Assembly (NCBI RefSeq): GCF_030388325.1
Contig: NZ_CP103794.1
Span: 3,534,001 to 3,598,000, forward strand
DNA length: 64,000 bases
Direction: 5' to 3'
From: Flavobacterium johnsoniae
Lineage (GTDB): Bacteria; Bacteroidota; Bacteroidia; Flavobacteriales; Flavobacteriaceae
Positions 1 through 64,000 of this stretch are shown here, one piece after another (position 1 is the stretch's first letter; each line of letters begins with the position of its first letter). The position numbers and the translations under genes were made by a program. Under the pieces are notes generated by a model, which searched no databases, was not told the origin of the DNA, and saw only the letters and a program-made list of their open reading frames with translations.

Positions 1-41
1 CTTCCAAATTTTGCCTCACGTTTTATAAACCACTGTATATG

Positions 42-66
42 AACGGTCTTAACCGTTTTGCTTATT
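42..66 (+). terminator. Terminator-like hairpin
   Basis: A perfect 6-bp stem, AACGGT (42-47) and ACCGTT (52-57) with loop CTTA, is followed by a T-rich stretch. It could end a plus-strand transcript arriving from outside the window. No gene is recognisable in 1-60. Confidence 0.45.
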
Positions 67-235
67 TTTGCTTTCTCCTAATATTTTTAGCTAAAAAATC
101 GACTTTCACCGCTACATATTCGGCATAGCCACGGGCATTTGGTGAAAGTGCAAAAACCGCTTCGCCTACTTCAAAACCATCGGCACCTTCCGTTTTTTCT
201 ACAATTTCGCCAGATATATCCCAACCTATGGAAAA
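62..235 (-). pseudogene. Fragment of an NADP-dependent zinc-type or quinone oxidoreductase
   Basis: The minus-strand reading contains GWDISGEIVEK, then GFEVGEAVFAL, then GYAEYVAV and FLAKN. This is the GroES-like N-terminal domain pattern of medium-chain quinone/NADP oxidoreductases. About 50 N-terminal residues are missing upstream of GWDISG. The reading stops after NIRRKQK, exactly where the NAD(P)-binding domain should begin, so both ends are gone. Upstream of the GWD motif the frame continues through unrelated sequence to a Met near 400, which is not part of the family. I read it as a non-functional remnant joined near 235 to another fragment on the opposite strand. Confidence 0.7.
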
Positions 236-362
236 GATGAAAGCTGAGAATGCCAGTTTTGAAACTGGAAAGGCTGCTCTGCAAAACTGGTACAACAATG
301 ATCGCGGGGAATCGCTTTTTGCGGAACTGTCATTTAATTTTAAAAAAAAGTATGAGGAATAA
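228..362 (+). pseudogene. Orphan C-terminal coding tail in front of the MFS gene
   Basis: An open frame of 44 codons starts at ATG 228 and ends in TAA at 360-362, overlapping the MFS start at 352. Its product (key segments FETGKAALQNWY and ESLFAELSF) looks like the C-terminus of a longer protein, and the overlap is typical of an operon. The part upstream of about 235 is replaced by the reversed oxidoreductase fragment, so the gene appears beheaded. I do not recognise the family; it may equally be a chance frame. Confidence 0.3.
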
Positions 363-1595
363 AATAAAAAAAAGATGGAGTACAGTTTTATTGTTTTCAT
401 CTGCCCAAGCTCTTTTTCAGACGGGCTCTATATTGGTTATGGCTTTATCTGGTCTTGTCGGTTTAGAGATTGCGCCAGAGAAAAGTCTGGCTACGCTGCC
501 CATTGCTATGATTTCAGTTGGAACCGTTCTTATGATGATTCTCGCTTCTCTTATTATTAAAAGATGGGCCAGAGAAAAGCATTTCTTATTGGGACAATCA
601 TCGGCGTGCTTGCGGGAATGCTTTCATTTTACGCTATTTTAAAAAACTCATTTGTTCTATTTGTTTTAGGAAACACCCTTATAGGAGTCTGCCAGGCTTT
701 TACACAATATTATCGTTTTGCAGCCGCCGATTCGGTTCCTCAGAAGATCAAAGGAAAAGCAATATCATTTGTGATCGGAGGCGGAGTTGTGGCCGCAATT
801 GCGGGACCGGCCTTAGCCAGATCTACCCAGAATATTGGCGCGGTTTCATTTGCCTATTCCTTTTTATCCATCTCTTTTTTGAGTATCATTTCTTTTCTGG
901 TTAATTTTGGTCTAAAAGAGAAAAAACGTATAACGGCGCAGCAGAAGGATTTTCAGTTTAAGCAATCAAGACCGCTGGGGGAAATTATGGGACAGAATAA
1001 AACCATTTTGGCTTTATTATCCTCGGCAGTAGGATATTCCGTGATGATAATGATTATGACCGCAACACCTTTGGCAATGCACCACTGCGGCTATTCCGGC
1101 GATGATTCGTCTGTTGTGATACAGTGGCATGTGCTTGGAATGTTTGTGCCTTCTTTTTTTACCGGCACTTTGATTGAGAAATTTGGCACGGGCAGAATAA
1201 TTCTGTCTGGTGTAGGCATACTGTTTTTGCATTTATATCTGGTTCTGACAGGCACTGATTTTCTTCATTTTGTGTCCGGTCTTATCTTTCTTGGAATAGG
1301 CTGGAACTTTATGTTTGTAGGCGGCTCAACTTTATTGTCAAAGGTATATCGAGAAGATGAAAAAGAAAAAGTCCAGGCTTTTCATGATTTTTTTGTTTAC
1401 ATTATCATGAGCATTTCGAGCCTTTCAGCAGGAGTCCTTCTGAGCAGGTGGGGATGGAAAGGAGTAAACATAGCTGCAATTCCAATGCTTCTAATTGTTC
1501 TCGGGGCTTTTGCAATTATGAAAGCGAAACATAAAAAGAGAAAAAAGAGTGGCTGGTTTTTAACGCCAAGAAAGCGAATCATTTCAAACAAATAA
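352..1595 (+). pseudogene. MFS transporter, frameshifted
   Basis: This is a major facilitator superfamily membrane transporter of about 414 residues; the substrate is unknown. Reading from ATG 352 gives the first two transmembrane segments as far as LASLIIKRW. The remaining ten or so segments, starting with RKAFLIGTIIGVLAG, lie in another frame entered near 564. A one-base change in or near the AAAA run at 558-561 would restore the loop between helices 2 and 3 with its basic residues. All other hydrophobic segments and the C-terminal basic tail are intact, so either the lesion is recent or it is a sequencing or assembly slip. A strong terminator follows 2 bp after the stop. Confidence 0.75.
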
Positions 1596-1596
1596 A

Positions 1597-1631
1597 AAAT
1601 GGCGCCAAATTGTCTTCAATTGGCGCCATTT
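1597..1631 (+). terminator. Rho-independent terminator after the MFS gene
   Basis: A perfect 12-bp stem AAATGGCGCCAA (1597-1608) and TTGGCGCCATTT (1620-1631) encloses an 11-nt loop directly after the MFS stop codon. The A- and T-flanked ends make it usable on both strands. Confidence 0.8.
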
Positions 1632-1999
1632 GGCTTTGTGACCTCTACGGGACAAATTACAATAAATTTTTTGGAAGATTTGAAGCGATTGGCGTACTAC
1701 AGGTAGACGCTGTCTTTCATTGGCTTTCTAATTTTGGTTTAGATGTACCGTTGGGGATTGATACAAAAAATATAAAAAACTCAATTGATTTATCGATTTA
1801 GCTAATATATAAATTTACATATTTTAGGGCGAATTTGAAAAGATTGCCGTATTTAAGGCAAAAGTGTCTTTGTTTGGCTCTGTGAATTACTGTCTAGGAT
1901 TTTGGTTTTGTGGAACAAAGTTAATCCCTTTCAATAATGTTTTAAGGGGATTTGTTGTCATGGGAAAATTCTTGTTTGGTTATTTTTTAAAATATTGGT
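1632..1999. other. Intergenic, no supported gene
   Basis: AT-rich stretch. The 63-codon open frame running to 1801 starts inside the terminator stem and resembles nothing I know. A weak inverted repeat, AATCCCTT at 1923-1930 against AAGGGGATT at 1944-1952, may be a terminator for the minus-strand gene beyond or a recombination scar. Confidence 0.4.
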
Positions 2000-4900
2000 T
2001 TAATCCTGAAATGCTGAATTAAGTAAAGAAAGTTCTAAAAAGACAGTAAAGCTTTTAAAAAAAAGTGGATAATCTATTTCTATTTCATTATCATCGATGA
2101 TTTTCAGTAGATTTCCAGGATAGATATACAAAAGATGAAAAGACGATAAACTTTCCATTTTGCCAATCATGGCATTATAGAGAATAAGTTTTATGTTCTT
2201 TCTTATATCTTCTTTAGAAAAAAGTTTAAAAATTTCCGAATCTGCAAGTGCGGAATAATTTTGATTAGCAAAGCCAGCGACATCATACGACTTCAGGGCT
2301 TTTTCCTTAATTAGTGCTTTATCTTCCTGTTTCAGGATTCCCTCTTTGAAACGTGAAGCGCTGTCTGACTTCATTCTTGCAGAGTTCTTGTCCTGCGGAA
2401 AAGTCACAAAATCAACAGCTTTGTTTTTCAGTATTTTTAGCTCAGGTGATTCTTCTTCAACGTTGATCCTGTATCCAAACATTGCCATAACTGACTTTAG
2501 TTCGTTTTCACGAGACGAACCCAGTACATTTGAAACATCTATGTAATCAATCTTCTTATCATAACTGTGAGTTCGTAAAATTCCATTGAGCGCGCGTTGA
2601 AAGATATTGTTTGGCAAAAGATTAATATAGTCAGTGGGCAGATCCAGCCATGAAATGGAGAGATCAGCAGCATCAAAATTTTCATTTATAAAATGGATTA
2701 TGTCCGCCGGATGCTGTTTAATGTATGAAGCTAGCAGCTCACGGTAACCTTTTTCTGAAATATTCTGTATTTGATTAATGAGTTCTATGGAACGCAATGG
2801 ATTTATAAAATCTTTGTCTTGAAATATTTTTAAGGTTACGTCAAGACTGTACATTGAGTAGTCTTTACGGTTGTAATACTTGCACCAGAAATGGCTGATT
2901 TCAGCTATGTTGATTTTTCTTTCCTCATGCAGGGACAGCCTTATGTAATTATGCACCATATCCCTCAGGGCGAAACTTCCCCTGTATTTGTTTTTTTTGA
3001 TAAAATATTCAAGTGTAAGGCACTTGTAATCATTATGCTGCGGATGTAATCCATAAGCATACAGATATTTTTTTGTGGCTTTCAGCATCCAGAGCGCTTT
3101 AAAACTTTCTATATGATATAAAGCAATAAAGTCCTGCAGAATTTTATTGCCAAGGGTAGCATTCCCATTCATATAGTGATCAATTGCACTGAATAGATTT
3201 TTATACTTGCCTTGCTTTATCTGGTGTATATACAGATTTTGCAGGATATAAGGAATTACATCCTGTAAATCGAATTCATCACTTTTAGCCAAAAGCTCAG
3301 TGATTGCTGGTGCTGTAAGTGCTTTGGCATGTTTGCTGAAAAATGATTTCTCTTCTCTGATGTCCTTATCAAGTTCACGATAAAAATACCTGGTGTCGTA
3401 ATGCTGAGAAGCCATAAGATTTAAAATTAACGATGCGTTATTGGTCGTGATGTAATACAGCATTGCAAATAGATAGCCGTCGCTTGTAATATCTTCTTCT
3501 GTATATCCATTATGGATCAAAGCTTTGAGGTAGGTAAATATAACCTGGTCCTGTGTGGAGATATGGTCCCTTTGAACCATGTTAATAATCAGAGATAGGT
3601 CATAAAAGTCTATGATTTCCAGTGCTTCAGGATCTATCGAGCAGAGATTTTCCCTAATCTGAAAATAAAAGGATTGGATGGCTTCAAAATCAATGACATT
3701 TTCCATAAGTTGACGGAACTGTGCGATTGAAATGTATTTTTTAGTGATGTTGTTTTTCTTTGTTTCAGAAAGTTCGTAAAAATTTAATCTCGACAGGAAC
3801 CTTTTTTCGCCTGCCATTATTGAAGTGTAAACCTTGTTGCTTACCTTCTCAAGAGTCTTTGAGTAGTTTATATTTAATTTTCTGAGATAGGTCACAAGAC
3901 TATCATGAAAGAGCGCTACACGGTTGAGACGGATTTCAAATAGATAGGGGTGTTCCTCTATAAATTCTTTTACGATATCACCTAGATCTGAGTCAAGAAA
4001 AAAATCAATTTCAGAATGCATGGTATAGGTGTGGGAACAGAGGAACAGAGCCAGTGCCTGTTTGCCTTTTTCATTGGTAATTATCTGCTGGTAATAATTA
4101 TCAATGCTTTCTAACTGATCATACTGAGGTAGTTTTTTTTCTTTTTTGTAATGCTCTGCAACGTATTTCACCAAAATGGGATATCCCTGGGTGATAGTGA
4201 AAATTTTGCTTGCAATGCTGTATTTCGAAATGTGGTACAGTTCATTTAGCACTTTGGCCGTCTGCTCCAGATTCCAATTTCCTAAAGTATATTTTTCCCA
4301 GGATAACACTCGCTGCAAAGGACGGCTGAGAACGATGGTTTTAGTGCCTTTGTGCAGTTTATCAATGAAGGTGATAAATTTTTCTAAGTCACTTCTGTTG
4401 TAGTTCTCGACATGATCCAGTCCATCTATTATTATTGTTTTATTATTGGTTATAAGATGGTTTAGGATCACCTTTTCATCGCGTTCGCGATAATCACCGA
4501 AGATATTTTTAGATAGTTCACTTAGGAAGTTCTCGTATTTCAACCGTTTGTCATAGTCTTTGTCCTGACTTGAAGTCCAAAAACGGTATAGGATATTATT
4601 GGGGTACTGATCTGTAATTGTATTGACAAAATGGCTTTTTCCGACTCCAGGTTTTCCTTCGATAAGCAGGATATTTTCCACTAAAAGACGCTCACGAGCC
4701 ACATTGACGGTCGTTTCCAGAAGCTCAGTACTGAAGAGTGCTATTGATGGGAGCTGTTCTCTTGATATTTTTAATATTCTCTGGTCAAGTCGGCCATTAA
4801 AAAAGTACTCAATGATATTCTTCCTGTTTTCATCCAGTGCATATAGCTCATGAATTTTTTCTATCATTTCTTTACGGCTCATGGAGATTATAAATACTCC

Positions 4901-5239
4901 TGAAAAATTATAGGCTGGCATGCCAAGTACTTCGCTATCTGGTATAATGTCGATCTCCTTAAAAATGATGATATTGCTGTGACCCGAGAGTTTATGGGAT
5001 TTTCCTTTTATTGAAATCTCATTTCCGGAAACGGCCAGTTTATCAAGGGTCATTGCATCCATATCCTTGATTTGAAAAAAATAATGCTCAAGACCGCAAC
5101 GTATTTTTACATCATCAAAATTGTTTTGAATGGCTGCCTCGATTTCCATTTCATCTATATTTCTTTCAGCATCCATTTTAGCTAGCAGCAGTGATGAGGC
5201 AAGCCATTGGTAAGAGTATCCGATAAAGGCGTATTTCAT
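2000..5239 (-). CDS. STAND-type P-loop NTPase with N-terminal PD-(D/E)XK nuclease-like domain
   Basis: Large protein of 1079 residues from the Met at 5239; a Met at 5284 would add 15 unconserved residues. The N-terminus has GYSYQW (7-12), then FDDV (41-44) and FFQIK (54-58), the G-Y-Q...DD...QxK pattern of Cap4/DUF4297-like double-strand DNA nucleases. A Walker A motif GKPGVGKS (195-202) and Walker B IIIDGLDHV (269-277) follow, giving a NACHT/AVAST-like NTPase core. The remaining 650 or so residues are helical and repeat-like and probably form the sensor. Known proteins of this layout are anti-phage sensors that degrade DNA when activated; here that role is inferred. The gene ends a minus-strand run of nuclease-like genes. 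The sequence AATATTACAC lies shortly before this start and also before the 8270 gene start. Confidence 0.72.
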   Translation of the reverse strand: MKYAFIGYSYQWLASSLLLAKMDAERNIDEMEIEAAIQNNFDDVKIRCGLEHYFFQIKDMDAMTLDKLAVSGNEISIKGKSHKLSGHSNIIIFKEIDIIPDSEVLGMPAYNFSGVFIISMSRKEMIEKIHELYALDENRKNIIEYFFNGRLDQRILKISREQLPSIALFSTELLETTVNVARERLLVENILLIEGKPGVGKSHFVNTITDQYPNNILYRFWTSSQDKDYDKRLKYENFLSELSKNIFGDYRERDEKVILNHLITNNKTIIIDGLDHVENYNRSDLEKFITFIDKLHKGTKTIVLSRPLQRVLSWEKYTLGNWNLEQTAKVLNELYHISKYSIASKIFTITQGYPILVKYVAEHYKKEKKLPQYDQLESIDNYYQQIITNEKGKQALALFLCSHTYTMHSEIDFFLDSDLGDIVKEFIEEHPYLFEIRLNRVALFHDSLVTYLRKLNINYSKTLEKVSNKVYTSIMAGEKRFLSRLNFYELSETKKNNITKKYISIAQFRQLMENVIDFEAIQSFYFQIRENLCSIDPEALEIIDFYDLSLIINMVQRDHISTQDQVIFTYLKALIHNGYTEEDITSDGYLFAMLYYITTNNASLILNLMASQHYDTRYFYRELDKDIREEKSFFSKHAKALTAPAITELLAKSDEFDLQDVIPYILQNLYIHQIKQGKYKNLFSAIDHYMNGNATLGNKILQDFIALYHIESFKALWMLKATKKYLYAYGLHPQHNDYKCLTLEYFIKKNKYRGSFALRDMVHNYIRLSLHEERKINIAEISHFWCKYYNRKDYSMYSLDVTLKIFQDKDFINPLRSIELINQIQNISEKGYRELLASYIKQHPADIIHFINENFDAADLSISWLDLPTDYINLLPNNIFQRALNGILRTHSYDKKIDYIDVSNVLGSSRENELKSVMAMFGYRINVEEESPELKILKNKAVDFVTFPQDKNSARMKSDSASRFKEGILKQEDKALIKEKALKSYDVAGFANQNYSALADSEIFKLFSKEDIRKNIKLILYNAMIGKMESLSSFHLLYIYPGNLLKIIDDNEIEIDYPLFFKSFTVFLELSLLNSAFQD

Positions 5240-5351
5240 ATTTTTTAAGTGTAATATTTTCAAAAAGGACAAATAGTTATCCAAACCATTTTTTATTCAA
5301 TGGATCAACAATTATTTTGGAAGAAATAAAGATGGCAATTTCAACTCTTAT

Positions 5352-6641
5352 TTATTCTGGAAACTCGTTTTCGCTACCTTGGAACAAGGTATGTTTGGTA
5401 AACCATCCCATTCTTTTAACATCCTGCCTGATCATTTCCTCATGATCTGGCTCATACTTCTCAATTTTGTCTATATGGGCGAAGAAAAATCTATGGCTTC
5501 GGTTGGATGATATTAAGATTAAGGATTTGCTTTTATATCCTGTAAATAGATTAACACTTTCTATTGCCAGAGTATTTAGGGTATTTATCATTTCCATATC
5601 CATCTGGTCCGTGTAAAAAGTGAACAGCACACCCACGCCGTCATAATCGCCGAACCGCCTTCCGAAATTTAGTCCAGAAACGTCTTTGTAACGGTTGTGG
5701 AACTCGAAATAGCTTTTGGCGATGGATCGTCTGGTAAGCCTGTCGAATGACAGCATTGCTTTGGCAAGGTTTAACCGCATTGGTGTCAGATTTTGAAGAT
5801 ATTCATTTTTTAGGATTTCATTCTGCACAAAATCGTCGATGAAATAGCTGGCTTTATCTGCTTCTGCCTTATTTTTTACTTGCTGAATATCGGAAAACGA
5901 ATCCCAGTCACCATCGATTTGCAGAAAGATGCCGTTAGAATCATCGTTGAGAAACGGCGGGAAATTTCTAGCATTTTTGAAGAAGTGGGAAAGAAGATCC
6001 TTTTCCGTACCCGAGATCAGAATGTAGTTTTGTGTCAGCTGCTTTTGGAGCGCAAAAAATTCCTTCTGCGTTTCGAGAGGAAAGTCGTACTCGTCGCCTG
6101 GCATGATTATGGTGATCCTCCCCTTAAATAGTTTCTCCCTTTTTTCAAGATAATCTATAAAATCAGGAATCGTATCAAGCTGGCTGATAATAGTTTCGAA
6201 GGAATCTTTATCAAATAAGGTTACATAATCATCGTTTTTCGTGGAATGGTTAAAGGGATAAAATTTTACTCCTTCTCCCAAATTGATTACAATTCGAAAT
6301 ACTTTGGTGATTTGTTCTCTTGGAAAAATCTCCATTTCCCTGTCGGGATGCTTGATCTGCACTTCTGCAGCTCCGAATAAAGTACGGCAGGCACCATGGA
6401 TCTGTTTTACAGCCTTTTCAATAGTGTTGTTGAAATACCTGAAATGATTTCCCTTAAATTCGTAGTTCTTAACTGAGATGACGATTAGCACCGAATTGAA
6501 AATAATCAAGAGGTCGCAGATTTCCTTTTTATCGCCATTTTCATATTTTGGTCCAGGAAAACACCAGTACTTCAAGAACGATCTGTAAGCAAGAGTGTTT
6601 ACAAAATCTTCACCTAATTTGCCTTTGTCTTCAATTATCAT
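5352..6641 (-). CDS. PD-(D/E)XK nuclease-like protein A
   Basis: Protein of 429 residues from the Met at 6641. The frame is open 40 codons further upstream, but those residues are unlike a protein start and the motif GKLGEDF follows soon after 6641. The N-terminal core reads E11, then KKEICDLLIIF with D43, then IVISVK with K58. This matches Mrr-like PD-(D/E)XK folds, with Ser in place of the usual Glu of ExK. The segment EKAVKQIHGACRTLFG and the later motif YLEKREKLF also occur, diverged, in the protein encoded at 7125-8270, so the two are paralogues. The C-terminal half is unrecognised. It lies 112 bp upstream of the STAND gene in the same direction. A defence or DNA-processing role is inferred, not shown. 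Confidence 0.65.
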   Translation of the reverse strand: MIIEDKGKLGEDFVNTLAYRSFLKYWCFPGPKYENGDKKEICDLLIIFNSVLIVISVKNYEFKGNHFRYFNNTIEKAVKQIHGACRTLFGAAEVQIKHPDREMEIFPREQITKVFRIVINLGEGVKFYPFNHSTKNDDYVTLFDKDSFETIISQLDTIPDFIDYLEKREKLFKGRITIIMPGDEYDFPLETQKEFFALQKQLTQNYILISGTEKDLLSHFFKNARNFPPFLNDDSNGIFLQIDGDWDSFSDIQQVKNKAEADKASYFIDDFVQNEILKNEYLQNLTPMRLNLAKAMLSFDRLTRRSIAKSYFEFHNRYKDVSGLNFGRRFGDYDGVGVLFTFYTDQMDMEMINTLNTLAIESVNLFTGYKSKSLILISSNRSHRFFFAHIDKIEKYEPDHEEMIRQDVKRMGWFTKHTLFQGSENEFPE

Positions 6642-6841
6642 AATTTTTTGCTTTTCGAGAACGAAATTTAGTAAAAAAATTAATGGATTTGAATTTAAGT
6701 TTGCGCGGGCTATTCCTATGCTCATGGTAATTCTGATAATTAAAGTAATTCCAATCAACAAGCTAACTGATATTTGGGAAGTATATAGAAACTATACCGT
6801 TGTACTTCGTGGGTCTTCTAACCGAAGTTTTAATTAATTTG

Positions 6842-6849
6842 TATATTTG
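6842..6849 (+). promoter_or_regulatory. Bacteroidota -7 promoter element
   Basis: TATATTTG fits the TAnnTTTG consensus of Bacteroidota primary sigma factor promoters and lies 22 bp before the start codon at 6872. Confidence 0.5.
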
Positions 6850-6871
6850 ATAAACTTAAAATCAAGCAGTT

Positions 6872-7063
6872 ATGAAAGGATTTATATTTGTGCTGGATGA
6901 AGAAAACGTGCCGCACTTTATTAATGTCAATTCTATTGTCACTATTAACGGAACTAACAAAGGAAGGAATGCAGAACTTCATTTAAGCAATTGCTCCATG
7001 TTCACAGCGAAAAAAACGGTAGAGGAAGTAGCCAAATTAATCGAAGCTTCCCTTGAAGACTAG
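6872..7063 (+). CDS. Small FlbD-like or unknown protein
   Basis: 63-residue cytosolic protein, the only plus-strand gene inside the nuclease cluster. It has the pattern of alternating beta-strands plus a C-terminal helix (FINVNSIVTING, AELHLSNC, TVEEVAKLIEAS). This resembles the small FlbD-type fold, in which a short sheet precedes a helix with a VxEVxxLI pattern. A good TAnnTTTG element lies just upstream, so it is probably expressed on its own. It might be a regulator or an immunity-like partner of the neighbours, but nothing in the sequence proves this. Confidence 0.6.
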   Translation: MKGFIFVLDEENVPHFINVNSIVTINGTNKGRNAELHLSNCSMFTAKKTVEEVAKLIEASLED

Positions 7064-7124
7064 TTATATTTTCCATTTATTTTCTGGTTATAGTTGCTTG
7101 GACTTTCTGTTTTGGACATTGTCA

Positions 7125-8270
7125 CTATTTCCTGTATCTATTGTCAGTTTTGCTGACCCTGCTAGCCCTGAATAGATAATTGTCATTCAATAGGTCTTCA
7201 AGTTCTTGGTCAAACACCCACTCATGATGGATGTAATTCCAGAAAATCTGAAAATATTCCTTATCATTTGGATCTCTAAACACAACAGCGCCTATGCATC
7301 TGCTGGCTTTGGAATCATACTTCAGGGCAAATGCATAATTGTCCAGGGCATTTGCCCAATTAGCCGCATTTTTCGAGTGCAGAGGAATAAAAACAAAAGC
7401 GCAGTCGGTTCTTGGAACGTACATTCTATAGGGAGTCGTAAAGTCCTGGTTTTCGGATTCCTGCACACACAATGAGTATTTCTGCTTGAAGGCGGCCAGC
7501 TCAAACCTATTCAGCAGGGCAAGTTCGGCCAAAATTGGATAATATTCGGTTTCATAGTTGGCCATTTTAATATTTTTTGCAAAGTTTTCCATTATACCCG
7601 AAATATCAAATTCTGAAGTTGTCTGGTCGAAATGCAATAGCGAATTGATGTATTTTGCATTGAAATGGTCAGCGTCGGGCGTCTCGAGAAAATGCGAAAG
7701 GAAATATTGTTCGGGAAGGGCTGCAGATGCCCTTTTGTCAAACAGGAACAGGCGTTCCCTGAAGGACAGATATTCATTGATTTCACAAGGTGTTAGGAGC
7801 AGTCTGCAGATCCATGTGTAATCCTCTTCATGAAATAGATGAATCAATCCAATTTCAGTGCTTTCGTAAAACTTGATCTGTCGCAGTTGTTCTGAAAAAT
7901 CCTTTGCCTGATAGATTATGATTTTCCTGCTTGGATTGTCCTTGGCCTGGGCAATGTTAATTTTATGCCCTTTCTCGTTTTCTATGTGGATATCTGAGTA
8001 TTCGCTGAGATATTTCGTGGTGGCTTTTATCTGTTTTACCGCCTTATTCAAAATCTTGCTTTGGAACCATTTTCTATCGTCGCTTGCATCGAGTTCCTTT
8101 TCCTTGATCTGGAAAATAAAAAAAATGTCCTCTATCCAAACCACATTGTCGGCAAACTCCAGCTGCTGTTTGCTGTTTAGCCCCTTGAAATCATTCTTGC
8201 TGAATGTGAATTCCCTAAAAAAGATATTTTGATTTATAAATGAAATTTGATTTTCCGACTGCGTTTTCAT
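7125..8270 (-). CDS. PD-(D/E)XK nuclease-like protein B
   Basis: 381 residues. The N-terminal motif series QLEFADNVVWIED then IFFIFQIKEKE gives E38, D41, Q54 and K56, a complete E..D..QxK nuclease core of the type seen in stand-alone defence nucleases. The segment LNKAVKQIKATTKYL and the later YLSFRERLFLF match equivalent segments in protein A (5352-6641), and the N-terminal cores align. The rest is alpha/beta sequence of unknown fold. It follows the DUF4365 gene by 102 bp in the same direction and may be cotranscribed with it. The start codon directly follows AATATTACAC, also found near the STAND gene start. Confidence 0.68.
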   Translation of the reverse strand: MKTQSENQISFINQNIFFREFTFSKNDFKGLNSKQQLEFADNVVWIEDIFFIFQIKEKELDASDDRKWFQSKILNKAVKQIKATTKYLSEYSDIHIENEKGHKINIAQAKDNPSRKIIIYQAKDFSEQLRQIKFYESTEIGLIHLFHEEDYTWICRLLLTPCEINEYLSFRERLFLFDKRASAALPEQYFLSHFLETPDADHFNAKYINSLLHFDQTTSEFDISGIMENFAKNIKMANYETEYYPILAELALLNRFELAAFKQKYSLCVQESENQDFTTPYRMYVPRTDCAFVFIPLHSKNAANWANALDNYAFALKYDSKASRCIGAVVFRDPNDKEYFQIFWNYIHHEWVFDQELEDLLNDNYLFRASRVSKTDNRYRK

Positions 8271-8372
8271 GTGTAATATTTTTTTTTGATGATGGAATTT
8301 TGAACGGGGAAAGCAAGTTTTTCTTTTAATTATTTCAGCAAGATTTGATGGATGGCGTGCCCAGTAATGAGG

Positions 8373-10202
8373 TTAGTTTAATATATCCTTTTCGCCCTCA
8401 TTTTCATGGGGCATAATCGAAAAATCAAATGCTGGAAAATCCCTGATGGACCAGCGGGGCCTAAAAGCAAGCTCCTCTCTTGAAAGCATCCTGTAGCAGT
8501 CTATTCCCTCTTGCACAGCAAGATCCTGAATTCTGTTCATGTGTGAGGTGTATTTCGCAACGAAGTTTTCATGCGACGTTCCTTGATTGAAAATCGGTTC
8601 ATATTCTTTTCGCAAACCCTCGAATTCAAATGCGTCTATAACTTCAAGTATTTTTTCTTTTGCATCGCAGGCTGCATTCACATTTCCGGAAAATTGCAGG
8701 ATTTCATATTTAAGGATCATGCAGCATAGCATGTTTTCCCTGTATTCATTCTGTTCAAATGCTTCTGCAAGCTTGTCGAGATGATCGCAGTTCCTTCTTA
8801 GCTTCTCGAGCACTGACGGATCAACAGGCTGGAGCAGATCAAAGCTTCTGTATTTCCAGCATGAGAGATAATGAAGGTGAAACGCTTTCTGGTATTCCCA
8901 TTTTATGCCCGCCAGGGTCAAGATGCCGATCGAGATGAAATATCCGCAATTCTCGGCATAATCCACTATGCTGTTAAGACGCCAGCGGAATATTTTTTCA
9001 AGTTCAAGCCATTGCTTAAAGACAGTGGTGTGAAGAAGATTCTGGACTCGTCCCGCAACGTAGACGGAATTCTTTGCCAGATCGCTGAAAAGGATGCTGG
9101 ATTCGGCATCAATGATCTTATTGAAGGCAATGATTCGCAGTCCAATTTTTTTTTCATTTTCAATAACCTTCTGCATGGATTCGTAGAACTTCAGTATTGA
9201 AGAAGCTGGTTCTCCGCTATTGGAAGACAATTCTTCAAAAGCATTCTCAATCTGGAAAAAGGAGCCTGAATCCTCCAGATGGCCGATCTTTTTTACAGCC
9301 CGGTCGTACTGCTCTTTGGATATTATGTCCAAAAGATATCTGGTATTGAGTATAGTATGTTCGATTATCGCCCGACCCTCCGGGTCAAATTCGTCGGAAT
9401 ATTTCTTGGCGCTTTTCAGAAGGTCCATCGCCTTGTAGAGATCCCCGCGCTGAAAATAGGCAATGCCGCAAAAAAGGTAGAATCGGGGAGTTGCTGTGTT
9501 TCTTGGCCAGCTCCTTTTCTCCATTTCAATTACGGTGTCAAAACGGTGTGCATTTACAAGATCCGCGCCAAACTTGTCTATATATTCTATATTTTCCGAT
9601 ACGCTGTATACTATGTTGTCGGAATCAATGAGAAGGCTGCTGGAATTTGGGCTGTTTGACGGAAATCTGTAGCTGTTGATCCTTCTGAGAAGAACTCCGC
9701 TTGCATACGTTTCCTCGTAGATTTCCTGCACTGCCTGTTCAGAAAGAATTTTGGTGAAATAAATCTTCTGCTTTGCTTTTTGCTGCCATTTCCCATTTCT
9801 GCCCTTGATCTGATCCAGAATATTTTTGACGTTTTCGAAGTAGAAACAAGCTGAAGGATGGTGATAAAAAACATAGTAGGCGGGCATGCCGTTATTGAGC
9901 AGGTAGCTTATATTGGATGTTGAGATCTGAAGTCCGAAACTTCCATCGGTTCCCTGTTTGATTTTATTTGTCGCCTTCAGCTGGACAGCAAACCTGTAAT
10001 TGGTGTATACGCTACCTCCTGATGCAGATTCTTTTTTCAGTTCGATATGAAAATCTATCCCTTTGTCACGCATCGTTTCAGATCGTATCTCAAATTTTTG
10101 TACAGGGAACCGCTTCCTGAACAAAACACTTGAAATAGTTTCAAGACTTTCATTTGGATTCACTTTTGGAAGATTTTCGTCGTCGAAGTCCTTGACTGCC
10201 AT
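8373..10202 (-). CDS. DUF4365 nuclease-like domain protein with helical-repeat C-terminus
   Basis: 609 residues. Residues 16-170 match the DUF4365 pattern: ESLETISSVLFR, then DKGIDFHIEL with D50, then YRFAVQLKAT with Q74 and K76. LQISTSNISYLLNNGMPAYY and the FYFENVK segment follow. DUF4365 is a PD-(D/E)XK-related family often found in defence islands. Residues 180-609 are helical. RFYLFCGIAYFQRGDLYKAMDLL is interpretable as a TPR pair, and a longer repeat-like solenoid follows that could bind a partner or ligand. It is the first gene of the minus-strand nuclease group. The target is unknown. Confidence 0.72.
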   Translation of the reverse strand: MAVKDFDDENLPKVNPNESLETISSVLFRKRFPVQKFEIRSETMRDKGIDFHIELKKESASGGSVYTNYRFAVQLKATNKIKQGTDGSFGLQISTSNISYLLNNGMPAYYVFYHHPSACFYFENVKNILDQIKGRNGKWQQKAKQKIYFTKILSEQAVQEIYEETYASGVLLRRINSYRFPSNSPNSSSLLIDSDNIVYSVSENIEYIDKFGADLVNAHRFDTVIEMEKRSWPRNTATPRFYLFCGIAYFQRGDLYKAMDLLKSAKKYSDEFDPEGRAIIEHTILNTRYLLDIISKEQYDRAVKKIGHLEDSGSFFQIENAFEELSSNSGEPASSILKFYESMQKVIENEKKIGLRIIAFNKIIDAESSILFSDLAKNSVYVAGRVQNLLHTTVFKQWLELEKIFRWRLNSIVDYAENCGYFISIGILTLAGIKWEYQKAFHLHYLSCWKYRSFDLLQPVDPSVLEKLRRNCDHLDKLAEAFEQNEYRENMLCCMILKYEILQFSGNVNAACDAKEKILEVIDAFEFEGLRKEYEPIFNQGTSHENFVAKYTSHMNRIQDLAVQEGIDCYRMLSREELAFRPRWSIRDFPAFDFSIMPHENEGEKDILN

Positions 10203-10322
10203 TTTAAAAAGCTTTATCTGTAAAATTAAATAAAAACTCTCATAATTTCATTAGGCGTGAAAAATCATGAAAAAAAACATTATCTGTATTTAGTGTGGGG
10301 ATGTCCGTTAAAATCAAACAAA

Positions 10323-10351
10323 AAACTCAATCCAGGAATTGGATTGAGTTT
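10323..10351. terminator. Bidirectional-looking terminator
   Basis: Perfect 11-bp stem AAACTCAATCC (10323-10333) and GGATTGAGTTT (10341-10351) with a 7-nt loop, with A/T tracts on both sides. It lies between the reductase gene ending at 10474 and the DUF4365 gene starting at 10202 (both on the minus strand), so it most likely ends the reductase transcript. Confidence 0.65.
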
Positions 10352-10473
10352 GATAATTTGTAGTAGAGTGATTGTCTGGTGGCGATATCAATATAAAAAG
10401 CCTGTTGCGGACCAAGCACATTTTTTAATATGCTCTGCGAGAAAGGTATAAGTGCGCACCCTTTTTTAAAGTT

Positions 10474-11007
10474 TCAGCTATTTTTCTCGTATGTAAGCTG
10501 CGCTAATCCCGTTTCAAATGTTTGCGCGGATATAAACTCTAGTCTCTGTTCAGGTCTGCCGTCCTGAAAAAGCCTGGTGCCAGCACCTAAAAGAATAGGA
10601 ATTACAGATATTACAAACCCGTCTATAAGGCTGTGCATCATCAGTTCATTTATGAGTTCGGCACCGCCGTCGCAATAAATATTTTTACCATTTTCATTTT
10701 TTAGATGTTTAATTAATCCGGGGATATCGCCATTATAAAAAATTGTTCTTCCAATTTGGGGCCTTTCGGTTCTTGTAATGACATAAACATCCCGATTCCC
10801 ATTGTCATAATGTGATGGGCCTATTTCTTTGAGAACATAATCATATGTTTTTCGTCCAACTATCACGGTATCGATTTCAGAAATAAAGTCTGCATAGCCG
10901 TAATCCTCGCCCTGCTTTTCCACAAGCTTTAGAAAGCTTAGGTCATCATTTGGCTTTGCAATGTAACCATCTAAACTCATGGCAATGAAAAGTTTTATTT
11001 TTCGCAT
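10474..11007 (-). CDS. Dihydrofolate reductase family protein (RibD C-terminal domain)
   Basis: 177 residues from the Met at 11007, chosen because MRKIKLFIAMSLDGYIA is the canonical beginning of the YwjB/YyaP-type RibD_C family. The open frame upstream runs into the AraC gene and is not family sequence. Visible motifs are SLDGYIA, VGRKTYDYV, DGGAELINELM (NADPH-binding region) and PILLGAGTRLF. The family is a DHFR-like reductase fold; the substrates of these stand-alone copies are mostly unknown. The gene lies 73 bp downstream of the AraC regulator in the same direction and may be its target. Confidence 0.88.
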   Translation of the reverse strand: MRKIKLFIAMSLDGYIAKPNDDLSFLKLVEKQGEDYGYADFISEIDTVIVGRKTYDYVLKEIGPSHYDNGNRDVYVITRTERPQIGRTIFYNGDIPGLIKHLKNENGKNIYCDGGAELINELMMHSLIDGFVISVIPILLGAGTRLFQDGRPEQRLEFISAQTFETGLAQLTYEKNS

Positions 11008-11080
11008 CTGTTTTAAATTTTTGTTGTTCTGCCAAATGTAGCGGCAGAAATTTAACCGCGCTTTGTAAAAATGCGACAAA

Positions 11081-11815
11081 TTAAAGCAATGACGGTGAAA
11101 AGCCTGTATATCGCTTGATTTCATTGGTGAGATGGGCATGGTCATAGTAACCGCATTCAAAAGCAATATCTGACAGGCTTCGATTGTGATCTGATTTTCT
11201 GATAATATTCAGAGCATTCTGAAAGCGGATTATATTTGAGTATTCTTTCGGGGACAAGCCGATATAATTTTTGAAATTGCGTTCCAGCTGCCTAACTGTT
11301 GTGCAGTGCTTCTGGGACAATTCGTGGATGCCCATATATCCCTTAGCAGCATCAATGTCATTGATAACCGGCTGCAGGGGGTTGTAGCTGCTTTTCATCC
11401 GATCAGTGAAAAAGCATTCGAAATAATTAAAGGGGTCTGCTATTACCCTGTCGATATCAAATGATTTGGATTTTTCGAATTCGACAGTATTATTACTGAG
11501 TGCGCTTTGAGGATCATAGCAGTAGAAGTTGGAAAATGCTGCGGGCTTCAGGCATGCTCCCAATAAATGGGTATCGGTTTCAATTATGCTGTCTTTAAAA
11601 GAATTCATTGCTCCGACAACATAAGTTTTTCCACTGTCCATAGAAAGAGAACCGTTGTCTGTCATGCACTTGCTTCCAATATTAATCAGTATTCCCGAAC
11701 ATCCGTCCGGATATACGCGTTCCAATTCTGCTTTGGATTGGCTTCCTCTAAGTTCCCAAAAAAAGCTAATGAAAGGTTCCAGTTCTTTGCTGACTCTAAT
11801 TATTTTGTATTCCAT
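11081..11815 (-). CDS. AraC-family transcriptional regulator
   Basis: 244 residues. The N-terminal half (ELEPFISFFWELRG, VYPDGCSGILINIG, ACLKPAAF) fits the DUF6597/cupin-like sensor seen in many short AraC regulators. The C-terminal HTH_18 domain reads QKHCTTVRQLERNFKNYIG, LSPKEYSNIIRFQNAL, then LSDIAFECGYYDHAHLTNEI and FKRYTGFSP-like ending (KRYTGFSPSLL). It is a DNA-binding activator or repressor. It sits directly upstream of the RibD-like reductase. The ligand is unknown. Confidence 0.9.
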   Translation of the reverse strand: MEYKIIRVSKELEPFISFFWELRGSQSKAELERVYPDGCSGILINIGSKCMTDNGSLSMDSGKTYVVGAMNSFKDSIIETDTHLLGACLKPAAFSNFYCYDPQSALSNNTVEFEKSKSFDIDRVIADPFNYFECFFTDRMKSSYNPLQPVINDIDAAKGYMGIHELSQKHCTTVRQLERNFKNYIGLSPKEYSNIIRFQNALNIIRKSDHNRSLSDIAFECGYYDHAHLTNEIKRYTGFSPSLL

Positions 11816-11987
11816 TTATTGCTGGTTTTAAGTTATAGGAAATGAATATAATAGGAATGCTTTGCGCAATTTTTATGTAAAGTTATGTATAAATCTGAAA
11901 CACCAAGCATCATTGCACTGCAGGAAAAGAAAAAACGCAATGCTTATAGGACCGGCTGGAATTCCGAAGTGTTTTTCACTGTTCAAT

Positions 11988-12013
11988 CAGGTAATTCTAC
12001 CTGCGTTTTTTTC
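11988..12013 (+). terminator. Rho-independent terminator without an obvious gene
   Basis: CAGGTA (11988-11993), loop ATTC, TACCTG (11998-12003), then CGTTTTTTTCTGTTTT. The shape is that of a plus-strand terminator. Only a 63-codon open frame from 11885, without recognisable protein character, lies upstream. The element may end a short RNA between the AraC gene and the gene at 12100. A longer pairing of AAAAAACGCA near 11930 with TGCGTTTTTT at 12002-12011 is also possible. Confidence 0.5.
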
Positions 12014-12099
12014 TGTTTTATTTTAATAAATTTGGCTAGCTGCATTTTTTATTCTGCGCCTTCTAAACTTAAATAATGCTTTAATTATAATTTGTAATA

Positions 12100-13482
12100 A
12101 TGAAAGACTACTTTCAAAATGATGTGCCCATACTGCTAAAGCTGTCAGAGCATAAAGAACTGCTGGACGGCTTTCCTGGTGAAAGCGGAGATTCCCAGTT
12201 TGATGCGAGACTGATTTATAACCAGAGAAGACCTGAAGAGGCGCAGCTGATTATTTATTATAAGCCCTCTGATCATCTGTACCAGAAATTCAGAGCACTT
12301 GCAGAAGCAGGAACCAGCATCCTGGACTTGGTAAATCCTGCATTATCGCCATATGAATGGGTGAACCCGGAGTTTTTTGAGTTTTCTGAAAGCTCTCTGA
12401 TAGATTTTCATGAAACTAATTATTTCGATCATGACAAGAAATCCGTCATACTGGTTCTTCGAAATTTCTGTCTTTTCCAGAATGGAAGGTATGCCGCTGC
12501 CGCAAGATTCAGCCTGGCAGACAATGCCCTTTCCCATCTCACAGGATATATCCAGTACGGCCAGCTTGGAACTTATGATTCAGATGACAAATTCATTGAA
12601 CGGAATCATAACAGATGGACCAGGTTTGGTCCTGTCGAATTTATGCTGTCATTAAGCCATTCCTATAAACAGGGCGAACCAAAAAAGGATTTTGTAATAA
12701 CCAGAGATGCACAGCTGGTTCTAAGGGATGACAGCGAGAAAGTAAAAGATCTGGATCTGCTTTCCCTCGGAGAAGACTTATGCCTGCTGATGTCCCTGTA
12801 CTGGGAGAAGAACATTGATTTTTTCAATGCCCTGCTCAGGGTGAATGATAGGGATAATTATGGCACCAGGGAAGTCTTTAAGCTTTCCGGCGATAACTTT
12901 GATTCCTCGCAGGAATTTCATTTGAAGGACAAATATCAGAATATTTACGATTTTGCAGATTCGGTAAATTTTGAGAAATTCCAAACTTTCAGGGAGCTTA
13001 TACAGGAGGCTGTTCCCAGACTGTTAAGGATAAAGCACCTTGATGATATTTCAGCTTTCATGGTCCTTTACAACATCGTTGAAAAGTTCAGGAATTATTT
13101 TTTAAATGAGCCCTTGGACGGCAGTGCTTTCACTGTAAAGGAAGAATATGTATTTACGGGATCAGAAGGCTCTATTAACAGGTTCATAAAAAAGAAGATA
13201 AAAGAAATCGGTGAAATAGTCGCGGACGCAGATAAACAGGAATTTGATTCTAAAGCTTTTGAGAAAGTATCCTTTATTAAAAAGACCGGCCTTATCGATC
13301 AGTTTGAGGGTTTTATAAAATATCTCAATCTGGATCCGGACGATTATGATGTGGAATTTGGCCAGCTTATTAAAGCCAGAAACCTCATTTATCATGGAAA
13401 TCCGCCCGACAGGGATTTATCGCTGTGTAATAAGGAGCTTAAAGCGCTTGTCTATGATATCACACTTGCCATTATTGCCTGA
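12100..13482 (+). CDS. HEPN-type RNase-like protein, predicted defence
   Basis: 460-residue soluble protein. The first 260 residues form a beta-rich domain I cannot assign. The C-terminal 170 or so residues are helical (DISAFMVLYNIVEKFRNYF) and end with KARNLIYHGNPP, where R427 and H432 form the RNxxxH motif of HEPN ribonucleases, placed as in ApeA-like and other abortive-infection HEPN proteins. HEPN enzymes usually act as RNA-cleaving dimers. The gene stands alone, ends at a strong terminator, and lies near the nuclease group at 2-10 kb. Function as a single-gene anti-phage effector is inferred from the motif. Confidence 0.6.
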   Translation: MKDYFQNDVPILLKLSEHKELLDGFPGESGDSQFDARLIYNQRRPEEAQLIIYYKPSDHLYQKFRALAEAGTSILDLVNPALSPYEWVNPEFFEFSESSLIDFHETNYFDHDKKSVILVLRNFCLFQNGRYAAAARFSLADNALSHLTGYIQYGQLGTYDSDDKFIERNHNRWTRFGPVEFMLSLSHSYKQGEPKKDFVITRDAQLVLRDDSEKVKDLDLLSLGEDLCLLMSLYWEKNIDFFNALLRVNDRDNYGTREVFKLSGDNFDSSQEFHLKDKYQNIYDFADSVNFEKFQTFRELIQEAVPRLLRIKHLDDISAFMVLYNIVEKFRNYFLNEPLDGSAFTVKEEYVFTGSEGSINRFIKKKIKEIGEIVADADKQEFDSKAFEKVSFIKKTGLIDQFEGFIKYLNLDPDDYDVEFGQLIKARNLIYHGNPPDRDLSLCNKELKALVYDITLAIIA

Positions 13483-13605
13483 TACTTTTTAGCATTCAGC
13501 TTGTGGTGTCTTGGGAGCTTATTTTAAAAATCGGAGCATCCAAAATGGACGGGAAAACGATTATTGATCATCAAAACCATTCGCCTGCGCTTTATGTCAG
13601 CAGGA

Positions 13606-13636
13606 AAAGAGACAATTATTAGTTAATTGTCTCTTT
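13606..13636. terminator. Bidirectional terminator between convergent genes
   Basis: Perfect 13-bp stem AAAGAGACAATTA (13606-13618) and TAATTGTCTCTTT (13624-13636) with loop TTAGT, flanked by A and T runs. It serves the HEPN gene on the plus strand and the MscS gene on the minus strand. Confidence 0.8.
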
Positions 13637-13686
13637 AATAAGTGTGAAGATTTTCAGCGAAAGAATATCGCCTAGTATGTTGTTAT

Positions 13687-14760
13687 TTAGTTCCTTGCAA
13701 CTGAGAATACCGGAAGGCTTTCAATCTGTATGGTCTGCGTTGGATATGCAAGCTCAATTCCTTTTTCTGTAAAGGCACTGAAAATCTCAAGATAGACGGC
13801 CTGCTGGGCGTCCATATAGAAATTGTAATCCGGGTCATCGACGTAGTAGACGAATTCAAAGTTAAGGCTGAAATCCCCAAAACCTGAAAAATGCCCCCTG
13901 TCATAGCTCAGTTTATCTTTCGAGGCTATTATGTCTCCGACAATACCGGGAATGTCCCTAAGCTGTCTGTCAGTGGTCTGGTAGGTGACACGGATTGCGA
14001 AAACAATCCTTCTTCTTTCCATCCGTTTGAAGTTGCGCAGCCTGGAGTTGGTCAGGTCTGTATTGGAACAGACAAGCTGTTCTCCGTTCAGGGTTCTGAT
14101 TCGGGTGGTCTTTATCCCGATATATTCGATAACGCCGCTGTCTGTGCCCACCGTCACAAAATCTCCGATTTCAAATGGACGGTCAAAGAAGATGACAAAA
14201 TAGCTGAAGAGATCTCCAAGCACGGTCTGTGCCGCAAGCGCGATAGCAATACCTCCGACACCCAGACCCGCTACAATGGTTGTCACATTGTAGCCCATAT
14301 TATCAATCAGAAATACGGCGCCTAATAGCCAGATGATGATATTGACGATAGCGATAAGCCCGCCTGCCTGCTTTTCTTTGCTTTCGCTGTCCTGGTCGCG
14401 TTTGATAAAGGACAGCACGAATTTTTTGAAAGCGGCAATTATAATTTTGATTATAAAAAAAGTGATGGCAATCATATATGCCGTATGAAGAATATTTTTT
14501 GCCCTTAGGCCCAAGGCCAAAGTCTGCAGGGCAAAATAAACGGTGCTTATGTACAGCAGGGGAAGAATGTTCTTCTCAATGACTTCCATTGCGAATTCAT
14601 CCCAGGATGTGGCGGTTGCAGCCGCCCATTTTTTGAGCCGCTTGAAAATGTACACTTTGAATATTTTTATAATCGCGAAAAGGACAATTATAATTATCAG
14701 TGCTGTGAGCCATTTATATATTGTGTTTCCCCAAAGCGGGGTGGTTAAAATCTCATTCAT
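13687..14760 (-). CDS. MscS-family small-conductance mechanosensitive channel
   Basis: 357 residues. Four hydrophobic segments precede the pore region, which reads TIVAGLGVGGIAIALAAQTV, LGDLFSYFVIFFDRPFEIGD. This is the Gly/Ala-rich TM3 followed by the beta-domain signature of MscS. The cytoplasmic domain continues with VIEYIGIKTTRIRTL and ends with a short tail. MscS channels open under membrane tension to release solutes after osmotic downshock. The extended N-terminus is usual for Bacteroidota homologues. It is divergently placed from nothing and probably monocistronic. Confidence 0.95.
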   Translation of the reverse strand: MNEILTTPLWGNTIYKWLTALIIIIVLFAIIKIFKVYIFKRLKKWAAATATSWDEFAMEVIEKNILPLLYISTVYFALQTLALGLRAKNILHTAYMIAITFFIIKIIIAAFKKFVLSFIKRDQDSESKEKQAGGLIAIVNIIIWLLGAVFLIDNMGYNVTTIVAGLGVGGIAIALAAQTVLGDLFSYFVIFFDRPFEIGDFVTVGTDSGVIEYIGIKTTRIRTLNGEQLVCSNTDLTNSRLRNFKRMERRRIVFAIRVTYQTTDRQLRDIPGIVGDIIASKDKLSYDRGHFSGFGDFSLNFEFVYYVDDPDYNFYMDAQQAVYLEIFSAFTEKGIELAYPTQTIQIESLPVFSVARN

Positions 14761-14869
14761 GATCTTTGATTTAATTGTGTTAAAGAAATGGATACAGGCA
14801 TGCAGTGCGCAGCGTAGTTATCTGTCTTGGCAGAAACTGCTCCAAATCGAAATCCAGCAGCTATTTCTG

Positions 14870-15919
14870 CTATTGGATCCTGTATCCGATGCAGATTACA
14901 GTTTCGTCAGCATTTACAGCATCTGCATCTGTTTTGTAAAGTACGGTGCCCGACTCGGGGGCTCTGAGAGTTTTTTTCCTGTTGCCGAAAATATCGGTCA
15001 GATTGCCTATCTTCTGGCTTTCTTTGATTTTATCCCCTGGCTTAATGGAGCTGCAGAATATGCCCTGAAATGGAACCTTTATGCAGGCCTTTCTGTTATA
15101 CCTGAATTTCTTTGCGCGGGAAGGCTTTGTTGTGCCATTATTGTAGATTTCCAATTCTGCCATAATCCTGTAAAGCGCTTCTTCAGCCGATGGCTGGCTG
15201 GAGGATCCCTGTTTTTCATATCCGCCTAATGTCATGCTCAATGACGGAATTCCCAGCCTGACCGCCTGCTTCACGGCGCATTTTGAAGGCTCTCCTGATG
15301 AGAGCGGGTACGGATGGCTCAGGATGGTGCCGAGCCCGCTTGCTTCACTCAGGCGGTACGCCAGCATTGTCTGCTGCATGAATTCCGCATTGTCGTAGTA
15401 GCACATAAAAGCTATCGGATCACTGCCGGAATCGCAGCCGTTCAGCTCCAGAAATACATCAGTGGCATCAAAGACAGCTGTCGAAATAAAATCGGCGATC
15501 AATTCTGCCGCGGTTCCCTTGGCGCTGCCCGGAAAAGCATCGGAAAGATGGGACATTCGTATGTTGTCGGATTGGGAGCTGCGGCCGCTGTAGCGCTGCA
15601 CATCAGCGTCGGGAATAATAATGAGGTTTCCCTTGAGCTTTTCAGGCATTATCTCACGGCGAAGCTGCAGCAGGGAAGCGGCGGCGGAAAATCCGCCTTC
15701 GCGGATTCCGGCGGCTAGGGTAAGGGTTGGACCTTTTTCACGCCCCCTGATTAGGGTCACAGGAAGATCAGCCCAGACCGAATCCGAGGATTTCAAACAG
15801 ATGACCGTATCGGTTATGGAAGCATCCTGTTTTTCGAGGTATCTCTTAAGCGAGTTTTTTTGTGACTGGGCGCTATGGACTGCCAAAAGCGATATAAAAG
15901 AAAGAATTAAATTTTTCAT
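14870..15919 (-). CDS. Succinylglutamate desuccinylase/aspartoacylase-family protein, metal site lost
   Basis: 349 residues with a signal peptide ending near SAQS, so exported. The fold of AstE/AspA zinc hydrolases is visible: TLTLAAGIREGG, LIIIPDADVQR, FPGSAKGTAAELIADFI, FLELNGCDS, LGIPSLSMTLGG. A C-terminal barrel (LRAPESGTVLYK) follows. In active members the first two sites read GxHGxE and the fourth DLH. Here they read GIREGG and ELNG, so the His, Glu and His zinc ligands are replaced by Arg, Gly and Asn. It is probably a pseudoenzyme that binds a ligand, or has a changed function. Confidence 0.78.
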   Translation of the reverse strand: MKNLILSFISLLAVHSAQSQKNSLKRYLEKQDASITDTVICLKSSDSVWADLPVTLIRGREKGPTLTLAAGIREGGFSAAASLLQLRREIMPEKLKGNLIIIPDADVQRYSGRSSQSDNIRMSHLSDAFPGSAKGTAAELIADFISTAVFDATDVFLELNGCDSGSDPIAFMCYYDNAEFMQQTMLAYRLSEASGLGTILSHPYPLSSGEPSKCAVKQAVRLGIPSLSMTLGGYEKQGSSSQPSAEEALYRIMAELEIYNNGTTKPSRAKKFRYNRKACIKVPFQGIFCSSIKPGDKIKESQKIGNLTDIFGNRKKTLRAPESGTVLYKTDADAVNADETVICIGYRIQ

Positions 15920-16179
15920 TGCATTAAATGATCGATGATTATTCCGTCTGAATACAGAATAGCCATAGTGATTTGCAGACCGTCGGCGGGTCTGGTTTTA
16001 ATTGGTTTAAACAGGTTTTCAGCTGTATTGGAAAGCGCCGCGGGAGTGCGGGCTGCCATAGTTTTACAGGGCATATCAGACTCTTGAAGCCGAATGTTAA
16101 AAACGGGCTTTTCTCGTAAGCCGTCACTTTTTATGTTTGGTTTTGCATCTGGATAGCGCGCTGTTATACAGGCTGGCAA
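15916..16179 (-). CDS. Possible small protein overlapping the AstE-like gene
   Basis: 87-codon frame whose TGA overlaps the start of the AstE-like gene as ATGA, which would suit translational coupling. The product has no hydrophobic core pattern, signal or motif I recognise, and another frame on the same strand is open here too. It may well be non-coding leader sequence. Confidence 0.2.
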   Translation of the reverse strand: MPACITARYPDAKPNIKSDGLREKPVFNIRLQESDMPCKTMAARTPAALSNTAENLFKPIKTRPADGLQITMAILYSDGIIIDHLMQ

Positions 16180-16288
16180 TCGCAGATGGCAGCAGAGAAC
16201 ATAAAAAACGGCCTTCTTTTACGTTATGCTGAGCTGACTATTGATAGTTATGCCATCGAATAGGTAAATTCGGAATTTAATTTTGAGT

Positions 16289-16651
16289 CTAGAAAAAATG
16301 GAGTCTGTGCAGTGAGTTTTTTAAAGCGTCTGCAAATGCAGTGTCCAGCTTAAAATAAGCGGTGCTTTTGCTGTGAGGAAGCGAAAGCGCGTCATCAGTA
16401 AATTTTTCTGTTAGGGATTTTAAAAGCGCAGCGGTTTTATGCTTCTCTTTCTTGTCTTGGGAAGAAGCGTTTATGCGGATTTTCTTTTTGCTATGGGGCG
16501 CATCAACGGCGCACTGGTGGGCTTTCCTGCCTGAAATATTCTGCATTTCGGCGCAATCGGCAAGCACGGAAGAGACGCTGTGGATTTCAACGCCGTAAAG
16601 CATCCGCATGGCAAGGAGCGCCATTATCAATATGCCTTTAAAATGCTTCAT
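16289..16651 (-). CDS. Small secreted basic protein, unknown
   Basis: 120 residues. An N-terminal hydrophobic stretch (FKGILIMALLAMRMLYG) looks like a signal peptide or single membrane anchor. The remainder is rich in Lys, Ser and His, with several His (HSKKK, HKT, HSK, HRLHF). No family recognised. The gene has a dyad just upstream (16667-16717). Confidence 0.45.
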   Translation of the reverse strand: MKHFKGILIMALLAMRMLYGVEIHSVSSVLADCAEMQNISGRKAHQCAVDAPHSKKKIRINASSQDKKEKHKTAALLKSLTEKFTDDALSLPHSKSTAYFKLDTAFADALKNSLHRLHFF

Positions 16652-16666
16652 GCTAAAGAGAAAATG

Positions 16667-16717
16667 CTGATTTTATTGTTTGTTCCGGCCAAATATAAGG
16701 CATTTTAAACAAAATCA
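16667..16717. repeat. Inverted repeat upstream of the secreted-protein gene
   Basis: GCTGATTTT near 16667-16675 is repeated inverted as AAAATCAGC near 16709-16717, with neighbouring TTGTTT/AAAC also pairing. It sits just upstream of the start at 16651 and could be an operator, or a terminator for the gene at 16862. Confidence 0.35.
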
Positions 16718-16861
16718 GCCGGCATAAAACAAATATAGCAAAGATTTAACTTCATGCCTTTATGCAGTCTTGCCCATCCAAAAGTGTAAATGCCGGTTCC
16801 GCATCAGAGTGCAAAAAATAATGCTGCGAACCGATAAAGGAAAATGCTATTTCGGCCTTTT

Positions 16862-17251
16862 CTATTCTATGGCTAAAATGGCGCGCTCTTCGGGTTTGCT
16901 TGACCATTGCACCTGCCAGACGCGTCCGTCGATCTGGTCCAGCAGAATGAAATTGTATATATTGGTGGTGGGGCTGAGGACAAATCTGTTGTTTTTTTCC
17001 TGATCGGGTGCTGCAAGCGCCTTGAGCGAAAGGGGAGACTCGAACCTGTTTTTTCCAGTGTCCCACTGAACCTGCCACATCTGTCCGTTTCGGGTGTTGA
17101 GTTTGATATAGGTCCACATATTATTAGTGGGGTATAGCCTGTATCCAGTGTCAATGCAGGGAAATGCATTTGCATTCGAAGCGGACTGGCTCTGGGCGGA
17201 TGCGCTTATAGACATTGCGAATACCAGAAGAGAAAATAAAGTTTTTTTCAT
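16862..17251 (-). CDS. Small secreted protein with two WQVQW repeats
   Basis: 129 residues with a clear signal peptide (MKKTLFSLLVFAMSISASAQ). The mature part has two similar units, each a YPTNNMWTYIKL- or TTNIYNFILL-type strand followed by NGQMWQVQW or DGRVWQVQW. These look like a pair of small beta-hairpin modules on an exported protein. A damaged paralogue lies at 42318-42630. Function unknown. Standing alone with its own promoter region, it is likely monocistronic. Confidence 0.7.
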   Translation of the reverse strand: MKKTLFSLLVFAMSISASAQSQSASNANAFPCIDTGYRLYPTNNMWTYIKLNTRNGQMWQVQWDTGKNRFESPLSLKALAAPDQEKNNRFVLSPTTNIYNFILLDQIDGRVWQVQWSSKPEERAILAIE

Positions 17252-17520
17252 AATTTTCAGATAAGTTAGTTAGCAGTAAATTAATGTTTTATCAAGAAAA
17301 GCACCAAATAATGTGCCGTAAATTGCTAGATTTCCACATGTAAAAGATTCATGCACACTTTATTGTCTGAAACGTCAAGTACGGGCACCATATGGCTGGG
17401 ACAGCAGAGATGCTAAGAAAAATTTCTTAAATTCGCCTTAAGTTGCAGGATATCGTGTCCTGTGGTTCTGCTGGACTAATAGCGAACAAAATTTTAAATA
17501 GTAACCTAAAGGACATAATA

Positions 17521-18942
17521 TTGACAACAAAAGAATTCTTAGTGTTTCTACAGCAGGAACATCATTTGATAATAAATCATAAAGACGACTACGGCGAAGC
17601 CCAGACAGGCAAAATTATTTCAATTGATGGAGATTCTGTGAGGTTTTATTGGACCTGTGACGATGAAAAGACAAAAGCACGAGGCTTGGTAACTTATAAC
17701 ATGGACGAATTTAAACAGCAGGTCGATCCATTTGTGATTGTAGACAGAACGTGTACTTTTAGCGATGAAAAGTATGGTAGGCTCCAGAGCATGATAAAAA
17801 ACAACTGGCACAAGGTAATCAATACGATGCATTCCTCCTCCCAGAAAAGGTTAAAGGTTGATGGCTGCATTGATCTATTAGTCAGCGAAATCGGAGTGTC
17901 TAAATTACAGGCTTCAGGGATTATAAAATCTCGCTTGGCCGCGGGCACATTTAAATATGTTAAATTAAAATTAGGCACATATATTGCGCTTGGCATTAAC
18001 GAAATCGCACTAGAAAATAAAAAAAGATATCTTTCTTCGATTTCAAATGAAATCAGAAGCCAGAGCGAGCGTATCAATTATGTCATCAGCCACGGCCAGA
18101 CTGTCGGAAATTACAGGGAGAGGCTTTTCATTTCCGTCCTGCGGAAATATGTGCCCAAAAAATTTCACGTCGCAACAGGATTTATAGAGGGTAGCAGCAA
18201 GCAGATTGATATCATAATTTATGACCAGCACAATTATATTCCAGTTTTTAGGGAAGATGATCTTGTAGTGGTAAAAAAGGAAGCCGTGATTGCCGTAATT
18301 GAAATCAAAACGACATTAAGTTCGTCCACACTTAAAGATTCTCTTGAAGGTATTGACAGAATATGCGAAGGCCCGATGAGTTCTGTTCCTTTTTTCAAGG
18401 GAATTTTCGCTTTTGAAACAGAATGGAACAATAAAACGGCCGCCGATAACATTGCCATATTTTACGATGAGAATAAAATTGACGCCATTCATGAGCATCT
18501 AGATGTGGTATGCGTTCCTGGCAAGATCTGCGCTTTTATAGATTATAATAATCTGGATAATGATGAGTATTCCTGTCCTTCATTGTATACCTTGGAAGAT
18601 GCTAAGGGCATAAGTATAGGGGAGTCCTTTTTCTTTCAAAGGCTATTTTCCTTCATGGAGGTTGAAGTTTCAGCGCGGAAAATTAATGGATTGTATTTTG
18701 ACGTATTGCGTGAAACTGCACATAGACCGCTGCATAAGATATTGACCGATGAAGACTGGACACCATTTCATATATTTTTTACGGAACTCGGCAGCACGGC
18801 AGATTTCGACGCGGATGAATTTGACCAAGCAATGGAAATCAAAAAAAACAACGTCAAGCAGCGCGTGAAAGATGTCAGGGATTGGATGGCTGGTGAAATG
18901 GACAGAAACCAGCTGATAGAAAAGTATAACAGCATATTTTAA
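17521..18942 (+). CDS. DUF6602-type PD-(D/E)XK nuclease-like protein
   Basis: 473 residues from TTG 17521, which has AAAGGA about 10 bp upstream; a TTG at 17443 would add 26 residues. In the longer numbering the nuclease core is NYRERLF (E226), SSKQIDIIIYD (D256) and VIAVIEIKTTL (E287, K289). This is the G..E...QxDIIIYD...EVK pattern of DUF6602, a PD-(D/E)XK family. The N-terminal 200 residues form a separate, possibly nucleic-acid-binding part. There is no methyltransferase neighbour, so it is not a classical restriction system. It could be a lone defence nuclease. Confidence 0.7.
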   Translation: MTTKEFLVFLQQEHHLIINHKDDYGEAQTGKIISIDGDSVRFYWTCDDEKTKARGLVTYNMDEFKQQVDPFVIVDRTCTFSDEKYGRLQSMIKNNWHKVINTMHSSSQKRLKVDGCIDLLVSEIGVSKLQASGIIKSRLAAGTFKYVKLKLGTYIALGINEIALENKKRYLSSISNEIRSQSERINYVISHGQTVGNYRERLFISVLRKYVPKKFHVATGFIEGSSKQIDIIIYDQHNYIPVFREDDLVVVKKEAVIAVIEIKTTLSSSTLKDSLEGIDRICEGPMSSVPFFKGIFAFETEWNNKTAADNIAIFYDENKIDAIHEHLDVVCVPGKICAFIDYNNLDNDEYSCPSLYTLEDAKGISIGESFFFQRLFSFMEVEVSARKINGLYFDVLRETAHRPLHKILTDEDWTPFHIFFTELGSTADFDADEFDQAMEIKKNNVKQRVKDVRDWMAGEMDRNQLIEKYNSIF

Positions 18943-19033
18943 AATTTAAATCGTTCTCTTTTCTTTAAAGTGCTAGTCTAAATGGCTTAAGGAATATGAA
19001 AGGGAGAAAGCGGCATACCCAAAAAACATTGAT

Positions 19034-19492
19034 ATGAATTTAATTTTTAGAACTGCAGCAGCAGATGATCTGCCCGAAATCATCAGGCTTCTTTCTGATG
19101 ATGCCCTTGGGCAGGGCAGGGAGGATTTCCAGCTTCCTTTGCCACATGCCTACATTAAGGCGTTCGAGAAAATCGATGCCGATCCCTCGCAGGAACTTAT
19201 CGCCGTGACTAATGAGGCCGGAGATCTGGTGGGAACCATGCAGCTGAGCTTCATCCAGTATCTAACCTATCAGGGCGGAGTAAGGGCGCAGATAGAGGCG
19301 GTCAGGATAAGGAGGGAAGACCGCGGAAAGGGATTCGGAAGGCTTATGTTCGAGTGGGCCATAGAGAGGTCAAGACAGCGCGGGGCACATCTGGTCCAGC
19401 TTACCACAGACAAAAAAAGGCCTGAGGCTGTGAAGTTTTACGAGAGCCTGGGCTTTATGCCGACCCATGAAGGCATGAAGCTTCATCTATAA
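19034..19492 (+). CDS. GNAT-family N-acetyltransferase
   Basis: 152 residues covering a complete GNAT fold. It opens with LIFRTAAADDLPEIIRLL, the acetyl-CoA-binding motif A reads VRIRREDRGKGFGRLMFEWA, and motif B ends with AVKFYESLGFMPTHEGM. It transfers an acetyl group from acetyl-CoA to an amine; the substrate is not predictable. From here on the sequence is visibly richer in G and C than upstream. Confidence 0.92.
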   Translation: MNLIFRTAAADDLPEIIRLLSDDALGQGREDFQLPLPHAYIKAFEKIDADPSQELIAVTNEAGDLVGTMQLSFIQYLTYQGGVRAQIEAVRIRREDRGKGFGRLMFEWAIERSRQRGAHLVQLTTDKKRPEAVKFYESLGFMPTHEGMKLHL

Positions 19493-19644
19493 TTGCTGCA
19501 TGTGAGGCCTGCGCAGTTATTTCGTCATTAATTGGATGCAGAGAAAAAAAAACATTTTTTTTCAGCTGATCGCGCAAAAATTCAGAATGTCTACAAAATC
19601 AGGTTGTTACTTTGCGTAGCATAAAAATAGGAAGGAAGTAACCG

Positions 19645-19679
19645 CCTGCCTGCAATCCCGCTTTACTGCGGAGGGCAGG
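19645..19679 (+). promoter_or_regulatory. Leader stem-loop upstream of the metal cluster
   Basis: CCTGCC (19645-19650) pairs with GGCAGG (19674-19679), and inside it CCGC (19658-19661) pairs with GCGG (19668-19671). TTTCTAATTTT follows, so it may act as a terminator or attenuator. A TACTTTGC near 19610 may be the promoter of the transcript that carries it. Confidence 0.4.
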
Positions 19680-19736
19680 TTTCTAATTTTACAATGCAGG
19701 ATGCCACTTTGCAATCGGATTGCATAAACTATTTTT

Positions 19737-19744
19737 TACATTTG
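19737..19744 (+). promoter_or_regulatory. Bacteroidota -7 element 4 bp before a start codon
   Basis: TACATTTG fits TAnnTTTG and ends at 19744, while the ATG is at 19749. The transcript would start at or very near the start codon, giving a leaderless mRNA. Confidence 0.55.
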
Positions 19745-19748
19745 TCCC

Positions 19749-20072
19749 ATGAGATGGAAAACAACAATATTATTACTTTACATTCTAGGGCTGCTTGCGG
19801 TTCCGTGCAGTGACGTATACAATAGCTGTATTTCCTCTAAAACTGCGCAGAAAGAGCTGTCCCATAACCACAGCAGTGATAATGACGACCACTGCTCGCC
19901 ATTCTGCCAGTGCTCCTGCTGCAGCGTTTCGGTAATAAAGTTCAGCTTTAAGATGCCGGACCTTAATCTTCCCCAGCAGCCTATCAGTTCCAAGAATACT
20001 GTCATTAAGGACTGCCAGGTAAATTCAACCTACACGGGCAGCATCTGGCAGCCCCCTAAATTTTTCGTTTAG
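19749..20072 (+). CDS. DUF6660-like exported Cys/His-rich protein
   Basis: 107 residues with a signal peptide (TILLLYILGLLAVPCSD). The mature part holds HNHSSDNDDHCSPFCQCSCC, a likely metal-binding cluster, and ends in SIWQPPKFFV. Proteins of this type commonly precede RND heavy-metal efflux genes in Bacteroidota, as here. A periplasmic metal sensor or chaperone role is inferred. A second copy with the same CPFCxCxCC and IWQPP motifs lies at 39829-40155, also next to a metal transporter. Confidence 0.75.
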   Translation: MRWKTTILLLYILGLLAVPCSDVYNSCISSKTAQKELSHNHSSDNDDHCSPFCQCSCCSVSVIKFSFKMPDLNLPQQPISSKNTVIKDCQVNSTYTGSIWQPPKFFV

Positions 20073-20185
20073 ATTTTTCGGATTGCGCTTATCACGTGAA
20101 GTGATTTTTGTCAGGACTTAACGGTCCTGCCCAGCATGCATTTGATTTTCCGTATCCATTCGGGATGCCTGCGCGCGCTTTTCAT

Positions 20186-20211
20186 TGTCCCCATTTCTGC
20201 ATGGGAGGACA
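20186..20211 (+). promoter_or_regulatory. Hairpin in the leader of the RND gene
   Basis: TGTCCCCAT (20186-20194) pairs with ATGG plus GGACA (20201-20211, two-base bulge) around loop TTCTGC. It lies about 35 bp before the GTG start at 20245 and could influence translation of the pump. Confidence 0.35.
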
Positions 20212-20244
20212 GACTATTTTCTAAACGTTAAAATTAAATGCATA

Positions 20245-23200
20245 GTGTTAGATAGTATAATTAAATTCAGCATAAAAAACAAAATCATTATTGGGTTAAT
20301 GACTTTGGTTCTCATATTATGGGGCGCCTGGAGCGCAACGAAACTGCCCATAGATGCCGTTCCTGACATCACAAACAATCAGGTTCAGATTTTTACGACC
20401 TGCCCTACGCTTGCAGGACAGGAAGTGGAGCAGCTGGTAACCTTTCCCATTGAACAGAGCATTGCCACTGTGCCGAAGATCCAGGAAATCCGAAGCATAT
20501 CGCGATTCGGGCTTTCTGTTATCACAGTTGTGTTCGATGAAGAAACGGACATCTATTTTGCCAGACAGCTCATCAGCGAAAGGCTGAAGGAGGCAACAGA
20601 CCGAATCCCGCAGGGGATCGGAACTCCTGAAATGGCTCCTGTGAGCACCGGTCTTGGCGAGGTGTACCAGTACATTATCCATCCTAAAAAAGGAAGCGAA
20701 AATAAATACAATGCCAAAGACCTGCGAACCATGCAGGACTGGATTGTGGCAAGGCAGCTCTACGGAACTCCCGGGATTGCCGAAGTGAACAGTTTTGGAG
20801 GGGAGCTCAAGCAGTATGAGGTTGCCGTGAACCCTGACAGGCTGAAAGCTATGGGGGTTAGCATCCCGGACATCTTTACGGCACTTCAGAAAAACAACCA
20901 GAATACCGGAGGAGCTTATATTGACAAGAAGCCAAACGCATATTTCATCAGGGGAATCGGTCTTGTGACCTCACTTGATGATGTAAGAAAGATCGTGGTT
21001 AAGAATACGGGAGCCGCGCCAATTTATGTAAGCGATGTTGCCGAGGTGCGCTTCGGAAAAGCTGTGAGATACGGTGCCCTGACCTATAACGGGCAGGTAG
21101 ATGCAGTCGGAGGCGTGGTGATGATGCTTAAGGGTGAAAACAGCAACGAGGTGGTGAAGCGCATCAAAGAGAAGCTGCCGACCATCCAGAAATCGCTTCC
21201 AGACGACGTCGTTATCGAGCCATACCTTGACCGTACGGATCTTGTGGGACGCGCCATCAGCACCGTAGAGAAGAACCTTGTAGAAGGTGCATTGATCGTG
21301 ATATTCGTGCTGGTGCTGTTTCTGGGGAATTTCCGCGCAGGGCTAATTGTGGCATCAGCAATTCCTCTTGCCATGCTTTTCGCGCTTGGACTGATGAATG
21401 TCTTTGGCGTAAGCGCCAACCTGATGTCACTGGGTGCCATTGATTTTGGCCTTATTGTCGACGGTGCGGTAATTGTGGTGGAGGCAACGCTCCATCATCT
21501 TGCTATGCGCAAGTCGCTCAATAATCTTACCCAGGATGAGATGGACGAGGAAGTTTTCGAGTCGGCATCCAAAATACGTACCAGTGCGGCCTTTGGAGAA
21601 ATTATCATTTTAATTGTATATATCCCGATTCTTACCCTTGTGGGCGTTGAAGGGAAAATGTTCCGTCCGATGGCGCAGACCGTAGGATTCGCAATCTTTG
21701 GAGCCCTGATACTGTCTCTAACCTACATCCCGATGATGTGCGCACTGTTCTTGTCTAAAAAGCCGCAGCACAAGGAGACTTTCAGCGATAAGATGATGAA
21801 CAGAATACAGAATATCTACCAGCCGCTGCTTGCTAAAGTGATCGAGATCAAGTATGCCGTGGTCGGCGTAACGGTAGCCATATTCCTTATTGCCGTATTC
21901 TGCTTTACAAGAATGGGAGGAGAATTCATCCCGCAGCTGCAGGAGGGCGATTATGCTTTCCACTGCATCCTGCCTCAGGGAAGTTCGCTGAACCAGAGCA
22001 TTGAGACCTCGATGCAGGCCTCAAGAATCATCAAGCAGTTTGACGAGGTTAAAATGGTGGTTGGAAAGACGGGAGCCGCAGAGGTCCCTACAGATCCTAT
22101 GCCTCCTGAGGCCACCGATCTTATGGTGGTTCTAAAGCCGCAGAAGGAATGGAAGTCGGGAAGGAGCTACACGGAACTTGCAGAGGCCATAATGGAGAAG
22201 CTCGAAGTGATTCCAGGAGTGTTCTTTGAGAAGAACCAGCCAATCCAGATGCGTTTCAATGAGCTTATGACAGGAATCAGACAGGACGTTGCCGTGAAAA
22301 TTTTCGGTGAGAACCTGGACACGCTTTCGCAGTACGCCAAAGAAGTGGGGCAGGTGATCCAGAGCGTTCCCGGAGCGACTTCTCCGCAGATTGAACGAGT
22401 GAGCGGCCTTCCGCAGATCAATATCGAATATGACAGGACCAGAATTGCCAATTACGGGCTTACCATAGAGGATGTGAATGACGTTGTCAGCACGGCATTT
22501 GCAGGAAAGAGCACCGGACAGGTTTATGAAAATGAGCGACGTTTCGACCTTGTGGTGCGCCTTGACAGCGTTCACAGAAGCAGCATAGACGATGTGAGCA
22601 ACCTTATGATTCCTACCAGCACAGGGGTTCAGGTGCCTCTGTCCCAGGTGGCAAAAATCGACTATAAGCTTGGACCTGCGCAGATCAGCAGGGAAGCAGG
22701 GAAAAGAAGGATTGTAATCGGATTTAATGTGGCTGGACGCGATGTCCAGAGCGTAGTGCAGGACATCCAGAAAAAGCTGGCTGAAAAAGTGAAGCTGCCG
22801 CCGGGATACTATTTCACCTATGGAGGACAGTTTGAAAATCTTCAGGCAGCCAGCGCAAGGCTTATGATTGCCGTGCCGGTGTCGCTTCTTCTGATTTTCG
22901 GTCTGCTTTATTTTACGTTCCGTTCCTTCAAGCAGGCTACGCTGATCTTCACTGCGATTCCAATGAGCGCCATTGGGGGCATATTTGCCCTTATGCTTAG
23001 GGGCATGCCTTTCAGCATCAGTGCCGGAATCGGATTTATCGCATTATTCGGGGTGGCGGTTCTAAATGGAATCGTGCTCATCGGAACATTCAACCAGCTT
23101 GAAAAAGAGGGTATGGACAACATTTTTGAAAGGGTGAAAGAAGGAACCATCACAAGGCTTCGTCCGGTGCTTATGACCGCGATGGTGGCTTCATTGGGAT

Positions 23201-24561
23201 TCCTGCCGATGGCCATCAGCAGCAGCGCTGGTGCCGAGGTGCAGAAGCCGCTTGCCACCGTTGTAATCGGAGGTCTTGTAACCGCAACGTTCCTTACGCT
23301 TTTCGTTCTTCCCCTTCTTTATATCATTTTTAATACAAAGTTTGACTTTAAAGGAAAATTTAAATTGAGAAATACAACTGCCATCATTGTCCTTTTCATT
23401 GCAGGTCTGGGATCAGCAAATGCGCAGCAGCGCATCCCGATCGAGAAGGCTGTGGAAACTGCCCTGCAGAGCAATCAGCAGCTGGATATCAATAAATCCG
23501 AAATCCAGGCGGCCGGGCTGAATGTGAAGACAGCCTTAGACATCCCTAAAACGGGAGTCTTCGCGGAGAACGAGGATTTGAGGCCGTCTGACAGGACAGG
23601 GATTCTGAAAATCGGTATCTCGCAGAGTTTTGCATGGCCGGGGCTTTATGCCGCAAGAAAAAGCTATTTCAAAAACCAGCTCCAGTACAGCCAGCTCAAT
23701 ACGGTGCTTTTAAACGCCACAATCAAAAGGGATGTGCGAACGGCCTACTACAAGCTGTGGTACCTTCAGGACAAGCAGCTTCTGTACCAGCGTCTGGACA
23801 GCATCTATACCCAGCTAGCAAAAACTGCCGAAGTGCGCCTGAAGGCCGGTGATGTGGCGCAGCTGGACAGGATTGCCGCAGAGGCCAAACTTCTGGAATT
23901 GAAAGCTTTTTCAGAGCAGAACAAGAAAGACATGACCGTGCAGCAGCAACAGCTGATGATGCTTATGAACCTGAATGAGTGGCTGCTTCCTGTGGAAGCC
24001 CCGCTTGGAAAGGCGGAAGTGAGCTTTACCGAAAGCGGCGGGAAGCATCCCCTGCTTACCCTGCAGGAGCAGAATGTGAAGATTGCGTCGTCAAATGTTT
24101 CAGTAATGAGAAACAGCAATATGCCTGAGCTGTCCGGAAGGGTTTTCAGCCAGAAGCTTTATGGGCTTAATGATCCATACACGGGGTTTTCTGCCACTGC
24201 ATCTTTCCCGCTTTTCGGGGCCGTATCGGCGCATAATAAGGTAAAGGCGGCTAAGGCCGAGAAGGAAGTGCAGGAAAAGAATCTTGCCTATCAGACCCAG
24301 CTGCTGGCGACCCAGAAGAATTCATCGGCGGCTGAAATTGAGAAAAACCTTTCCCTGCTGAACTTCTATGAGACTTCAGGGCTTAAGCAGGCGGAGGATA
24401 TCATCAAAGCTTCCACGCTGAGCTACCGCTCAGGGGAAATCAGCTTTGCCGAGCTTGGACAGTTTCTGACCCAGGCGGTAGGCATACGCCAGAATTATCT
24501 TGATGTGCTGAACCAGTACAACCTGTCTGCGGTGCAGTTTGATTATTTCAACAATAAATAA
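20245..24561 (+). CDS. czcA: CzcA/CusA-type heavy-metal RND pump fused to a TolC/CzcC-like outer-membrane channel
   Basis: 1438 residues from GTG 20245, preferred because LDSIIKFSIKNKIIIGLMT is the family start; a TTG at 20185 would add 20 residues. Residues 1-1035 or so are a full RND inner-membrane proton/metal antiporter. TM4 carries DFGLIVDGAVIVVE, the heavy-metal (HME) signature, and there are two large periplasmic loops. After the last RND helix comes a signal-like hydrophobic segment ending ANAQ. A complete outer-membrane efflux protein domain of about 385 residues follows. The fusion puts pump and channel in one chain; the adaptor gene follows 65 bp later. Likely ions are Zn, Co, Cd or Cu/Ag. 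Confidence 0.95.
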   Translation: MLDSIIKFSIKNKIIIGLMTLVLILWGAWSATKLPIDAVPDITNNQVQIFTTCPTLAGQEVEQLVTFPIEQSIATVPKIQEIRSISRFGLSVITVVFDEETDIYFARQLISERLKEATDRIPQGIGTPEMAPVSTGLGEVYQYIIHPKKGSENKYNAKDLRTMQDWIVARQLYGTPGIAEVNSFGGELKQYEVAVNPDRLKAMGVSIPDIFTALQKNNQNTGGAYIDKKPNAYFIRGIGLVTSLDDVRKIVVKNTGAAPIYVSDVAEVRFGKAVRYGALTYNGQVDAVGGVVMMLKGENSNEVVKRIKEKLPTIQKSLPDDVVIEPYLDRTDLVGRAISTVEKNLVEGALIVIFVLVLFLGNFRAGLIVASAIPLAMLFALGLMNVFGVSANLMSLGAIDFGLIVDGAVIVVEATLHHLAMRKSLNNLTQDEMDEEVFESASKIRTSAAFGEIIILIVYIPILTLVGVEGKMFRPMAQTVGFAIFGALILSLTYIPMMCALFLSKKPQHKETFSDKMMNRIQNIYQPLLAKVIEIKYAVVGVTVAIFLIAVFCFTRMGGEFIPQLQEGDYAFHCILPQGSSLNQSIETSMQASRIIKQFDEVKMVVGKTGAAEVPTDPMPPEATDLMVVLKPQKEWKSGRSYTELAEAIMEKLEVIPGVFFEKNQPIQMRFNELMTGIRQDVAVKIFGENLDTLSQYAKEVGQVIQSVPGATSPQIERVSGLPQINIEYDRTRIANYGLTIEDVNDVVSTAFAGKSTGQVYENERRFDLVVRLDSVHRSSIDDVSNLMIPTSTGVQVPLSQVAKIDYKLGPAQISREAGKRRIVIGFNVAGRDVQSVVQDIQKKLAEKVKLPPGYYFTYGGQFENLQAASARLMIAVPVSLLLIFGLLYFTFRSFKQATLIFTAIPMSAIGGIFALMLRGMPFSISAGIGFIALFGVAVLNGIVLIGTFNQLEKEGMDNIFERVKEGTITRLRPVLMTAMVASLGFLPMAISSSAGAEVQKPLATVVIGGLVTATFLTLFVLPLLYIIFNTKFDFKGKFKLRNTTAIIVLFIAGLGSANAQQRIPIEKAVETALQSNQQLDINKSEIQAAGLNVKTALDIPKTGVFAENEDLRPSDRTGILKIGISQSFAWPGLYAARKSYFKNQLQYSQLNTVLLNATIKRDVRTAYYKLWYLQDKQLLYQRLDSIYTQLAKTAEVRLKAGDVAQLDRIAAEAKLLELKAFSEQNKKDMTVQQQQLMMLMNLNEWLLPVEAPLGKAEVSFTESGGKHPLLTLQEQNVKIASSNVSVMRNSNMPELSGRVFSQKLYGLNDPYTGFSATASFPLFGAVSAHNKVKAAKAEKEVQEKNLAYQTQLLATQKNSSAAEIEKNLSLLNFYETSGLKQAEDIIKASTLSYRSGEISFAELGQFLTQAVGIRQNYLDVLNQYNLSAVQFDYFNNK

Positions 24562-24626
24562 ATAATATAACAGCCTGCGGGAGCGGCAGAGCCCTTCCGC
24601 AGGATAAATCTAAATATAGAGCATTC

Positions 24627-25916
24627 ATGAAAGTCAAAATTCAATTATTAATCGCGGCGGCCGCAATTTTCTCACTGGCAGGCTGCGGACAAAAAAGCGG
24701 CGAAAGCGAAAGCGGAGCCAAAACCGAAAAGGCCGAGGGAGCGAAAGAGGAGGGACACAGCGAAGGGGAAGCTGCCACAATTGCGGTGCTGACCCAGGAG
24801 CAGATGAAATCGGTGGGGGTTCAGCTCGGAACCATTGAGAACAAGAACCTGACTGCATCGATTAAAGTAAACGGCGCCTTAAGGGTTCCAAACAATAACA
24901 AGGCCAATGCAACCTCTCTGTACGGAGGTGTTATCCAGACCCTTAGAGTGCAGCTGGGCGACCAGGTGCGCAAGGGCCAGGTGATCGCAACAATCGAGAA
25001 TCCCCAGTTCGTGCAGCAGCAGGAGGAGTACATCACCATCAACAGCCGCATCACCAATGCGGAGCAGGAGCTGCAGCGCCAGAAAGACCTTCAGGCGGGT
25101 AATGCCGGAGCCCTGAAGAATCTTCAGAATGCCACTGCGGAGGTAAATGCGCTGCGCGCACGCAAGGCCTCGCTTGCCAAACAGATCCAGCTTATGGGAA
25201 TAAACCCCGGAAGCATCACCCCGGCGAACCTAAGGGCGGCATTAACGGTTACCAGTCCGGTTACCGGCACGGTAAGCGCCGAATTTGCGAAGATCGGAAG
25301 CTATGTTGACGTCTCATCTCCTGTTGTGGAGATAGTGGACAACCAGCTGATCCACCTTGACCTTCAGGTTTTCGAGAAGGATCTTCCCAAGGTAAAGGTG
25401 GGGCAGAGCGTAAGCTTCACCCTGACCAATAACCCTGAGGCAACCTACACGGCAAAGGTGTTCAATATCGGCTCTTCTTTTGAGAATCAGAGCAAGAGCG
25501 TTGCGGTTCACTGTACCGTGACGGGAAATAAGGCAGGACTTATCGACGGAATGAACATTACAGCGCTGGTAGGCGTAGGCACCGCTCTTACGGCTGCAGT
25601 GCCAAATGGTGCCATTGCCGAGGCGGACGGGAAGTTCTACATCTTTGTGAAAACGGACAAGAAACCTGAGGAGCATGAGGAGGCGGAAGCTGAGGGAGGC
25701 ACCGAAGAGGGCGAAAAGCACAGTCCTGCAGAGGAAAAGAAAATCGATGCGGCAAGCATGAACTTTGAAAAAGTGGAAGTGACAAAAGGAGTTTCGGAAG
25801 TGGGATATACAGCCGTTACGCCTGTGAAGGAAATACCTGCGGGAAGCAGGATTGTGACCAAGGGAACCTTTTTCGTAAATGCCAAACTGAGCAATTCCGG
25901 AGGCCACGAACATTAA
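24627..25916 (+). CDS. czcB: RND efflux periplasmic adaptor lipoprotein (CzcB/CusB type)
   Basis: 429 residues. The signal peptide ends in the lipobox LAGC, so it is a lipoprotein. A Glu/His-rich stretch (GHSEGEAATIAV) follows, then the barrel-sandwich/lipoyl halves (GGVIQTLRVQLGDQVRKGQ and TSPVTGTVSAEFAKIGSYVD). A coiled-coil hairpin lies between them (QQQEEYITINSR to ARKASLAKQIQLMG), and then come the beta-barrel domains. A second acidic/His insert (HEEAEAEGGTEEGEKHS) lies in the membrane-proximal part and may bind metal. The C-terminus GGHEH is also His-rich. It links the RND pump to its channel. Confidence 0.95.
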   Translation: MKVKIQLLIAAAAIFSLAGCGQKSGESESGAKTEKAEGAKEEGHSEGEAATIAVLTQEQMKSVGVQLGTIENKNLTASIKVNGALRVPNNNKANATSLYGGVIQTLRVQLGDQVRKGQVIATIENPQFVQQQEEYITINSRITNAEQELQRQKDLQAGNAGALKNLQNATAEVNALRARKASLAKQIQLMGINPGSITPANLRAALTVTSPVTGTVSAEFAKIGSYVDVSSPVVEIVDNQLIHLDLQVFEKDLPKVKVGQSVSFTLTNNPEATYTAKVFNIGSSFENQSKSVAVHCTVTGNKAGLIDGMNITALVGVGTALTAAVPNGAIAEADGKFYIFVKTDKKPEEHEEAEAEGGTEEGEKHSPAEEKKIDAASMNFEKVEVTKGVSEVGYTAVTPVKEIPAGSRIVTKGTFFVNAKLSNSGGHEH

Positions 25917-25930
25917 GAGACACTAAGGAT

Positions 25931-26043
25931 TTAATGCAGATTCCTGTCCGACAGTAAGTGTTTGCCTGTGATTAAGCCAGGGAATAGGGATTCACCCCCT
26001 TTAATCTCTATTTCATGGTCTCGGACAGGAAAACCTGCATTAA
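25931..26043. repeat. 113-bp element with long terminal inverted repeats
   Basis: The left arm at 25931-25951 starts TTAATGCAG and ends CCTGTCCGA. The right arm at 26021-26043 is its reverse complement apart from two extra bases and one mismatch. The core between them has smaller pairings. It lies between the adaptor gene and the Fur-family gene and has no coding frame. It may be a MITE-like or REP-like element, a structured RNA, or a large terminator. Confidence 0.55.
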
Positions 26044-26199
26044 TTTAAAATATGCCGGCAATAAAGGCCGATTATGAAGTATCTGCCTGCTAAAAAAGTA
26101 AGCTGCGAACGCGGAAATTAAGAATAAGCTTCGTAAATTTACTGTAACTGCCTAACAGATAGGTCTTGTTGCCGGTTTTATTTTTAATGTAAAAATTAT

Positions 26200-26616
26200 A
26201 TGAAGAAAACGACAGAAGAAGCCTTTAACGGCAAAAGCATACGGCCTACCACGATGCGCATTCTGATCTACGAGTATATGGAAACCCTCACGGCGGCATT
26301 ATCGCTTGCGGAGATCGAGAAGTATTTCCACAAGGCCGATAAGGTGACCATCTACAGGACGCTTCAGACATTTCTGGAAAAAGGGCTCGTGCATAAGATT
26401 ATGGACGACAGCCAGGCCAGGTACCGCTTATGCGCCGATTCATGCGAAGAGGAAGAGCATAATGACAGGCATCTCCATTTCTACTGCAGGAGGTGCGGGC
26501 AGACTACCTGCCGCGAAGAGATCATGCTTCCGGAAAGCCTCTCGGGCAGCCTTCAGATCGATGAGATCCAGATTCTGGCCAAAGGAATCTGCGAGAAATG
26601 CCTAACTGCGAAATAA
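26200..26616 (+). CDS. Fur-family metalloregulator
   Basis: 138 residues. The winged-helix domain reads RPTTMRILIYEYM, LSLAEIEKYFHKADKVTIYR and TLQTFLEKGLVHKI. The dimerisation part has EEEHNDRHLHFYC, then CRRCGQTTC and CEKC, two CxxC pairs that would hold the structural zinc. The regulatory metal is unknown; position inside the efflux cluster suggests zinc or a related ion (Zur-like). It probably controls the neighbouring efflux genes. The 283 bp upstream hold the inverted-repeat element. Confidence 0.88.
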   Translation: MKKTTEEAFNGKSIRPTTMRILIYEYMETLTAALSLAEIEKYFHKADKVTIYRTLQTFLEKGLVHKIMDDSQARYRLCADSCEEEEHNDRHLHFYCRRCGQTTCREEIMLPESLSGSLQIDEIQILAKGICEKCLTAK

Positions 26617-26669
26617 TTCAGATCATATAATGGGAATAAAGGATAAATGTAAAATCTTAATTTTAAAAT

Positions 26670-27551
26670 ATGCTTCTAAACCGTAAAATATCAGTGCTGT
26701 ACTTTGTCAGGGAAATCAGATCCCAGATCATTCTCATTGTCATTTTTGCCGCGGCTATCGGGATGCTGGATATGCTTCCGGTGTTCAGGAAAGTCTCGCT
26801 TCCCCTGAGCATCCCCGCACTGGTAGGAACCGCAGTTTCGCTGCTGCTGGCCTTCAGGACGGCGCAGTCCTATGAGAGATGGTGGGAAGCCAGAATGGTA
26901 TGGGGGGCGATCGTAAACGATTCGCGCACCCTTATCAGACAGGTCATGCAGTCCGCTTCGAAAGAAAACAGGCATTTTTCAGAGCAGTTTGCCGAAAGGC
27001 AGATCATCTGGGTATATGCCCTTGGGGAGGCGCTGCGCCGCCAGCCCTTCAGCCCAAAGGTGGAAGCCTACCTGAAATTCCATAACGTGGCGGGGGCAAA
27101 CATTCCCAACGCGCTGCTGGACAGGCACTCGCAGGATGTAGCCGAAATGGAGCATAAGGGCATTATAACGGATTTCAAGACCGTGCAGCTCAATGAGACC
27201 ATATCGCGCCTCTGCGACCACATGGGAAAATGCGAACGGATCAAAAATACTGTTTTTCCAAAGTCATACAGCCTGCTGGTGCACACGCTGATCTATGTCT
27301 TTGCCGCGATACTTCCCTTCGGTCTTGAGGACTCGCAGCTGGCTGTTGAACTGCTGCTGACCATTCTGATTCCGCTGCTGTTCATTGCAATTGAATCAAC
27401 TGCCATCATCATGCAGGATCCCTTTGAGAACACGCCGGTGGATACCCCTATGACCTCGCTTGCACTGACCATCGAGATCAACCTCCTTGAGATGACCGGT
27501 GCGAAGGATATTCCTGAGAAGCCTAAAAATAGGCTGTACTACGAGATGTAG
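26670..27551 (+). CDS. Bestrophin-like anion channel (UPF0187)
   Basis: 293 residues. The signature region is LAFRTAQSYERWWEARMVWG followed by IVNDSRTLIRQVM, the conserved core of bacterial bestrophins, with four hydrophobic segments and a cytosolic helical part. Bacterial members form pentameric ion channels. It follows the Fur-family gene by 53 bp in the same direction, so it is probably part of the metal-response operon. Confidence 0.9.
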   Translation: MLLNRKISVLYFVREIRSQIILIVIFAAAIGMLDMLPVFRKVSLPLSIPALVGTAVSLLLAFRTAQSYERWWEARMVWGAIVNDSRTLIRQVMQSASKENRHFSEQFAERQIIWVYALGEALRRQPFSPKVEAYLKFHNVAGANIPNALLDRHSQDVAEMEHKGIITDFKTVQLNETISRLCDHMGKCERIKNTVFPKSYSLLVHTLIYVFAAILPFGLEDSQLAVELLLTILIPLLFIAIESTAIIMQDPFENTPVDTPMTSLALTIEINLLEMTGAKDIPEKPKNRLYYEM

Positions 27552-27579
27552 GCCGCTCAGCCGCCAAAAATCTTATCTG

Positions 27580-28035
27580 ATGGATATCCAAGTTGAACTA
27601 TATATGTCTGCCAAACTGGTTCTGGCCGCTTTCCTGGGCGGGATTATCGGTCTGGAAAGGGAAAGGGAGCAGCAGAACACGGGACTGAGGACCTTTGCCT
27701 GCATCTGCGCGGCTTCCTGCCTGTTTGTTTCCATTGCGGGCCATCTTACGGAAGATGTCTCGGCTGTAGCCAGGATGCTTGCCGCCATTGCGACCGGGCT
27801 TGGATTCATAGGTGCGGGAATAATCTTCAGGGACCAGCGGAATCTTCCTAAAGGCATCACAACCGCCGCGGGCCTTTGGACCACATCGGCGGTGGGAATG
27901 GCCGTAGCACTGGATATGCTGGTAATAGCCGTTTCGGCAACATTCATCATACTGCTGATTTTCAGCATAAACCATTTTTCATGGTACAGAAGACTGGTCG
28001 ATAGATTAATTAAGAGTAAAAAAAGGACTAACTAA
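27580..28035 (+). CDS. MgtC/SapB-family membrane protein
   Basis: 151 residues from the ATG at 27580, 28 bp after the bestrophin stop. The family motifs LAAFLGGIIGLERERE, GLRTFACICAASCL, GLGFIGAGIIFR and KGITTAAGLWTTSAVGMA are all present over four to five helices. The short C-terminal tail means the cytosolic ACT-like domain of larger MgtC proteins is absent. MgtC proteins are linked to magnesium limitation and ATP-synthase modulation. Its place here fits general metal-stress adaptation. Confidence 0.93.
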   Translation: MDIQVELYMSAKLVLAAFLGGIIGLEREREQQNTGLRTFACICAASCLFVSIAGHLTEDVSAVARMLAAIATGLGFIGAGIIFRDQRNLPKGITTAAGLWTTSAVGMAVALDMLVIAVSATFIILLIFSINHFSWYRRLVDRLIKSKKRTN

Positions 28036-28116
28036 ACCAATGGACTGCCTTTTATCGGCACTTGGACGCTGACAGCAGAATGGTGCCGAATTTTTTAACC
28101 TTATAAATTATATATC

Positions 28117-30180
28117 ATGGAACACAAACATAAATACGATAAAGACGGTAAACAGATCTGCTGCACGCAGACCGAGAAGGTGTATGTGAACGCGGGCGCA
28201 AAGGAGCTCCTGAAGGGGCACGCTCCCGATGACGGCCACAATCATGCGCACAGCAGGGACGACGGGCACAGCCATACCCACAGCGATGATGACGGCCATG
28301 ACCACAGCACTGCGGAAGGCGGAGCATTCAAGATGTTCCTTCCCTCGATAATTTCCCTGGCGCTGCTGCTGCTTGCCATTTCTTTTGACAACTGGATCAA
28401 ACTGCCGTGGTTTACCGGCACCCTGCGCTTCGTGTGGTACCTGGTAGCCTATCTGATTGTCGGGTTTCCGGTTATCAGGGATGCCTTTAAAAGCATCACC
28501 AAAGGGGAGGTATTTTCCGAATTCCTTCTGATGAGCATAGCCACAGTCGGCGCCTTCATCATTAAGGAATATCCTGAGGGGGTTGCGGTAATGCTTTTTT
28601 ACGCCGTGGGGGAAGTTTTCCAGACCCTTGCAGTATCAAGGGCACAGCGCAACATCAAAAGCCTTCTGGACCAGAGGCCCGATGAAGTGACGATCATTTC
28701 AGACGGAAAGGCGAAAACCATCAAAGCCGAACAGGCCCAGATAGGGGATATCATCCAGCTGAAACCTGGGGAAAAGCTTGGCCTTGACGGCGAGCTTTTA
28801 ACCGACAGCGCTTCATTCAATACGGCGGCCCTTACAGGAGAAAGCAAGCCGGACACCAAATCCAAAGGCGAGGCGGTCCTGGCGGGAATGATCAATCTCA
28901 ACGTGGCGGCACAGGTGAAAGTCACCGCGGCCTTTACCGACAGCAAGCTCAGCAGAATACTGGAACTTGTACAGAATGCGACCTCGCAGAAGGCTCCGAC
29001 AGAACTGTTCATCCGCAGGTTTGCCAAGATCTATACGCCTATTGTGGTTTTTCTGGCTATCGGAATCTGCCTTCTGCCTTATTTCTTTGCGGACAATTAT
29101 GATTTCAGCAGCTGGCTTTACAGGGCTCTTGTCTTTCTGGTAATTTCCTGTCCGTGCGCGCTTGTCATTTCCATACCGCTGGGCTATTTCGGCGGAATCG
29201 GTGCGGCGAGCCGCAACGGGATACTGTTCAAAGGGAGCAATTTCCTTGACGTGATGGCCTCGATCCAGAACGTGGTGATGGACAAGACCGGAACGATGAC
29301 AGAAGGGGTATTCAAAGTGCAGGAGACTGTCTTCAAGCCTGAGTTTGACAAGGATGAGATCCTGAAAATGGTCAATGCGGTGGAGAGCCAGAGCTCGCAT
29401 CCTGTTGCTACGGCAATCCATGAATACGTGGGTGAGGTTGACAGCTCGATAAAACTGGAAAGCACCGAGGAAATTGCGGGCCACGGACTGAAGGCGGTGA
29501 TCGGCGGCAAGGAGCTGCTTGCGGGTAACTTCAAGCTGATGGACAAGTTCGGGATTTCCTATGATGTTGATCCGGCTTCGATAGTATACACGACAATCGC
29601 GGTAAGCTACGACAAAAAGTATGTCGGGTATATCACAATTGCGGACACCATCAAGGAAGACTCGCAGCTGACCATAGACCTGCTGCACAAGCTGAATATC
29701 AAAGCGACGATGCTCAGCGGGGACAAGGGAAGCGTTGTGAAATTTGTAGCCGACAAACTGGGCATCGATAATGCCTACGGCGACCTTCTGCCGGAAGACA
29801 AGGTTAACAAGGTGAAGGAGATCAAGGCGCAGTATGGAACGGTTGCCTTTGTCGGTGACGGGGTGAACGATGCGCCTGTGGTTGCGCTCAGCGATGCGGG
29901 CATCGCAATGGGCGGGCTGGGAAGCGATGCGACCATCGAAACGGCCGATGTCGTGATACAGGACGACAAGCCTTCAAAAATTCCCATGGCCATCAATATC
30001 GGCAGACAGACCAAGAAAATCGTATGGCAGAACATCACTCTGGCTTTCGTAGTGAAGGGCGTAGTGCTCGTTCTCGGAGCAGGCGGACTGGCCACGATGT
30101 GGGAAGCCGTATTTGCCGATGTGGGCGTATCGCTGATTGCGATTCTGAATGCCGTGCGCATCCAGAAAATGAAATTCTAA
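28117..30180 (+). CDS. zntA: Zn/Cd/Pb-type P1B-ATPase with His-rich N-terminus
   Basis: 687 residues. There is no HMA domain. Instead residues 35-65 carry three Asp/His units (DDGHNHAHS, DDGHSHTHS, DDDGHDHS; bases 28228-28308) that would bind metal. The ATPase core is complete: SCPCALVIS metal site in TM6, DKTGTMTEG phosphorylation loop, SHPVAT, and GDGVNDAPVVALSDAG. TM7 Lys (FVVKG) and TM8 Asp (DVGVSL) mark the Zn/Cd/Pb subgroup. It exports divalent cations from the cytosol to the periplasm, where the RND pump can take over. Confidence 0.95.
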   Translation: MEHKHKYDKDGKQICCTQTEKVYVNAGAKELLKGHAPDDGHNHAHSRDDGHSHTHSDDDGHDHSTAEGGAFKMFLPSIISLALLLLAISFDNWIKLPWFTGTLRFVWYLVAYLIVGFPVIRDAFKSITKGEVFSEFLLMSIATVGAFIIKEYPEGVAVMLFYAVGEVFQTLAVSRAQRNIKSLLDQRPDEVTIISDGKAKTIKAEQAQIGDIIQLKPGEKLGLDGELLTDSASFNTAALTGESKPDTKSKGEAVLAGMINLNVAAQVKVTAAFTDSKLSRILELVQNATSQKAPTELFIRRFAKIYTPIVVFLAIGICLLPYFFADNYDFSSWLYRALVFLVISCPCALVISIPLGYFGGIGAASRNGILFKGSNFLDVMASIQNVVMDKTGTMTEGVFKVQETVFKPEFDKDEILKMVNAVESQSSHPVATAIHEYVGEVDSSIKLESTEEIAGHGLKAVIGGKELLAGNFKLMDKFGISYDVDPASIVYTTIAVSYDKKYVGYITIADTIKEDSQLTIDLLHKLNIKATMLSGDKGSVVKFVADKLGIDNAYGDLLPEDKVNKVKEIKAQYGTVAFVGDGVNDAPVVALSDAGIAMGGLGSDATIETADVVIQDDKPSKIPMAINIGRQTKKIVWQNITLAFVVKGVVLVLGAGGLATMWEAVFADVGVSLIAILNAVRIQKMKF

Positions 30181-30239
30181 ATTGGATAATGCAGAAATCC
30201 TAAAGACTTAAATCCAAAAGATTTAATGCCATCATTCAG

Positions 30240-30291
30240 CTGCCGGCCAAATGATATCCGCTTACGGATAATCATCTGGCTCTGACGGCAG
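30240..30291 (+). promoter_or_regulatory. Long nested hairpin after the P1B-ATPase gene
   Basis: CTGCCG (30240-30245) pairs with CGGCAG (30286-30291). Inside, CCAAATGATATCCG pairs imperfectly with CGGATAATCATCTGG around loop CTTA. There is no clear T-run, so it is an mRNA-stabilising or REP-like structure, or a terminator with a weak tail. Confidence 0.45.
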
Positions 30292-30446
30292 GGATTCTTT
30301 GTGCCCTTATCCAATCGTAATATCCATCAGAAATGCCTGCCGCAAACGCACAGGCAGAAATATCAAACGTGCAGTTTTACCGGCAGTTCATGGTAATGCA
30401 ATGCCGTATCTGCAGGTATAGCGCATTGAATCGAATTTTATGCGAA

Positions 30447-30716
30447 ATGAAAAAACGAAAGAAGAAATACTATCCAAATATACAGAAGACATCGAGGGGA
30501 CAGAAGGGCAGGCCGGTTAGAAAGAAGAACAGGTATTCTGCTGTCAATATCGGAAAAACGATCATACTGGCAATTCTGGGAATTGTGATTGTTCTTGGAA
30601 TTTTTGCCAGGGCAAGACATTTTATCCTGTACCATGTGCAGGACAGGCCGCATGAGCAGGCCAACGGGAAATTGACCAATGAAGGCGCCGGACGCCTGCC
30701 CGCGTCCCCGAAATAA
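30447..30716 (+). CDS. Small basic single-pass membrane protein
   Basis: 89 residues from ATG 30447 (MKKRKKKYYPN). The frame is open upstream, but that part overlaps apparent non-coding sequence. A strongly basic N-terminus (about 25 residues) precedes one hydrophobic segment, TIILAILGIVIVLGIFA, and a polar C-terminus, so it probably sits with the basic end in the cytosol. No known family. A terminator follows. Confidence 0.45.
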   Translation: MKKRKKKYYPNIQKTSRGQKGRPVRKKNRYSAVNIGKTIILAILGIVIVLGIFARARHFILYHVQDRPHEQANGKLTNEGAGRLPASPK

Positions 30717-30758
30717 AAAATCTGAAAAAAACTTTATAGAAGGTGAATTGTTAATTCA

Positions 30759-30791
30759 AAACCGCAGGCTTTTTCGAAGGTTCTGCGGTTT
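30759..30791 (+). terminator. Rho-independent terminator
   Basis: AAACCGCAG (30759-30767) and CTGCGGTTT (30783-30791) form a 9-bp stem with a 15-nt loop, followed by T-rich sequence. Confidence 0.65.
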
Positions 30792-30842
30792 ATTCTATAA
30801 AAAAAAATAAACCGGGCATTAAAACCAAATGATTTGCAGAAT

Positions 30843-31067
30843 ATGAAAAAGTATGCCAATATTTCCAATGTAATCCTTACCATTCTAAGGGACAATCCTG
30901 ATCGTGATTTTGCTCTGGAGGAGCTTTCGGGCTTAATTTTTCCGACAGATCCGATACAAGAGGAGAAGCATAACCAGGCAGCCGTTCTGGATGTGCTGAT
31001 TTTTCTGGACGACCAGAAAATGATTTTTCTGGATTTTGAGACGGATCGCTCTAGGCTTGCCAAATAA
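30843..31067 (+). CDS. Small helical protein, winged-helix-like, unknown
   Basis: 74 residues from the Met in MKKYANIS; an ATG three codons earlier is possible. The pattern NVILTILRDNPDRDFALEEL, then a linker and HNQAAVLDVLIFLDDQKMI resembles a small winged-helix or dimerisation fold. No family recognised. Cytosolic. It is closed by the hairpin at 31098-31138. Confidence 0.5.
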   Translation: MKKYANISNVILTILRDNPDRDFALEELSGLIFPTDPIQEEKHNQAAVLDVLIFLDDQKMIFLDFETDRSRLAK

Positions 31068-31097
31068 AACTGATAAGATCAAGGGCGGCAGCCCGTA

Positions 31098-31138
31098 TTT
31101 CCGGAGAGCCTTCCCCGAAGGGAAGGCAGTTCCGGAAA
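31098..31138. terminator. Strong hairpin between convergent genes
   Basis: TTTCCGGA (31098-31105) pairs with TCCGGAAA (31131-31138), and inside GCCTTCC (31108-31114) pairs with GGAAGGC (31121-31127). It is a stable two-part stem between a plus-strand gene and the minus-strand lipid kinase. Confidence 0.65.
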
Positions 31139-31153
31139 AGCCTAATTAAGCTT

Positions 31154-32032
31154 TCAGACCAGCACGCTGAGTACGGCAGGCTCTGCCGAAATTCTGCAGG
31201 TGTTGGTCCTTAATTTATAATGCTCCCCGTCGATCTGCGCGTCGGTGAAGATCTTCATGGGCATTTCGATCTGCAGGCTCTTCACCAGATGGTGCTGTGC
31301 CTTTTTGAATCTGCTGACCGATCGGGTCAGTATGCGGTATCCAAGGGCTATTTTTTCGAAAAAGGAAAGCTCCGGAATGAGGACCAGGTCAAGCTTTCCG
31401 TCGGTCAGCATCGCATCGGGGGTAAGGGTCATATTATATCCCATTTCATTGGAATTGGAAACAAAGACCATAAAGGGCTTTATTGGTATGACCCTGTCAT
31501 CAAAGGATACGATGGCCGGCTGCGCGCTGTACTCGAAAGTTGAGGCAACCGCGGCCCTGACATAGGAAAAAAGCATCCTTTTTCCCGAATGCTCATACTT
31601 TCTGATGATCATTGCGTCGATGCCGATGCCGGTGTTGCTGAAAAAATAATGCTGGTTGATTCTTCCCGCATCGATTCTTATCTTTCTTCCTTCCCTGATC
31701 ACTTCAAGCGATTTTCCGATATCATGAGGTATGTTGAGATGCGACGCAAGGCCGTTTCCAGACCCCAGCGGGATGATTCCCAGCTTCACATCGGTGCCGA
31801 TCAGGCAGGAAGCCACCTCATTTATGGTTCCGTCGCCTCCGCAGGCCACGATGATGTCGGGATTCTGCTGCAGCGCCTTCTGGGTGAGGACAAGCGCGTG
31901 CTTTCTGCTCATGGTGTAATCAGTGCTGATCTTATACCGGTCAGAGGGAAAAAACTGCCTGATGTAAAAATCGGGCAGGCTGTGGCGTCCTCCGCCGGAG
32001 ACGGGGTTTATGATGAAATGTATATAGATCAT
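31154..32032 (-). CDS. Diacylglycerol/lipid kinase family protein (YegS/DgkB type)
   Basis: 292 residues covering the DAGK catalytic domain. Residues 1-20 contain INPVSGGGR, followed by ACGGDGTINEVAS (nucleotide site), LGIIPLGSGNGLASHL and the C-terminal beta-sandwich with the LTPDAMLTDGKLDLVLI segment. It phosphorylates a lipid such as diacylglycerol with ATP on the inner face of the membrane. It starts 3 bp after the LtaS-like transferase gene, so the two are cotranscribed. This makes sense if the transferase releases diacylglycerol from phospholipid head groups. Confidence 0.93.
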   Translation of the reverse strand: MIYIHFIINPVSGGGRHSLPDFYIRQFFPSDRYKISTDYTMSRKHALVLTQKALQQNPDIIVACGGDGTINEVASCLIGTDVKLGIIPLGSGNGLASHLNIPHDIGKSLEVIREGRKIRIDAGRINQHYFFSNTGIGIDAMIIRKYEHSGKRMLFSYVRAAVASTFEYSAQPAIVSFDDRVIPIKPFMVFVSNSNEMGYNMTLTPDAMLTDGKLDLVLIPELSFFEKIALGYRILTRSVSRFKKAQHHLVKSLQIEMPMKIFTDAQIDGEHYKLRTNTCRISAEPAVLSVLV

Positions 32033-32035
32033 TGC

Positions 32036-33994
32036 TTATTTTAAAAGTTTGTTTGTAAAAAGGTAATCAGCGGTCTGGTACCAGGCGATGGTCTCTTCAA
32101 GAAAGGGCCTGTCCATCGGAAGGGGGCTCAGGCTGTTGTCCGATTTTTTCCAGCTGTAGAAGGCCTGCCTCTTCTGGTCGGAGAGTATCATCACCCGGCT
32201 GCCCTTCATGAGCGCGAGCTTGCGGTATGTTCCCAGGAATGCGCGCTGCTCGAAATCGGGGTCAAGGATGTCCCTGCCGAAGAAATCGGATTCGTAGTGC
32301 CATTTGAACATCGAAAATACGGTAGGCCAGAGATCGATCTGCGAGCACTGCTTATCCACCTTGCGGCTTGCCGTTTCGGGCATATTCACAATAAAGGCGG
32401 GGATATGGTAGTTGGCAATGTCTATCTCATCCTTTCCTGCGCTGCTGGCGCAGTGGTCGGCAACGACAATGAAGACGGTATTCCTGTACCAGGGCTTTTT
32501 GGACGCCTGGGCAAAGAGCCTTTTCAGGGCATAGTCGGCATACTTGACAGCCCCCTCGCGTCCCGTTCCGGACGGGATGTCAATGCGGCCCGAAGGATAG
32601 GTGTAGGGCCTGTGGTTGGAGGTGGTCATCACGAAATTCAGGAACGGTTTTCCCTGCTTATGCTTCTGGTCGGCAGTGCTGATCATTTTATTGAAAATAT
32701 CTTCATCGCAGATTCCCCATGCATTTTCAAAGGTGACCTCGCTGTCTGCGATATTATGCCTCACTGTGCTGATGCGGTCGCTGAGCACGCTTCCGCGCCC
32801 GCGGTCATAAATGCTGAAGCCGTTGCCTCCGAAATAGGAGTTCATGTTGTCGAAATAGCCGTCGCCGCCGTAAAAAAAGCTGCAGTCATAGTTCTTGGAC
32901 CTGAAGACATTGCTGATGGTGTACAGGTCTTGGTTTTCCGGCCTTTTGACGATCGACTGGCCCGGAGTGGGAGGAATGCAGAGCGTCAATGCTTCCATGC
33001 CCCTTACCGTTCTGGTGCCCGTGGCATACATGCCGGTGAAGAAAACGCTCTTCTGGGCAAGGCTGTCCAGGAAAGGGGTCAGGTTCTGCCTGTTTCCGAA
33101 TTCGGCCATAAAATCCGCACTGAAGCTTTCCATGAGGATAAAGACCACGTTGCTGCGCTGCAGCGGAGACTGGGCGTCCTTTATGCTGCGGTGGATCGAA
33201 TACCCTGTGGAGGCAAAGGATACCGTGCTGTCTGCCAGTTTTGATTTGACTATGCTGAACGCGCGGTCATTGCCGATGGAGGTGTAAAACTGCTCATACT
33301 TCATCTGGTTATTGCGGAAAGCGGCAAAAAAGGAATAGATCCCCGATTTGGAAATTTCGGAATTGTAGCGGTTTGGCGACCATTCGGCCTGGCTGCTGGA
33401 GATAAAAGTGATATAAAATGATGCCGCCGCCGTGAAGAGCAGCAATATGGAAACCCTCTTCACTATGTCCGTGTTGCGGGCGAATGCGGCGGCAAAGGCC
33501 TTTGATCTGTGGAAAAACAAAAGCACCATAGCCGTTACTGCCGCCACTGATACAATCAGAAGGGGAAGCGGATAGGACTCCTGTATATTGGCAATGACCT
33601 CGTAGGTGTAGATCAGATAGTCCACCGCAATGAAATTGAAGCGGGTCCTGAATTCCTCCCAGAAGGTGATTTCGGCCAGAAAGGTGAAAACCAGTATGAA
33701 GACATTCAGCGCCGTAAAGAACCAGATTATAATCCTGTCGGCCAGCGAGCCGGTCCATCTGCCCGCAAAAACGGTATAGTACAGAACGGCAGGGTAAGAA
33801 ATCAGCGCAATGGTTCCGATATCAAAAAAAAGCCCTGTCAGCAGCGTGCGGATGACATCAAAAATGCTTAGCGAAACCTGGCCATGCTGCCAGATGAAAA
33901 GGATGATGCGCAGCAGCTGCGAAAACAGCAGAAACCATAAAATAAAATGAACCAGCAGCGCGTATCTGCCGGTTCTCAAAGACAATTTACCCAT
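32036..33994 (-). CDS. LtaS-like sulfatase-fold phosphoglycerol/phosphoethanolamine transferase
   Basis: 652 residues. Five N-terminal membrane helices precede a periplasmic alkaline-phosphatase-fold domain. The metal-binding and catalytic motifs are NVVFILMESFSAD, FFTGMYATGTRTVRGMEAL (nucleophile Thr in GTRT), then NHRPYTYPSG and VVADHCASSAGKDE. Such enzymes transfer phospholipid head groups to envelope polymers or lipids. In this phylum the acceptor is not lipoteichoic acid and is unknown. It is first in a two-gene unit with the lipid kinase and carries the conserved element at 34012-34050 just upstream. Confidence 0.92.
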   Translation of the reverse strand: MGKLSLRTGRYALLVHFILWFLLFSQLLRIILFIWQHGQVSLSIFDVIRTLLTGLFFDIGTIALISYPAVLYYTVFAGRWTGSLADRIIIWFFTALNVFILVFTFLAEITFWEEFRTRFNFIAVDYLIYTYEVIANIQESYPLPLLIVSVAAVTAMVLLFFHRSKAFAAAFARNTDIVKRVSILLLFTAAASFYITFISSSQAEWSPNRYNSEISKSGIYSFFAAFRNNQMKYEQFYTSIGNDRAFSIVKSKLADSTVSFASTGYSIHRSIKDAQSPLQRSNVVFILMESFSADFMAEFGNRQNLTPFLDSLAQKSVFFTGMYATGTRTVRGMEALTLCIPPTPGQSIVKRPENQDLYTISNVFRSKNYDCSFFYGGDGYFDNMNSYFGGNGFSIYDRGRGSVLSDRISTVRHNIADSEVTFENAWGICDEDIFNKMISTADQKHKQGKPFLNFVMTTSNHRPYTYPSGRIDIPSGTGREGAVKYADYALKRLFAQASKKPWYRNTVFIVVADHCASSAGKDEIDIANYHIPAFIVNMPETASRKVDKQCSQIDLWPTVFSMFKWHYESDFFGRDILDPDFEQRAFLGTYRKLALMKGSRVMILSDQKRQAFYSWKKSDNSLSPLPMDRPFLEETIAWYQTADYLFTNKLLK

Positions 33995-34011
33995 AACTCA
34001 ATAATAACTCA

Positions 34012-34050
34012 GCAAAGTTTACATTGCAATGTTGTAGTCATTCTGAATTT
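34012..34050 (-). promoter_or_regulatory. Conserved element upstream of the LtaS-like gene (copy 1)
   Basis: On the minus strand it begins AAATTCAGAATGACTACAAC and ends TGTAAACTTTGC, with the palindrome ACATTGCAATGT inside. The same block recurs at 39584-39621 and, partly, at 36224-36261. It lies 18-56 bp before the start codon, where a response regulator could bind. Confidence 0.6.
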
Positions 34051-34163
34051 TTGGTTTTTATTAAGAAATATTAACCCTGTTTATGAAAAAAAGCGCATTG
34101 CAGCCTGCAGCGCCGACCTGTTAAGACCCCAGCGGAAACGGCCTGCACAAGCAGATGCAGACT

Positions 34164-35429
34164 CTAGAACTTGACGCTGAAGCAGTGGAAATCGTTGTAA
34201 TAGGAGTAGGAGATCTTCCATCCGCTTATCTCGGTTATCTTCCTGATGATGGCCAGACCCAGCCCGCTGCCGTTTGCCGAGGCGCCGCCGCTGAAAAAAC
34301 GTCCGAAGAGCTTCTCAATGGGAAGCGGTTCGGCTTTTCCGGTGTTGAGGACCATCAGCTCGCGGTCCAGAGTCCTGATTATGATATTTCCCTCGGTGCG
34401 GTTATGGCGGATGGCATTAAGCACCAAATTGTTGATCAGGATTTCGGCAAGGACCGGGTTTGCTTCTATTTCGAGCCTCTGGGACAGCTGCACATTGACG
34501 GCGACCCATTTCTGGCCGGCCTGCTCCGTAAAGAAGTCCAGATGCTTTTCTATATGCTCATTGACGGAAAGGCTGGTTTTTTCCAAATAGATCTCATGCT
34601 CTATTTTGGAGAGCAGCAGCAGATTTTTATTGAGCCTGTTGAGCTTTGCCACATCCCTGCTCAATGCTCCCAGCACGCGTGTCTGGTCCCTGTCGAGCCG
34701 CATCTGGAAAAGGGTGTCGATCTTGTTCTGGAACAGCGCCAGGGGAGTCTGCAGCTCATGGGCGGCATTTTCGACAAACTCCCGCTGGCTTTTGTAGATG
34801 GCCGTATTTTTTTCGATCAGCGCCTCAAGGCTTCTGTTCAGGCGTTCAAATTCGTCGATGTCAGTCTCCAGGAAATGAGGGGGCTTGTTCTTGTCGATCT
34901 CAAATTCATGGATCTGGTCCAGGGTGTCATAGAAGGGCTTCCACCGCTTGGAGGCCGTCTTTTTGGAGAGCCATACAATGCCGAGGAAAAGCACCAGAAG
35001 GATAAAGGTGAACATGCCTGCGATGGTGAAAACCATCCTTTCCATTTCCAGAAGGTGGATCTTTTCGGTATACGTGTATTTTTTGCCGGCAATTTCCACA
35101 GGGGCGTATATGATTCGGAACGGCTCTTTCTCTTCTGCCGTCGAGTCTTCGATCATGGTGCCCACAATGGAATCTCTGGTGACTCCCATATCGGGCATAA
35201 TGGTGAAATGCAGGTTGTACCTGTTCCAGGTTTTGATGTCTTCGGGAGTGAAGTTGCGGCTTGACTGGTTAATGAATGCGTTTTTATGCTGCACGAGAAC
35301 CTCCTCGGTTTCGTAGATGAAAAGCCACTGGCTGACATAGTAGAAGATTGGAGCGCAGATTATCAGAATGACGGCGGCAAGCACGAGAAAATCCCTCGTG
35401 GTTTTGCCCAGAAGTTTTTTACGGTTCAT
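34164..35429 (-). CDS. Sensor histidine kinase
   Basis: 421 residues from the Met at 35429 (MNRKKLLGKTT), whose ATG overlaps the regulator stop as ATGA. Two membrane helices flank a periplasmic sensor of about 100 residues. A linker and then the dimerisation helix with AHELQTPLALFQN (phosphorylated His) follow, and the HATPase part has NLVLNAIRHN and GSGLGLAIIRKI. The D-x-G box near TGKAEPLPIEKLFGRFF is partly degenerate. It is the partner of the response regulator at 35426-36100; the signal is unknown but the surrounding genes point to the envelope. Confidence 0.95.
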   Translation of the reverse strand: MNRKKLLGKTTRDFLVLAAVILIICAPIFYYVSQWLFIYETEEVLVQHKNAFINQSSRNFTPEDIKTWNRYNLHFTIMPDMGVTRDSIVGTMIEDSTAEEKEPFRIIYAPVEIAGKKYTYTEKIHLLEMERMVFTIAGMFTFILLVLFLGIVWLSKKTASKRWKPFYDTLDQIHEFEIDKNKPPHFLETDIDEFERLNRSLEALIEKNTAIYKSQREFVENAAHELQTPLALFQNKIDTLFQMRLDRDQTRVLGALSRDVAKLNRLNKNLLLLSKIEHEIYLEKTSLSVNEHIEKHLDFFTEQAGQKWVAVNVQLSQRLEIEANPVLAEILINNLVLNAIRHNRTEGNIIIRTLDRELMVLNTGKAEPLPIEKLFGRFFSGGASANGSGLGLAIIRKITEISGWKISYSYYNDFHCFSVKF

Positions 35430-36100
35430 TTTTCCCATTTGTATCCTTCTCCGTAAACGGTTTTAATATAGTCGCCCGAGCCGGCTTTGGAGAGTTTCTT
35501 TTTGAGGTTTTTGATGTGGGCGTAGATGAAGTCATGGCTGTCGAGCATATCGGCCATGTCGCCTGAAAGGTGTTCGGCGATGGCTGCCTTTGACAGGACC
35601 TTGTCATTGTTGCCGATCAGGAACAGAAGAAGGTTGAGCTCCTTTCTGGTCAGTTCTAGCTTTCGGTCATTGACCAGCACGGTTTTGGTGAACACCTCGA
35701 TCCTGATCTCATGGAACACCACGCTGTTGCTTCCCTTGAAGTTCCTGCGCCGAACCAGCGCCTGCATCCTTACCAGCAGTTCGGCAAGATGGAAGGGTTT
35801 GGTGAGGTAGTCGTCGGCGCCCAGACTGAAGCTTTCCAGCCTTGTCTCCAAGGTCTCTTTTGCCGATATGATTATTACCCCGTCGGTCTTGTCTTTGCTT
35901 CGAAGCTCCCTGAGGATATCAAAACCATCTCCGTCGGGAAGGCCCAGGTCAAGCAGTATGCAGTCGTAGTCATAATTGTCAATCTTATGGATGGCCTGCG
36001 CATAATTGTGCGCCGTTTCGCATTTTACGCCGTTGTCCTTGAAATAGCTCTGTATGCTTTGAGCGATATCCTGTTCGTCTTCTATGATTAAAATTTTCAT
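35426..36100 (-). CDS. OmpR-family response regulator
   Basis: 224 residues. Receiver domain: ILIIEDEQDI, acceptor Asp in DCILLDLGLPDGDG, IIISAKE and DYLTKPFHLAEL. The C-terminal winged helix is complete, ending YIKTVYGEGYKWEK. It is translationally coupled to the kinase gene. A degenerate copy of the conserved element lies about 125 bp upstream, so the pair may regulate itself together with the flanking envelope genes. Confidence 0.96.
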   Translation of the reverse strand: MKILIIEDEQDIAQSIQSYFKDNGVKCETAHNYAQAIHKIDNYDYDCILLDLGLPDGDGFDILRELRSKDKTDGVIIISAKETLETRLESFSLGADDYLTKPFHLAELLVRMQALVRRRNFKGSNSVVFHEIRIEVFTKTVLVNDRKLELTRKELNLLLFLIGNNDKVLSKAAIAEHLSGDMADMLDSHDFIYAHIKNLKKKLSKAGSGDYIKTVYGEGYKWEK

Positions 36101-36223
36101 GATGCCTTTTTCTTACCTCCCCATGACAGTGCATATACCTACTAAATTTAAGAATTTATGGCCAAATATGCGCTGCGGGGGATCATTTTTTTAAATACGG
36201 CACTGCCGTGCATATTACAGGAT

Positions 36224-36261
36224 GTAATAATACGGCTCAATTTTGAATTAATTCTGAATTT
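36224..36261 (-). promoter_or_regulatory. Conserved element upstream of the two-component genes (copy 2, degenerate)
   Basis: On the minus strand it reads AAATTCAGAATTAATTCAAA followed by ATTGAG. The first 23 or so positions match the copies at 34012 and 39584; the TGTAAAC half is not kept. The surrounding 36101-36415 stretch holds no gene I can support. Confidence 0.45.
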
Positions 36262-36415
36262 TTACCTCCAGAGTTTTTTTTTTGCGCAAAAACTTCCTTT
36301 AGCTTTCCGGTCTCTGATAAAGATTCCCCCAGCAATGAAAACTGGATGCCGGGAGAATCAAATCAAAAAAAACAGAGTTTGGGTACATGCAAATGTTCCT
36401 GTTGGGCTATATTTT

Positions 36416-37066
36416 TCAGCGCTGGACCATGCTTGAAATTATGTTGATGCTCAATGCCAGTATGGTAGTGTTGAACATAAAGGAGAGCACCCCGTGCACC
36501 AGTGCGGTCCTTCTTATCTTCCTGTCCAGTATGGCAACATCGGACACCTGAAAGGTTGTGCCGATCACAAATGAGAAATAGACAAAGTCGAGATAGTCAG
36601 GTTCGCCTTTTCCGGGAAAATCAAGGCCATTGAGCGAATAATGCAGATTGGCGTATTTGAAGGCAAATGTGGTATGGACCACCGCCCAGGCCGTTCCCAC
36701 CGATGAGAGTGTCATCACCACATGCAGCGCCAGCTCGGAGCCTGACTTCTGCTCGGCCGAAACATACAGCAGCACGATCCCCAGAAGGCTGACGGCCGTT
36801 GTAAGGAGCATGAACAGGGAAAGCACAGCGCGTCCCGAGTCCTGGTCTTTGGCATTCTTCTTGAGCTCGGCCACACGGCAGGTGAATATGGTGAACCAGG
36901 AGAAAAACAGCTGGGTGAGCGAAAAAGCCAGCCATACCGCCATGATGTGCACCGAAGGCCTGCTGGTTCCTATTTCAAGGACAACGGCTGTGAGCAGCCC
37001 CGCCGAAGCGGATATTGCCAGCCTTGACCTGTTGCTGAGCCGGTTGATAAATACTGTTCCATTCAT
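36416..37066 (-). CDS. DUF1345 membrane protein
   Basis: 216 residues with five or six hydrophobic segments. The DUF1345 hallmarks are LHVVMTLSSVGTAWAVVHT, FAFKYANLHY, and PDYLDFVYFSFVIGTTFQVSD, followed by RRTALVHGVLSFMFNT. The family has an ion-channel-like last part, but its function is unproven. It follows EptA by 39 bp and so is third gene of the PAP2-EptA unit. Confidence 0.93.
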   Translation of the reverse strand: MNGTVFINRLSNRSRLAISASAGLLTAVVLEIGTSRPSVHIMAVWLAFSLTQLFFSWFTIFTCRVAELKKNAKDQDSGRAVLSLFMLLTTAVSLLGIVLLYVSAEQKSGSELALHVVMTLSSVGTAWAVVHTTFAFKYANLHYSLNGLDFPGKGEPDYLDFVYFSFVIGTTFQVSDVAILDRKIRRTALVHGVLSFMFNTTILALSINIISSMVQR

Positions 37067-37105
37067 ATGAAATTATTTTTATGGCTTGTGCCGGTTGTTT
37101 GAATC

Positions 37106-38626
37106 CTATTGGTAAATGTTCATGTTTTCATCGTATACGGGGCTTTCCACATCCAGAAAGTTCAGCACGCTGTGAAAGACATGGTACTGCGACACCGTTT
37201 TATTGGTTTTCAGCTTTTTTGAGCCGGGAGATACCCAGACGACAAAGGGTATCTCGAACTGCTCTTTTGGAGCAATGCTCATCGGCAGGCCGTGCATGTA
37301 GAGATTATTTTCCCCGAGGGACTCTCCGTGGTCCGATACAAAAATCATCGTGCTGTCAAATTCCTTGAGCTCTTTCAGGTTCTGGATCACGCGGCTCAAA
37401 AGGTAATCCGTATAGACTATCGTATTGTCGTAGGCGTTCATCAGCTCCTCCTTTGAGCAGTCGGCAAGCTCGACGCTGGTGCAGACCGGATTGAAATACT
37501 GGAACGCCGGAGGATACTTTTTGCTGTAGCTGGGGCCGTGGCTTGTGCTGGTATGCAGCACCAGAAGTATCTTGTCGCTGCTGCTGGCCAGGATCTGCTC
37601 CCGGAAAAGGTTCAGCAGGATCTCGTCGTATGCGCATTCGCTGCCCGGACATGCAGCGCCCAGGTATTTCCGGTCCTGGTAATTTTTGATATGAAGCGGC
37701 GGCTCTCCCCAGTTGGCGGTCCTCCAGATGACCTCGACACCGTTACGGTACAGGTAGTTGGGCAGAATCTCATAGAGATCGCCGGTCTTTTTATGGTCCA
37801 GAATAGCCTTCACGCCGCCGGTGGTATAGGTTGCCGAGGAGACAGCATTGAAGATATGCAGGTTTTCAGTTTTGGAAAGCAGCGGATTGGTGTTCTTCGG
37901 ATAGCCGTACAGCGAGAAATTGGCCCTTCTTGCCGATTCCCCGATGACCAGCACCACAATGGATTTCTTCCTGTTCCCGATGCGGGCATCGGGAAGCAGG
38001 ATTTCCTTCTGGTTTTTCTTGTACTGGTGCACGTAAAACAGGGAAGTGTTGACCGCATAGGACCATGGCATTGCCAGCCCTCCCAATTTTTTGGAATTCT
38101 TGTCGATCCAAAGCCAGCCTGCCGAATTGATAAATACCAGCGCAAGGGCAATAAACAGGCTGCCTGAGCAGAGCAGCGCGAACCTTTTGAGGGGCTCCTT
38201 TATTATCTTTATCCTCAATAGCGCCGCCGCGGGAAGTATCCCGAGCGCGAGCACATAAAGCACCAGCCTGATCGAAAAGTAGGCGCTTGATTCCGCATAA
38301 TTGGTGTTGAGGATATTCCCGATCATGCTTTCATCTATGATCACGCTGTAGGAATTGATGAAATACAGGGCTGCGGCGCTGAGCGCAAAAAAGAGCGAAA
38401 TGAGCAGTCTGCCGAAAATTCCGGTAAGGTAAAGCAGCAGGTAAAAGACCAGGAAATCCAGCACCAGCATCAGCGCGATGAGGCTGGCAATGGTCATAAT
38501 GCCGCTGAATCCCGCGTAATTCAGGTTCCCGAGCACAAAAGAGAAGAAGGGGATATGGAAGAACAGGCAGTTGGCCAGGCTGATTAAGGCTGCCATGCGG
38601 GCTGCCGGGAGTTTACCTTTTAACAT
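37106..38626 (-). CDS. eptA: EptA-type lipid A phosphoethanolamine transferase
   Basis: 506 residues. Five membrane helices are followed by a periplasmic catalytic domain with VVLVIGESARRANFSLYG (metal-binding Glu), SSATYTTGGVK (nucleophile Thr), LLVLHTSTSHGPSY, and VSDHGESLGENNLYMHG. The family transfers phosphoethanolamine to lipid A phosphates and changes surface charge and peptide-antibiotic sensitivity. The exact acceptor here is not known. Its start overlaps the end of the PAP2 gene by 14 bp, so the two are translationally coupled. Confidence 0.93.
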   Translation of the reverse strand: MLKGKLPAARMAALISLANCLFFHIPFFSFVLGNLNYAGFSGIMTIASLIALMLVLDFLVFYLLLYLTGIFGRLLISLFFALSAAALYFINSYSVIIDESMIGNILNTNYAESSAYFSIRLVLYVLALGILPAAALLRIKIIKEPLKRFALLCSGSLFIALALVFINSAGWLWIDKNSKKLGGLAMPWSYAVNTSLFYVHQYKKNQKEILLPDARIGNRKKSIVVLVIGESARRANFSLYGYPKNTNPLLSKTENLHIFNAVSSATYTTGGVKAILDHKKTGDLYEILPNYLYRNGVEVIWRTANWGEPPLHIKNYQDRKYLGAACPGSECAYDEILLNLFREQILASSSDKILLVLHTSTSHGPSYSKKYPPAFQYFNPVCTSVELADCSKEELMNAYDNTIVYTDYLLSRVIQNLKELKEFDSTMIFVSDHGESLGENNLYMHGLPMSIAPKEQFEIPFVVWVSPGSKKLKTNKTVSQYHVFHSVLNFLDVESPVYDENMNIYQ

Positions 38627-39512
38627 ACGCGGCGGTGATTTTATATAGTGATATGGTCAAAACGAACAAAGACAGGCAGAATATGAAAAGGTGCTCCTGC
38701 ATGATCCTGAAGGCCAGCGCAAGCCAGCATCCCGTGAAGGCAATGATGAAGAAGGGGTGGTATTTCCTGTTTCCGATCCATTTCCAAATGCGGTACCTTG
38801 TTGAGATAAATATGCCGGCAAGGGCGCAGCTGTAGCCTATGATTCCCCCGACAAGAACATCAATGGGGTAATGCGCTCCCAGGGCAACCCTTGTGAGTAC
38901 AAGCGCGAGACCTGCTGAAACAAAAAGTGCGCACCAGATGATCCTGTTTCGCAGCCTGGCAGGCATAAAGGCAAACATAAGGATGGAAAGCGCCGTAAAA
39001 ATAGTGATCGAATGCCCAGAAGGCAGGCTGTTGTGCCCTGAGAGGGTCCTTCCGATTATGGTAAAGCTGCCGGTATCATAAAAAGCTGCCGGCCTTGGGA
39101 CATGAAAGAGCTTTTTCAGCACGCTGGAAAACAGGCAGGAAACCAAAAGGGCAGAGGCAAGAGACTCCCATATCTTAGGCGCGTGCAGCACAAAAATGCT
39201 CAGCAGTGATGCCACCACCAGCGTATTTCCGGTTTCGGTGAGATTGTACTGCATTTCAGGATATTGGGACAGGGCGGCATTCAGCATAAAGAAATATTCC
39301 CGCTGGATCAGGATATACGATTCGGCGCGCAGCGCATCGAGCATGAAAAGGAATGCGGCGATGAGCAGCAGCAGCACCGCAGGCAGGAAAAAAAGCGAAG
39401 GCCGCAGCCTTGAGAAGTTGAATGAAACATAAAGATCCAAAAGGGGATTGGCCTTTTCGGACGTGATTTTTTCGATGGGCCCATCGGCATTTTCGAGGAA
39501 TAACTGGCGCAT
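38613..39512 (-). CDS. PAP2-family membrane phosphatase
   Basis: 299 residues. Six or so helices; the three phosphatase motifs are KKLFHVPRP, LPSGHS and TRVALGAHYPID. These match the KX6RP, PSGH and SRX5HX3D signature except for Thr in place of Ser in the third. In this context it could be an LpxE/LpxF-like lipid A phosphatase or an undecaprenyl pyrophosphatase. Pairing with EptA favours lipid A 1- or 4'-dephosphorylation. First gene of its unit, with the conserved element 72-109 bp upstream. Confidence 0.92.
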   Translation of the reverse strand: MRQLFLENADGPIEKITSEKANPLLDLYVSFNFSRLRPSLFFLPAVLLLLIAAFLFMLDALRAESYILIQREYFFMLNAALSQYPEMQYNLTETGNTLVVASLLSIFVLHAPKIWESLASALLVSCLFSSVLKKLFHVPRPAAFYDTGSFTIIGRTLSGHNSLPSGHSITIFTALSILMFAFMPARLRNRIIWCALFVSAGLALVLTRVALGAHYPIDVLVGGIIGYSCALAGIFISTRYRIWKWIGNRKYHPFFIIAFTGCWLALAFRIMQEHLFIFCLSLFVLTISLYKITAAYVKR

Positions 39513-39583
39513 TGTCTGGGACTTTGTTAATGATGGCTTTACATTGGCTTAACCAGGGCAAAACATATCGGATTATTTTTGCC

Positions 39584-39621
39584 GAAAGTTTACAATCCAA
39601 TTTTGTAATCATCCTGAATTT
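39584..39621 (-). promoter_or_regulatory. Conserved element upstream of the PAP2-EptA unit (copy 3)
   Basis: On the minus strand it begins AAATTCAGGATGATTACAAA and ends TTGTAAACTTTC, with a TTACAA-TTGTAA dyad. It matches the copy at 34012-34050 at most positions. Apart from this element I see no feature in 39513-39828. Confidence 0.6.
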
Positions 39622-39828
39622 CCGGACCATCATAAGCGGCGTAAGGAATTTTTTATGCTTCAATGCGCTTACATACAGCGCTTTACGGGTTTCGTTTTTT
39701 CTTCAAAATAATCTCCGGAGCGGCGGGAAAGGCGATAGGGGCAATGGAGGGATGGAGGCCAGGAATTTTACAATTGAAAATTAAAATTATATAATGGTGC
39801 GCATGTCATAATTTGCTAATTTTAGTCC

Positions 39829-40155
39829 GTGAAATTCATCTGCATCATACTGGCTCTGATCATAGTTGCCCTTTCCAGCATTCCATGCGAGAGGGGCGCA
39901 GGCCCGGCGCGCGGGGCGAACGCCGCTTTGAGCAGCCCTTCGGGCACTTTCCAGCCAGCAGATGCATGCTGTCCGTTCTGCACCTGCGTGTGCTGCCGCA
40001 ATATCCCGGCTCTTGCGCCTGCTTTTGTGCTGCAGTCCCCTGCGGCGCCTTCAGCCGCTTTCTTATGTCCGGGCTATATGAAGCGCAATGCCTATTCCGC
40101 CTTTCGCTGCTCCATCTGGCAGCCTCCCCAGTCAGGCCGCTTTTTTTTCACCTAG
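39829..40155 (+). CDS. DUF6660-like exported Cys-rich protein (second copy)
   Basis: 108 residues from GTG 39829. Signal peptide ICIILALIIVALSSIPC, mature cluster ACCPFCTCVCC, C-terminus CSIWQPPQSGRFFF. The motif pair CPFCxCxCC plus SIWQPP is shared with 19749-20072, though the rest has diverged and is Ala/Pro-rich. A TAATTTTAG -7-like box ends just before the GTG, so this transcript may also be leaderless. It lies next to an NRAMP transporter, repeating the metal association. Confidence 0.65.
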   Translation: MKFICIILALIIVALSSIPCERGAGPARGANAALSSPSGTFQPADACCPFCTCVCCRNIPALAPAFVLQSPAAPSAAFLCPGYMKRNAYSAFRCSIWQPPQSGRFFFT

Positions 40156-40171
40156 GGTTCCGGAGAACCCT
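40154..40171 (+). terminator. Hairpin after the second DUF6660-like gene
   Basis: AGGGTTC (40154-40160), loop CGGA, GAACCCT (40165-40171). There is no T-run, so it is a weak terminator or a processing structure. The GC-rich stretch 40172-40380 has no gene I can support. Confidence 0.4.
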
Positions 40172-40380
40172 TAGGGTCGGATCTGCGCAGACCTGCTGCA
40201 GCTTCCGCTTTTCCATTCACGTCCAGACCGCTGCAGACGGGGCCCGGCCAATAGCGCCTGAGCCCCCGGCCGCCATTTCTGCGCTGTCCGCACCCTGCCC
40301 GCCGCCATGCTGATGGCGCGGTCCATGGCCGCAGGCTGCGGCGTGCGCGTCCGGCTTTTAAAAAACTACAGAATTACATT

Positions 40381-40596
40381 ATGCAGAAAATATCCAAAGC
40401 GCTCTATGCGGCGGCAATGCTGCTGCTGGCGGCTGCGCTGGCTTCGAATGCCGCGCTCTATTTTTCAAAAAGGGGAATCCCGGAAACGGCGAAGGCCCTT
40501 AATATCATGACTCCCATTGTAACCCTGGCGTATCTGCTGTCGGTTATGATCATCTATAGAAGATCTAAAAAAAACGGCAGAAATGGGAAGCGCTAA
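40381..40596 (+). CDS. Small two-helix membrane protein upstream of NRAMP
   Basis: 71 residues. Two hydrophobic segments (ALYAAAMLLLAAALASNAAL and MTPIVTLAYLLSVMII) end in a basic tail RRSKKNGRNGKR. Its stop overlaps the NRAMP start by 14 bp, so it is translationally coupled and may be an accessory subunit. I do not recognise a family. Confidence 0.6.
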   Translation: MQKISKALYAAAMLLLAAALASNAALYFSKRGIPETAKALNIMTPIVTLAYLLSVMIIYRRSKKNGRNGKR

Positions 40597-41845
40597 AATA
40601 ATATCAGCAATAAAAGAAAGGGCCAGAGTGCTTGGTCCGGGCCTCATTACGGGAGCCAGCGATGATGACCCTTCGGGAATCGCAACCTATTCCCAGGCGG
40701 GCGCCCAGACGGGTCTTGCCACCTTATGGACCGCGCTTCTGACTTTCCCCCTGATGGCCGCCATCCAGGGAATGTGCGCAAGGATCGGACTGGTCACCGG
40801 CAGGGGCCTCACCCTGACCATCAGGGAGCATTATCCCAAGGGGCTGCTGTACGGCGTGCTGCTGATGAGCTTTCCCGCCATTACCCTGAACATCGGAGCC
40901 AACATAGAGGGCATGGCTGCGGTTGCAAACATGATTTTCCCCGCTGTGCCGGTTCCGGCCTTCTGCCTATGCATCACGGCGGCGCTGATGTTTGCAATCA
41001 TCACCTTTCCGTATCGGAAGATCGCCAGCATCCTAAAATGGCTCTGCCTTTCGCTGCTGCTGTACATGGCGGTGCCCTTTATGATGGACCAGGACTGGGC
41101 GGCTGTCGCGCGCAATGCCTTTATTCCCACTATTGCCCTGAATAAGGATTTTGTCCTGATACTGGTGGCCATATTCGGCACGACGATTTCGCCCTACCTT
41201 TTCTTCTGGCAGGCCACCATGGAAGCGGAGGATGCGGCCCACGGCAGGCAGGATCCCGCTTTGGGCAGACGCAGTCTGGCGGATATGAGAAAGGATGTAA
41301 ATGCGGGGATGCTGCTTTCCAATCTGGTGATGTTTTTTATCATACTGACTGCGGGAAGCGTCCTTTATCCTGCGGGCATACGCCGGATCGATACTGTGGC
41401 CCAGGCGGCTGCGGCTCTGGAGCCCCTGACCGGCAGGCTGACCTATCTTATTTTCGCGGCGGGCGTGCTGGGGACGGGATTTCTGTCCATACCGGTTCTT
41501 GCGGGCTCGCAGTCCTATATGCTGGCCGAGACCTTCGGCTGGAAAACGGGCCTTGATAAGAAATTCCATAAGGCCAAGCTGTTTTACATTTCCATAATTT
41601 TCTCGCTGGCGGTCAGCGTAGGGCTTGACTTTTTTGGAATCAGCGCCATACAGGCGCTGCTCTACACGGCGGTCTGCTATGGGCTGACCGCGCCGGTGAT
41701 GGTTGCGGTGGTCCTGCATATCGGCAACAACAGGAAGATAATGGGCGGGCACACCAATTCGAGGCTTTCAAACGCATTGGGCGCCATTGCCCTTATCATC
41801 ATGTCGGCTGCGGCTGCTGCGCTGCTCTACTTCCTGTTTTTCTAG
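40583..41845 (+). CDS. NRAMP-family divalent metal transporter, divergent
   Basis: 420 residues with about 11 helices. Helix 1 carries GPGLITGASDDDPSGIATYS, in which DPSG replaces the DPGN of Mn/Fe NRAMPs. The helix-6 region reads IFGTTISPYLFFWQATMEAE, so the Met of the usual MPH motif is absent. These are the two metal-binding sites, so selectivity probably differs from MntH and a harder ion such as Mg may be carried. That is inference. It is cotranscribed with the small membrane protein and ends at a strong terminator. Confidence 0.88.
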   Translation: MGSAKIISAIKERARVLGPGLITGASDDDPSGIATYSQAGAQTGLATLWTALLTFPLMAAIQGMCARIGLVTGRGLTLTIREHYPKGLLYGVLLMSFPAITLNIGANIEGMAAVANMIFPAVPVPAFCLCITAALMFAIITFPYRKIASILKWLCLSLLLYMAVPFMMDQDWAAVARNAFIPTIALNKDFVLILVAIFGTTISPYLFFWQATMEAEDAAHGRQDPALGRRSLADMRKDVNAGMLLSNLVMFFIILTAGSVLYPAGIRRIDTVAQAAAALEPLTGRLTYLIFAAGVLGTGFLSIPVLAGSQSYMLAETFGWKTGLDKKFHKAKLFYISIIFSLAVSVGLDFFGISAIQALLYTAVCYGLTAPVMVAVVLHIGNNRKIMGGHTNSRLSNALGAIALIIMSAAAAALLYFLFF

Positions 41846-41881
41846 GGGATGCGCCAGGCGCGGCCCAGCGGATCGGGACAG

Positions 41882-41914
41882 CCCGATGCCCCAATGGGGC
41901 ATCGGGTTTTTTTT
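41882..41914 (+). terminator. Rho-independent terminator after NRAMP
   Basis: CCCGATGCCCC (41882-41892) and GGGGCATCGGG (41896-41906), a perfect 11-bp stem with loop AAT, followed by eight T. A textbook terminator for the plus strand. Confidence 0.92.
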
Positions 41915-41983
41915 GCCCCTGCCCGGCAGAACCCTTATATAAGTTTTAACACCGCATAGGCTGGAAATGTGCGGGCAAATGGC

Positions 41984-41991
41984 TATTTTTG
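41984..41991 (+). promoter_or_regulatory. Bacteroidota -7 promoter element
   Basis: TATTTTTG fits TAnnTTTG and lies 39 bp before the start codon at 42031. Confidence 0.45.
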
Positions 41992-42030
41992 GCAGGCAAT
42001 CTGCCACCTAAAAAAAAAGAGATTTCTGCA

Positions 42031-42276
42031 ATGGAAAAAACGATACGGCTCAAAGTGAGGAAAGATCTGGATGCACAGCAGCAGTCCGGGGTCATAAAGC
42101 TGAAAGGCACCCTCATTTCAAAAGGATATACCCAGATCATCCATATACTGGACCTGAATGAAGAGTTCCATGTCAATACCTTTGAAACGCCATCGGAGAA
42201 GACAGCCGAAGCGATGCAGTACATTGCGGCTTTCATCAGCGCGGAGAAGCTGCTTGATGCCGTGATGACAGACTAG
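42031..42276 (+). CDS. Small alpha/beta protein, unknown
   Basis: 81 residues from ATG 42031; an in-frame TTG at 41989 is less likely. The sequence alternates strands and helices (TLISKGYTQIIHILDLNEE, EKTAEAMQYIAAFISAEKLL) and is cytosolic. No family recognised. It has its own promoter-like box. Confidence 0.5.
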   Translation: MEKTIRLKVRKDLDAQQQSGVIKLKGTLISKGYTQIIHILDLNEEFHVNTFETPSEKTAEAMQYIAAFISAEKLLDAVMTD

Positions 42277-42317
42277 CAGGGAGAAGATGATCTCGCGCGT
42301 CACGACGCGTCAGAGGC

Positions 42318-42630
42318 TCAGCCGATGGGTGAAACCGCCCGCTTTTCTGGCTTTTCGGACCACGTGACCTGCCAGGTTCGGCCATCGAGCTGGTCTACGA
42401 GGATAAACGTGTATGCATCGGCGGTAGGATAGAGGAAGAACCTTCCGTTTTTTTCCTGCGAGGCAGGAACAAGGCTCTGCAATGAAAGGGGCTGCAGGGA
42501 CTTCTTTTTAACAGTGCCCCGCTGGAGATGCCACAGCTGTCCATTTCTATGGCTGTCTTCTGCTTTCCTGGGAAAGCAGGGTGTTGACGGACAGCGCTAA
42601 AAGGAATATGCAAATTTTTTTCAAATCCAT
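42318..42630 (-). pseudogene. Broken paralogue of the WQVQW-repeat secreted protein
   Basis: From ATG 42630 on the minus strand a signal peptide is read (MDLKKICIFLLALSVNTLLS) and stops after QESRRQP. In another frame the sequence continues as RNGQLWHLQRG, SLQPLSLQSLVP, QEKNGRFFLYPT, FILVDQLDGRTWQVTW and ends at TGA 42318. This second part aligns along its length with the product of 16862-17251. The stretch that would carry the first strand of repeat 1 is missing, so a small deletion with frameshift has destroyed the gene. Confidence 0.7.
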
Positions 42631-42725
42631 AAAAATTAAATTGGGACGAAATTTTCCTCCTGTCTGAAGTTAAATGTGAAGTCCTGTAGGGGATATGCCC
42701 TGCATGGCAGCGCCCAGTGTGCCTG

Positions 42726-45700
42726 TCAATATTCCAGGCGGTCACGTTCTGCCTGGTCGTCATGATGTCCTGCAGTATTTAAATAATTCTCTGAAATCTG
42801 GATAAAAATTTCCGATAGGCTGGGATGGCTGTATTTGTGCAGACCGGCCAGTTTCTGGAAATAGGCGGCATTGTTCTTTTCAATTGTTCCCCCTTCAAAG
42901 ACCCCTCTGCCTGTAGATCCCCTCTTATTTATAAGTGTCACAGCGAAGTTATCTTTTAGAGCCGGAGTGTTGATGCGTTCGATTGCAGCGCTGATTTCAT
43001 CCGGCGGCCAGCTGCCGGTGCCTTCTTCGGGAAAATAAGCCAGAAGCATTCCGATATGGCTGTCAGCCGCCTCAAGGCGGCCTCTCTTTTGAGCCAGTTC
43101 CCTTACCTGTGCGATCCAATGGTCCATCACATCATTGTCAATTGTATTGTCAGAGCGCACACCCGGAATCATCATAAAATTGTCCAGCAGCTCGTAAGAC
43201 TTTTGCGCGAGCTGCTCCAGATTTTCTTTAGGTATATTTTTCCTTTCAGGCTCAATATTTTCGGGATCAGCGGGCGTATAGTGCCATGAGAGCACATCCA
43301 CAAAGAAATGGGGGTTATCTGCCAGTTCGCCGTACAGCTGGCTGGGACGGTAGTCTGAATGGTAGGAATTGAGCACTGAAAGATAAAGCCATTCGAGATT
43401 GAGCATTTCGTCTTTGGTTATGTCTTCCCTTTGTGCAGCTTCCTTGAAAAGGCTGGTGACTTCATGCAGCTCCAGCAAAAAATTATCTATGCTTTCTTCT
43501 GTTGCGGTCTTATGCAGCACCTGAGCGATTATCTGGGTAGACAGTTGTCTTTTAATGTGCCTTGCTGCCCTGAGAGCGCTTTTAAACCTTTTGTGCTCCA
43601 TCAGCTTCTTTACGGCCGAAATGCTTTCCTCGGCCGTTGTGCGGTAGAAATAAGGGGGTATGGTTAGCCAATAGGTACTGTTTAGGCTTTCGCCCTTTGA
43701 TTCGATATAATCCCATAGTTCCTGCGAGTGGTCCACCTGGCTGAAAAGCGCATATTGCTGCTTGTCGTCCAGATTAAGATATTCCAAGTCGGAACAGAGG
43801 ACAAAAAGCCACTGCAGTCCTTTGGCCGCTGTTTTAGCCGCTATATAGAGGCTTACGAAATTGGCATTTGCATCTGCATTTTTTAAGGTAGAGACGATAT
43901 AAGCAGTCTCTTCCTTTGTCTGTTCGATTCTGGATAGGGTAAATGCAAGGATGCCGGTTATTTCGGGCGAATCCGCCATAGCGGCAATGCCCTGAATTCC
44001 TATTTCTGCCGATAAAATATGAATGGCTTTAGTGCGGGCTTTGAGCACTCTGGCATTGTAGTCGAGCTCATCCTTTTCATCATCGTCGGTCTCCCGGGCG
44101 CCCTGCGGGAAATTCACCTGCGAGGATTCAAAGAGCCATCGGTATTTTGCCGTGATGTCTTCGGGTTCCAGCGCGTCGTAAAGAGGCTGGTAGCGGGAAA
44201 GGATCTCTTCATCCAATGCCCATGGGGCTTCGGAAGCTGAGCGGTGCAGGTGCAGGATCCTTCTTGCCTCATCTCTGGACAGGGTGCTGTCTTTGGGAAT
44301 GCGTGCATAATTTTTCTCAATAAAAACCAGAAGCTTTTCACGCTCATCGGCAGAGCTCATTTCAGACGAATGTCTGATGATATCGGCAAGCCTTCCATCG
44401 CTGCCGTCAAACATTTCCAGCATGAGGTCCGAAACGGCCCTGAATCCTTCATTTGTCTGTTCAGGGGAATTGGAAGGTGCTGCGCTTTTATCAAAAAGGC
44501 GCCATCTCATCCTGCTGTTTGCAGTCCAGTTATCATGATGCTTGGGCATGAGCTTTCTTAGCAGCTCCCATCCTGATTTGGGATTTCTGCTGATGGCCGC
44601 TTTCAGTATTTCCATGCGCTCGCCAAGAGCAGCGGCTGTCTGTGGATGCGCGGGCCTGTAGATGTCAGCGAGGCTTCTTGCGGGCCTGTTGCTCAGATTT
44701 CCTCCGGGATCCAGTTCAGCGAGTTTTAACAGTATATCTGTTGCCTGAAAAAGATATTCAGGAAGCCATGCCAGACCTTCCAGCGCCCATAGCAGTCCTG
44801 TATGGCTGCTGGACTCGCCAAAATAACTGCTGTTTGTCCTGAACATGCCCATAATCTCGGGCTCGTCTTTCTGCAGGGAGCTCTGGACTGCCTTGAAGAA
44901 GCTTTTCGGTGATGCCTCGGCAATCAGGGGAAGCTTCCGGTTGGTTTTTCTCCACAGTTCGGCATCGGCATCCAGCAGCAGGCTGCCAACCAGCACGTCC
45001 ACCCATTTTTCAGGCGCGGAAATTACGGCAGGATTTATGGCTTCGCCATACAGGCTGAGCAGTATCAGTGTCTGGACAAGCCCCTCGCGCGCCCATGGGG
45101 AGTACTTTTTCGGAGGGGTAAACGAAAAGGTTATCTGTATAAGATGCGTCTCGCCGCTGTTACCGGGATCGGTAAAGACAGACGGAAAATATTCTGCGAG
45201 AACCGAAAGGTCATCTGCTGTGATATGTTTCGAAAGGCTGTTCCAGAGATCGAGCGGGGAAGTCAGCCTCCATGTGCCGCCGATCTGCAGTATGGGGGAG
45301 TCCTCAAAGTCCCTCCACCGGTATAAAACTGCCAGATAATCGTTAAAAGGCATTTTAGAAAGCTTTTCCAGAATCTCGCGGTCGCCGGGATTATTGATAT
45401 TCCATCGTCCGAGAATAAGGGCAGGGATGATTTCGCGTATGTTCTCCGATTTATGCCACGCAGCTTTATTGTCAATATATTTCAGCAGCCTTCGCAGCTT
45501 ATTGATATCCCTGCCGGCTTCCCTGCTGAAGCGTTCGGCATCTTCTCTGGAAAGGCCCATTTCACGGAGCCCTTCGATCTGGCCCTCCCTGCCGATAGTA
45601 GGCAGGATAATGCGTTTGTGCGTTAGCTCGTCATCCGCCCCTGCAGGGATAATCACGTGGTGTCCCTGCGAGACAGCGGCCCCTACTAGGCTTTTATCAT

Positions 45701-46517
45701 CAAATTTGGCAATAAGGTTCAATGAAGTCTTTACGTAGTTCAGCGAAAGGGTTCTGAAGCTTTCCTGATTTTCCACGACCATTGTTTTTGAAAAAAAACG
45801 CTGTTTCTCGTCTTGATCAAAACTGTCCGCCGCAGCAATTATAAAGGCAGCTGCCTCCGTTTTGGTTTTGGCCTGTACAGTGATGATGCCGGGATCCCCG
45901 CTGAGGAATCCGCTTAGCTTGGCGGTTTCAGCGTCCCTGCCTGAGGTTACGATTTTTGGCACGAGATGTCCCGCTTCTCCGCTTGACCATTCTGCCCAGA
46001 ACTGTTCGGCGTCCAGAGCGCCTTCCGCCGGCGCCTTTCCGATTTCCCTGGCAAACCATAGTGCGGCGGGTCCGGACTGGTCCAGCCACTGCGTCATATC
46101 CACTGCATCATACACGCAGATATCCTTCCAGAGATTCAGCTTCAGCTTTTCGAGCCTCCAAGCCTCTTTGTCTTTCCAGATCCTAGGCGTGACAAATACG
46201 TAGGTGCAGTCTGAGGCATCATATCCCAATGGGTTTTCGGCCCTTTTATCAAAATCCCTATCGGCTTTCGCCCTGAAACCCTTATCGGTCCCGAATTCCC
46301 ACAGCGATCGGCCTGCAGGGACATACGGCCTCTGCTGCTCGGAATATATCAGCCCATCCCAGCCGGGCAGATAGACAGCGCTGCCGTAGGGTATGCTGAT
46401 CTGCGCTCCGGGAAGGGTGGAGAAATAAACCAGTTTTGAAACCAGATAGGGAAAAAATCCTTTTCCCTGATGTTTTTCCGCCCAGTGCTCTATATCGGTT
46501 CTGTCAATTAATTTCAT
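42726..46517 (-). CDS. Large nuclease-like and degenerate P-loop protein, predicted defence
   Basis: 1263-residue soluble protein. Residues 1-165 hold IPYGSAVYLPGWDGLIYSE and GRSLWEFGTDK (a WDG...ExG.dK pattern like a PD-(D/E)XK core), then YVFVTPRIW and VYDAVDMTQWLDQSG. Residues 195-330 look like a STAND/AAA core, but the phosphate-binding loop reads VQAKTKTEAA, lacking GK[ST]. A helical lid (EAGRDINKLRRLLKYI) follows. The rest is a long helical solenoid. Large single-gene proteins with this order occur in defence islands, and a sensor-effector role is inferred. It is flanked by a pseudogene and unrelated small genes. No dedicated partner is seen. Confidence 0.55.
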   Translation of the reverse strand: MKLIDRTDIEHWAEKHQGKGFFPYLVSKLVYFSTLPGAQISIPYGSAVYLPGWDGLIYSEQQRPYVPAGRSLWEFGTDKGFRAKADRDFDKRAENPLGYDASDCTYVFVTPRIWKDKEAWRLEKLKLNLWKDICVYDAVDMTQWLDQSGPAALWFAREIGKAPAEGALDAEQFWAEWSSGEAGHLVPKIVTSGRDAETAKLSGFLSGDPGIITVQAKTKTEAAAFIIAAADSFDQDEKQRFFSKTMVVENQESFRTLSLNYVKTSLNLIAKFDDKSLVGAAVSQGHHVIIPAGADDELTHKRIILPTIGREGQIEGLREMGLSREDAERFSREAGRDINKLRRLLKYIDNKAAWHKSENIREIIPALILGRWNINNPGDREILEKLSKMPFNDYLAVLYRWRDFEDSPILQIGGTWRLTSPLDLWNSLSKHITADDLSVLAEYFPSVFTDPGNSGETHLIQITFSFTPPKKYSPWAREGLVQTLILLSLYGEAINPAVISAPEKWVDVLVGSLLLDADAELWRKTNRKLPLIAEASPKSFFKAVQSSLQKDEPEIMGMFRTNSSYFGESSSHTGLLWALEGLAWLPEYLFQATDILLKLAELDPGGNLSNRPARSLADIYRPAHPQTAAALGERMEILKAAISRNPKSGWELLRKLMPKHHDNWTANSRMRWRLFDKSAAPSNSPEQTNEGFRAVSDLMLEMFDGSDGRLADIIRHSSEMSSADEREKLLVFIEKNYARIPKDSTLSRDEARRILHLHRSASEAPWALDEEILSRYQPLYDALEPEDITAKYRWLFESSQVNFPQGARETDDDEKDELDYNARVLKARTKAIHILSAEIGIQGIAAMADSPEITGILAFTLSRIEQTKEETAYIVSTLKNADANANFVSLYIAAKTAAKGLQWLFVLCSDLEYLNLDDKQQYALFSQVDHSQELWDYIESKGESLNSTYWLTIPPYFYRTTAEESISAVKKLMEHKRFKSALRAARHIKRQLSTQIIAQVLHKTATEESIDNFLLELHEVTSLFKEAAQREDITKDEMLNLEWLYLSVLNSYHSDYRPSQLYGELADNPHFFVDVLSWHYTPADPENIEPERKNIPKENLEQLAQKSYELLDNFMMIPGVRSDNTIDNDVMDHWIAQVRELAQKRGRLEAADSHIGMLLAYFPEEGTGSWPPDEISAAIERINTPALKDNFAVTLINKRGSTGRGVFEGGTIEKNNAAYFQKLAGLHKYSHPSLSEIFIQISENYLNTAGHHDDQAERDRLEY

Positions 46518-46802
46518 GGGAATGCGATTAAAAATTTGGTTAGCAGTAAAGTTTTTTGATCAATTCAAATTTATGCAATATCCGAAAATCGAGCATATTT
46601 TTAAGTTGAAAATTCTTAATATTCTGCCAGTTAAAATACTGTGCCATCGCTGCTGAATCTCCGAGGGGCTTCTCGGTTTAGCGGCGGCGTACTAAACGGC
46701 TGATATTGAGCGGTCTGATGAAATTGAAGTGCAGATCATTTTTTAGGAGTCTGGAATTAAAAAATTAGCTAACTTTAGTCATAACAACTAATACAGTACA
46801 GT

Positions 46803-47267
46803 ATGGATATTGATTATCAGGACCGCAATATTTTTGAAACGGATTATATTTTCAGGATACAGACCTTTGAGAAGTATCTGGAAAGCCCCGCCGCATCACA
46901 GCATCATTATGCGGAGTATAAGGCCGGACTCATTCCCAACATCTTTTACGCGCATAATATGAAGGATGTGCTGAGCATCTTCAAAGAAGAGTACGATGGC
47001 ATAAAGTCGGGACTAGAGCGCTATGAAACGGATAACAATAATGATTTCCCAATGCTCAAGTCCTTTGTAAACACGGAAAGGGATCTGCGAAAAATATTGG
47101 ACAGTGACCAGCTTAGAGACTATACTGAACTGCTGGAACGCTCCTTTGACAGCCAGAAGACCGATGCAAAGGCCGCTGCAGTGAGCAGGTTCTTCCTGCC
47201 GACGCCTCTGCTGGAAAACTATATCTATCAGGTGGAGAAGATATTCGGAAAAGGCATTCTGGACTGA
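46803..47267 (+). CDS. Unknown helical protein
   Basis: 154 residues, mostly alpha-helical (FRIQTFEKYLES, KDVLSIFKEEYDGIKSGLERY, DLRKILDSDQLRDYTELLERSF). No signal peptide and no motif I recognise. A TAACTTTAG box lies about 30 bp upstream. The 285 bp before it hold no other gene. Confidence 0.6.
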   Translation: MDIDYQDRNIFETDYIFRIQTFEKYLESPAASQHHYAEYKAGLIPNIFYAHNMKDVLSIFKEEYDGIKSGLERYETDNNNDFPMLKSFVNTERDLRKILDSDQLRDYTELLERSFDSQKTDAKAAAVSRFFLPTPLLENYIYQVEKIFGKGILD

Positions 47268-47326
47268 TCTTCTTTTCTCTGAGACATTCTCCCTAAATAC
47301 CAATCTGCCATCTTAATTATCGATCT

Positions 47327-47716
47327 ATGGAACTGCATTTTGAGGATTTAGCGGTGACCGTCAGAGCCGGAGAGCTGGATGTGCCGTACGGCTTGAGCGA
47401 TGAGGCGCTGTTTTTATCGGTGCGCAGCCATCTGGCGGGACTGCTTTGCGGGGGCGCGGAGATTTTCCATTTTGGACCGGCGCCGGACAATACGGCCGAC
47501 GGGCAGGATGAGCTGCTGGAGAACGGCATCTTCTACCGGATCATCGCATATGAAAAGAATCTTGGCATCGATAGGGAGAGTGCGACGGATGAAATACTGA
47601 GTGCCTTCAGTTTCCTGGTCGAAAATTTCGAGCCGCGATGGGCCACAATCTTCGTGGAGGAGGGATCCGCAAAAAGAGAGGTGACAATCGAGCTTCTGTA
47701 TCAGGAGGTGTTCTGA
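47327..47716 (+). CDS. Unknown acidic protein
   Basis: 129 residues, acidic, with an alpha/beta pattern (HFEDLAVTVRAGELDVPYG, EALFLSVRSHLAGLL, ENGIFYRIIAYEKNLG, ATIFVEEGSAKREVTIELL). No signal peptide. No family recognised. The leader resembles that of the gene at 49426 (AATCTGCC about 20-65 bp before each start). Confidence 0.55.
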   Translation: MELHFEDLAVTVRAGELDVPYGLSDEALFLSVRSHLAGLLCGGAEIFHFGPAPDNTADGQDELLENGIFYRIIAYEKNLGIDRESATDEILSAFSFLVENFEPRWATIFVEEGSAKREVTIELLYQEVF

Positions 47717-47789
47717 AAATCGTTCCTCACTGCTCTTCTTTGCGCAAAAGGATCAAGCTGGCCAATTATAAATTTAAAATAGAGGAGCA

Positions 47790-48221
47790 ATGAATACAGA
47801 AGACGGCATTGAAAGATTTATCAGGGCGCAGCAGGATGCCTATCCCCGAGCATTGGAAGAAATCAGAAGCGGACGCAAGCAGAGCCACTGGATGTGGTTT
47901 GTCTTCCCGCAGATCAGGGGTCTGGGTTTTACGGACTATAATGTATATTTTGGGCTAAAGGACCTGGACGAAGCCAGGGAATATCTTAACGATCCGGTAC
48001 TGGGGAAACGTCTAGTCGAGATTTCACAGGCGGTCCTGGGACTGAACGGAAAAACCGCGCTGGAGATTTTCGGAAAGCCTGACCAGCGGAAGCTCAGGTC
48101 CTGCATGACGCTGTTCAGCAGGATTGCCGATGCGGATCCGGTCTTCGGAAAAGTGCTTCAGAAATACTATGGCGGAATTTTGGATGAGAAAACAATTTCC
48201 ATTCTCGGGACTCAAAATTAG
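47790..48221 (+). CDS. DUF1810 family protein
   Basis: 143 residues that cover the whole DUF1810 domain: IERFIRAQQDAYPRALEEI, SGRKQSHWMWFVFPQIRGLG, FGLKDLDEAREYLNDPVLG, KPDQRKLRSCMTLFSRI, then FGKVLQKYYGG near the C-terminus. Homologues are called calpastatin-like, without a proven role. GAGGAG lies just before the ATG, an unusually good Shine-Dalgarno site for this window. Confidence 0.93.
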   Translation: MNTEDGIERFIRAQQDAYPRALEEIRSGRKQSHWMWFVFPQIRGLGFTDYNVYFGLKDLDEAREYLNDPVLGKRLVEISQAVLGLNGKTALEIFGKPDQRKLRSCMTLFSRIADADPVFGKVLQKYYGGILDEKTISILGTQN

Positions 48222-48244
48222 GCTCTAATGATTCTATCCAAACC

Positions 48245-48682
48245 TCACAGGTCGACGTAGATAATTTTTACCTTCTCGCGGTGCCCGTCGATCAGGCAAT
48301 TTATCTCATCGCTCAGCTCCCTGTATTTGGCTGCCGACTCTTCCTTTTCCTGATTCTTTTCCATTTCCAGCCTATTGGTTTTTTCCTCGGGAGTTTCCTT
48401 GACCATCTGCCCCAATTCCATTTCGGTGCCTGGCGCGCCATCATTTTCCAGAGCCTCTCTCTGCTGCCGCCTTAAGGCAGCTTTTGCCTCCCTGTGGCAG
48501 ACGATGATGTAGTCTTTCAGCAGCCCGACACATCTTTGCACATGCTCGCCGAAGCCGCCGTCTTCGTCAAGGAGTTCATGGGGATAAGTGTAATTGATGA
48601 TCTCCATTCGGGAATGCAGGTCAATTTTAAAGTATTCTATAAAATCTGAGTCTGTGACTCCGTTAAACTTATCGATTTCCAT
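48245..48682 (-). CDS. Unknown protein with C-terminal coiled coil
   Basis: 145 residues from the Met at 48682 (MEIDKFNGV). The frame is open further upstream, but that part lies inside the HMCES gene. The N-terminal 65 residues are helical (YFKIDLHSRMEIINYTYP, HVQRCVGLLKDYII), followed by a charged Glu/Lys/Arg-rich coiled coil (EEKTNRLEMEKNQEKEES). No family recognised. The start is 11 bp after the HMCES stop, suggesting cotranscription. Confidence 0.6.
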   Translation of the reverse strand: MEIDKFNGVTDSDFIEYFKIDLHSRMEIINYTYPHELLDEDGGFGEHVQRCVGLLKDYIIVCHREAKAALRRQQREALENDGAPGTEMELGQMVKETPEEKTNRLEMEKNQEKEESAAKYRELSDEINCLIDGHREKVKIIYVDL

Positions 48683-48693
48683 AGCAGTATCTG

Positions 48694-49317
48694 TTAGATT
48701 TGAAAGCCGACCAGATTTCCCTGATAGGGAAAGGCGAAATCCTCGATTTTCACCGACTGGTCCAGCCATGCGGATTCGTCCTGCCGCTTCAGCATAATGG
48801 GCATTCTGAGCTTATGGTTATGGATGTACTGCATCAGGCCGTTTGCTTTTGTGGTCACCATGGTGTAGGTGTTTTTAATTTCATCGGTTAGGGGATCCGT
48901 CCAGGAGGAATACAGGCCGGCAAACGTAAAGATTTCATCATCCTGCGAGTTGATCTGGTACTTATCCTTGCTTTTTCCCTTCTCATCATTCCAATGCCAT
49001 TCGTAGTAGGCAGATGCTATTATCAGGCATCGGTTATGGGTGATGTTTTTGAAGGAGGCCTTTTCGTCTATGCTCTCTATCCTTGCATTGAGCGTATTTT
49101 TTCTGAATTCTATATCCTTCGCCCATGACGGGAGAAGCCCCCAGGTGTAATCCGTTGTGATCAGGTGCGGAGAGGAATTAAGTATCACAGGGATATTTGG
49201 ATGGGAGAACCCGTTTATAAAATCCGACTGCAGATAGGTTTCCTCATTGTCGAGTTCCGCATTAAAGCGTCTTTTGAGATCTTCTATTGAGGCATTCTGC
49301 TGGGTATAATAACACAT
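48694..49317 (-). CDS. yedK: HMCES/YedK-type SOS response-associated peptidase
   Basis: 207 residues. The mature protein starts at Cys2 (MCYYT), the residue that crosslinks abasic sites. Other family features are DYTWGLLPSWAKD, LNARIESIDEKASFKN, RCLIIASAYYEWHW, IFTFAGLYSSW and HKLRMPIML (catalytic His). It shields abasic sites in single-stranded DNA as a thiazolidine DNA-protein crosslink. It lies close to the DinB-DnaE translesion cassette, in line with a DNA-damage role. Confidence 0.95.
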   Translation of the reverse strand: MCYYTQQNASIEDLKRRFNAELDNEETYLQSDFINGFSHPNIPVILNSSPHLITTDYTWGLLPSWAKDIEFRKNTLNARIESIDEKASFKNITHNRCLIIASAYYEWHWNDEKGKSKDKYQINSQDDEIFTFAGLYSSWTDPLTDEIKNTYTMVTTKANGLMQYIHNHKLRMPIMLKRQDESAWLDQSVKIEDFAFPYQGNLVGFQI

Positions 49318-49369
49318 AATATTCCGTTTTAAAGGCTGTTTTAAAAATGTCTTATCCTGATACTAATCT

Positions 49370-49394
49370 GCCCTTTTAAGGGCTTTTGTCTTTT
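49370..49394 (+). terminator. Short hairpin with T-run
   Basis: GCCCT (49370-49374) and AGGGC (49379-49383) with a TTTA loop, followed by TTTTGTCTTTTT. There is no plus-strand gene directly before it. It lies in the leader of the small gene at 49426 and could be an attenuator. Confidence 0.35.
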
Positions 49395-49404
49395 TCATAC
49401 GGCT

Positions 49405-49412
49405 TAAGTTTG
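49405..49412 (+). promoter_or_regulatory. Bacteroidota -7 promoter element
   Basis: TAAGTTTG fits TAnnTTTG and lies 13 bp before the start of the small gene at 49426. Confidence 0.5.
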
Positions 49413-49425
49413 AATAAACGATCTT

Positions 49426-49578
49426 ATGGAATCTTACCCAATAGACATCAAACGCATCGAAAGGCTTATTAAAGAAAATGAAAAGCGAAAACAAAAGCTT
49501 AGAAAAAGAAACAGCAGAAAACTGATGTACGGCATGCTTGTTTTCCTCTTTCTGTTTCTGCTTTTCTATCAAATTTAG
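49426..49578 (+). CDS. 50-residue single-pass membrane protein
   Basis: ATG 49426 to TAG 49576-49578. The first 33 residues are highly basic and helical (IKRIERLIKENEKRKQKLRK), and the rest is one hydrophobic helix (MLVFLFLFLLFY) reaching the C-terminus. A TAnnTTTG box stands 13 bp upstream. No family recognised; it may be a tail-anchored small regulator. It ends convergently 31 bp before the DnaE-type gene end. Confidence 0.55.
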   Translation: MESYPIDIKRIERLIKENEKRKQKLRKRNSRKLMYGMLVFLFLFLLFYQI

Positions 49579-49609
49579 TTCATTCTTAGGACATTGCATA
49601 ACTAAATAT

Positions 49610-52600
49610 TCAAAATTTCATTCTGTGGCGCGGCAGATTGATTTCGTGATCCTGCGGATAAGGCTGGCGGTGGGTGCTGCTGACATCCTGTTTGATATTG
49701 TGCTGTGTGGTATACCTTTTTTCCGAGTCCGAATATCTTGGATCAGGGATAAATGGCATTTTCGCCATTCTGGAAATGGTGATCGTAGGGAAATGATAGT
49801 CAATTTCCACTGTGCCCAGAAGCAGGTAGCATCCGCCTCCCTGAAAAGGATTATTTACAAGACTGTCCGGGAAATGCGCCGTATCAAAATAGGCTCCCTC
49901 ATGATCGATCCATGTCCCGAAATACATATTGCCCCTCTTTGTAGGCACCTGTTTTGTCGAGATGAGATAGGCAAGCATGCGAACTTCCTTCTTATGGTAT
50001 TTTAACAAATCCCGAACCATCACATCCCCTCGGTATCTGGTTTTGAGCAGATCAAAAACGGTGCAGGAAACCGGGAAATTCAGCAGTTCGATTTCATCAA
50101 AGGCATCCTCAAAAATCGAGCGCTCCAGAACAGGCAGCTTAAATTCCTTTGCAGGCTGCTCGATGAGCATAAGCCCGCGATTTGCTGGCTTGAAATTATT
50201 CATCAAAAGGCTTACCTGCACCAGAAGCTGGTTTTTGGTTTTTCCCGTAAAACGGAAAGCGCCGATAAAAATAAGCGTCTTTACATTCTCAATTCCCATC
50301 GGCACCCTGTTTATGAAATCTTCCAGCGATTTGTAGATGCCGTTTCTCTCGCGCTCAGCAGCGATGAACTGCGAGAGTTTGGAATCCAGGCCCTGCAGGT
50401 GCATAAAGCCCAGATAGATATCGGTGCCGTAAAGAGCGGTTTCAAATCCGCTTCTGTTCACGCAGGGGGTATGGATGACAGCGCCGGCCATCCGCGCTTC
50501 GTGCACATAGATTTCAGTTCTGTAGAACCCTCCCTGATTATTGATTACGGCAACCATAAATTCAATAGGGTAGTGCACCTTCAGATAAAGGCTCTGGTAG
50601 CTTTCCACGGCGTAGGATGCGGAGTGCGCCTTGCAGAAAGAATAGCCCGCAAAGGATTCGATCTGGCGGTAGATTTCCTGGCTCAGCGCTTCGGGATGCC
50701 CATTTGCGGCCGCTGAAATAAAGAAATCGTCCTTCACTTTCTGGAGCGCCGCTTTAGAGCGTCCCTTGCCCGACATGGCACGCCTTAGTATATCGCCGTC
50801 TGCAGCCGACAGCCCGCCGTAATGCAGGGCAATTTTGATCACGTCTTCCTGATACACCATAATGCCGTAGGTTTCTCCTAGCTCCTTTTCAAAGACCGGG
50901 TGAAAGTATTCAAATTTTGACGGGTTGTTATGGCGGAATATGTATTCCTTCATCATTCCAGACTGCGCGACTCCAGGACGGATGATCGAAGAGGCAGCAA
51001 CAAGGGTTTTATAATTATCGCATTTCAGACGGCGCAAAAGCCCCCGCATCGCAGGGCTTTCGATGTAGAAGCATCCTATGGTTCTTCCTTCCGCAAGATA
51101 GACGTTTGCGGAGGGTTCGTTTTTTGAGATACTCGTGTCGCGGATATTGATCCGGATTCCTCTGTTCTTCTCAATTATCTTCACGGTATCATCAATATGC
51201 CCAATGCCTCTCTGGCTGAGAATGTCAAACTTGTCAAAACCGATATCCTCTGCCGTATGCATGTCAAAGAGCACTATCGGGAATCCTTTCGGGGGCATTT
51301 CCAGCGGCGTGTAATTGGTCAGCGGCTCTTCGGAGATCAATATCCCGCAGGAATGCATGCTGCGCATATTGGGATATTTTTCCAGCATCATGCCGTATTC
51401 CTGCACCAGTTTGACTATGGAGTTGGTCTGATGGAGCTTCATGGGATTTTTGGCCAGCATGTCCAGCTCGTCTTTTGGAAGTCCGAATACTTTGCCTACC
51501 TCGCGGAAAATCGAGCGGTATTTGAACTCTACATTAGTCCCGCAGAAAGCTACATACTCACTGCCGTATCGGTTGGAGATGTATCTCAAGATTACATCCC
51601 GCTCTTTCCAGCTCCAGTCGATATCAAAATCGGGAGGGCTCTTGCGGTTTTCATTCAGAAAGCGCTCGAAATACAGGTCAAGCTCCAAAGGGCAGATGTC
51701 GGTTATTCCAAGACAGTAGGCAATTATGCTGTTGGCGCCCGAGCCCCTTCCGATATGAAGGAAACCGCAGAAGGTGCTGTAGCGTATGATATCCCAGGTA
51801 ATGAGGAAGTAGCCGCTGAATTCAAGGTCATTGATGACTTTGAGCTCTTTCTCCACACGCGCTTTTGCTTCTGCATTATGGCTTCCGTATCTCCATACCA
51901 GACCTTCTTCGGCCAAAGTGGTCAAAAGGGCAATATCCCCTTTTTTACTTTTGGTATAATGCCTTTTGTTTTTCGGGCTTTCAAAATCATACTTAAAATT
52001 ACAGCGTTCGATGATGTATCTTGTATTCTGGATTATTTCGGGATAATCTTTATACATGGCGGTAAGTTCCGCTTCAGGAATCATGACATCCGATTTGCTG
52101 CACCAGTCATCAGGTTCGAGTTTGGAGAGAAGCTCGTTTAGGTCGACTGCACGAAGAATCCTGTGCAGGTTGTATTCCCTTTTGGTGCGGAATACAACTG
52201 GCTGAAGAATAACCATCTCAGCTCGTCGTTTTCTCCACTGTGAGACTACAAGTTTTTGCAGCTGGTCGGGACGGATGCCTATGTATTCATTATGCCGAAG
52301 CTCTTCGGGCACATTTTCTAAAGGATAAATGATGAAAACATCCGAGAAGAACGGTGCGGTTTCTGGCAACGGTTTCTTTTCAAAGTTATGCTCGGTCAGA
52401 AAGCGGTTCATCTGGGCGAGCCCCACGGCATTCTGCGCAAGGCCGATATAGCGCAATTTATGGCTGCAGCGGAATTCTATGCCGACAAGCGGTTTTATGC
52501 CTAGAGCCTGGCAGCCTTTTATAAAATCATAAATGCCCGTAACGGTATTGATATCGGTCAGGGCTGCCGCCGTGACACCGCAATCCGCTGCCTGCCTGAT

Positions 52601-52663
52601 CAGATCATCCAGCGGTATGGTGCCGTAGCGCAGGGAATGGAATGAGTGGCAGTTGAGAAACAT
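49610..52663 (-). CDS. DNA polymerase III alpha-like subunit (translesion-associated DnaE)
   Basis: 1017 residues, shorter than replicative DnaE of this phylum (about 1400 or more). N-terminal PHP domain (FLNCHSFHSLRYG, AALTDINTVTGIYDF), polymerase palm with IGRGSGANSIIAYCLGI and PPDFDIDWSWKERD (two catalytic Asp), then CGTNVEFKYRSIFREVGKVFG. The fingers contain YQEDVIKIALHYGG and FCKAHSASYAVESYQSLYLK, and the C-terminus carries a degenerate OB-like part. It follows DinB by 3 bp, so the two are one unit. The pair resembles ImuB/DnaE2 mutagenesis cassettes in which the error-prone DnaE extends damaged templates. Confidence 0.92.
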   Translation of the reverse strand: MFLNCHSFHSLRYGTIPLDDLIRQAADCGVTAAALTDINTVTGIYDFIKGCQALGIKPLVGIEFRCSHKLRYIGLAQNAVGLAQMNRFLTEHNFEKKPLPETAPFFSDVFIIYPLENVPEELRHNEYIGIRPDQLQKLVVSQWRKRRAEMVILQPVVFRTKREYNLHRILRAVDLNELLSKLEPDDWCSKSDVMIPEAELTAMYKDYPEIIQNTRYIIERCNFKYDFESPKNKRHYTKSKKGDIALLTTLAEEGLVWRYGSHNAEAKARVEKELKVINDLEFSGYFLITWDIIRYSTFCGFLHIGRGSGANSIIAYCLGITDICPLELDLYFERFLNENRKSPPDFDIDWSWKERDVILRYISNRYGSEYVAFCGTNVEFKYRSIFREVGKVFGLPKDELDMLAKNPMKLHQTNSIVKLVQEYGMMLEKYPNMRSMHSCGILISEEPLTNYTPLEMPPKGFPIVLFDMHTAEDIGFDKFDILSQRGIGHIDDTVKIIEKNRGIRINIRDTSISKNEPSANVYLAEGRTIGCFYIESPAMRGLLRRLKCDNYKTLVAASSIIRPGVAQSGMMKEYIFRHNNPSKFEYFHPVFEKELGETYGIMVYQEDVIKIALHYGGLSAADGDILRRAMSGKGRSKAALQKVKDDFFISAAANGHPEALSQEIYRQIESFAGYSFCKAHSASYAVESYQSLYLKVHYPIEFMVAVINNQGGFYRTEIYVHEARMAGAVIHTPCVNRSGFETALYGTDIYLGFMHLQGLDSKLSQFIAAERERNGIYKSLEDFINRVPMGIENVKTLIFIGAFRFTGKTKNQLLVQVSLLMNNFKPANRGLMLIEQPAKEFKLPVLERSIFEDAFDEIELLNFPVSCTVFDLLKTRYRGDVMVRDLLKYHKKEVRMLAYLISTKQVPTKRGNMYFGTWIDHEGAYFDTAHFPDSLVNNPFQGGGCYLLLGTVEIDYHFPTITISRMAKMPFIPDPRYSDSEKRYTTQHNIKQDVSSTHRQPYPQDHEINLPRHRMKF

Positions 52664-52666
52664 GAT

Positions 52667-53848
52667 TTATTTTTTTCGTTTTAAAATTTCGTCTTTATTG
52701 TTGGGCTTGAAAGATGCGCCTGCGCATCTCATCACGGCATCAAAGCCGTAGCGGTTCTTCATTCGGTCCATGGCCTGATACAGGGCAAGCATCTCCTCGG
52801 TGTCATTGAACAGGTCGATCTGGTAGGTTCCCCTGACCAGTCCGCTGAATCGCACACCGATAAGGCGGAGCCTCATGCGGCGCTGGTAGAGCCTGTTGAA
52901 GAGATCCACCACCGTCTGGTTCAGGATATGGTCGGCCGAGGTATACTGCACACGGGACTGCTTGGTTTCGGTATCAAAATTGGCGTACCTGATCTTGACG
53001 GTCACAGTCGAGGCGAGCCACTCTTCGGCGCGCAGCTCGTAGGCCAGCTTTTCAACCATTCCCTGCAGGATCCTGCTGAGTTTCAATATATCAATGGTAT
53101 CCTGGGAGAAGGTGTGCTCGGTGGAAATGGACTTTCTTTCCGTGTATGGCTCCACAGGCGTGTTGTCGATGCCGTTGGCTTTCTTCCAGAGTTCTGTTCC
53201 GTTTTTTCCGATCATCTGCTGCAGGGACTCGGCTGGCATTTCGGAGAGCGTGCGGATGGTGCGGATGCCGATTCTCGAAAGGAGCTCAAAGGTTTTCTGT
53301 CCGACCATCGGAATTTTTCTAATGGAGAGCGGGTTCAGGAAGGACTGCACCAGATGCTCCGGGATTTCAAGGTTCTGCTTCTGCTTGCCTTCGCCCGTGC
53401 CGATTTTCGATACGGTCTTGTTGACCGAAAGGGCAAAGGTGAGGGGCAGGCCCGTTTCCTTTGTGATTCGCTGCGCCAGCTCATCTGTCCATTTGTAGCT
53501 TCCGTAGAAACGGTCCATGCCGGTGATGTCGAGATAGAACTCGTCGATGCTGGCCTTTTCCACCACGGGCGCCTTTTCCTGGATGATTTCGGTGATGTCA
53601 TGGGAGAGCCTCGAGTAGAGCTCCATGTCGCCCTTCATGATTTTGGCCTGAGGGCAGAGCTTCATGGCCATGTGTATGGGCATGGCCGAACGCACGCCGA
53701 ATTTACGGGCTTCGTAGGAGCAGGACGCCACAACGCCCCTGTCCCCGCCGCCTATGATCAGCGGAATGCCGTTAAGTTCTGAATTGGAAAGCCTTTCGCA
53801 CGATACGAAAAAGGTGTTCATGTCGATATGCACAATTGCCCTGCTCAT
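52667..53848 (-). CDS. dinB: Y-family DNA polymerase IV
   Basis: 393 residues. Catalytic motifs IVHIDMNTFFVSCERL and VEKASIDEFYLDITGMD give the three carboxylates. The thumb (IRKIPMVGQKTFELLSRIGI) and little finger (STEHTFSQDTIDILKL) follow. The C-terminal extension after residue 350 has no recognisable clamp-binding motif, so interaction with the sliding clamp or DnaE may use other contacts. First gene of the translesion unit; a strong dyad lies between its promoter box and start codon. Confidence 0.95.
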   Translation of the reverse strand: MSRAIVHIDMNTFFVSCERLSNSELNGIPLIIGGGDRGVVASCSYEARKFGVRSAMPIHMAMKLCPQAKIMKGDMELYSRLSHDITEIIQEKAPVVEKASIDEFYLDITGMDRFYGSYKWTDELAQRITKETGLPLTFALSVNKTVSKIGTGEGKQKQNLEIPEHLVQSFLNPLSIRKIPMVGQKTFELLSRIGIRTIRTLSEMPAESLQQMIGKNGTELWKKANGIDNTPVEPYTERKSISTEHTFSQDTIDILKLSRILQGMVEKLAYELRAEEWLASTVTVKIRYANFDTETKQSRVQYTSADHILNQTVVDLFNRLYQRRMRLRLIGVRFSGLVRGTYQIDLFNDTEEMLALYQAMDRMKNRYGFDAVMRCAGASFKPNNKDEILKRKK

Positions 53849-53872
53849 GGTCTGTTCATTTTTATACAGACC
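53849..53872 (-). promoter_or_regulatory. Operator-like dyad at the dinB transcription start
   Basis: GGTCTGT (53849-53855) and ACAGACC (53866-53872) are perfect 7-bp inverted arms 10 bp apart. They sit between the -7 box at 53872-53879 and the start codon at 53848, where a repressor would block transcription. Confidence 0.6.
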
Positions 53873-53879
53873 AAAATTA
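53872..53879 (-). promoter_or_regulatory. Bacteroidota -7 element of dinB
   Basis: Minus strand TAATTTTG fits TAnnTTTG, about 24 bp upstream of the dinB start. It overlaps the edge of the operator-like dyad by one base. Confidence 0.55.
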
Positions 53880-53885
53880 GTACAG

Positions 53886-53912
53886 ATAATAACATTTTGT
53901 AAAAGTTATTAT
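53886..53912 (-). promoter_or_regulatory. Second dyad upstream of dinB
   Basis: ATAATAAC (53886-53893) and GTTATTAT (53905-53912) are 8-bp inverted arms with 11 bp between, where a -33 region would be. Beyond it, 53913-54283 is AT-rich with a weak hairpin (AAGCC-GGCTT near 53977-53990) and no gene I can support. Confidence 0.45.
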
Positions 53913-54283
53913 GTTACAAATAGCAACAATTTTAAAAAAGCCTTATTTTTCAGCAGGTATTCATAAAAGAAAAAAGAAGCCGGAAAGGCTTTATTCAGAA
54001 TTTACGGCATAGGGAATTCTGAAAAGAATGCTGTTTTTATTTTTAAAAAGGATTAAATGAATTTTAAAAAAAAATGTTATAAAGTGTTATTGTTTCTATA
54101 ATTTTCAATCTTTTGCTTCAATTGCTGAAAATTATGCAGGTAAATTCCGTATATTTAAGGTCTGTTAACCGCTAAACGGATATAATTCGATTATTTATCG
54201 ATCTTCAATTCTTACTTATCTGATATGTATTTTTTGCAGATTCTTAGATTCTTGTCTTCTGCAGCAGCATAAAGCATGAGGCC

Positions 54284-54733
54284 ATGTCGCAAATATATAA
54301 TTCCAAAAAGATTATCTATCTGGCAGATGATGATGAGGACGACAGGCTGCTGTTTCTCGATGCCGTTCAGGAGCTCAGCCTTCCGGTGACTGTCAATACA
54401 GCCGAAGACGGGCAGCAGCTTCTGAGTGCTCTTAATAAGGCCGCCGGGAGCCTGCCTGAAATCATTTTTCTGGACATCAACATGCCTGTCAAAAACGGTT
54501 TTGAATGCCTTGAGGAAATACGGCGGGGAACGCTGCCGTTGAGCGGCGTAAAAGTGATTATGCTTTCCACGAGCAGCAATGCTGAAAACATAAAGCGCTC
54601 CTATGATCTGGGAGCCGATTATTATGCCGTCAAGCCCAGCACATTCAAGGCCCTTAAAGATCTTCTGCAGAGCATAATGGAAATGGACTGGAGCATTGCG
54701 GGAAGAAACAAGGCAGAATTCCTTCTGGTTTGA
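54284..54733 (+). CDS. Rcp1-like single-domain response regulator
   Basis: 149 residues, receiver domain only: IIYLADDDEDDRLLFLDAV, acceptor Asp in EIIFLDINMPVKNG, VIMLSTSSNAENIKRSYD, and YAVKPSTFKAL (Lys). There is no output domain. This group works as a diffusible phosphate carrier, often downstream of a hybrid kinase or phytochrome. No kinase is near. A strong terminator follows. Confidence 0.93.
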   Translation: MSQIYNSKKIIYLADDDEDDRLLFLDAVQELSLPVTVNTAEDGQQLLSALNKAAGSLPEIIFLDINMPVKNGFECLEEIRRGTLPLSGVKVIMLSTSSNAENIKRSYDLGADYYAVKPSTFKALKDLLQSIMEMDWSIAGRNKAEFLLV

Positions 54734-54758
54734 GACGGCGTCCATCATAAAAAAGTAC

Positions 54759-54788
54759 AGCCCTGCAGTGTGAACTGCAGGGCTGTTA
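54759..54788. terminator. Bidirectional terminator between convergent genes
   Basis: ACAGCCCTGCAG (54759-54770), loop TGTGAA, CTGCAGGGCTGT (54777-54788). A perfect 12-bp stem with A-rich and T-rich flanks serves the response regulator and the minus-strand gene at 54810. Confidence 0.85.
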
Positions 54789-54809
54789 TTTTATAAATGA
54801 AAGCCGGTT

Positions 54810-55103
54810 TTAAACATCGGCTTCTTCTGAAAGCGATTGATCAGAGGCATCTTCCTGCATATTTTCCGCAGCTGCTTCCCGTGCCGAAGCCTGCGGTGCG
54901 GGAGTCTTTTTCATTAGGATATAAAAATCCCTGAGATGCCACCATGCCGGACAGCGGTCCACAGGTCCGCTGAAGTTTCTGATGGTGCTGTAGCAGCTCC
55001 TGAGAAAAACCTGCGTATCGGTAATATTTGCCCATTCCGTCAGTCTTACTTCCTTGGGCGGGGGATTGCTTTCAAAATAGCGTTTTATTTCTTCGTGGTT
55101 CAT
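54810..55103 (-). CDS. DUF6965-like small protein
   Basis: 97 residues. The N-terminal 65 or so residues (EEIKRYFESNPPPKEVRLTE, ITDTQVFLRSCYSTIRN, PAWWHLRDFYILM) fit the DUF6965 pattern common in Bacteroidota, and the rest is an acidic Ala/Glu tail. Function unknown; cytosolic. Confidence 0.65.
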   Translation of the reverse strand: MNHEEIKRYFESNPPPKEVRLTEWANITDTQVFLRSCYSTIRNFSGPVDRCPAWWHLRDFYILMKKTPAPQASAREAAAENMQEDASDQSLSEEADV

Positions 55104-55479
55104 TCCGCAAATTTAGGCAAAATGCCCCGCACTTACAAGGGAAGAACGGGAGCATAGCATTTGATTTGCTTCGGATTCATCCGCTTTTCCAGCAACGTTT
55201 TGAAGACCAACAGCATGCAGCTTGCTAAAAATCTGCCCACTTTTTGGGTATCGAGAATATTTCTTTAAGCCCTCAGCGAATAGGAAGATAATTGCTTATA
55301 GGAAAAATAGACCGTTTTTTATAAATAATGGATGAATTTTCATAATAATCACTCAATGCAATTGATCTAATTTGGCACTTTGAAATTGTGCTATAATTCA
55401 AATGATTTTTTAACAAGTGGAAAATATTATCTACTGACTATTGGCAAAGATGATAATCCTACACCTTAAAATTAAACCA
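55104..55479. other. Intergenic, no supported gene
   Basis: AT-rich stretch where the composition falls back from the GC-richer middle of the window. Open frames here lack protein character. No clear promoter consensus or dyad found. Confidence 0.4.
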
Positions 55480-57012
55480 ATGAAAATACCGGAATCATTT
55501 AAAAAAGTGATACTTGAAGTAATCTGCCTGTTATATATACTTCTATTTGTTTATGCTTCAGTAAGCAAAATGATAGATTTTGAAAACTTCCAAATCCAGC
55601 TCGGGCAATCACCGCTAATAAGTGCATTTGCTGGCTTGGCAGCACCAAGTGTACTGTTTCTTGAGCTTTTAACAGCTCTGTTGCTTATGGTACCCAAATT
55701 AAGAATGGCAGCATTATTTCTAGCACTGGGCATGATGAGCTTATTTACTACCTATATTATAATTATTTTAAATTATAGTTCTTTTATACCTTGTTCATGC
55801 GGAGGCATTTTAGAAAAAATGAGCTGGCGAAGCCATCTCATCTTCAATATTGCATTTGTGTTACTGGCAATGACAGCTATTTTGCTGCACCATAATATAG
55901 AAAAGCCATATCATTCAAGAAAAAAAAGCTATTTAATTTTGGTGAAAATGATTTCCACAATTATCTGTACTACCGCCATTATAATAATTCTATTTCGACG
56001 CTCAGAGAGTATTATGCACTTTGAAAATCCTTTTATAAGACGTTATCCTCAACATCCAGCAGCGTTTGAAAACCAGCTGGACTTAAAATATAATTCCTAC
56101 TACTTTGCTGGGGAGTCAGGAGGCAGAATCTATCTGGGTAACTATACCGCTCCCTTAAATATTAAGTCAGCAGATCAAGGACTGAAAAGTCTGAAAGCGG
56201 AGAGAATTACTTTTAGGACTAACGAAATTCCATTTAAGAAACCAATTGTATCTGTACAGGGATTTTACTTTTTTCTAAAAGAGGGATCCGTACCTGCAGT
56301 CTACCGGGGAAAAACTTCGGACTGGAAAATCAATTATAATTTAAAAGGAATACCCTATTTCACACAGTCGGTTCAAATCGACAGTACAACTACTGGATTC
56401 AGATCCAATAATGGAGAAAATCTAGGGAACATTTTAGGAGTCTTTAACCAATACTCTAGACCTTCAATTAAATATAATGGACGTCTACTCCAGAGACAGA
56501 TCGATGGAGTTTTTGACACTGATGGAATATTGCTCTACAGTGAAAAGATACAACGGTTGGTATATGTCTACTTTTATAGAAATGAGTTTATTATAGCAAA
56601 TAATAGCGGACATCTCGTAAGGAGAGGCAATACGATCGATACTGTTTCAAAAGCGAAGATAGGAGTGGCCTATCTTAAAGGAAATAAGGAGCGTACTATG
56701 AATGCCCCGCCGTTAATTGTAAACGCTAACGCCGCAGTATATGATAATCTACTTTTTATACATTCTAGAATCAAGGGAAAGTTTGAGGATAACAAACTGT
56801 GGGAGCAGGCGTCAATAATAGATGTTTACGATATCTCAAAAAATATATACCTGATGAGTTTCCCAATCTATAATTTAGAGGATAATAAGATGAGAAGCTT
56901 TTATATAACGAAAGAAAATTGCTTTGCTCTGATTGGAAATAGTATTGTAGTTTATAAATTCCGGGATATATTGAAAAAAGAGTTTAAAAATAATGGTTTT
57001 GTAAAAAAATGA
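55480..57012 (+). CDS. MauE/DoxX-type membrane protein with C-terminal beta-rich extracytoplasmic domain
   Basis: 510 residues from ATG 55480 (MKIPESFKKV); an in-frame TTG at 55441 is less likely. Residues 1-165 form four or five helices of the MauE/DoxX redox-associated family, with PCSCGGILEKMSWRSHLIFN carrying two close Cys. After a further helix, about 320 residues form a strand-rich domain (YYFAGESGGRIYLGNYT, FRTNEIPFKKPIVSVQGFYF, VYFYRNEFIIANNSGHLVRR). This resembles the propeller-like proteins that accompany small exported peptides in this phylum. It precedes two DUF6520 genes. A role in oxidising or handling those Cys-containing peptides is inferred. Confidence 0.65.
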   Translation: MKIPESFKKVILEVICLLYILLFVYASVSKMIDFENFQIQLGQSPLISAFAGLAAPSVLFLELLTALLLMVPKLRMAALFLALGMMSLFTTYIIIILNYSSFIPCSCGGILEKMSWRSHLIFNIAFVLLAMTAILLHHNIEKPYHSRKKSYLILVKMISTIICTTAIIIILFRRSESIMHFENPFIRRYPQHPAAFENQLDLKYNSYYFAGESGGRIYLGNYTAPLNIKSADQGLKSLKAERITFRTNEIPFKKPIVSVQGFYFFLKEGSVPAVYRGKTSDWKINYNLKGIPYFTQSVQIDSTTTGFRSNNGENLGNILGVFNQYSRPSIKYNGRLLQRQIDGVFDTDGILLYSEKIQRLVYVYFYRNEFIIANNSGHLVRRGNTIDTVSKAKIGVAYLKGNKERTMNAPPLIVNANAAVYDNLLFIHSRIKGKFEDNKLWEQASIIDVYDISKNIYLMSFPIYNLEDNKMRSFYITKENCFALIGNSIVVYKFRDILKKEFKNNGFVKK

Positions 57013-57098
57013 TATTAAAAATATACTGGCCAGTATCAGGAAACAGATCGAAAACCTGTAGAAAAAAGTAGATCAGAGTTTAATTTAATATTTATATT

Positions 57099-57374
57099 AT
57101 GAAAACGCTATTATTTAAAAATGGAATTGCAGCAGCAACAGTTGTCGTTGCAATTACAGGAGCCTTTGCGTCCTCGATGCAGAGCAGTTCAAAAAGTTTG
57201 GCCCCTAGAGTCGGCTACACGCTGAATGCTAAGGACGATTGCAATATCCAAGTGGCTTGTGACGATAATCCGACACCATTTGTCTGCCGACTAAATGGTA
57301 CCTCAGGACCACAGGCCTACGGTAAGAATGCACAAGGACAATGTGTTGAAATACTATATCGTCCGATGCAGTGA
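57099..57374 (+). CDS. DUF6520 family exported peptide 1
   Basis: 91 residues. A signal-like N-terminus (KNGIAAATVVVAITGAFASS) is followed by RVGYTLNAKDDCNIQVACDD, then FVCRLNGTSGPQAYGKNAQG and QCVEILYRP. Four Cys are spaced C-x5-C-x8-C and then one near the end, which could form two disulfides. A terminator follows immediately. It is a tandem paralogue of 57497-57772, with the same Cys positions. Confidence 0.85.
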   Translation: MKTLLFKNGIAAATVVVAITGAFASSMQSSSKSLAPRVGYTLNAKDDCNIQVACDDNPTPFVCRLNGTSGPQAYGKNAQGQCVEILYRPMQ

Positions 57375-57392
57375 AAATTGAGTAATTAGCTT

Positions 57393-57418
57393 TACCGCTC
57401 CAGTGATATGGAGCGGTA
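57393..57418 (+). terminator. Terminator after DUF6520 peptide 1
   Basis: TACCGCTCCA (57393-57402), loop GTGATA, TGGAGCGGTA (57409-57418): a perfect 10-bp stem followed by TTGTTAAA. Confidence 0.8.
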
Positions 57419-57496
57419 TTGTTAAATATAAAATCTGATTTTTTTAAGTAAACGAAGAGGCATATTTTGTATGCTGTCCAATGATAATAAACAATT

Positions 57497-57772
57497 ATGA
57501 AGAGAATTATTCTTAAAAACCGTTTATCTATTCTAGCCGTAATCCTTGCAGCGTCCAGCGCGTTTGCCAATTCGTTCAAGCCGCAGCTTGAAAAACGTCG
57601 AGGTCCTGCTGTGGGTTACACTTTGAATGCTCAGCAACAATGTGATATTGCAGTCGCTTGTGATGATAATCCCAGTCCATTTATCTGCCGTTTAGGCGGA
57701 ACAACCGGACCAATAGCCTATGGAAAGAATGCGCAGGGGCAATGTGTAATAACGCTCTGGCGTCCATTTTAA
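57497..57772 (+). CDS. DUF6520 family exported peptide 2
   Basis: 91 residues. Signal region (RLSILAVILAASSAFANS), then AVGYTLNAQQQCDIAVACDD, FICRLGGTTGPIAYGKNAQG and QCVITLWRPF. All four Cys align with peptide 1 and the central block is almost identical. A TATTTTG box lies about 35 bp upstream, and each gene has its own terminator, so the two may be expressed independently. Confidence 0.85.
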   Translation: MKRIILKNRLSILAVILAASSAFANSFKPQLEKRRGPAVGYTLNAQQQCDIAVACDDNPSPFICRLGGTTGPIAYGKNAQGQCVITLWRPF

Positions 57773-57788
57773 AAGCTTATTTAAAGAT

Positions 57789-57814
57789 AAGCCGTTCAGA
57801 CACATGAACGGCTT
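57789..57814. terminator. Bidirectional terminator between convergent units
   Basis: AAGCCGTTCA (57789-57798), loop GACACA, TGAACGGCTT (57805-57814), then TGTTTATTG. It separates the DUF6520 genes from the minus-strand S9 peptidase. Confidence 0.8.
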
Positions 57815-57829
57815 TGTTTATTGTATGAA

Positions 57830-60490
57830 TTAATTCATAGCATTGTCTATCCAACCTGAGATTTTTTCTTCTTTTAGAAAATAGTCAAACCATTGCAAAA
57901 CTCTGTGTGTCAAATCCTCCTGATTGGAAGGTATAGCCAATCCATGACCTTCATTAGGATACAGCAGCATTACATTTTTTTTACCAAGACGACGCAGGGC
58001 CATATGATATTCGACGGTCTGCTGCCAGTCAACCTGCGTATCTGCCCTCCCGCTCCATGTGAGAAGCGGAATCTTTAGACTGTTAATATAGGCGACTGGC
58101 GAGTTTCGATTATAAACATCGGGATAATTAAATGGATCCTTATTATTCATATTCCACTGATCACCTTGGAAGCGCCATATATCGGGCCTGCCTGTTTTCC
58201 AGTTTACAGTTAAATAAAAGCGGCCTAAATCTGTAATTGCCCCGCTGACTACAGCTGTTTTAAAGAGGCTGGATCGGTTTGCAATGAACGCAGACTCATA
58301 ACCGCCGAAAGAATGGCCCATTAGGCCAACACCTTCGGGATTGACAATGTTCATGGAGAGTATTTTTTTTACACCTGATTCGGCGCAGTCCAATGAGGAT
58401 AGCCCTTGATTTTCATCCTCAATGATGATATCAGGAAGAAAGAAAAAGTAGCCTTTAGAGGTAAAAACTGCCGGATTAAATCCTGTTTCATTCTTTAAGG
58501 TAGGAATGGAATATAAATGCAGATTTTTTGACTGGTTTTCATAAACATGGACAATCATAGGATATTTTTTTGTGGGGTCATATAAAGCCGGATAATATAA
58601 AACACCTTTGAGTTTCTGATGCTTTGAATTCTCAAAAGTTACGAGTTCGTTATTTCCCCAGTGATAATTACTATGCTGCGCATTGCTCTGGAAAATTGTA
58701 CTTTGCCGCAGATCTTCCTGCTGAATGACCAGCCCAGGCGGAAGAGAAAATTTTTGAATCCTGTATAGAAACTTTTTGCCGGAAAATGAATATTTGAGCT
58801 GGTCAATATATGCATCCTCATAAACGATTGGTTTTTCGCCGATATTTTCTTTCCATAGAAAAAATCCTGTTTTTTCATCAGCACCTCTGGCATTTAAAAT
58901 AATCTCTTTAGTTAGGTCATAGACTTCATGGTTCAAGCTTCCATATGTACTATTAAGTAGGGCACTGCCTGGATCACAACCAAAGCGAAACTTTATTTCT
59001 TTTTCCCTTCCGTGGGTAAGTCTTCTCGCTTTAGAACCGTCAAATCTTACAGCCCAGATATCAAATTGGTCATAGAGAAGTATTTCTGTATTACTGCTGC
59101 TCCATCCAGCTTGTCCAAATGCACTGTTGGAAACCAAAGTATGTACTTTGCCATTGAAAACTGTTTGTAAATTTTGAGTTAGGTTAGTATGCAGGTCTTT
59201 GATAATATTATAAGTCCACCAGTTGCCGTCTTTAAAATAAGCAAGATAACGTCCGTCAGGAGATGCTGTTAAATATTCATAATAAGATGAAAACCTGCTC
59301 AGTATTTTCTTTCGCTGCATCGTGGCAAGGTTAAGCAGATAATAATCTCGCGGTGCATAAAGAGTAAATTGTGGCTCATACTGCAGTTTATTGGACAGAA
59401 TCGCATACTTTTGGTTTCCCGTGAAAAAAACTTCAGGAAGTTCATCTGTGCTTACCTCAATAGGTCTTCCTTTATTCGGTTCCCACATCATAATTTTGAG
59501 AGTTTCACTGGGAATTTCACCGATATATGCGTACGAATATACTAACTTATCATTTGTGTTCCAGACTTCAGGCTGCGAATAAGATTTAGAAAGTTTGTCA
59601 GATTTTCTTTTCCTGATATGGAAAAAGACACGCTGGAGGTCTTCTGAAATTAAAATTTTATCTGGAGGTGAAGAAACAATTTCTGCGCCCTCAGGAAGTC
59701 CCTGCGGAACTCCACTATTAAATTCAAATAATCTTTTCAGGTCATTGCGGTACATAAATATTGAATTTATTTTCCTATCTGGCGACAACGAGTAAAAAGC
59801 GACTGCTCTGCCATGTGGATCCCATGAAAATTCCGTAAAATGATTTGAACCGGAAGCGATTTGTTTTTCGGACTTATCTTTTAAATTGATCAGTATCAAT
59901 TTGCAACTGCCGCTGCTGCAAGTGCTGACGATTAGCCATTTATTTTTAGGACAAAGAGAGAACTGTGTGGCATGTTCTACTGATTTAATTATTCTTCCAT
60001 CAGGACTTTGAATAAGTAGCGACTTTTCTTTTCCAGCGTTAGCTTTTAGTAATATAATAAGATTGTATTGCTCGTTATATTGATAGGAAGAAACATTCGA
60101 AATACTTTTCTGCTGCCCATTACTCAAATCAATAAAGCTAAGGCTGTCTTTTGTCTGGGCGTAAAAGTATTGATCTGAAGTAATGCAGGAGTTATATCCC
60201 ATCGGAATATTAAATGTTTTTCCCGTGTCAGTTATGTTTCTGATAAATAACGTATCACGATTGTTTTCATATTGTAAGGAATAACTAGTCCATCTTCCAT
60301 CAGAAGAAAATTTATCAATGAAAGTTTCCGCCCAGAGGCGGTAATCTTTCTCCTCTAGCTCTTTTTTCTGCAATGCCTGCCCATTTAAAGGGCAGGTTTC
60401 CAATTGCAAAACAAATAAAAAAAATAAATATATAAGACAATCCTTTAATTGAACTTCTTTAAGGGAGAACCGTTTATTTTTTGATGCCAT
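57830..60490 (-). CDS. S9 family prolyl oligopeptidase-like serine peptidase
   Basis: 886 residues. A hydrophobic segment (LIYLFFLFVLQLETCPLNGQ) after a basic start serves as export signal. The N-terminal 600 residues are a WD/PD40-like propeller (ASPDGRYLAYFKDGNWW, WSSSNTEILLYDQFDIWAVRF). The C-terminal hydrolase domain has GVGLMGHSFGGYESAFI (Ser), WSGRADTQVDWQQTVEYH (Asp) and LLYPNEGHGLAI (His). It would cleave short peptides in the periplasm or at the surface. It follows SusD by 12 bp, so it processes the peptides the SusCD pair imports. Confidence 0.93.
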   Translation of the reverse strand: MASKNKRFSLKEVQLKDCLIYLFFLFVLQLETCPLNGQALQKKELEEKDYRLWAETFIDKFSSDGRWTSYSLQYENNRDTLFIRNITDTGKTFNIPMGYNSCITSDQYFYAQTKDSLSFIDLSNGQQKSISNVSSYQYNEQYNLIILLKANAGKEKSLLIQSPDGRIIKSVEHATQFSLCPKNKWLIVSTCSSGSCKLILINLKDKSEKQIASGSNHFTEFSWDPHGRAVAFYSLSPDRKINSIFMYRNDLKRLFEFNSGVPQGLPEGAEIVSSPPDKILISEDLQRVFFHIRKRKSDKLSKSYSQPEVWNTNDKLVYSYAYIGEIPSETLKIMMWEPNKGRPIEVSTDELPEVFFTGNQKYAILSNKLQYEPQFTLYAPRDYYLLNLATMQRKKILSRFSSYYEYLTASPDGRYLAYFKDGNWWTYNIIKDLHTNLTQNLQTVFNGKVHTLVSNSAFGQAGWSSSNTEILLYDQFDIWAVRFDGSKARRLTHGREKEIKFRFGCDPGSALLNSTYGSLNHEVYDLTKEIILNARGADEKTGFFLWKENIGEKPIVYEDAYIDQLKYSFSGKKFLYRIQKFSLPPGLVIQQEDLRQSTIFQSNAQHSNYHWGNNELVTFENSKHQKLKGVLYYPALYDPTKKYPMIVHVYENQSKNLHLYSIPTLKNETGFNPAVFTSKGYFFFLPDIIIEDENQGLSSLDCAESGVKKILSMNIVNPEGVGLMGHSFGGYESAFIANRSSLFKTAVVSGAITDLGRFYLTVNWKTGRPDIWRFQGDQWNMNNKDPFNYPDVYNRNSPVAYINSLKIPLLTWSGRADTQVDWQQTVEYHMALRRLGKKNVMLLYPNEGHGLAIPSNQEDLTHRVLQWFDYFLKEEKISGWIDNAMN

Positions 60491-60502
60491 ATTGTATTTT
60501 AT

Positions 60503-61879
60503 TTAGTAACCAGGATTTTGGGGTTGAAGATTTGGATTGGTGATTAATTCAGTTTGAGGTATAGGGAACAATTTGTCTTCTGAATTCCATCCTGCTTTTA
60601 CTGGTTTGAGAGTTTTATCAAGCACTTCAAGACGTTTCAGATCAAAAAAGCGATGGCCAAGCTCGGTAAAATACTCCCATCTTCTCTCCTGCAGTATTGC
60701 ATTTGCGATTTCATCTGCGGTCACTGCAGCTGTTTTGTCTAATCCAGCGCGTATCCTGATTTGGTTCAAATCTTCTTTTGATCCAGTTAAATTTCCTTGG
60801 CGCGCCCTGGCTTCTGCGCGGATGAGATACTGCTCGGCTAATCGGAACAATACAGAATATTCCTTGGATTGCGCCGTATTATCCCGTTCCTTATATTTGA
60901 AGGGATGATACCAAATTGAAGTACCATTTGAAACAGCTTTGATCCAATGAGATTTGCGCAGGTCATTTGCGGCAAAGGAATCAAAGAGCGAAGGGCTGAG
61001 AGAGGCTGCTGTTGGAGGGGTGCTTATAAAAATAAAGGATGACCCTTCCTTTGTGTTCTGCCCCGCAAATGCCGGCTGAAGCTGCCAGATAGTTTCTTTC
61101 GAGCTGACAAGAAAAGTGCGGTCTATATCCTGTTCCAATGAAAACAAATTATTTTCATTTAAAACTGCTGAGGCTTCATTAGAGGCTTCAGCATATCGAT
61201 TGCTGTACAGATAAACTCTTGAGAGCAGTGCATGACAAACCCACTTGTTGGGACGGATTCTTTCCACAGTACTGTATGAAGTTGGCAGCAGGAGGACGGC
61301 ACTGTTCAGATCAGAAAGAATATGCTCATAAACTTTCTGCATATCTATACGCGAGACCTTACTGTTTTTTCTGTAATCGGTATCAGTGATGTAGGGAATA
61401 GAACCAAAAAGATTTGTGAGATAAAAGTGCACCAATGCCCTGATAAAGAGTGCTTCCCCTTTAAGCTGTTTTTTATTTTCAGGGGAAAGATTCTGGCTCT
61501 TTTCTACTCCTTCTATAAGCGCATTTGAGGCATAGATCTGATTATAAGAAGTATTCCAGTAGTCCTGGACTGCCGTTGTGGAAGGAAGCAGTCTATTGCC
61601 ATAAAATAAAGAGCCGGAGCTTGAAGCATTTTCATATGAAACTGTTTCATCGGCGTAGTTCCCAAGCTGGAGCGATAAACCTGTAAAGGAGCCTGTCAGC
61701 ATGCCTGTGTCACGTATTTTGGCATAAATATTAGCTAAGGCTGCTGCAGCCGTTGCTTGATCTTCGAATACCTCTGAAGTTGAAAGCTGTGATTTAGGAA
61801 GACCAGTTTCAACAAAAGAGTCGCATGCTAGGAGCTGCCATAAAACTACAGCAACTGTTAAGACTGTTATTTTTTTCAT
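60503..61879 (-). CDS. SusD/RagB-family outer-membrane nutrient-binding lipoprotein
   Basis: 458 residues. Signal with lipobox LLAC (Cys19) and a SusD-type start (SFVETGLPKSQLSTSEVFED, ALANIYAKIRD). The TPR-like helices follow (YNQIYASNALIEGVEKSQNL, ALFIRALVHFYLTNLFGSIP), and the SusD C-terminal part reads RWEYFTELGHRFFDLKRLEV. It caps the SusC channel and binds substrate at the surface. It lies 10 bp after the SusC stop. Confidence 0.96.
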   Translation of the reverse strand: MKKITVLTVAVVLWQLLACDSFVETGLPKSQLSTSEVFEDQATAAAALANIYAKIRDTGMLTGSFTGLSLQLGNYADETVSYENASSSGSLFYGNRLLPSTTAVQDYWNTSYNQIYASNALIEGVEKSQNLSPENKKQLKGEALFIRALVHFYLTNLFGSIPYITDTDYRKNSKVSRIDMQKVYEHILSDLNSAVLLLPTSYSTVERIRPNKWVCHALLSRVYLYSNRYAEASNEASAVLNENNLFSLEQDIDRTFLVSSKETIWQLQPAFAGQNTKEGSSFIFISTPPTAASLSPSLFDSFAANDLRKSHWIKAVSNGTSIWYHPFKYKERDNTAQSKEYSVLFRLAEQYLIRAEARARQGNLTGSKEDLNQIRIRAGLDKTAAVTADEIANAILQERRWEYFTELGHRFFDLKRLEVLDKTLKPVKAGWNSEDKLFPIPQTELITNPNLQPQNPGY

Positions 61880-61889
61880 TTTCTGATAG

Positions 61890-64000
61890 TTAAAATGTTA
61901 GTTGTATGCCTGCGCTGAGTACTTTAAGCGGCGGTAGAAATCCCGCACCTCCGAATTCCGGATCCCCGTCTTTGAATTTTGTGAATGTCAGTAAATTTTG
62001 TCCCTGAAGCATGATTTTTAGGCCTGTCTGTTTAAGTGCCAGCGGAACATCGAATGACAAGGCTATATTTTTAAGACGGATATAAGACCCGTCCGTCACA
62101 GTAGCATCGCTGAGGGAGTAATAATAATCAGCCATCAATGCTTCATAATTGGATCCAGTTGTTGCAATCTGGTACGATGCATTATCCCCGGGCTGCGTCC
62201 ATGTTGCGCTCATATCCCGCAACTGATTAGACATCATTCCAGCAGGTCCCATCGGATAGATTCTGCTTTTTTGTTTTACAAACTGCAAGAGAAAGTCTAA
62301 ATTCCATCTTTTATAGTTAATTTGGTTTTGAAGCCCCCCATAAAATGCAGGGTTAAGATTCAGGGCAGTCTGCCTATCATCCGGAAAAGAGATTGTATTG
62401 TCTTTGTTAGTGTCCTCAAATCGGTAAACACCCGTCTGTGGATCTACGCCTTTGTAATGATACAACAGCTCGATGTTTAGCGGCATACCTATTCGATACT
62501 TCTGGCTGTATGTTGAACCTTCTAGATTAGGAAAACGTAACAAGGTGTTTTTAGCAAAAGTTATGTTGAAATTTGTAGACCATTTAAATTTGGAATCATT
62601 AAAATTTACCGCCCTTAATGTGAGTTCAAGACCTTTGTTTTCTATCTGCGCATCTAGGTTTGTCTGTATAACCTGAAATCCCGTTGTGCCTGGCAATGGA
62701 AGACCGACCAGCTGATTTGAAGAGCGATTCCGGTACCAGGAAACAGTTGTGAAAATCCTATCCTTTAAAAATCCAAGCTCTAATGCGAATTCCAGTTTTT
62801 TATTAATTTCCCATCCAAAATCTGGATTGTAAAGTCTTGAGGGCTGTAATCCAGTTAAGCCTCCATAATTTATTCCAGATGTGGTATAGGTGTTAAGAAA
62901 CTGATAGTCACCGATCTTGTCATTTCCTGTCGTTCCGTAGCTGCAACGGATTTTACCAAAACTTAGCCAATAGCTTTCAGTTAAAAAGTTTTCTTTTGAG
63001 AAAATCCATGCTGCACCAGCAGCTCCAAAAGAAGCGAACTGGTTTCCTGGCCCAAATCTGCTTGAACCGTCCCGTCGTCCTGTCAGATTAAGAATATAAC
63101 GCTGCTGCAGGTTGTAATTGACTCTGGCGAAAAAAGCTTGATATTTATATTGATCCTGGTCGTTGCTGTAAATAGTTATGTTTTTTGCTGCTGCAAGGTT
63201 GTAAATTAAGCTGTTGGAGGCGAATCCGCTAGCAGTCTGATACAGGATATCGTTTGTCTGGCTCTGGAAAGTACCGCCGACCAGCACGTCAAATTTTCCA
63301 TTAGCTATTGCCATGCTGTAATTGATCTGAGGTTCTATTATCCAAGATTTACGGTCCGTATCGTAGAGATAGATCGCAGAACGTGCACTGGTGACATTAT
63401 TGGCCGGGTTAAAAATGGTGGAAGGCCGGGTTCTAGTTTCGGAACTGCCTAGATTGGTAAAACCAAAGCTGCTTTTAATGGTAAGATCTTTTAGGATTTC
63501 ATATGAAAGCGTGCTATTAGCTATTAGATTATTTGTTTTTGAACGGAATTGTGCATTAAGATTTCTAAGCGGATTCTCCCAAGTACCGTTTTCCCAGTTA
63601 AGGCTTCCATCAGGTTTATATAGAGCAGGGGCATTAGGAGGGAGATATCTAGCATCAAAACTCAGGTCAAAGGAAGGCAGGTTATTATTCTGGCTGTTGT
63701 AGCCTCCTGTAAAACTAATGCGGAATCTTCCGTCTTCTGACTTATGGTTTAAATTAAGCTGCAGTCCGCCCGTCTTATAACGAAAGTCTCCGGGATATAC
63801 AGTACTTTGCTGATGCCAGTTACCGTTGAACATAAACTGCGTCTGCTCTGATCCTCCCGATACAGTGCCTTGAAGGTCATTCATCTGTGCTGTACCTCCA
63901 AGAAGCTCCTTCTGCCAATCAGTATATCTTTTCTGATCCCAAGTTCCGTTTATGTCGTAATCCCAGTCATTAAATTCAGAAAGTCCATCGTTTTTAAAAG
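61890..64000 (-). CDS. SusC/RagA-family TonB-dependent receptor (N-terminus outside the window)
   Basis: The frame is open on the minus strand from 64000 without a start, so at least 703 residues are present and the plug domain lies beyond the edge. The visible part is the beta-barrel with SusC hallmarks: FSFTGG-like strands (RFRISFTGGYNSQ), NLTGRRDGSSRFGPGN, GAAGAAWIFSKE, CSYGTTGNDKIGDYQF, and the C-terminal aromatic end AGIQLTF. It imports the SusD-bound substrate using TonB energy. Pairing with an S9 peptidase favours peptides as substrate. Confidence 0.95.
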   Translation of the reverse strand, partial: FKNDGLSEFNDWDYDINGTWDQKRYTDWQKELLGGTAQMNDLQGTVSGGSEQTQFMFNGNWHQQSTVYPGDFRYKTGGLQLNLNHKSEDGRFRISFTGGYNSQNNNLPSFDLSFDARYLPPNAPALYKPDGSLNWENGTWENPLRNLNAQFRSKTNNLIANSTLSYEILKDLTIKSSFGFTNLGSSETRTRPSTIFNPANNVTSARSAIYLYDTDRKSWIIEPQINYSMAIANGKFDVLVGGTFQSQTNDILYQTASGFASNSLIYNLAAAKNITIYSNDQDQYKYQAFFARVNYNLQQRYILNLTGRRDGSSRFGPGNQFASFGAAGAAWIFSKENFLTESYWLSFGKIRCSYGTTGNDKIGDYQFLNTYTTSGINYGGLTGLQPSRLYNPDFGWEINKKLEFALELGFLKDRIFTTVSWYRNRSSNQLVGLPLPGTTGFQVIQTNLDAQIENKGLELTLRAVNFNDSKFKWSTNFNITFAKNTLLRFPNLEGSTYSQKYRIGMPLNIELLYHYKGVDPQTGVYRFEDTNKDNTISFPDDRQTALNLNPAFYGGLQNQINYKRWNLDFLLQFVKQKSRIYPMGPAGMMSNQLRDMSATWTQPGDNASYQIATTGSNYEALMADYYYSLSDATVTDGSYIRLKNIALSFDVPLALKQTGLKIMLQGQNLLTFTKFKDGDPEFGGAGFLPPLKVLSAGIQLTF

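What the first reader, a model, noticed from the sequence alone, without database searches (positions are those of the whole stretch)
2000..10202. Cluster of four nuclease-type genes around a STAND NTPase
Seen: four minus-strand genes, each with a PD-(D/E)XK-like core (QIK, QIKEKE, ISVK and VQLK motifs), one of them fused to an NTPase with intact Walker A and B motifs. Known: Cap4/DUF4297, Mrr-like and DUF4365 nucleases, and STAND NTPases, are common in anti-phage systems. Inferred: the set forms one multi-gene or several single-gene defence systems. I do not recognise this order from a described system.
Basis: partly seen in the sequence, partly recalled or inferred. Interest (0 to 1): 0.75.

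Follow-up and report, generated by a model that had tools for sequence, protein, structure and literature searches.

The report
Mosaic island of stand-alone defence nucleases
A Flavobacterium carries four neighbouring genes for predicted DNA-cutting enzymes, probably separate anti-virus weapons collected side by side and not one machine, and three of the four belong to families that the defence catalogue used here does not list.

Summary
Four minus-strand genes at 2000-10202 encode P1 (609 aa, DUF4365), P2 (381 aa), P3 (429 aa from its likely ATG) and P4 (1079 aa). Each has a PD-(D/E)XK-type core whose key residues are conserved in relatives; P4 continues into an intact STAND NTPase and a helical C-terminus. 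A model of P2 matches nuclease domains (Nt.BspD6I, FokI). The best Foldseek matches of the P4 model are the phage sensor Avs3, a STAND protein and Avs4.

The four are not one conserved system. Of 27 P3 loci only F. defluvii DSM 17963, the same island, also has P2 and P4. In Flavobacterium samples P2 (5 of 398 genomes), P4 (3 of 398), P3 (18 of 338) and P1 (5 of 199) are rare and rarely together. Several relatives sit by named defence genes, which differ: Hachiman, Avs1, Gabija, PDC-M65. Best reading: a mosaic defence island of separately acting nucleases, P4 a compact Avs-like sensor-nuclease. P2, P3 and P4 match no dedicated PADLOC model. Nothing was tested at the bench. Two metagenome contigs may carry pairs of these genes, so partial cooperation stays open.

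The parts
8373..10202 (-). P1: 609 aa, N-terminal DUF4365 PD-(D/E)XK nuclease domain (E21, D50, Q74-L-K76) followed by a C-terminal region that looks TPR-like by eye
   Evidence: Pfam DUF4365 E 1.2e-14, 55 bits against cut-off 24.3; residues; relatives
7125..8270 (-). P2: 381 aa, N-terminal PD-(D/E)XK nuclease (E6, E38, D41, Q54-I-K56, Q80), helical middle, C-terminal strand-strand-helix-strand-strand module; superfamily shared with P3
5352..6641 (-). P3: 429 aa from the likely ATG at 6641 (the ORF runs on to a TTG at 6761), PD-(D/E)XK nuclease (E11, E40, D43, S56-V-K58, Q80) with a C-terminal region shared with P2; distant homologue of P2
   Evidence: NERD weak, E 0.03, below the cut-off, 19 of 22 relatives at E up to 1; conservation; bridging genes hit by both the P2 and P3 profiles
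2000..5239 (-). P4: 1079 aa from the likely ATG at 5239 (the ORF runs on to a TTG at 5284), Cap4-like nuclease (D42-D43, Q56-I-K58), STAND NTPase (about 173-447), helical C-terminal region to 1072
   Evidence: Pfam NPHP3_N (27 bits, cut-off 24.8) and AAA_22 just under its cut-off; Cap4_nuclease in 3 of 16 aligned members, best E 0.0042; model pLDDT 78; Foldseek top hits Avs3, a STAND protein and Avs4
4634..4660 (-). P4 Walker A, EGKPGVGKS (residues 194-202)
4412..4438 (-). P4 Walker B region, TIIIDGLDH (residues 268-276)
6642..7124 (.). 483-bp gap between P2 and P3 that contains a 63-aa plus-strand ORF (6872-7063) and splits the array
10323..10351 (-). terminator-like hairpin with a T-run upstream of P1, consistent with a new transcription unit starting at P1 (consensus match only)
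   Evidence: 15 terminator-like sites found in 1600-10600 against a shuffle mean of 7.3 (sd 2.6)

Best explanation
The locus is a mosaic defence island in Flavobacterium defluvii in which four nuclease genes acquired separately stand side by side in one orientation. Each probably acts alone. P4 works like a compact Avs protein: its helical C-terminus binds a phage protein (inferred), the STAND NTPase oligomerises on ATP (inferred from fold and intact Walker motifs), and the N-terminal Cap4-like nuclease domains are brought together and cut DNA, stopping the phage and often the cell (inferred). P2 and P3 are two divergent members of one unnamed superfamily, with an N-terminal PD-(D/E)XK nuclease and a shared C-terminal part that presumably senses or gates; each would cut phage or other foreign DNA on its own (inferred). 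P1 is a DUF4365 nuclease with a TPR-like part, most likely an infection-activated nonspecific DNase (inferred from DUF4365-APAZ enzymes). Shown: domain content, conserved catalytic-type residues, P2-P3 homology, largely independent distribution, and defence-gene neighbours of several relatives. Inferred: nuclease activity, triggers, and any anti-phage effect.
For: Domains and residues. P2-P3 homology: hhalign probability 93.7, E 2e-7 over 345 columns, against E 0.16 and 0.6 for the control pairs with P4; single genes hit by both profiles, e.g. L088 at 1.3e-15 (P2) and 3.1e-34 (P3). Independence: 26 of 27 P3 loci lack P2 and P4 in the DNA held; the 4 other P2 and 2 other P4 Flavobacterium carriers do not overlap; four close P3 carriers (G109, G210, G249, G333) are not among the P2 or P4 matches, 8 of 10 carriers of P1, P2 or P4 have no P3 match (P4 carrier G114, P2 carriers G208, G352, G385 and P1 carriers G096, G142, G058, G076). 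Defence neighbours differ: P2 after HamAB (G175) and 1.7 kb before Avs1ab (G352); P4 near GajAB (G114) and between PDC-M65AB and PDC-S25 (L030); a P1 relative about 6 kb from a GajA (G142); a distant P3-like gene right after GajAB (G178). Mobile settings: some relatives on plasmids. The region is lower in GC (0.35-0.43 over the first 13 kb) than 19-54 kb (0.41-0.58).
Against: No activity or phage protection has been shown. Two pairs of metagenome protein clusters share the same longest-contig length near the top of their lists (P2 with P4, 11,630; P2 with P3, 4,741); chance means within the top 15 of both lists are 0.0035 and 0.0165, though I chose that cut after seeing the ranks and the means over the full lists are 0.39 and 1.19; those contigs could not be read. 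Distant P3-like genes lie about 20 kb from P2 (G175) and P4 (G178), and a P1 relative about 5 kb from P3 (L014). The genus searches scored at most 4 candidates a genome for P2, 2 for P4 and 5 for P3, the genome-contig scan starts from two short peptide patterns, and several P3 loci have short flanks, so some co-occurrence may be missed. Not every relative has a named defence neighbour: none was found for P2 in G208 among the two neighbours tested, and none was tested for P4 in L031. Low GC is not special to the island: 54-64 kb of the window is 0.35-0.43 too. P1 and P3 were not folded, and plain Foldseek for P2 was not significant (best E 0.048).
Confidence: 0.74

Rival explanations
1. P2, P3 and P4, with or without P1, form one cooperating multi-gene system: the STAND protein P4 senses infection and the two related nucleases P2 and P3 are extra effectors.
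For: Same strand and close packing; the full set is present in F. defluvii DSM 17963, 99.9% identical to the window over 16.7 kb; matching contig lengths for P2 with P4 and for P2 with P3 among top metagenome relatives.
Against: 26 of 27 P3 loci lack P2 and P4 in the DNA held; no overlap of P2 and P4 matches in 398 Flavobacterium genomes outside the own genome; spacers of 102, 483 and 112 bp with an opposite ORF between P2 and P3.
Confidence: 0.12
2. Some of the genes are not defence genes but housekeeping or mobile-element nucleases (DNA repair, plasmid maintenance) that happen to lie together.
For: PD-(D/E)XK folds also occur in Holliday junction resolvases such as Hjc and RecU, which are in the P2 match list at low Z; some P2 and P3 relatives sit on plasmids; in five named Flavobacterium loci P3 has a partly conserved chromosomal setting.
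Against: Sparse, patchy distribution, position of several relatives by named defence genes and a STAND sensor architecture in P4.
Confidence: 0.1
3. P1 and P2, and separately P3 and P4, are two bicistronic two-gene systems.
For: Two blocks separated by 483 bp with an opposite ORF; spacers of 102 and 112 bp inside the blocks.
Against: In the other carriers fetched with flanks the gene next to P2 or P4 is a different one, and none of those loci holds P1 with P2 or P3 with P4 side by side.
Confidence: 0.04

Closest known systems
Avs3 and Avs4 (AVAST; STAND nucleases that sense phage terminase and portal)
   Same: For P4: N-terminal Cap4-like nuclease, central STAND NTPase, large helical C-terminus; Avs3 (E 3.8e-9) and Avs4 (E 1.4e-6) are the top Foldseek matches besides one other STAND protein.
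   Different: 1079 aa against solved chains of about 1540 (Avs4) and 2000 (Avs3) residues; no Avs model of PADLOC hits any of the 16 aligned members at E 0.01; no convincing PDB sequence match; VIA-align ranks other P-loop ATPases above Avs3 and fits Avs3 only at rmsd 33; trigger unknown.
DUF4365 nucleases (for example DUF4365-APAZ of short Argonaute systems, PMC10810196)
   Same: P1 has the DUF4365 domain and a Q-x-K motif; passages of that paper name Q62 and K64 as potential active-site residues of TmuRE.
   Different: No Argonaute gene next to P1; the PADLOC Aga_REase match covers only residues 28-160; P1 carries a TPR-like C-terminus (by eye).
NERD and Shedu (SduA) nucleases
   Same: P2 and P3 have the PD-(D/E)XK core; weak SduA_C matches in 5 of 23 P2 members and weak NERD matches in 19 of 22 P3 members. 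A passage of PMC9009780 places NERD in the PDDEXK clan.
   Different: NERD for P3 is below the curated cut-off and P2 itself does not match SduA_C; P2 and P3 share a C-terminal part with its own motif (consensus LITPAEIxEYLxFRE in P2, ELDTIPDFIDYLxKRE in P3).
Nt.BspD6I and FokI cleavage domains
   Different: 9% identity in the structural alignment and no sequence match; the list covers P2 residues 1-195 only, so the rest of P2 was not matched to their DNA-recognition parts.

Membership tests
Avs / AVAST (P4) | STAND NTPase with Walker A and B | tested here: met
   GKPGxGKS and IIDGLDH invariant in 16 of 16 aligned sequences; NPHP3_N 27 bits, cut-off 24.8; STAND and NLR matches to residues 173-447
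Avs / AVAST (P4) | N-terminal effector nuclease (Cap4 or Mrr type) | tested here: met
   DD and QIK invariant in 16 of 16; Cap4_nuclease profile in 3 of 16, best E 0.0042, position not shown; not in the window protein. Weak: met by motif, not by a curated cut-off
Avs / AVAST (P4) | C-terminal TPR sensor | tested here: inconclusive
   Mostly helical to 1072 in the model; whole-chain alignment to Avs3 only with large rmsd; repeats not identified
Avs / AVAST (P4) | Sequence match to a curated Avs model | tested here: not met
   0 of 16 members match an Avs model in PADLOC at E 0.01
Avs / AVAST (P4) | Activation by a phage protein and DNA cleavage | not testable with these tools
   bench only
DUF4365 (P1) | Pfam gathering score and Q-x-K site | tested here: met
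   55 bits against 24.3; QLK kept in all 11 rows, six proteins apart from near-identical copies
SPARDA short-Argonaute system (P1) | APAZ domain and adjacent short Argonaute | tested here: not met
   PADLOC Aga_REase match stops at 138 of 429 model positions; neighbours are P2 and a RibD_C protein
NERD (P3) | Pfam gathering score | tested here: not met
   15.3 bits against 22.1 for the window protein; 19 of 22 members match at E up to 1, best 0.015
Shedu SduA (P2) | SduA_C domain | tested here: inconclusive
   5 of 23 members, best E 0.004; not the window protein
PD-(D/E)XK superfamily (P2) | Core fold with E, D and x-x-K residues | tested here: met
One conserved four-gene system | Recurrent co-occurrence | tested here: not met
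   Only F. defluvii DSM 17963 among 27 P3 loci; genus searches

The most novel reading that the evidence does not exclude
P2, P3 and P4 are a loosely conserved cassette in which a compact Avs-like sensor works with two related members of a new gated nuclease superfamily, swapping partners between islands; the metagenome contigs of 11,630 and 4,741 bp would be further instances.
Probability: 0.1. Interest if true: 0.65.

Novelty: new variant of a known kind. Interest (0 to 1): 0.42.

Why it matters
P2 and P3 define a nuclease superfamily found in Bacteroidota and, at lower identity, on plasmids of Proteobacteria and a cyanobacterium. P4 is a short Avs-like protein, about half the length of Avs3. 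None of the three matches a dedicated model of the 2023 PADLOC library, yet several relatives sit by named defence genes. If active, P4 would be a small model of how bacterial NLR-like sensors couple ligand binding to DNA cutting, and P2 and P3 would add two single-gene candidates to the defence catalogues.

Tried and rejected
Rejected: one obligate four-gene operon (see distribution). Rejected: P1 as part of a short-Argonaute system (no Argonaute gene next to it, no APAZ match). Rejected: a strict P3-P4 or P1-P2 pair, because the neighbours differ in the other carriers fetched. Considered and left open: a trypsin-like protease near P3 in L006 and L014 (recognised by eye), recalling the nuclease-protease pairs of PMC12799240 (outline and opening text seen); only 2 loci, and the nuclease of that paper is of the MBL type, so not followed.

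Led nowhere: viral-contig scans for P3 (one distant locus), P2 (none) and P4 (two) (the P4 loci were used); P4 in plasmids and phages (none); class-wide samples of 295 genomes (own genome only); PDB sequence searches (nothing convincing); searches for the flanking genes in 31 relatives (the left-flank gene is itself accessory, so no empty site was defined); PHROGs (one unnamed family for P3, E 6.4e-8, and a weak helicase-loader match for P4, E 0.004); paper searches on PDC-M65 (none) and on this kind of locus (listings only, nothing that describes the set). The fold list for P4 is filled by the NTPase domain and that for P2 by residues 1-195, so the C-terminal parts were barely tested.

Script fault: the P1 query file was emptied by my own script, so P1 labels there are void; they were redone.
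Full report
What is there. Four minus-strand genes occupy 2000-10202. In transcription order they are P1 (10202-8373, 609 aa), P2 (8270-7125, 381 aa), P3 (likely 6641-5352, 429 aa) and P4 (likely 5239-2000, 1079 aa). The region is low in GC (0.35-0.43 in the first 13 kb, against 0.41-0.58 over 19-54 kb), but so is the other end of the window (54-64 kb, 0.35-0.43). The window matches Flavobacterium defluvii DSM 17963 at 99.95% over its first 16.7 kb, so it is that species or very close to it. Spacers are 102 bp (P1-P2), 483 bp (P2-P3, with a 63-aa ORF on the other strand) and 112 bp (P3-P4). A terminator-like hairpin precedes P1.

P2 and P3 are related. Profile comparison gives probability 93.7, E 2e-7 over 345 columns, while the control pairs with P4 give E 0.16 and 0.6. 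Single genes from other genomes and plasmids are hit by both profiles (L088 at 1.3e-15 and 3.1e-34; also L046-L049, L083 (same gene as L092), L089 and L090; E-values are for the small gene set searched). In an alignment of 19 chosen P2, P3 and bridging proteins the first E, the second E and the D are identical in 19 of 19, the K in 18 of 19, and a distal arginine in 19 of 19. P2 has no PADLOC match and P3 only a weak one to a model named C3a59 (E 0.012); of three relatives of P2 or P3 scanned without a SEC-C domain none matched at E 0.01.

Do they belong together? In the collection of 84,980 species genomes the P3 scan, which starts from two peptide patterns, gave 27 loci. Only L002 (F. defluvii DSM 17963) also holds P2 and P4; the other 26 hold neither in the DNA available, which is up to 10 kb each side and much less for several. 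One of them (L014) has a P1 relative about 5 kb away on the other strand. In genus samples P2 was found in 5 of 398 genomes, P4 in 3 of 398, P3 or P3-like genes in 18 of 338 and P1 in 5 of 199, two of them at only 29-30% identity, own genome included each time. P2 and P4 carriers do not overlap outside the own genome. A search of ten carriers of P1, P2 or P4 for P3 found distant P3-like genes in 2 of 10: in G175, 20.5 kb from P2, and in G178, 19 kb from P4, each on the same contig. That is island-scale clustering, not adjacency. A class-wide sample of 295 genomes had only the own genome for P2 and for P4. These searches score few candidates per genome (4 or 6 for P2, 2 for P4, 5 for P3 in the genus search), so the counts are lower bounds.

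Neighbours elsewhere. P2 follows HamA-HamB (Hachiman) by 56 bp in G175 and lies about 1.7 kb before Avs1a-Avs1b in G352; in G385 a neighbour has a weak mREase_II match (1.4e-7), and in G208 the two large neighbours tested have none. P4 lies one gene away from a GajAB pair in G114 and between PDC-M65AB and PDC-S25 in viral contig L030; in G178 a GajAB pair lies about 20 kb off, and no neighbour was tested in L031. The distant P3-like gene in G178 directly follows that GajAB. A P1 relative lies about 6 kb from a GajA in G142 and next but one to a PifA-like gene in G096. Of 20 chosen neighbours given to PADLOC at 1e-5 had no match. P2 relatives are also on plasmids of Vibrio, Synechocystis and Rhizobium (4 records), and P3 relatives on plasmids of Hymenobacter and Tenacibaculum and, more distantly, Proteobacteria (32 records in all).

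A point against the simple reading. Among the 120 listed relatives of each (of 626 for P4, 422 for P3 and 202 for P2), a P2 and a P4 cluster share longest-contig length 11,630 (ranks 9 and 8), and a P2 and a P3 cluster share 4,741 (ranks 2 and 14); P3 and P4 share none. Jittering the lengths by up to 10% gives chance means of 0.0035 and 0.0165 for such matches within the top 15 of both lists, a cut I chose after seeing the ranks, and 0.39 and 1.19 for the full lists. These contigs could not be opened. They may be real pairs.

How it most likely works. Shown: domain content, conservation, homology and distribution. Inferred: P4 senses a phage protein with its C-terminus, assembles through its ATPase and activates the Cap4-like nucleases. 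A passage of PMC12931631 states that the nuclease effectors of Avs1-Avs4 cut phage and host genomes on recognising terminase, portal or another phage protein. P1 probably acts as a nonspecific DNase once triggered, by analogy to DUF4365-APAZ. P2 and P3 probably cut DNA alone, with the shared C-terminal part as sensor or gate; this is the least certain step.

Novelty. The kinds are known (PD-(D/E)XK defence nucleases, Avs-like STAND nucleases). Dedicated models of the P2/P3 superfamily and of the compact P4 family were not found in Pfam, NCBIfam or PADLOC as searched, and the paper searches listed no description of the set; that library is open-access only. Ordinary as an island, modestly new in its parts.

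Noticed in passing
window 12100-13482 (+): 460-aa protein without Pfam match whose C-terminus reads ARNLIYHG, an R-x4-H motif as in HEPN ribonucleases (recalled); possibly a fifth defence gene of the island.
   Followed up: no
window 6872-7063 (+): 63-aa ORF on the opposite strand between P2 and P3, preceded by TATATTTG, which resembles the Bacteroidota -7 promoter motif (recalled); no convincing family match.
   Followed up: partly
window 17443-18942 (+) and L046:12988-14241: DUF6602 protein about 7 kb beyond P1; a DUF6602 gene also lies about 4 kb from the P2 relative on a Vibrio plasmid.
   Followed up: no
window 250-1595 (+): An MFS transporter gene looks split over two overlapping reading frames at the left edge of the island (by eye).
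   Followed up: no
L005:10001-11311 (F. panacis) and G333: A P3 relative is interrupted by an in-frame stop, so the gene may be decaying there.
   Followed up: no
L040:10226-10813 and L041:5494-6081: A 196-aa protein with a closely similar N-terminus follows P2 in two Flavobacterium genomes but not in the window; possible accessory gene.
   Followed up: no
L043:1851-7487 and L070:3788-8044: Large proteins (1879 and 1419 aa) in the same islands with nuclease-like N-termini by eye and no PADLOC match at 1e-5.
   Followed up: partly
L030:1225-9495: Viral contig with PDC-M65A, PDC-M65B, a P4 relative about 10 bp downstream and PDC-S25 in a row.
   Followed up: yes
L052:5974-7428: A distant P3 relative on a Xanthomonas plasmid is annotated as carrying a SEC-C metal-binding domain.
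   Followed up: no
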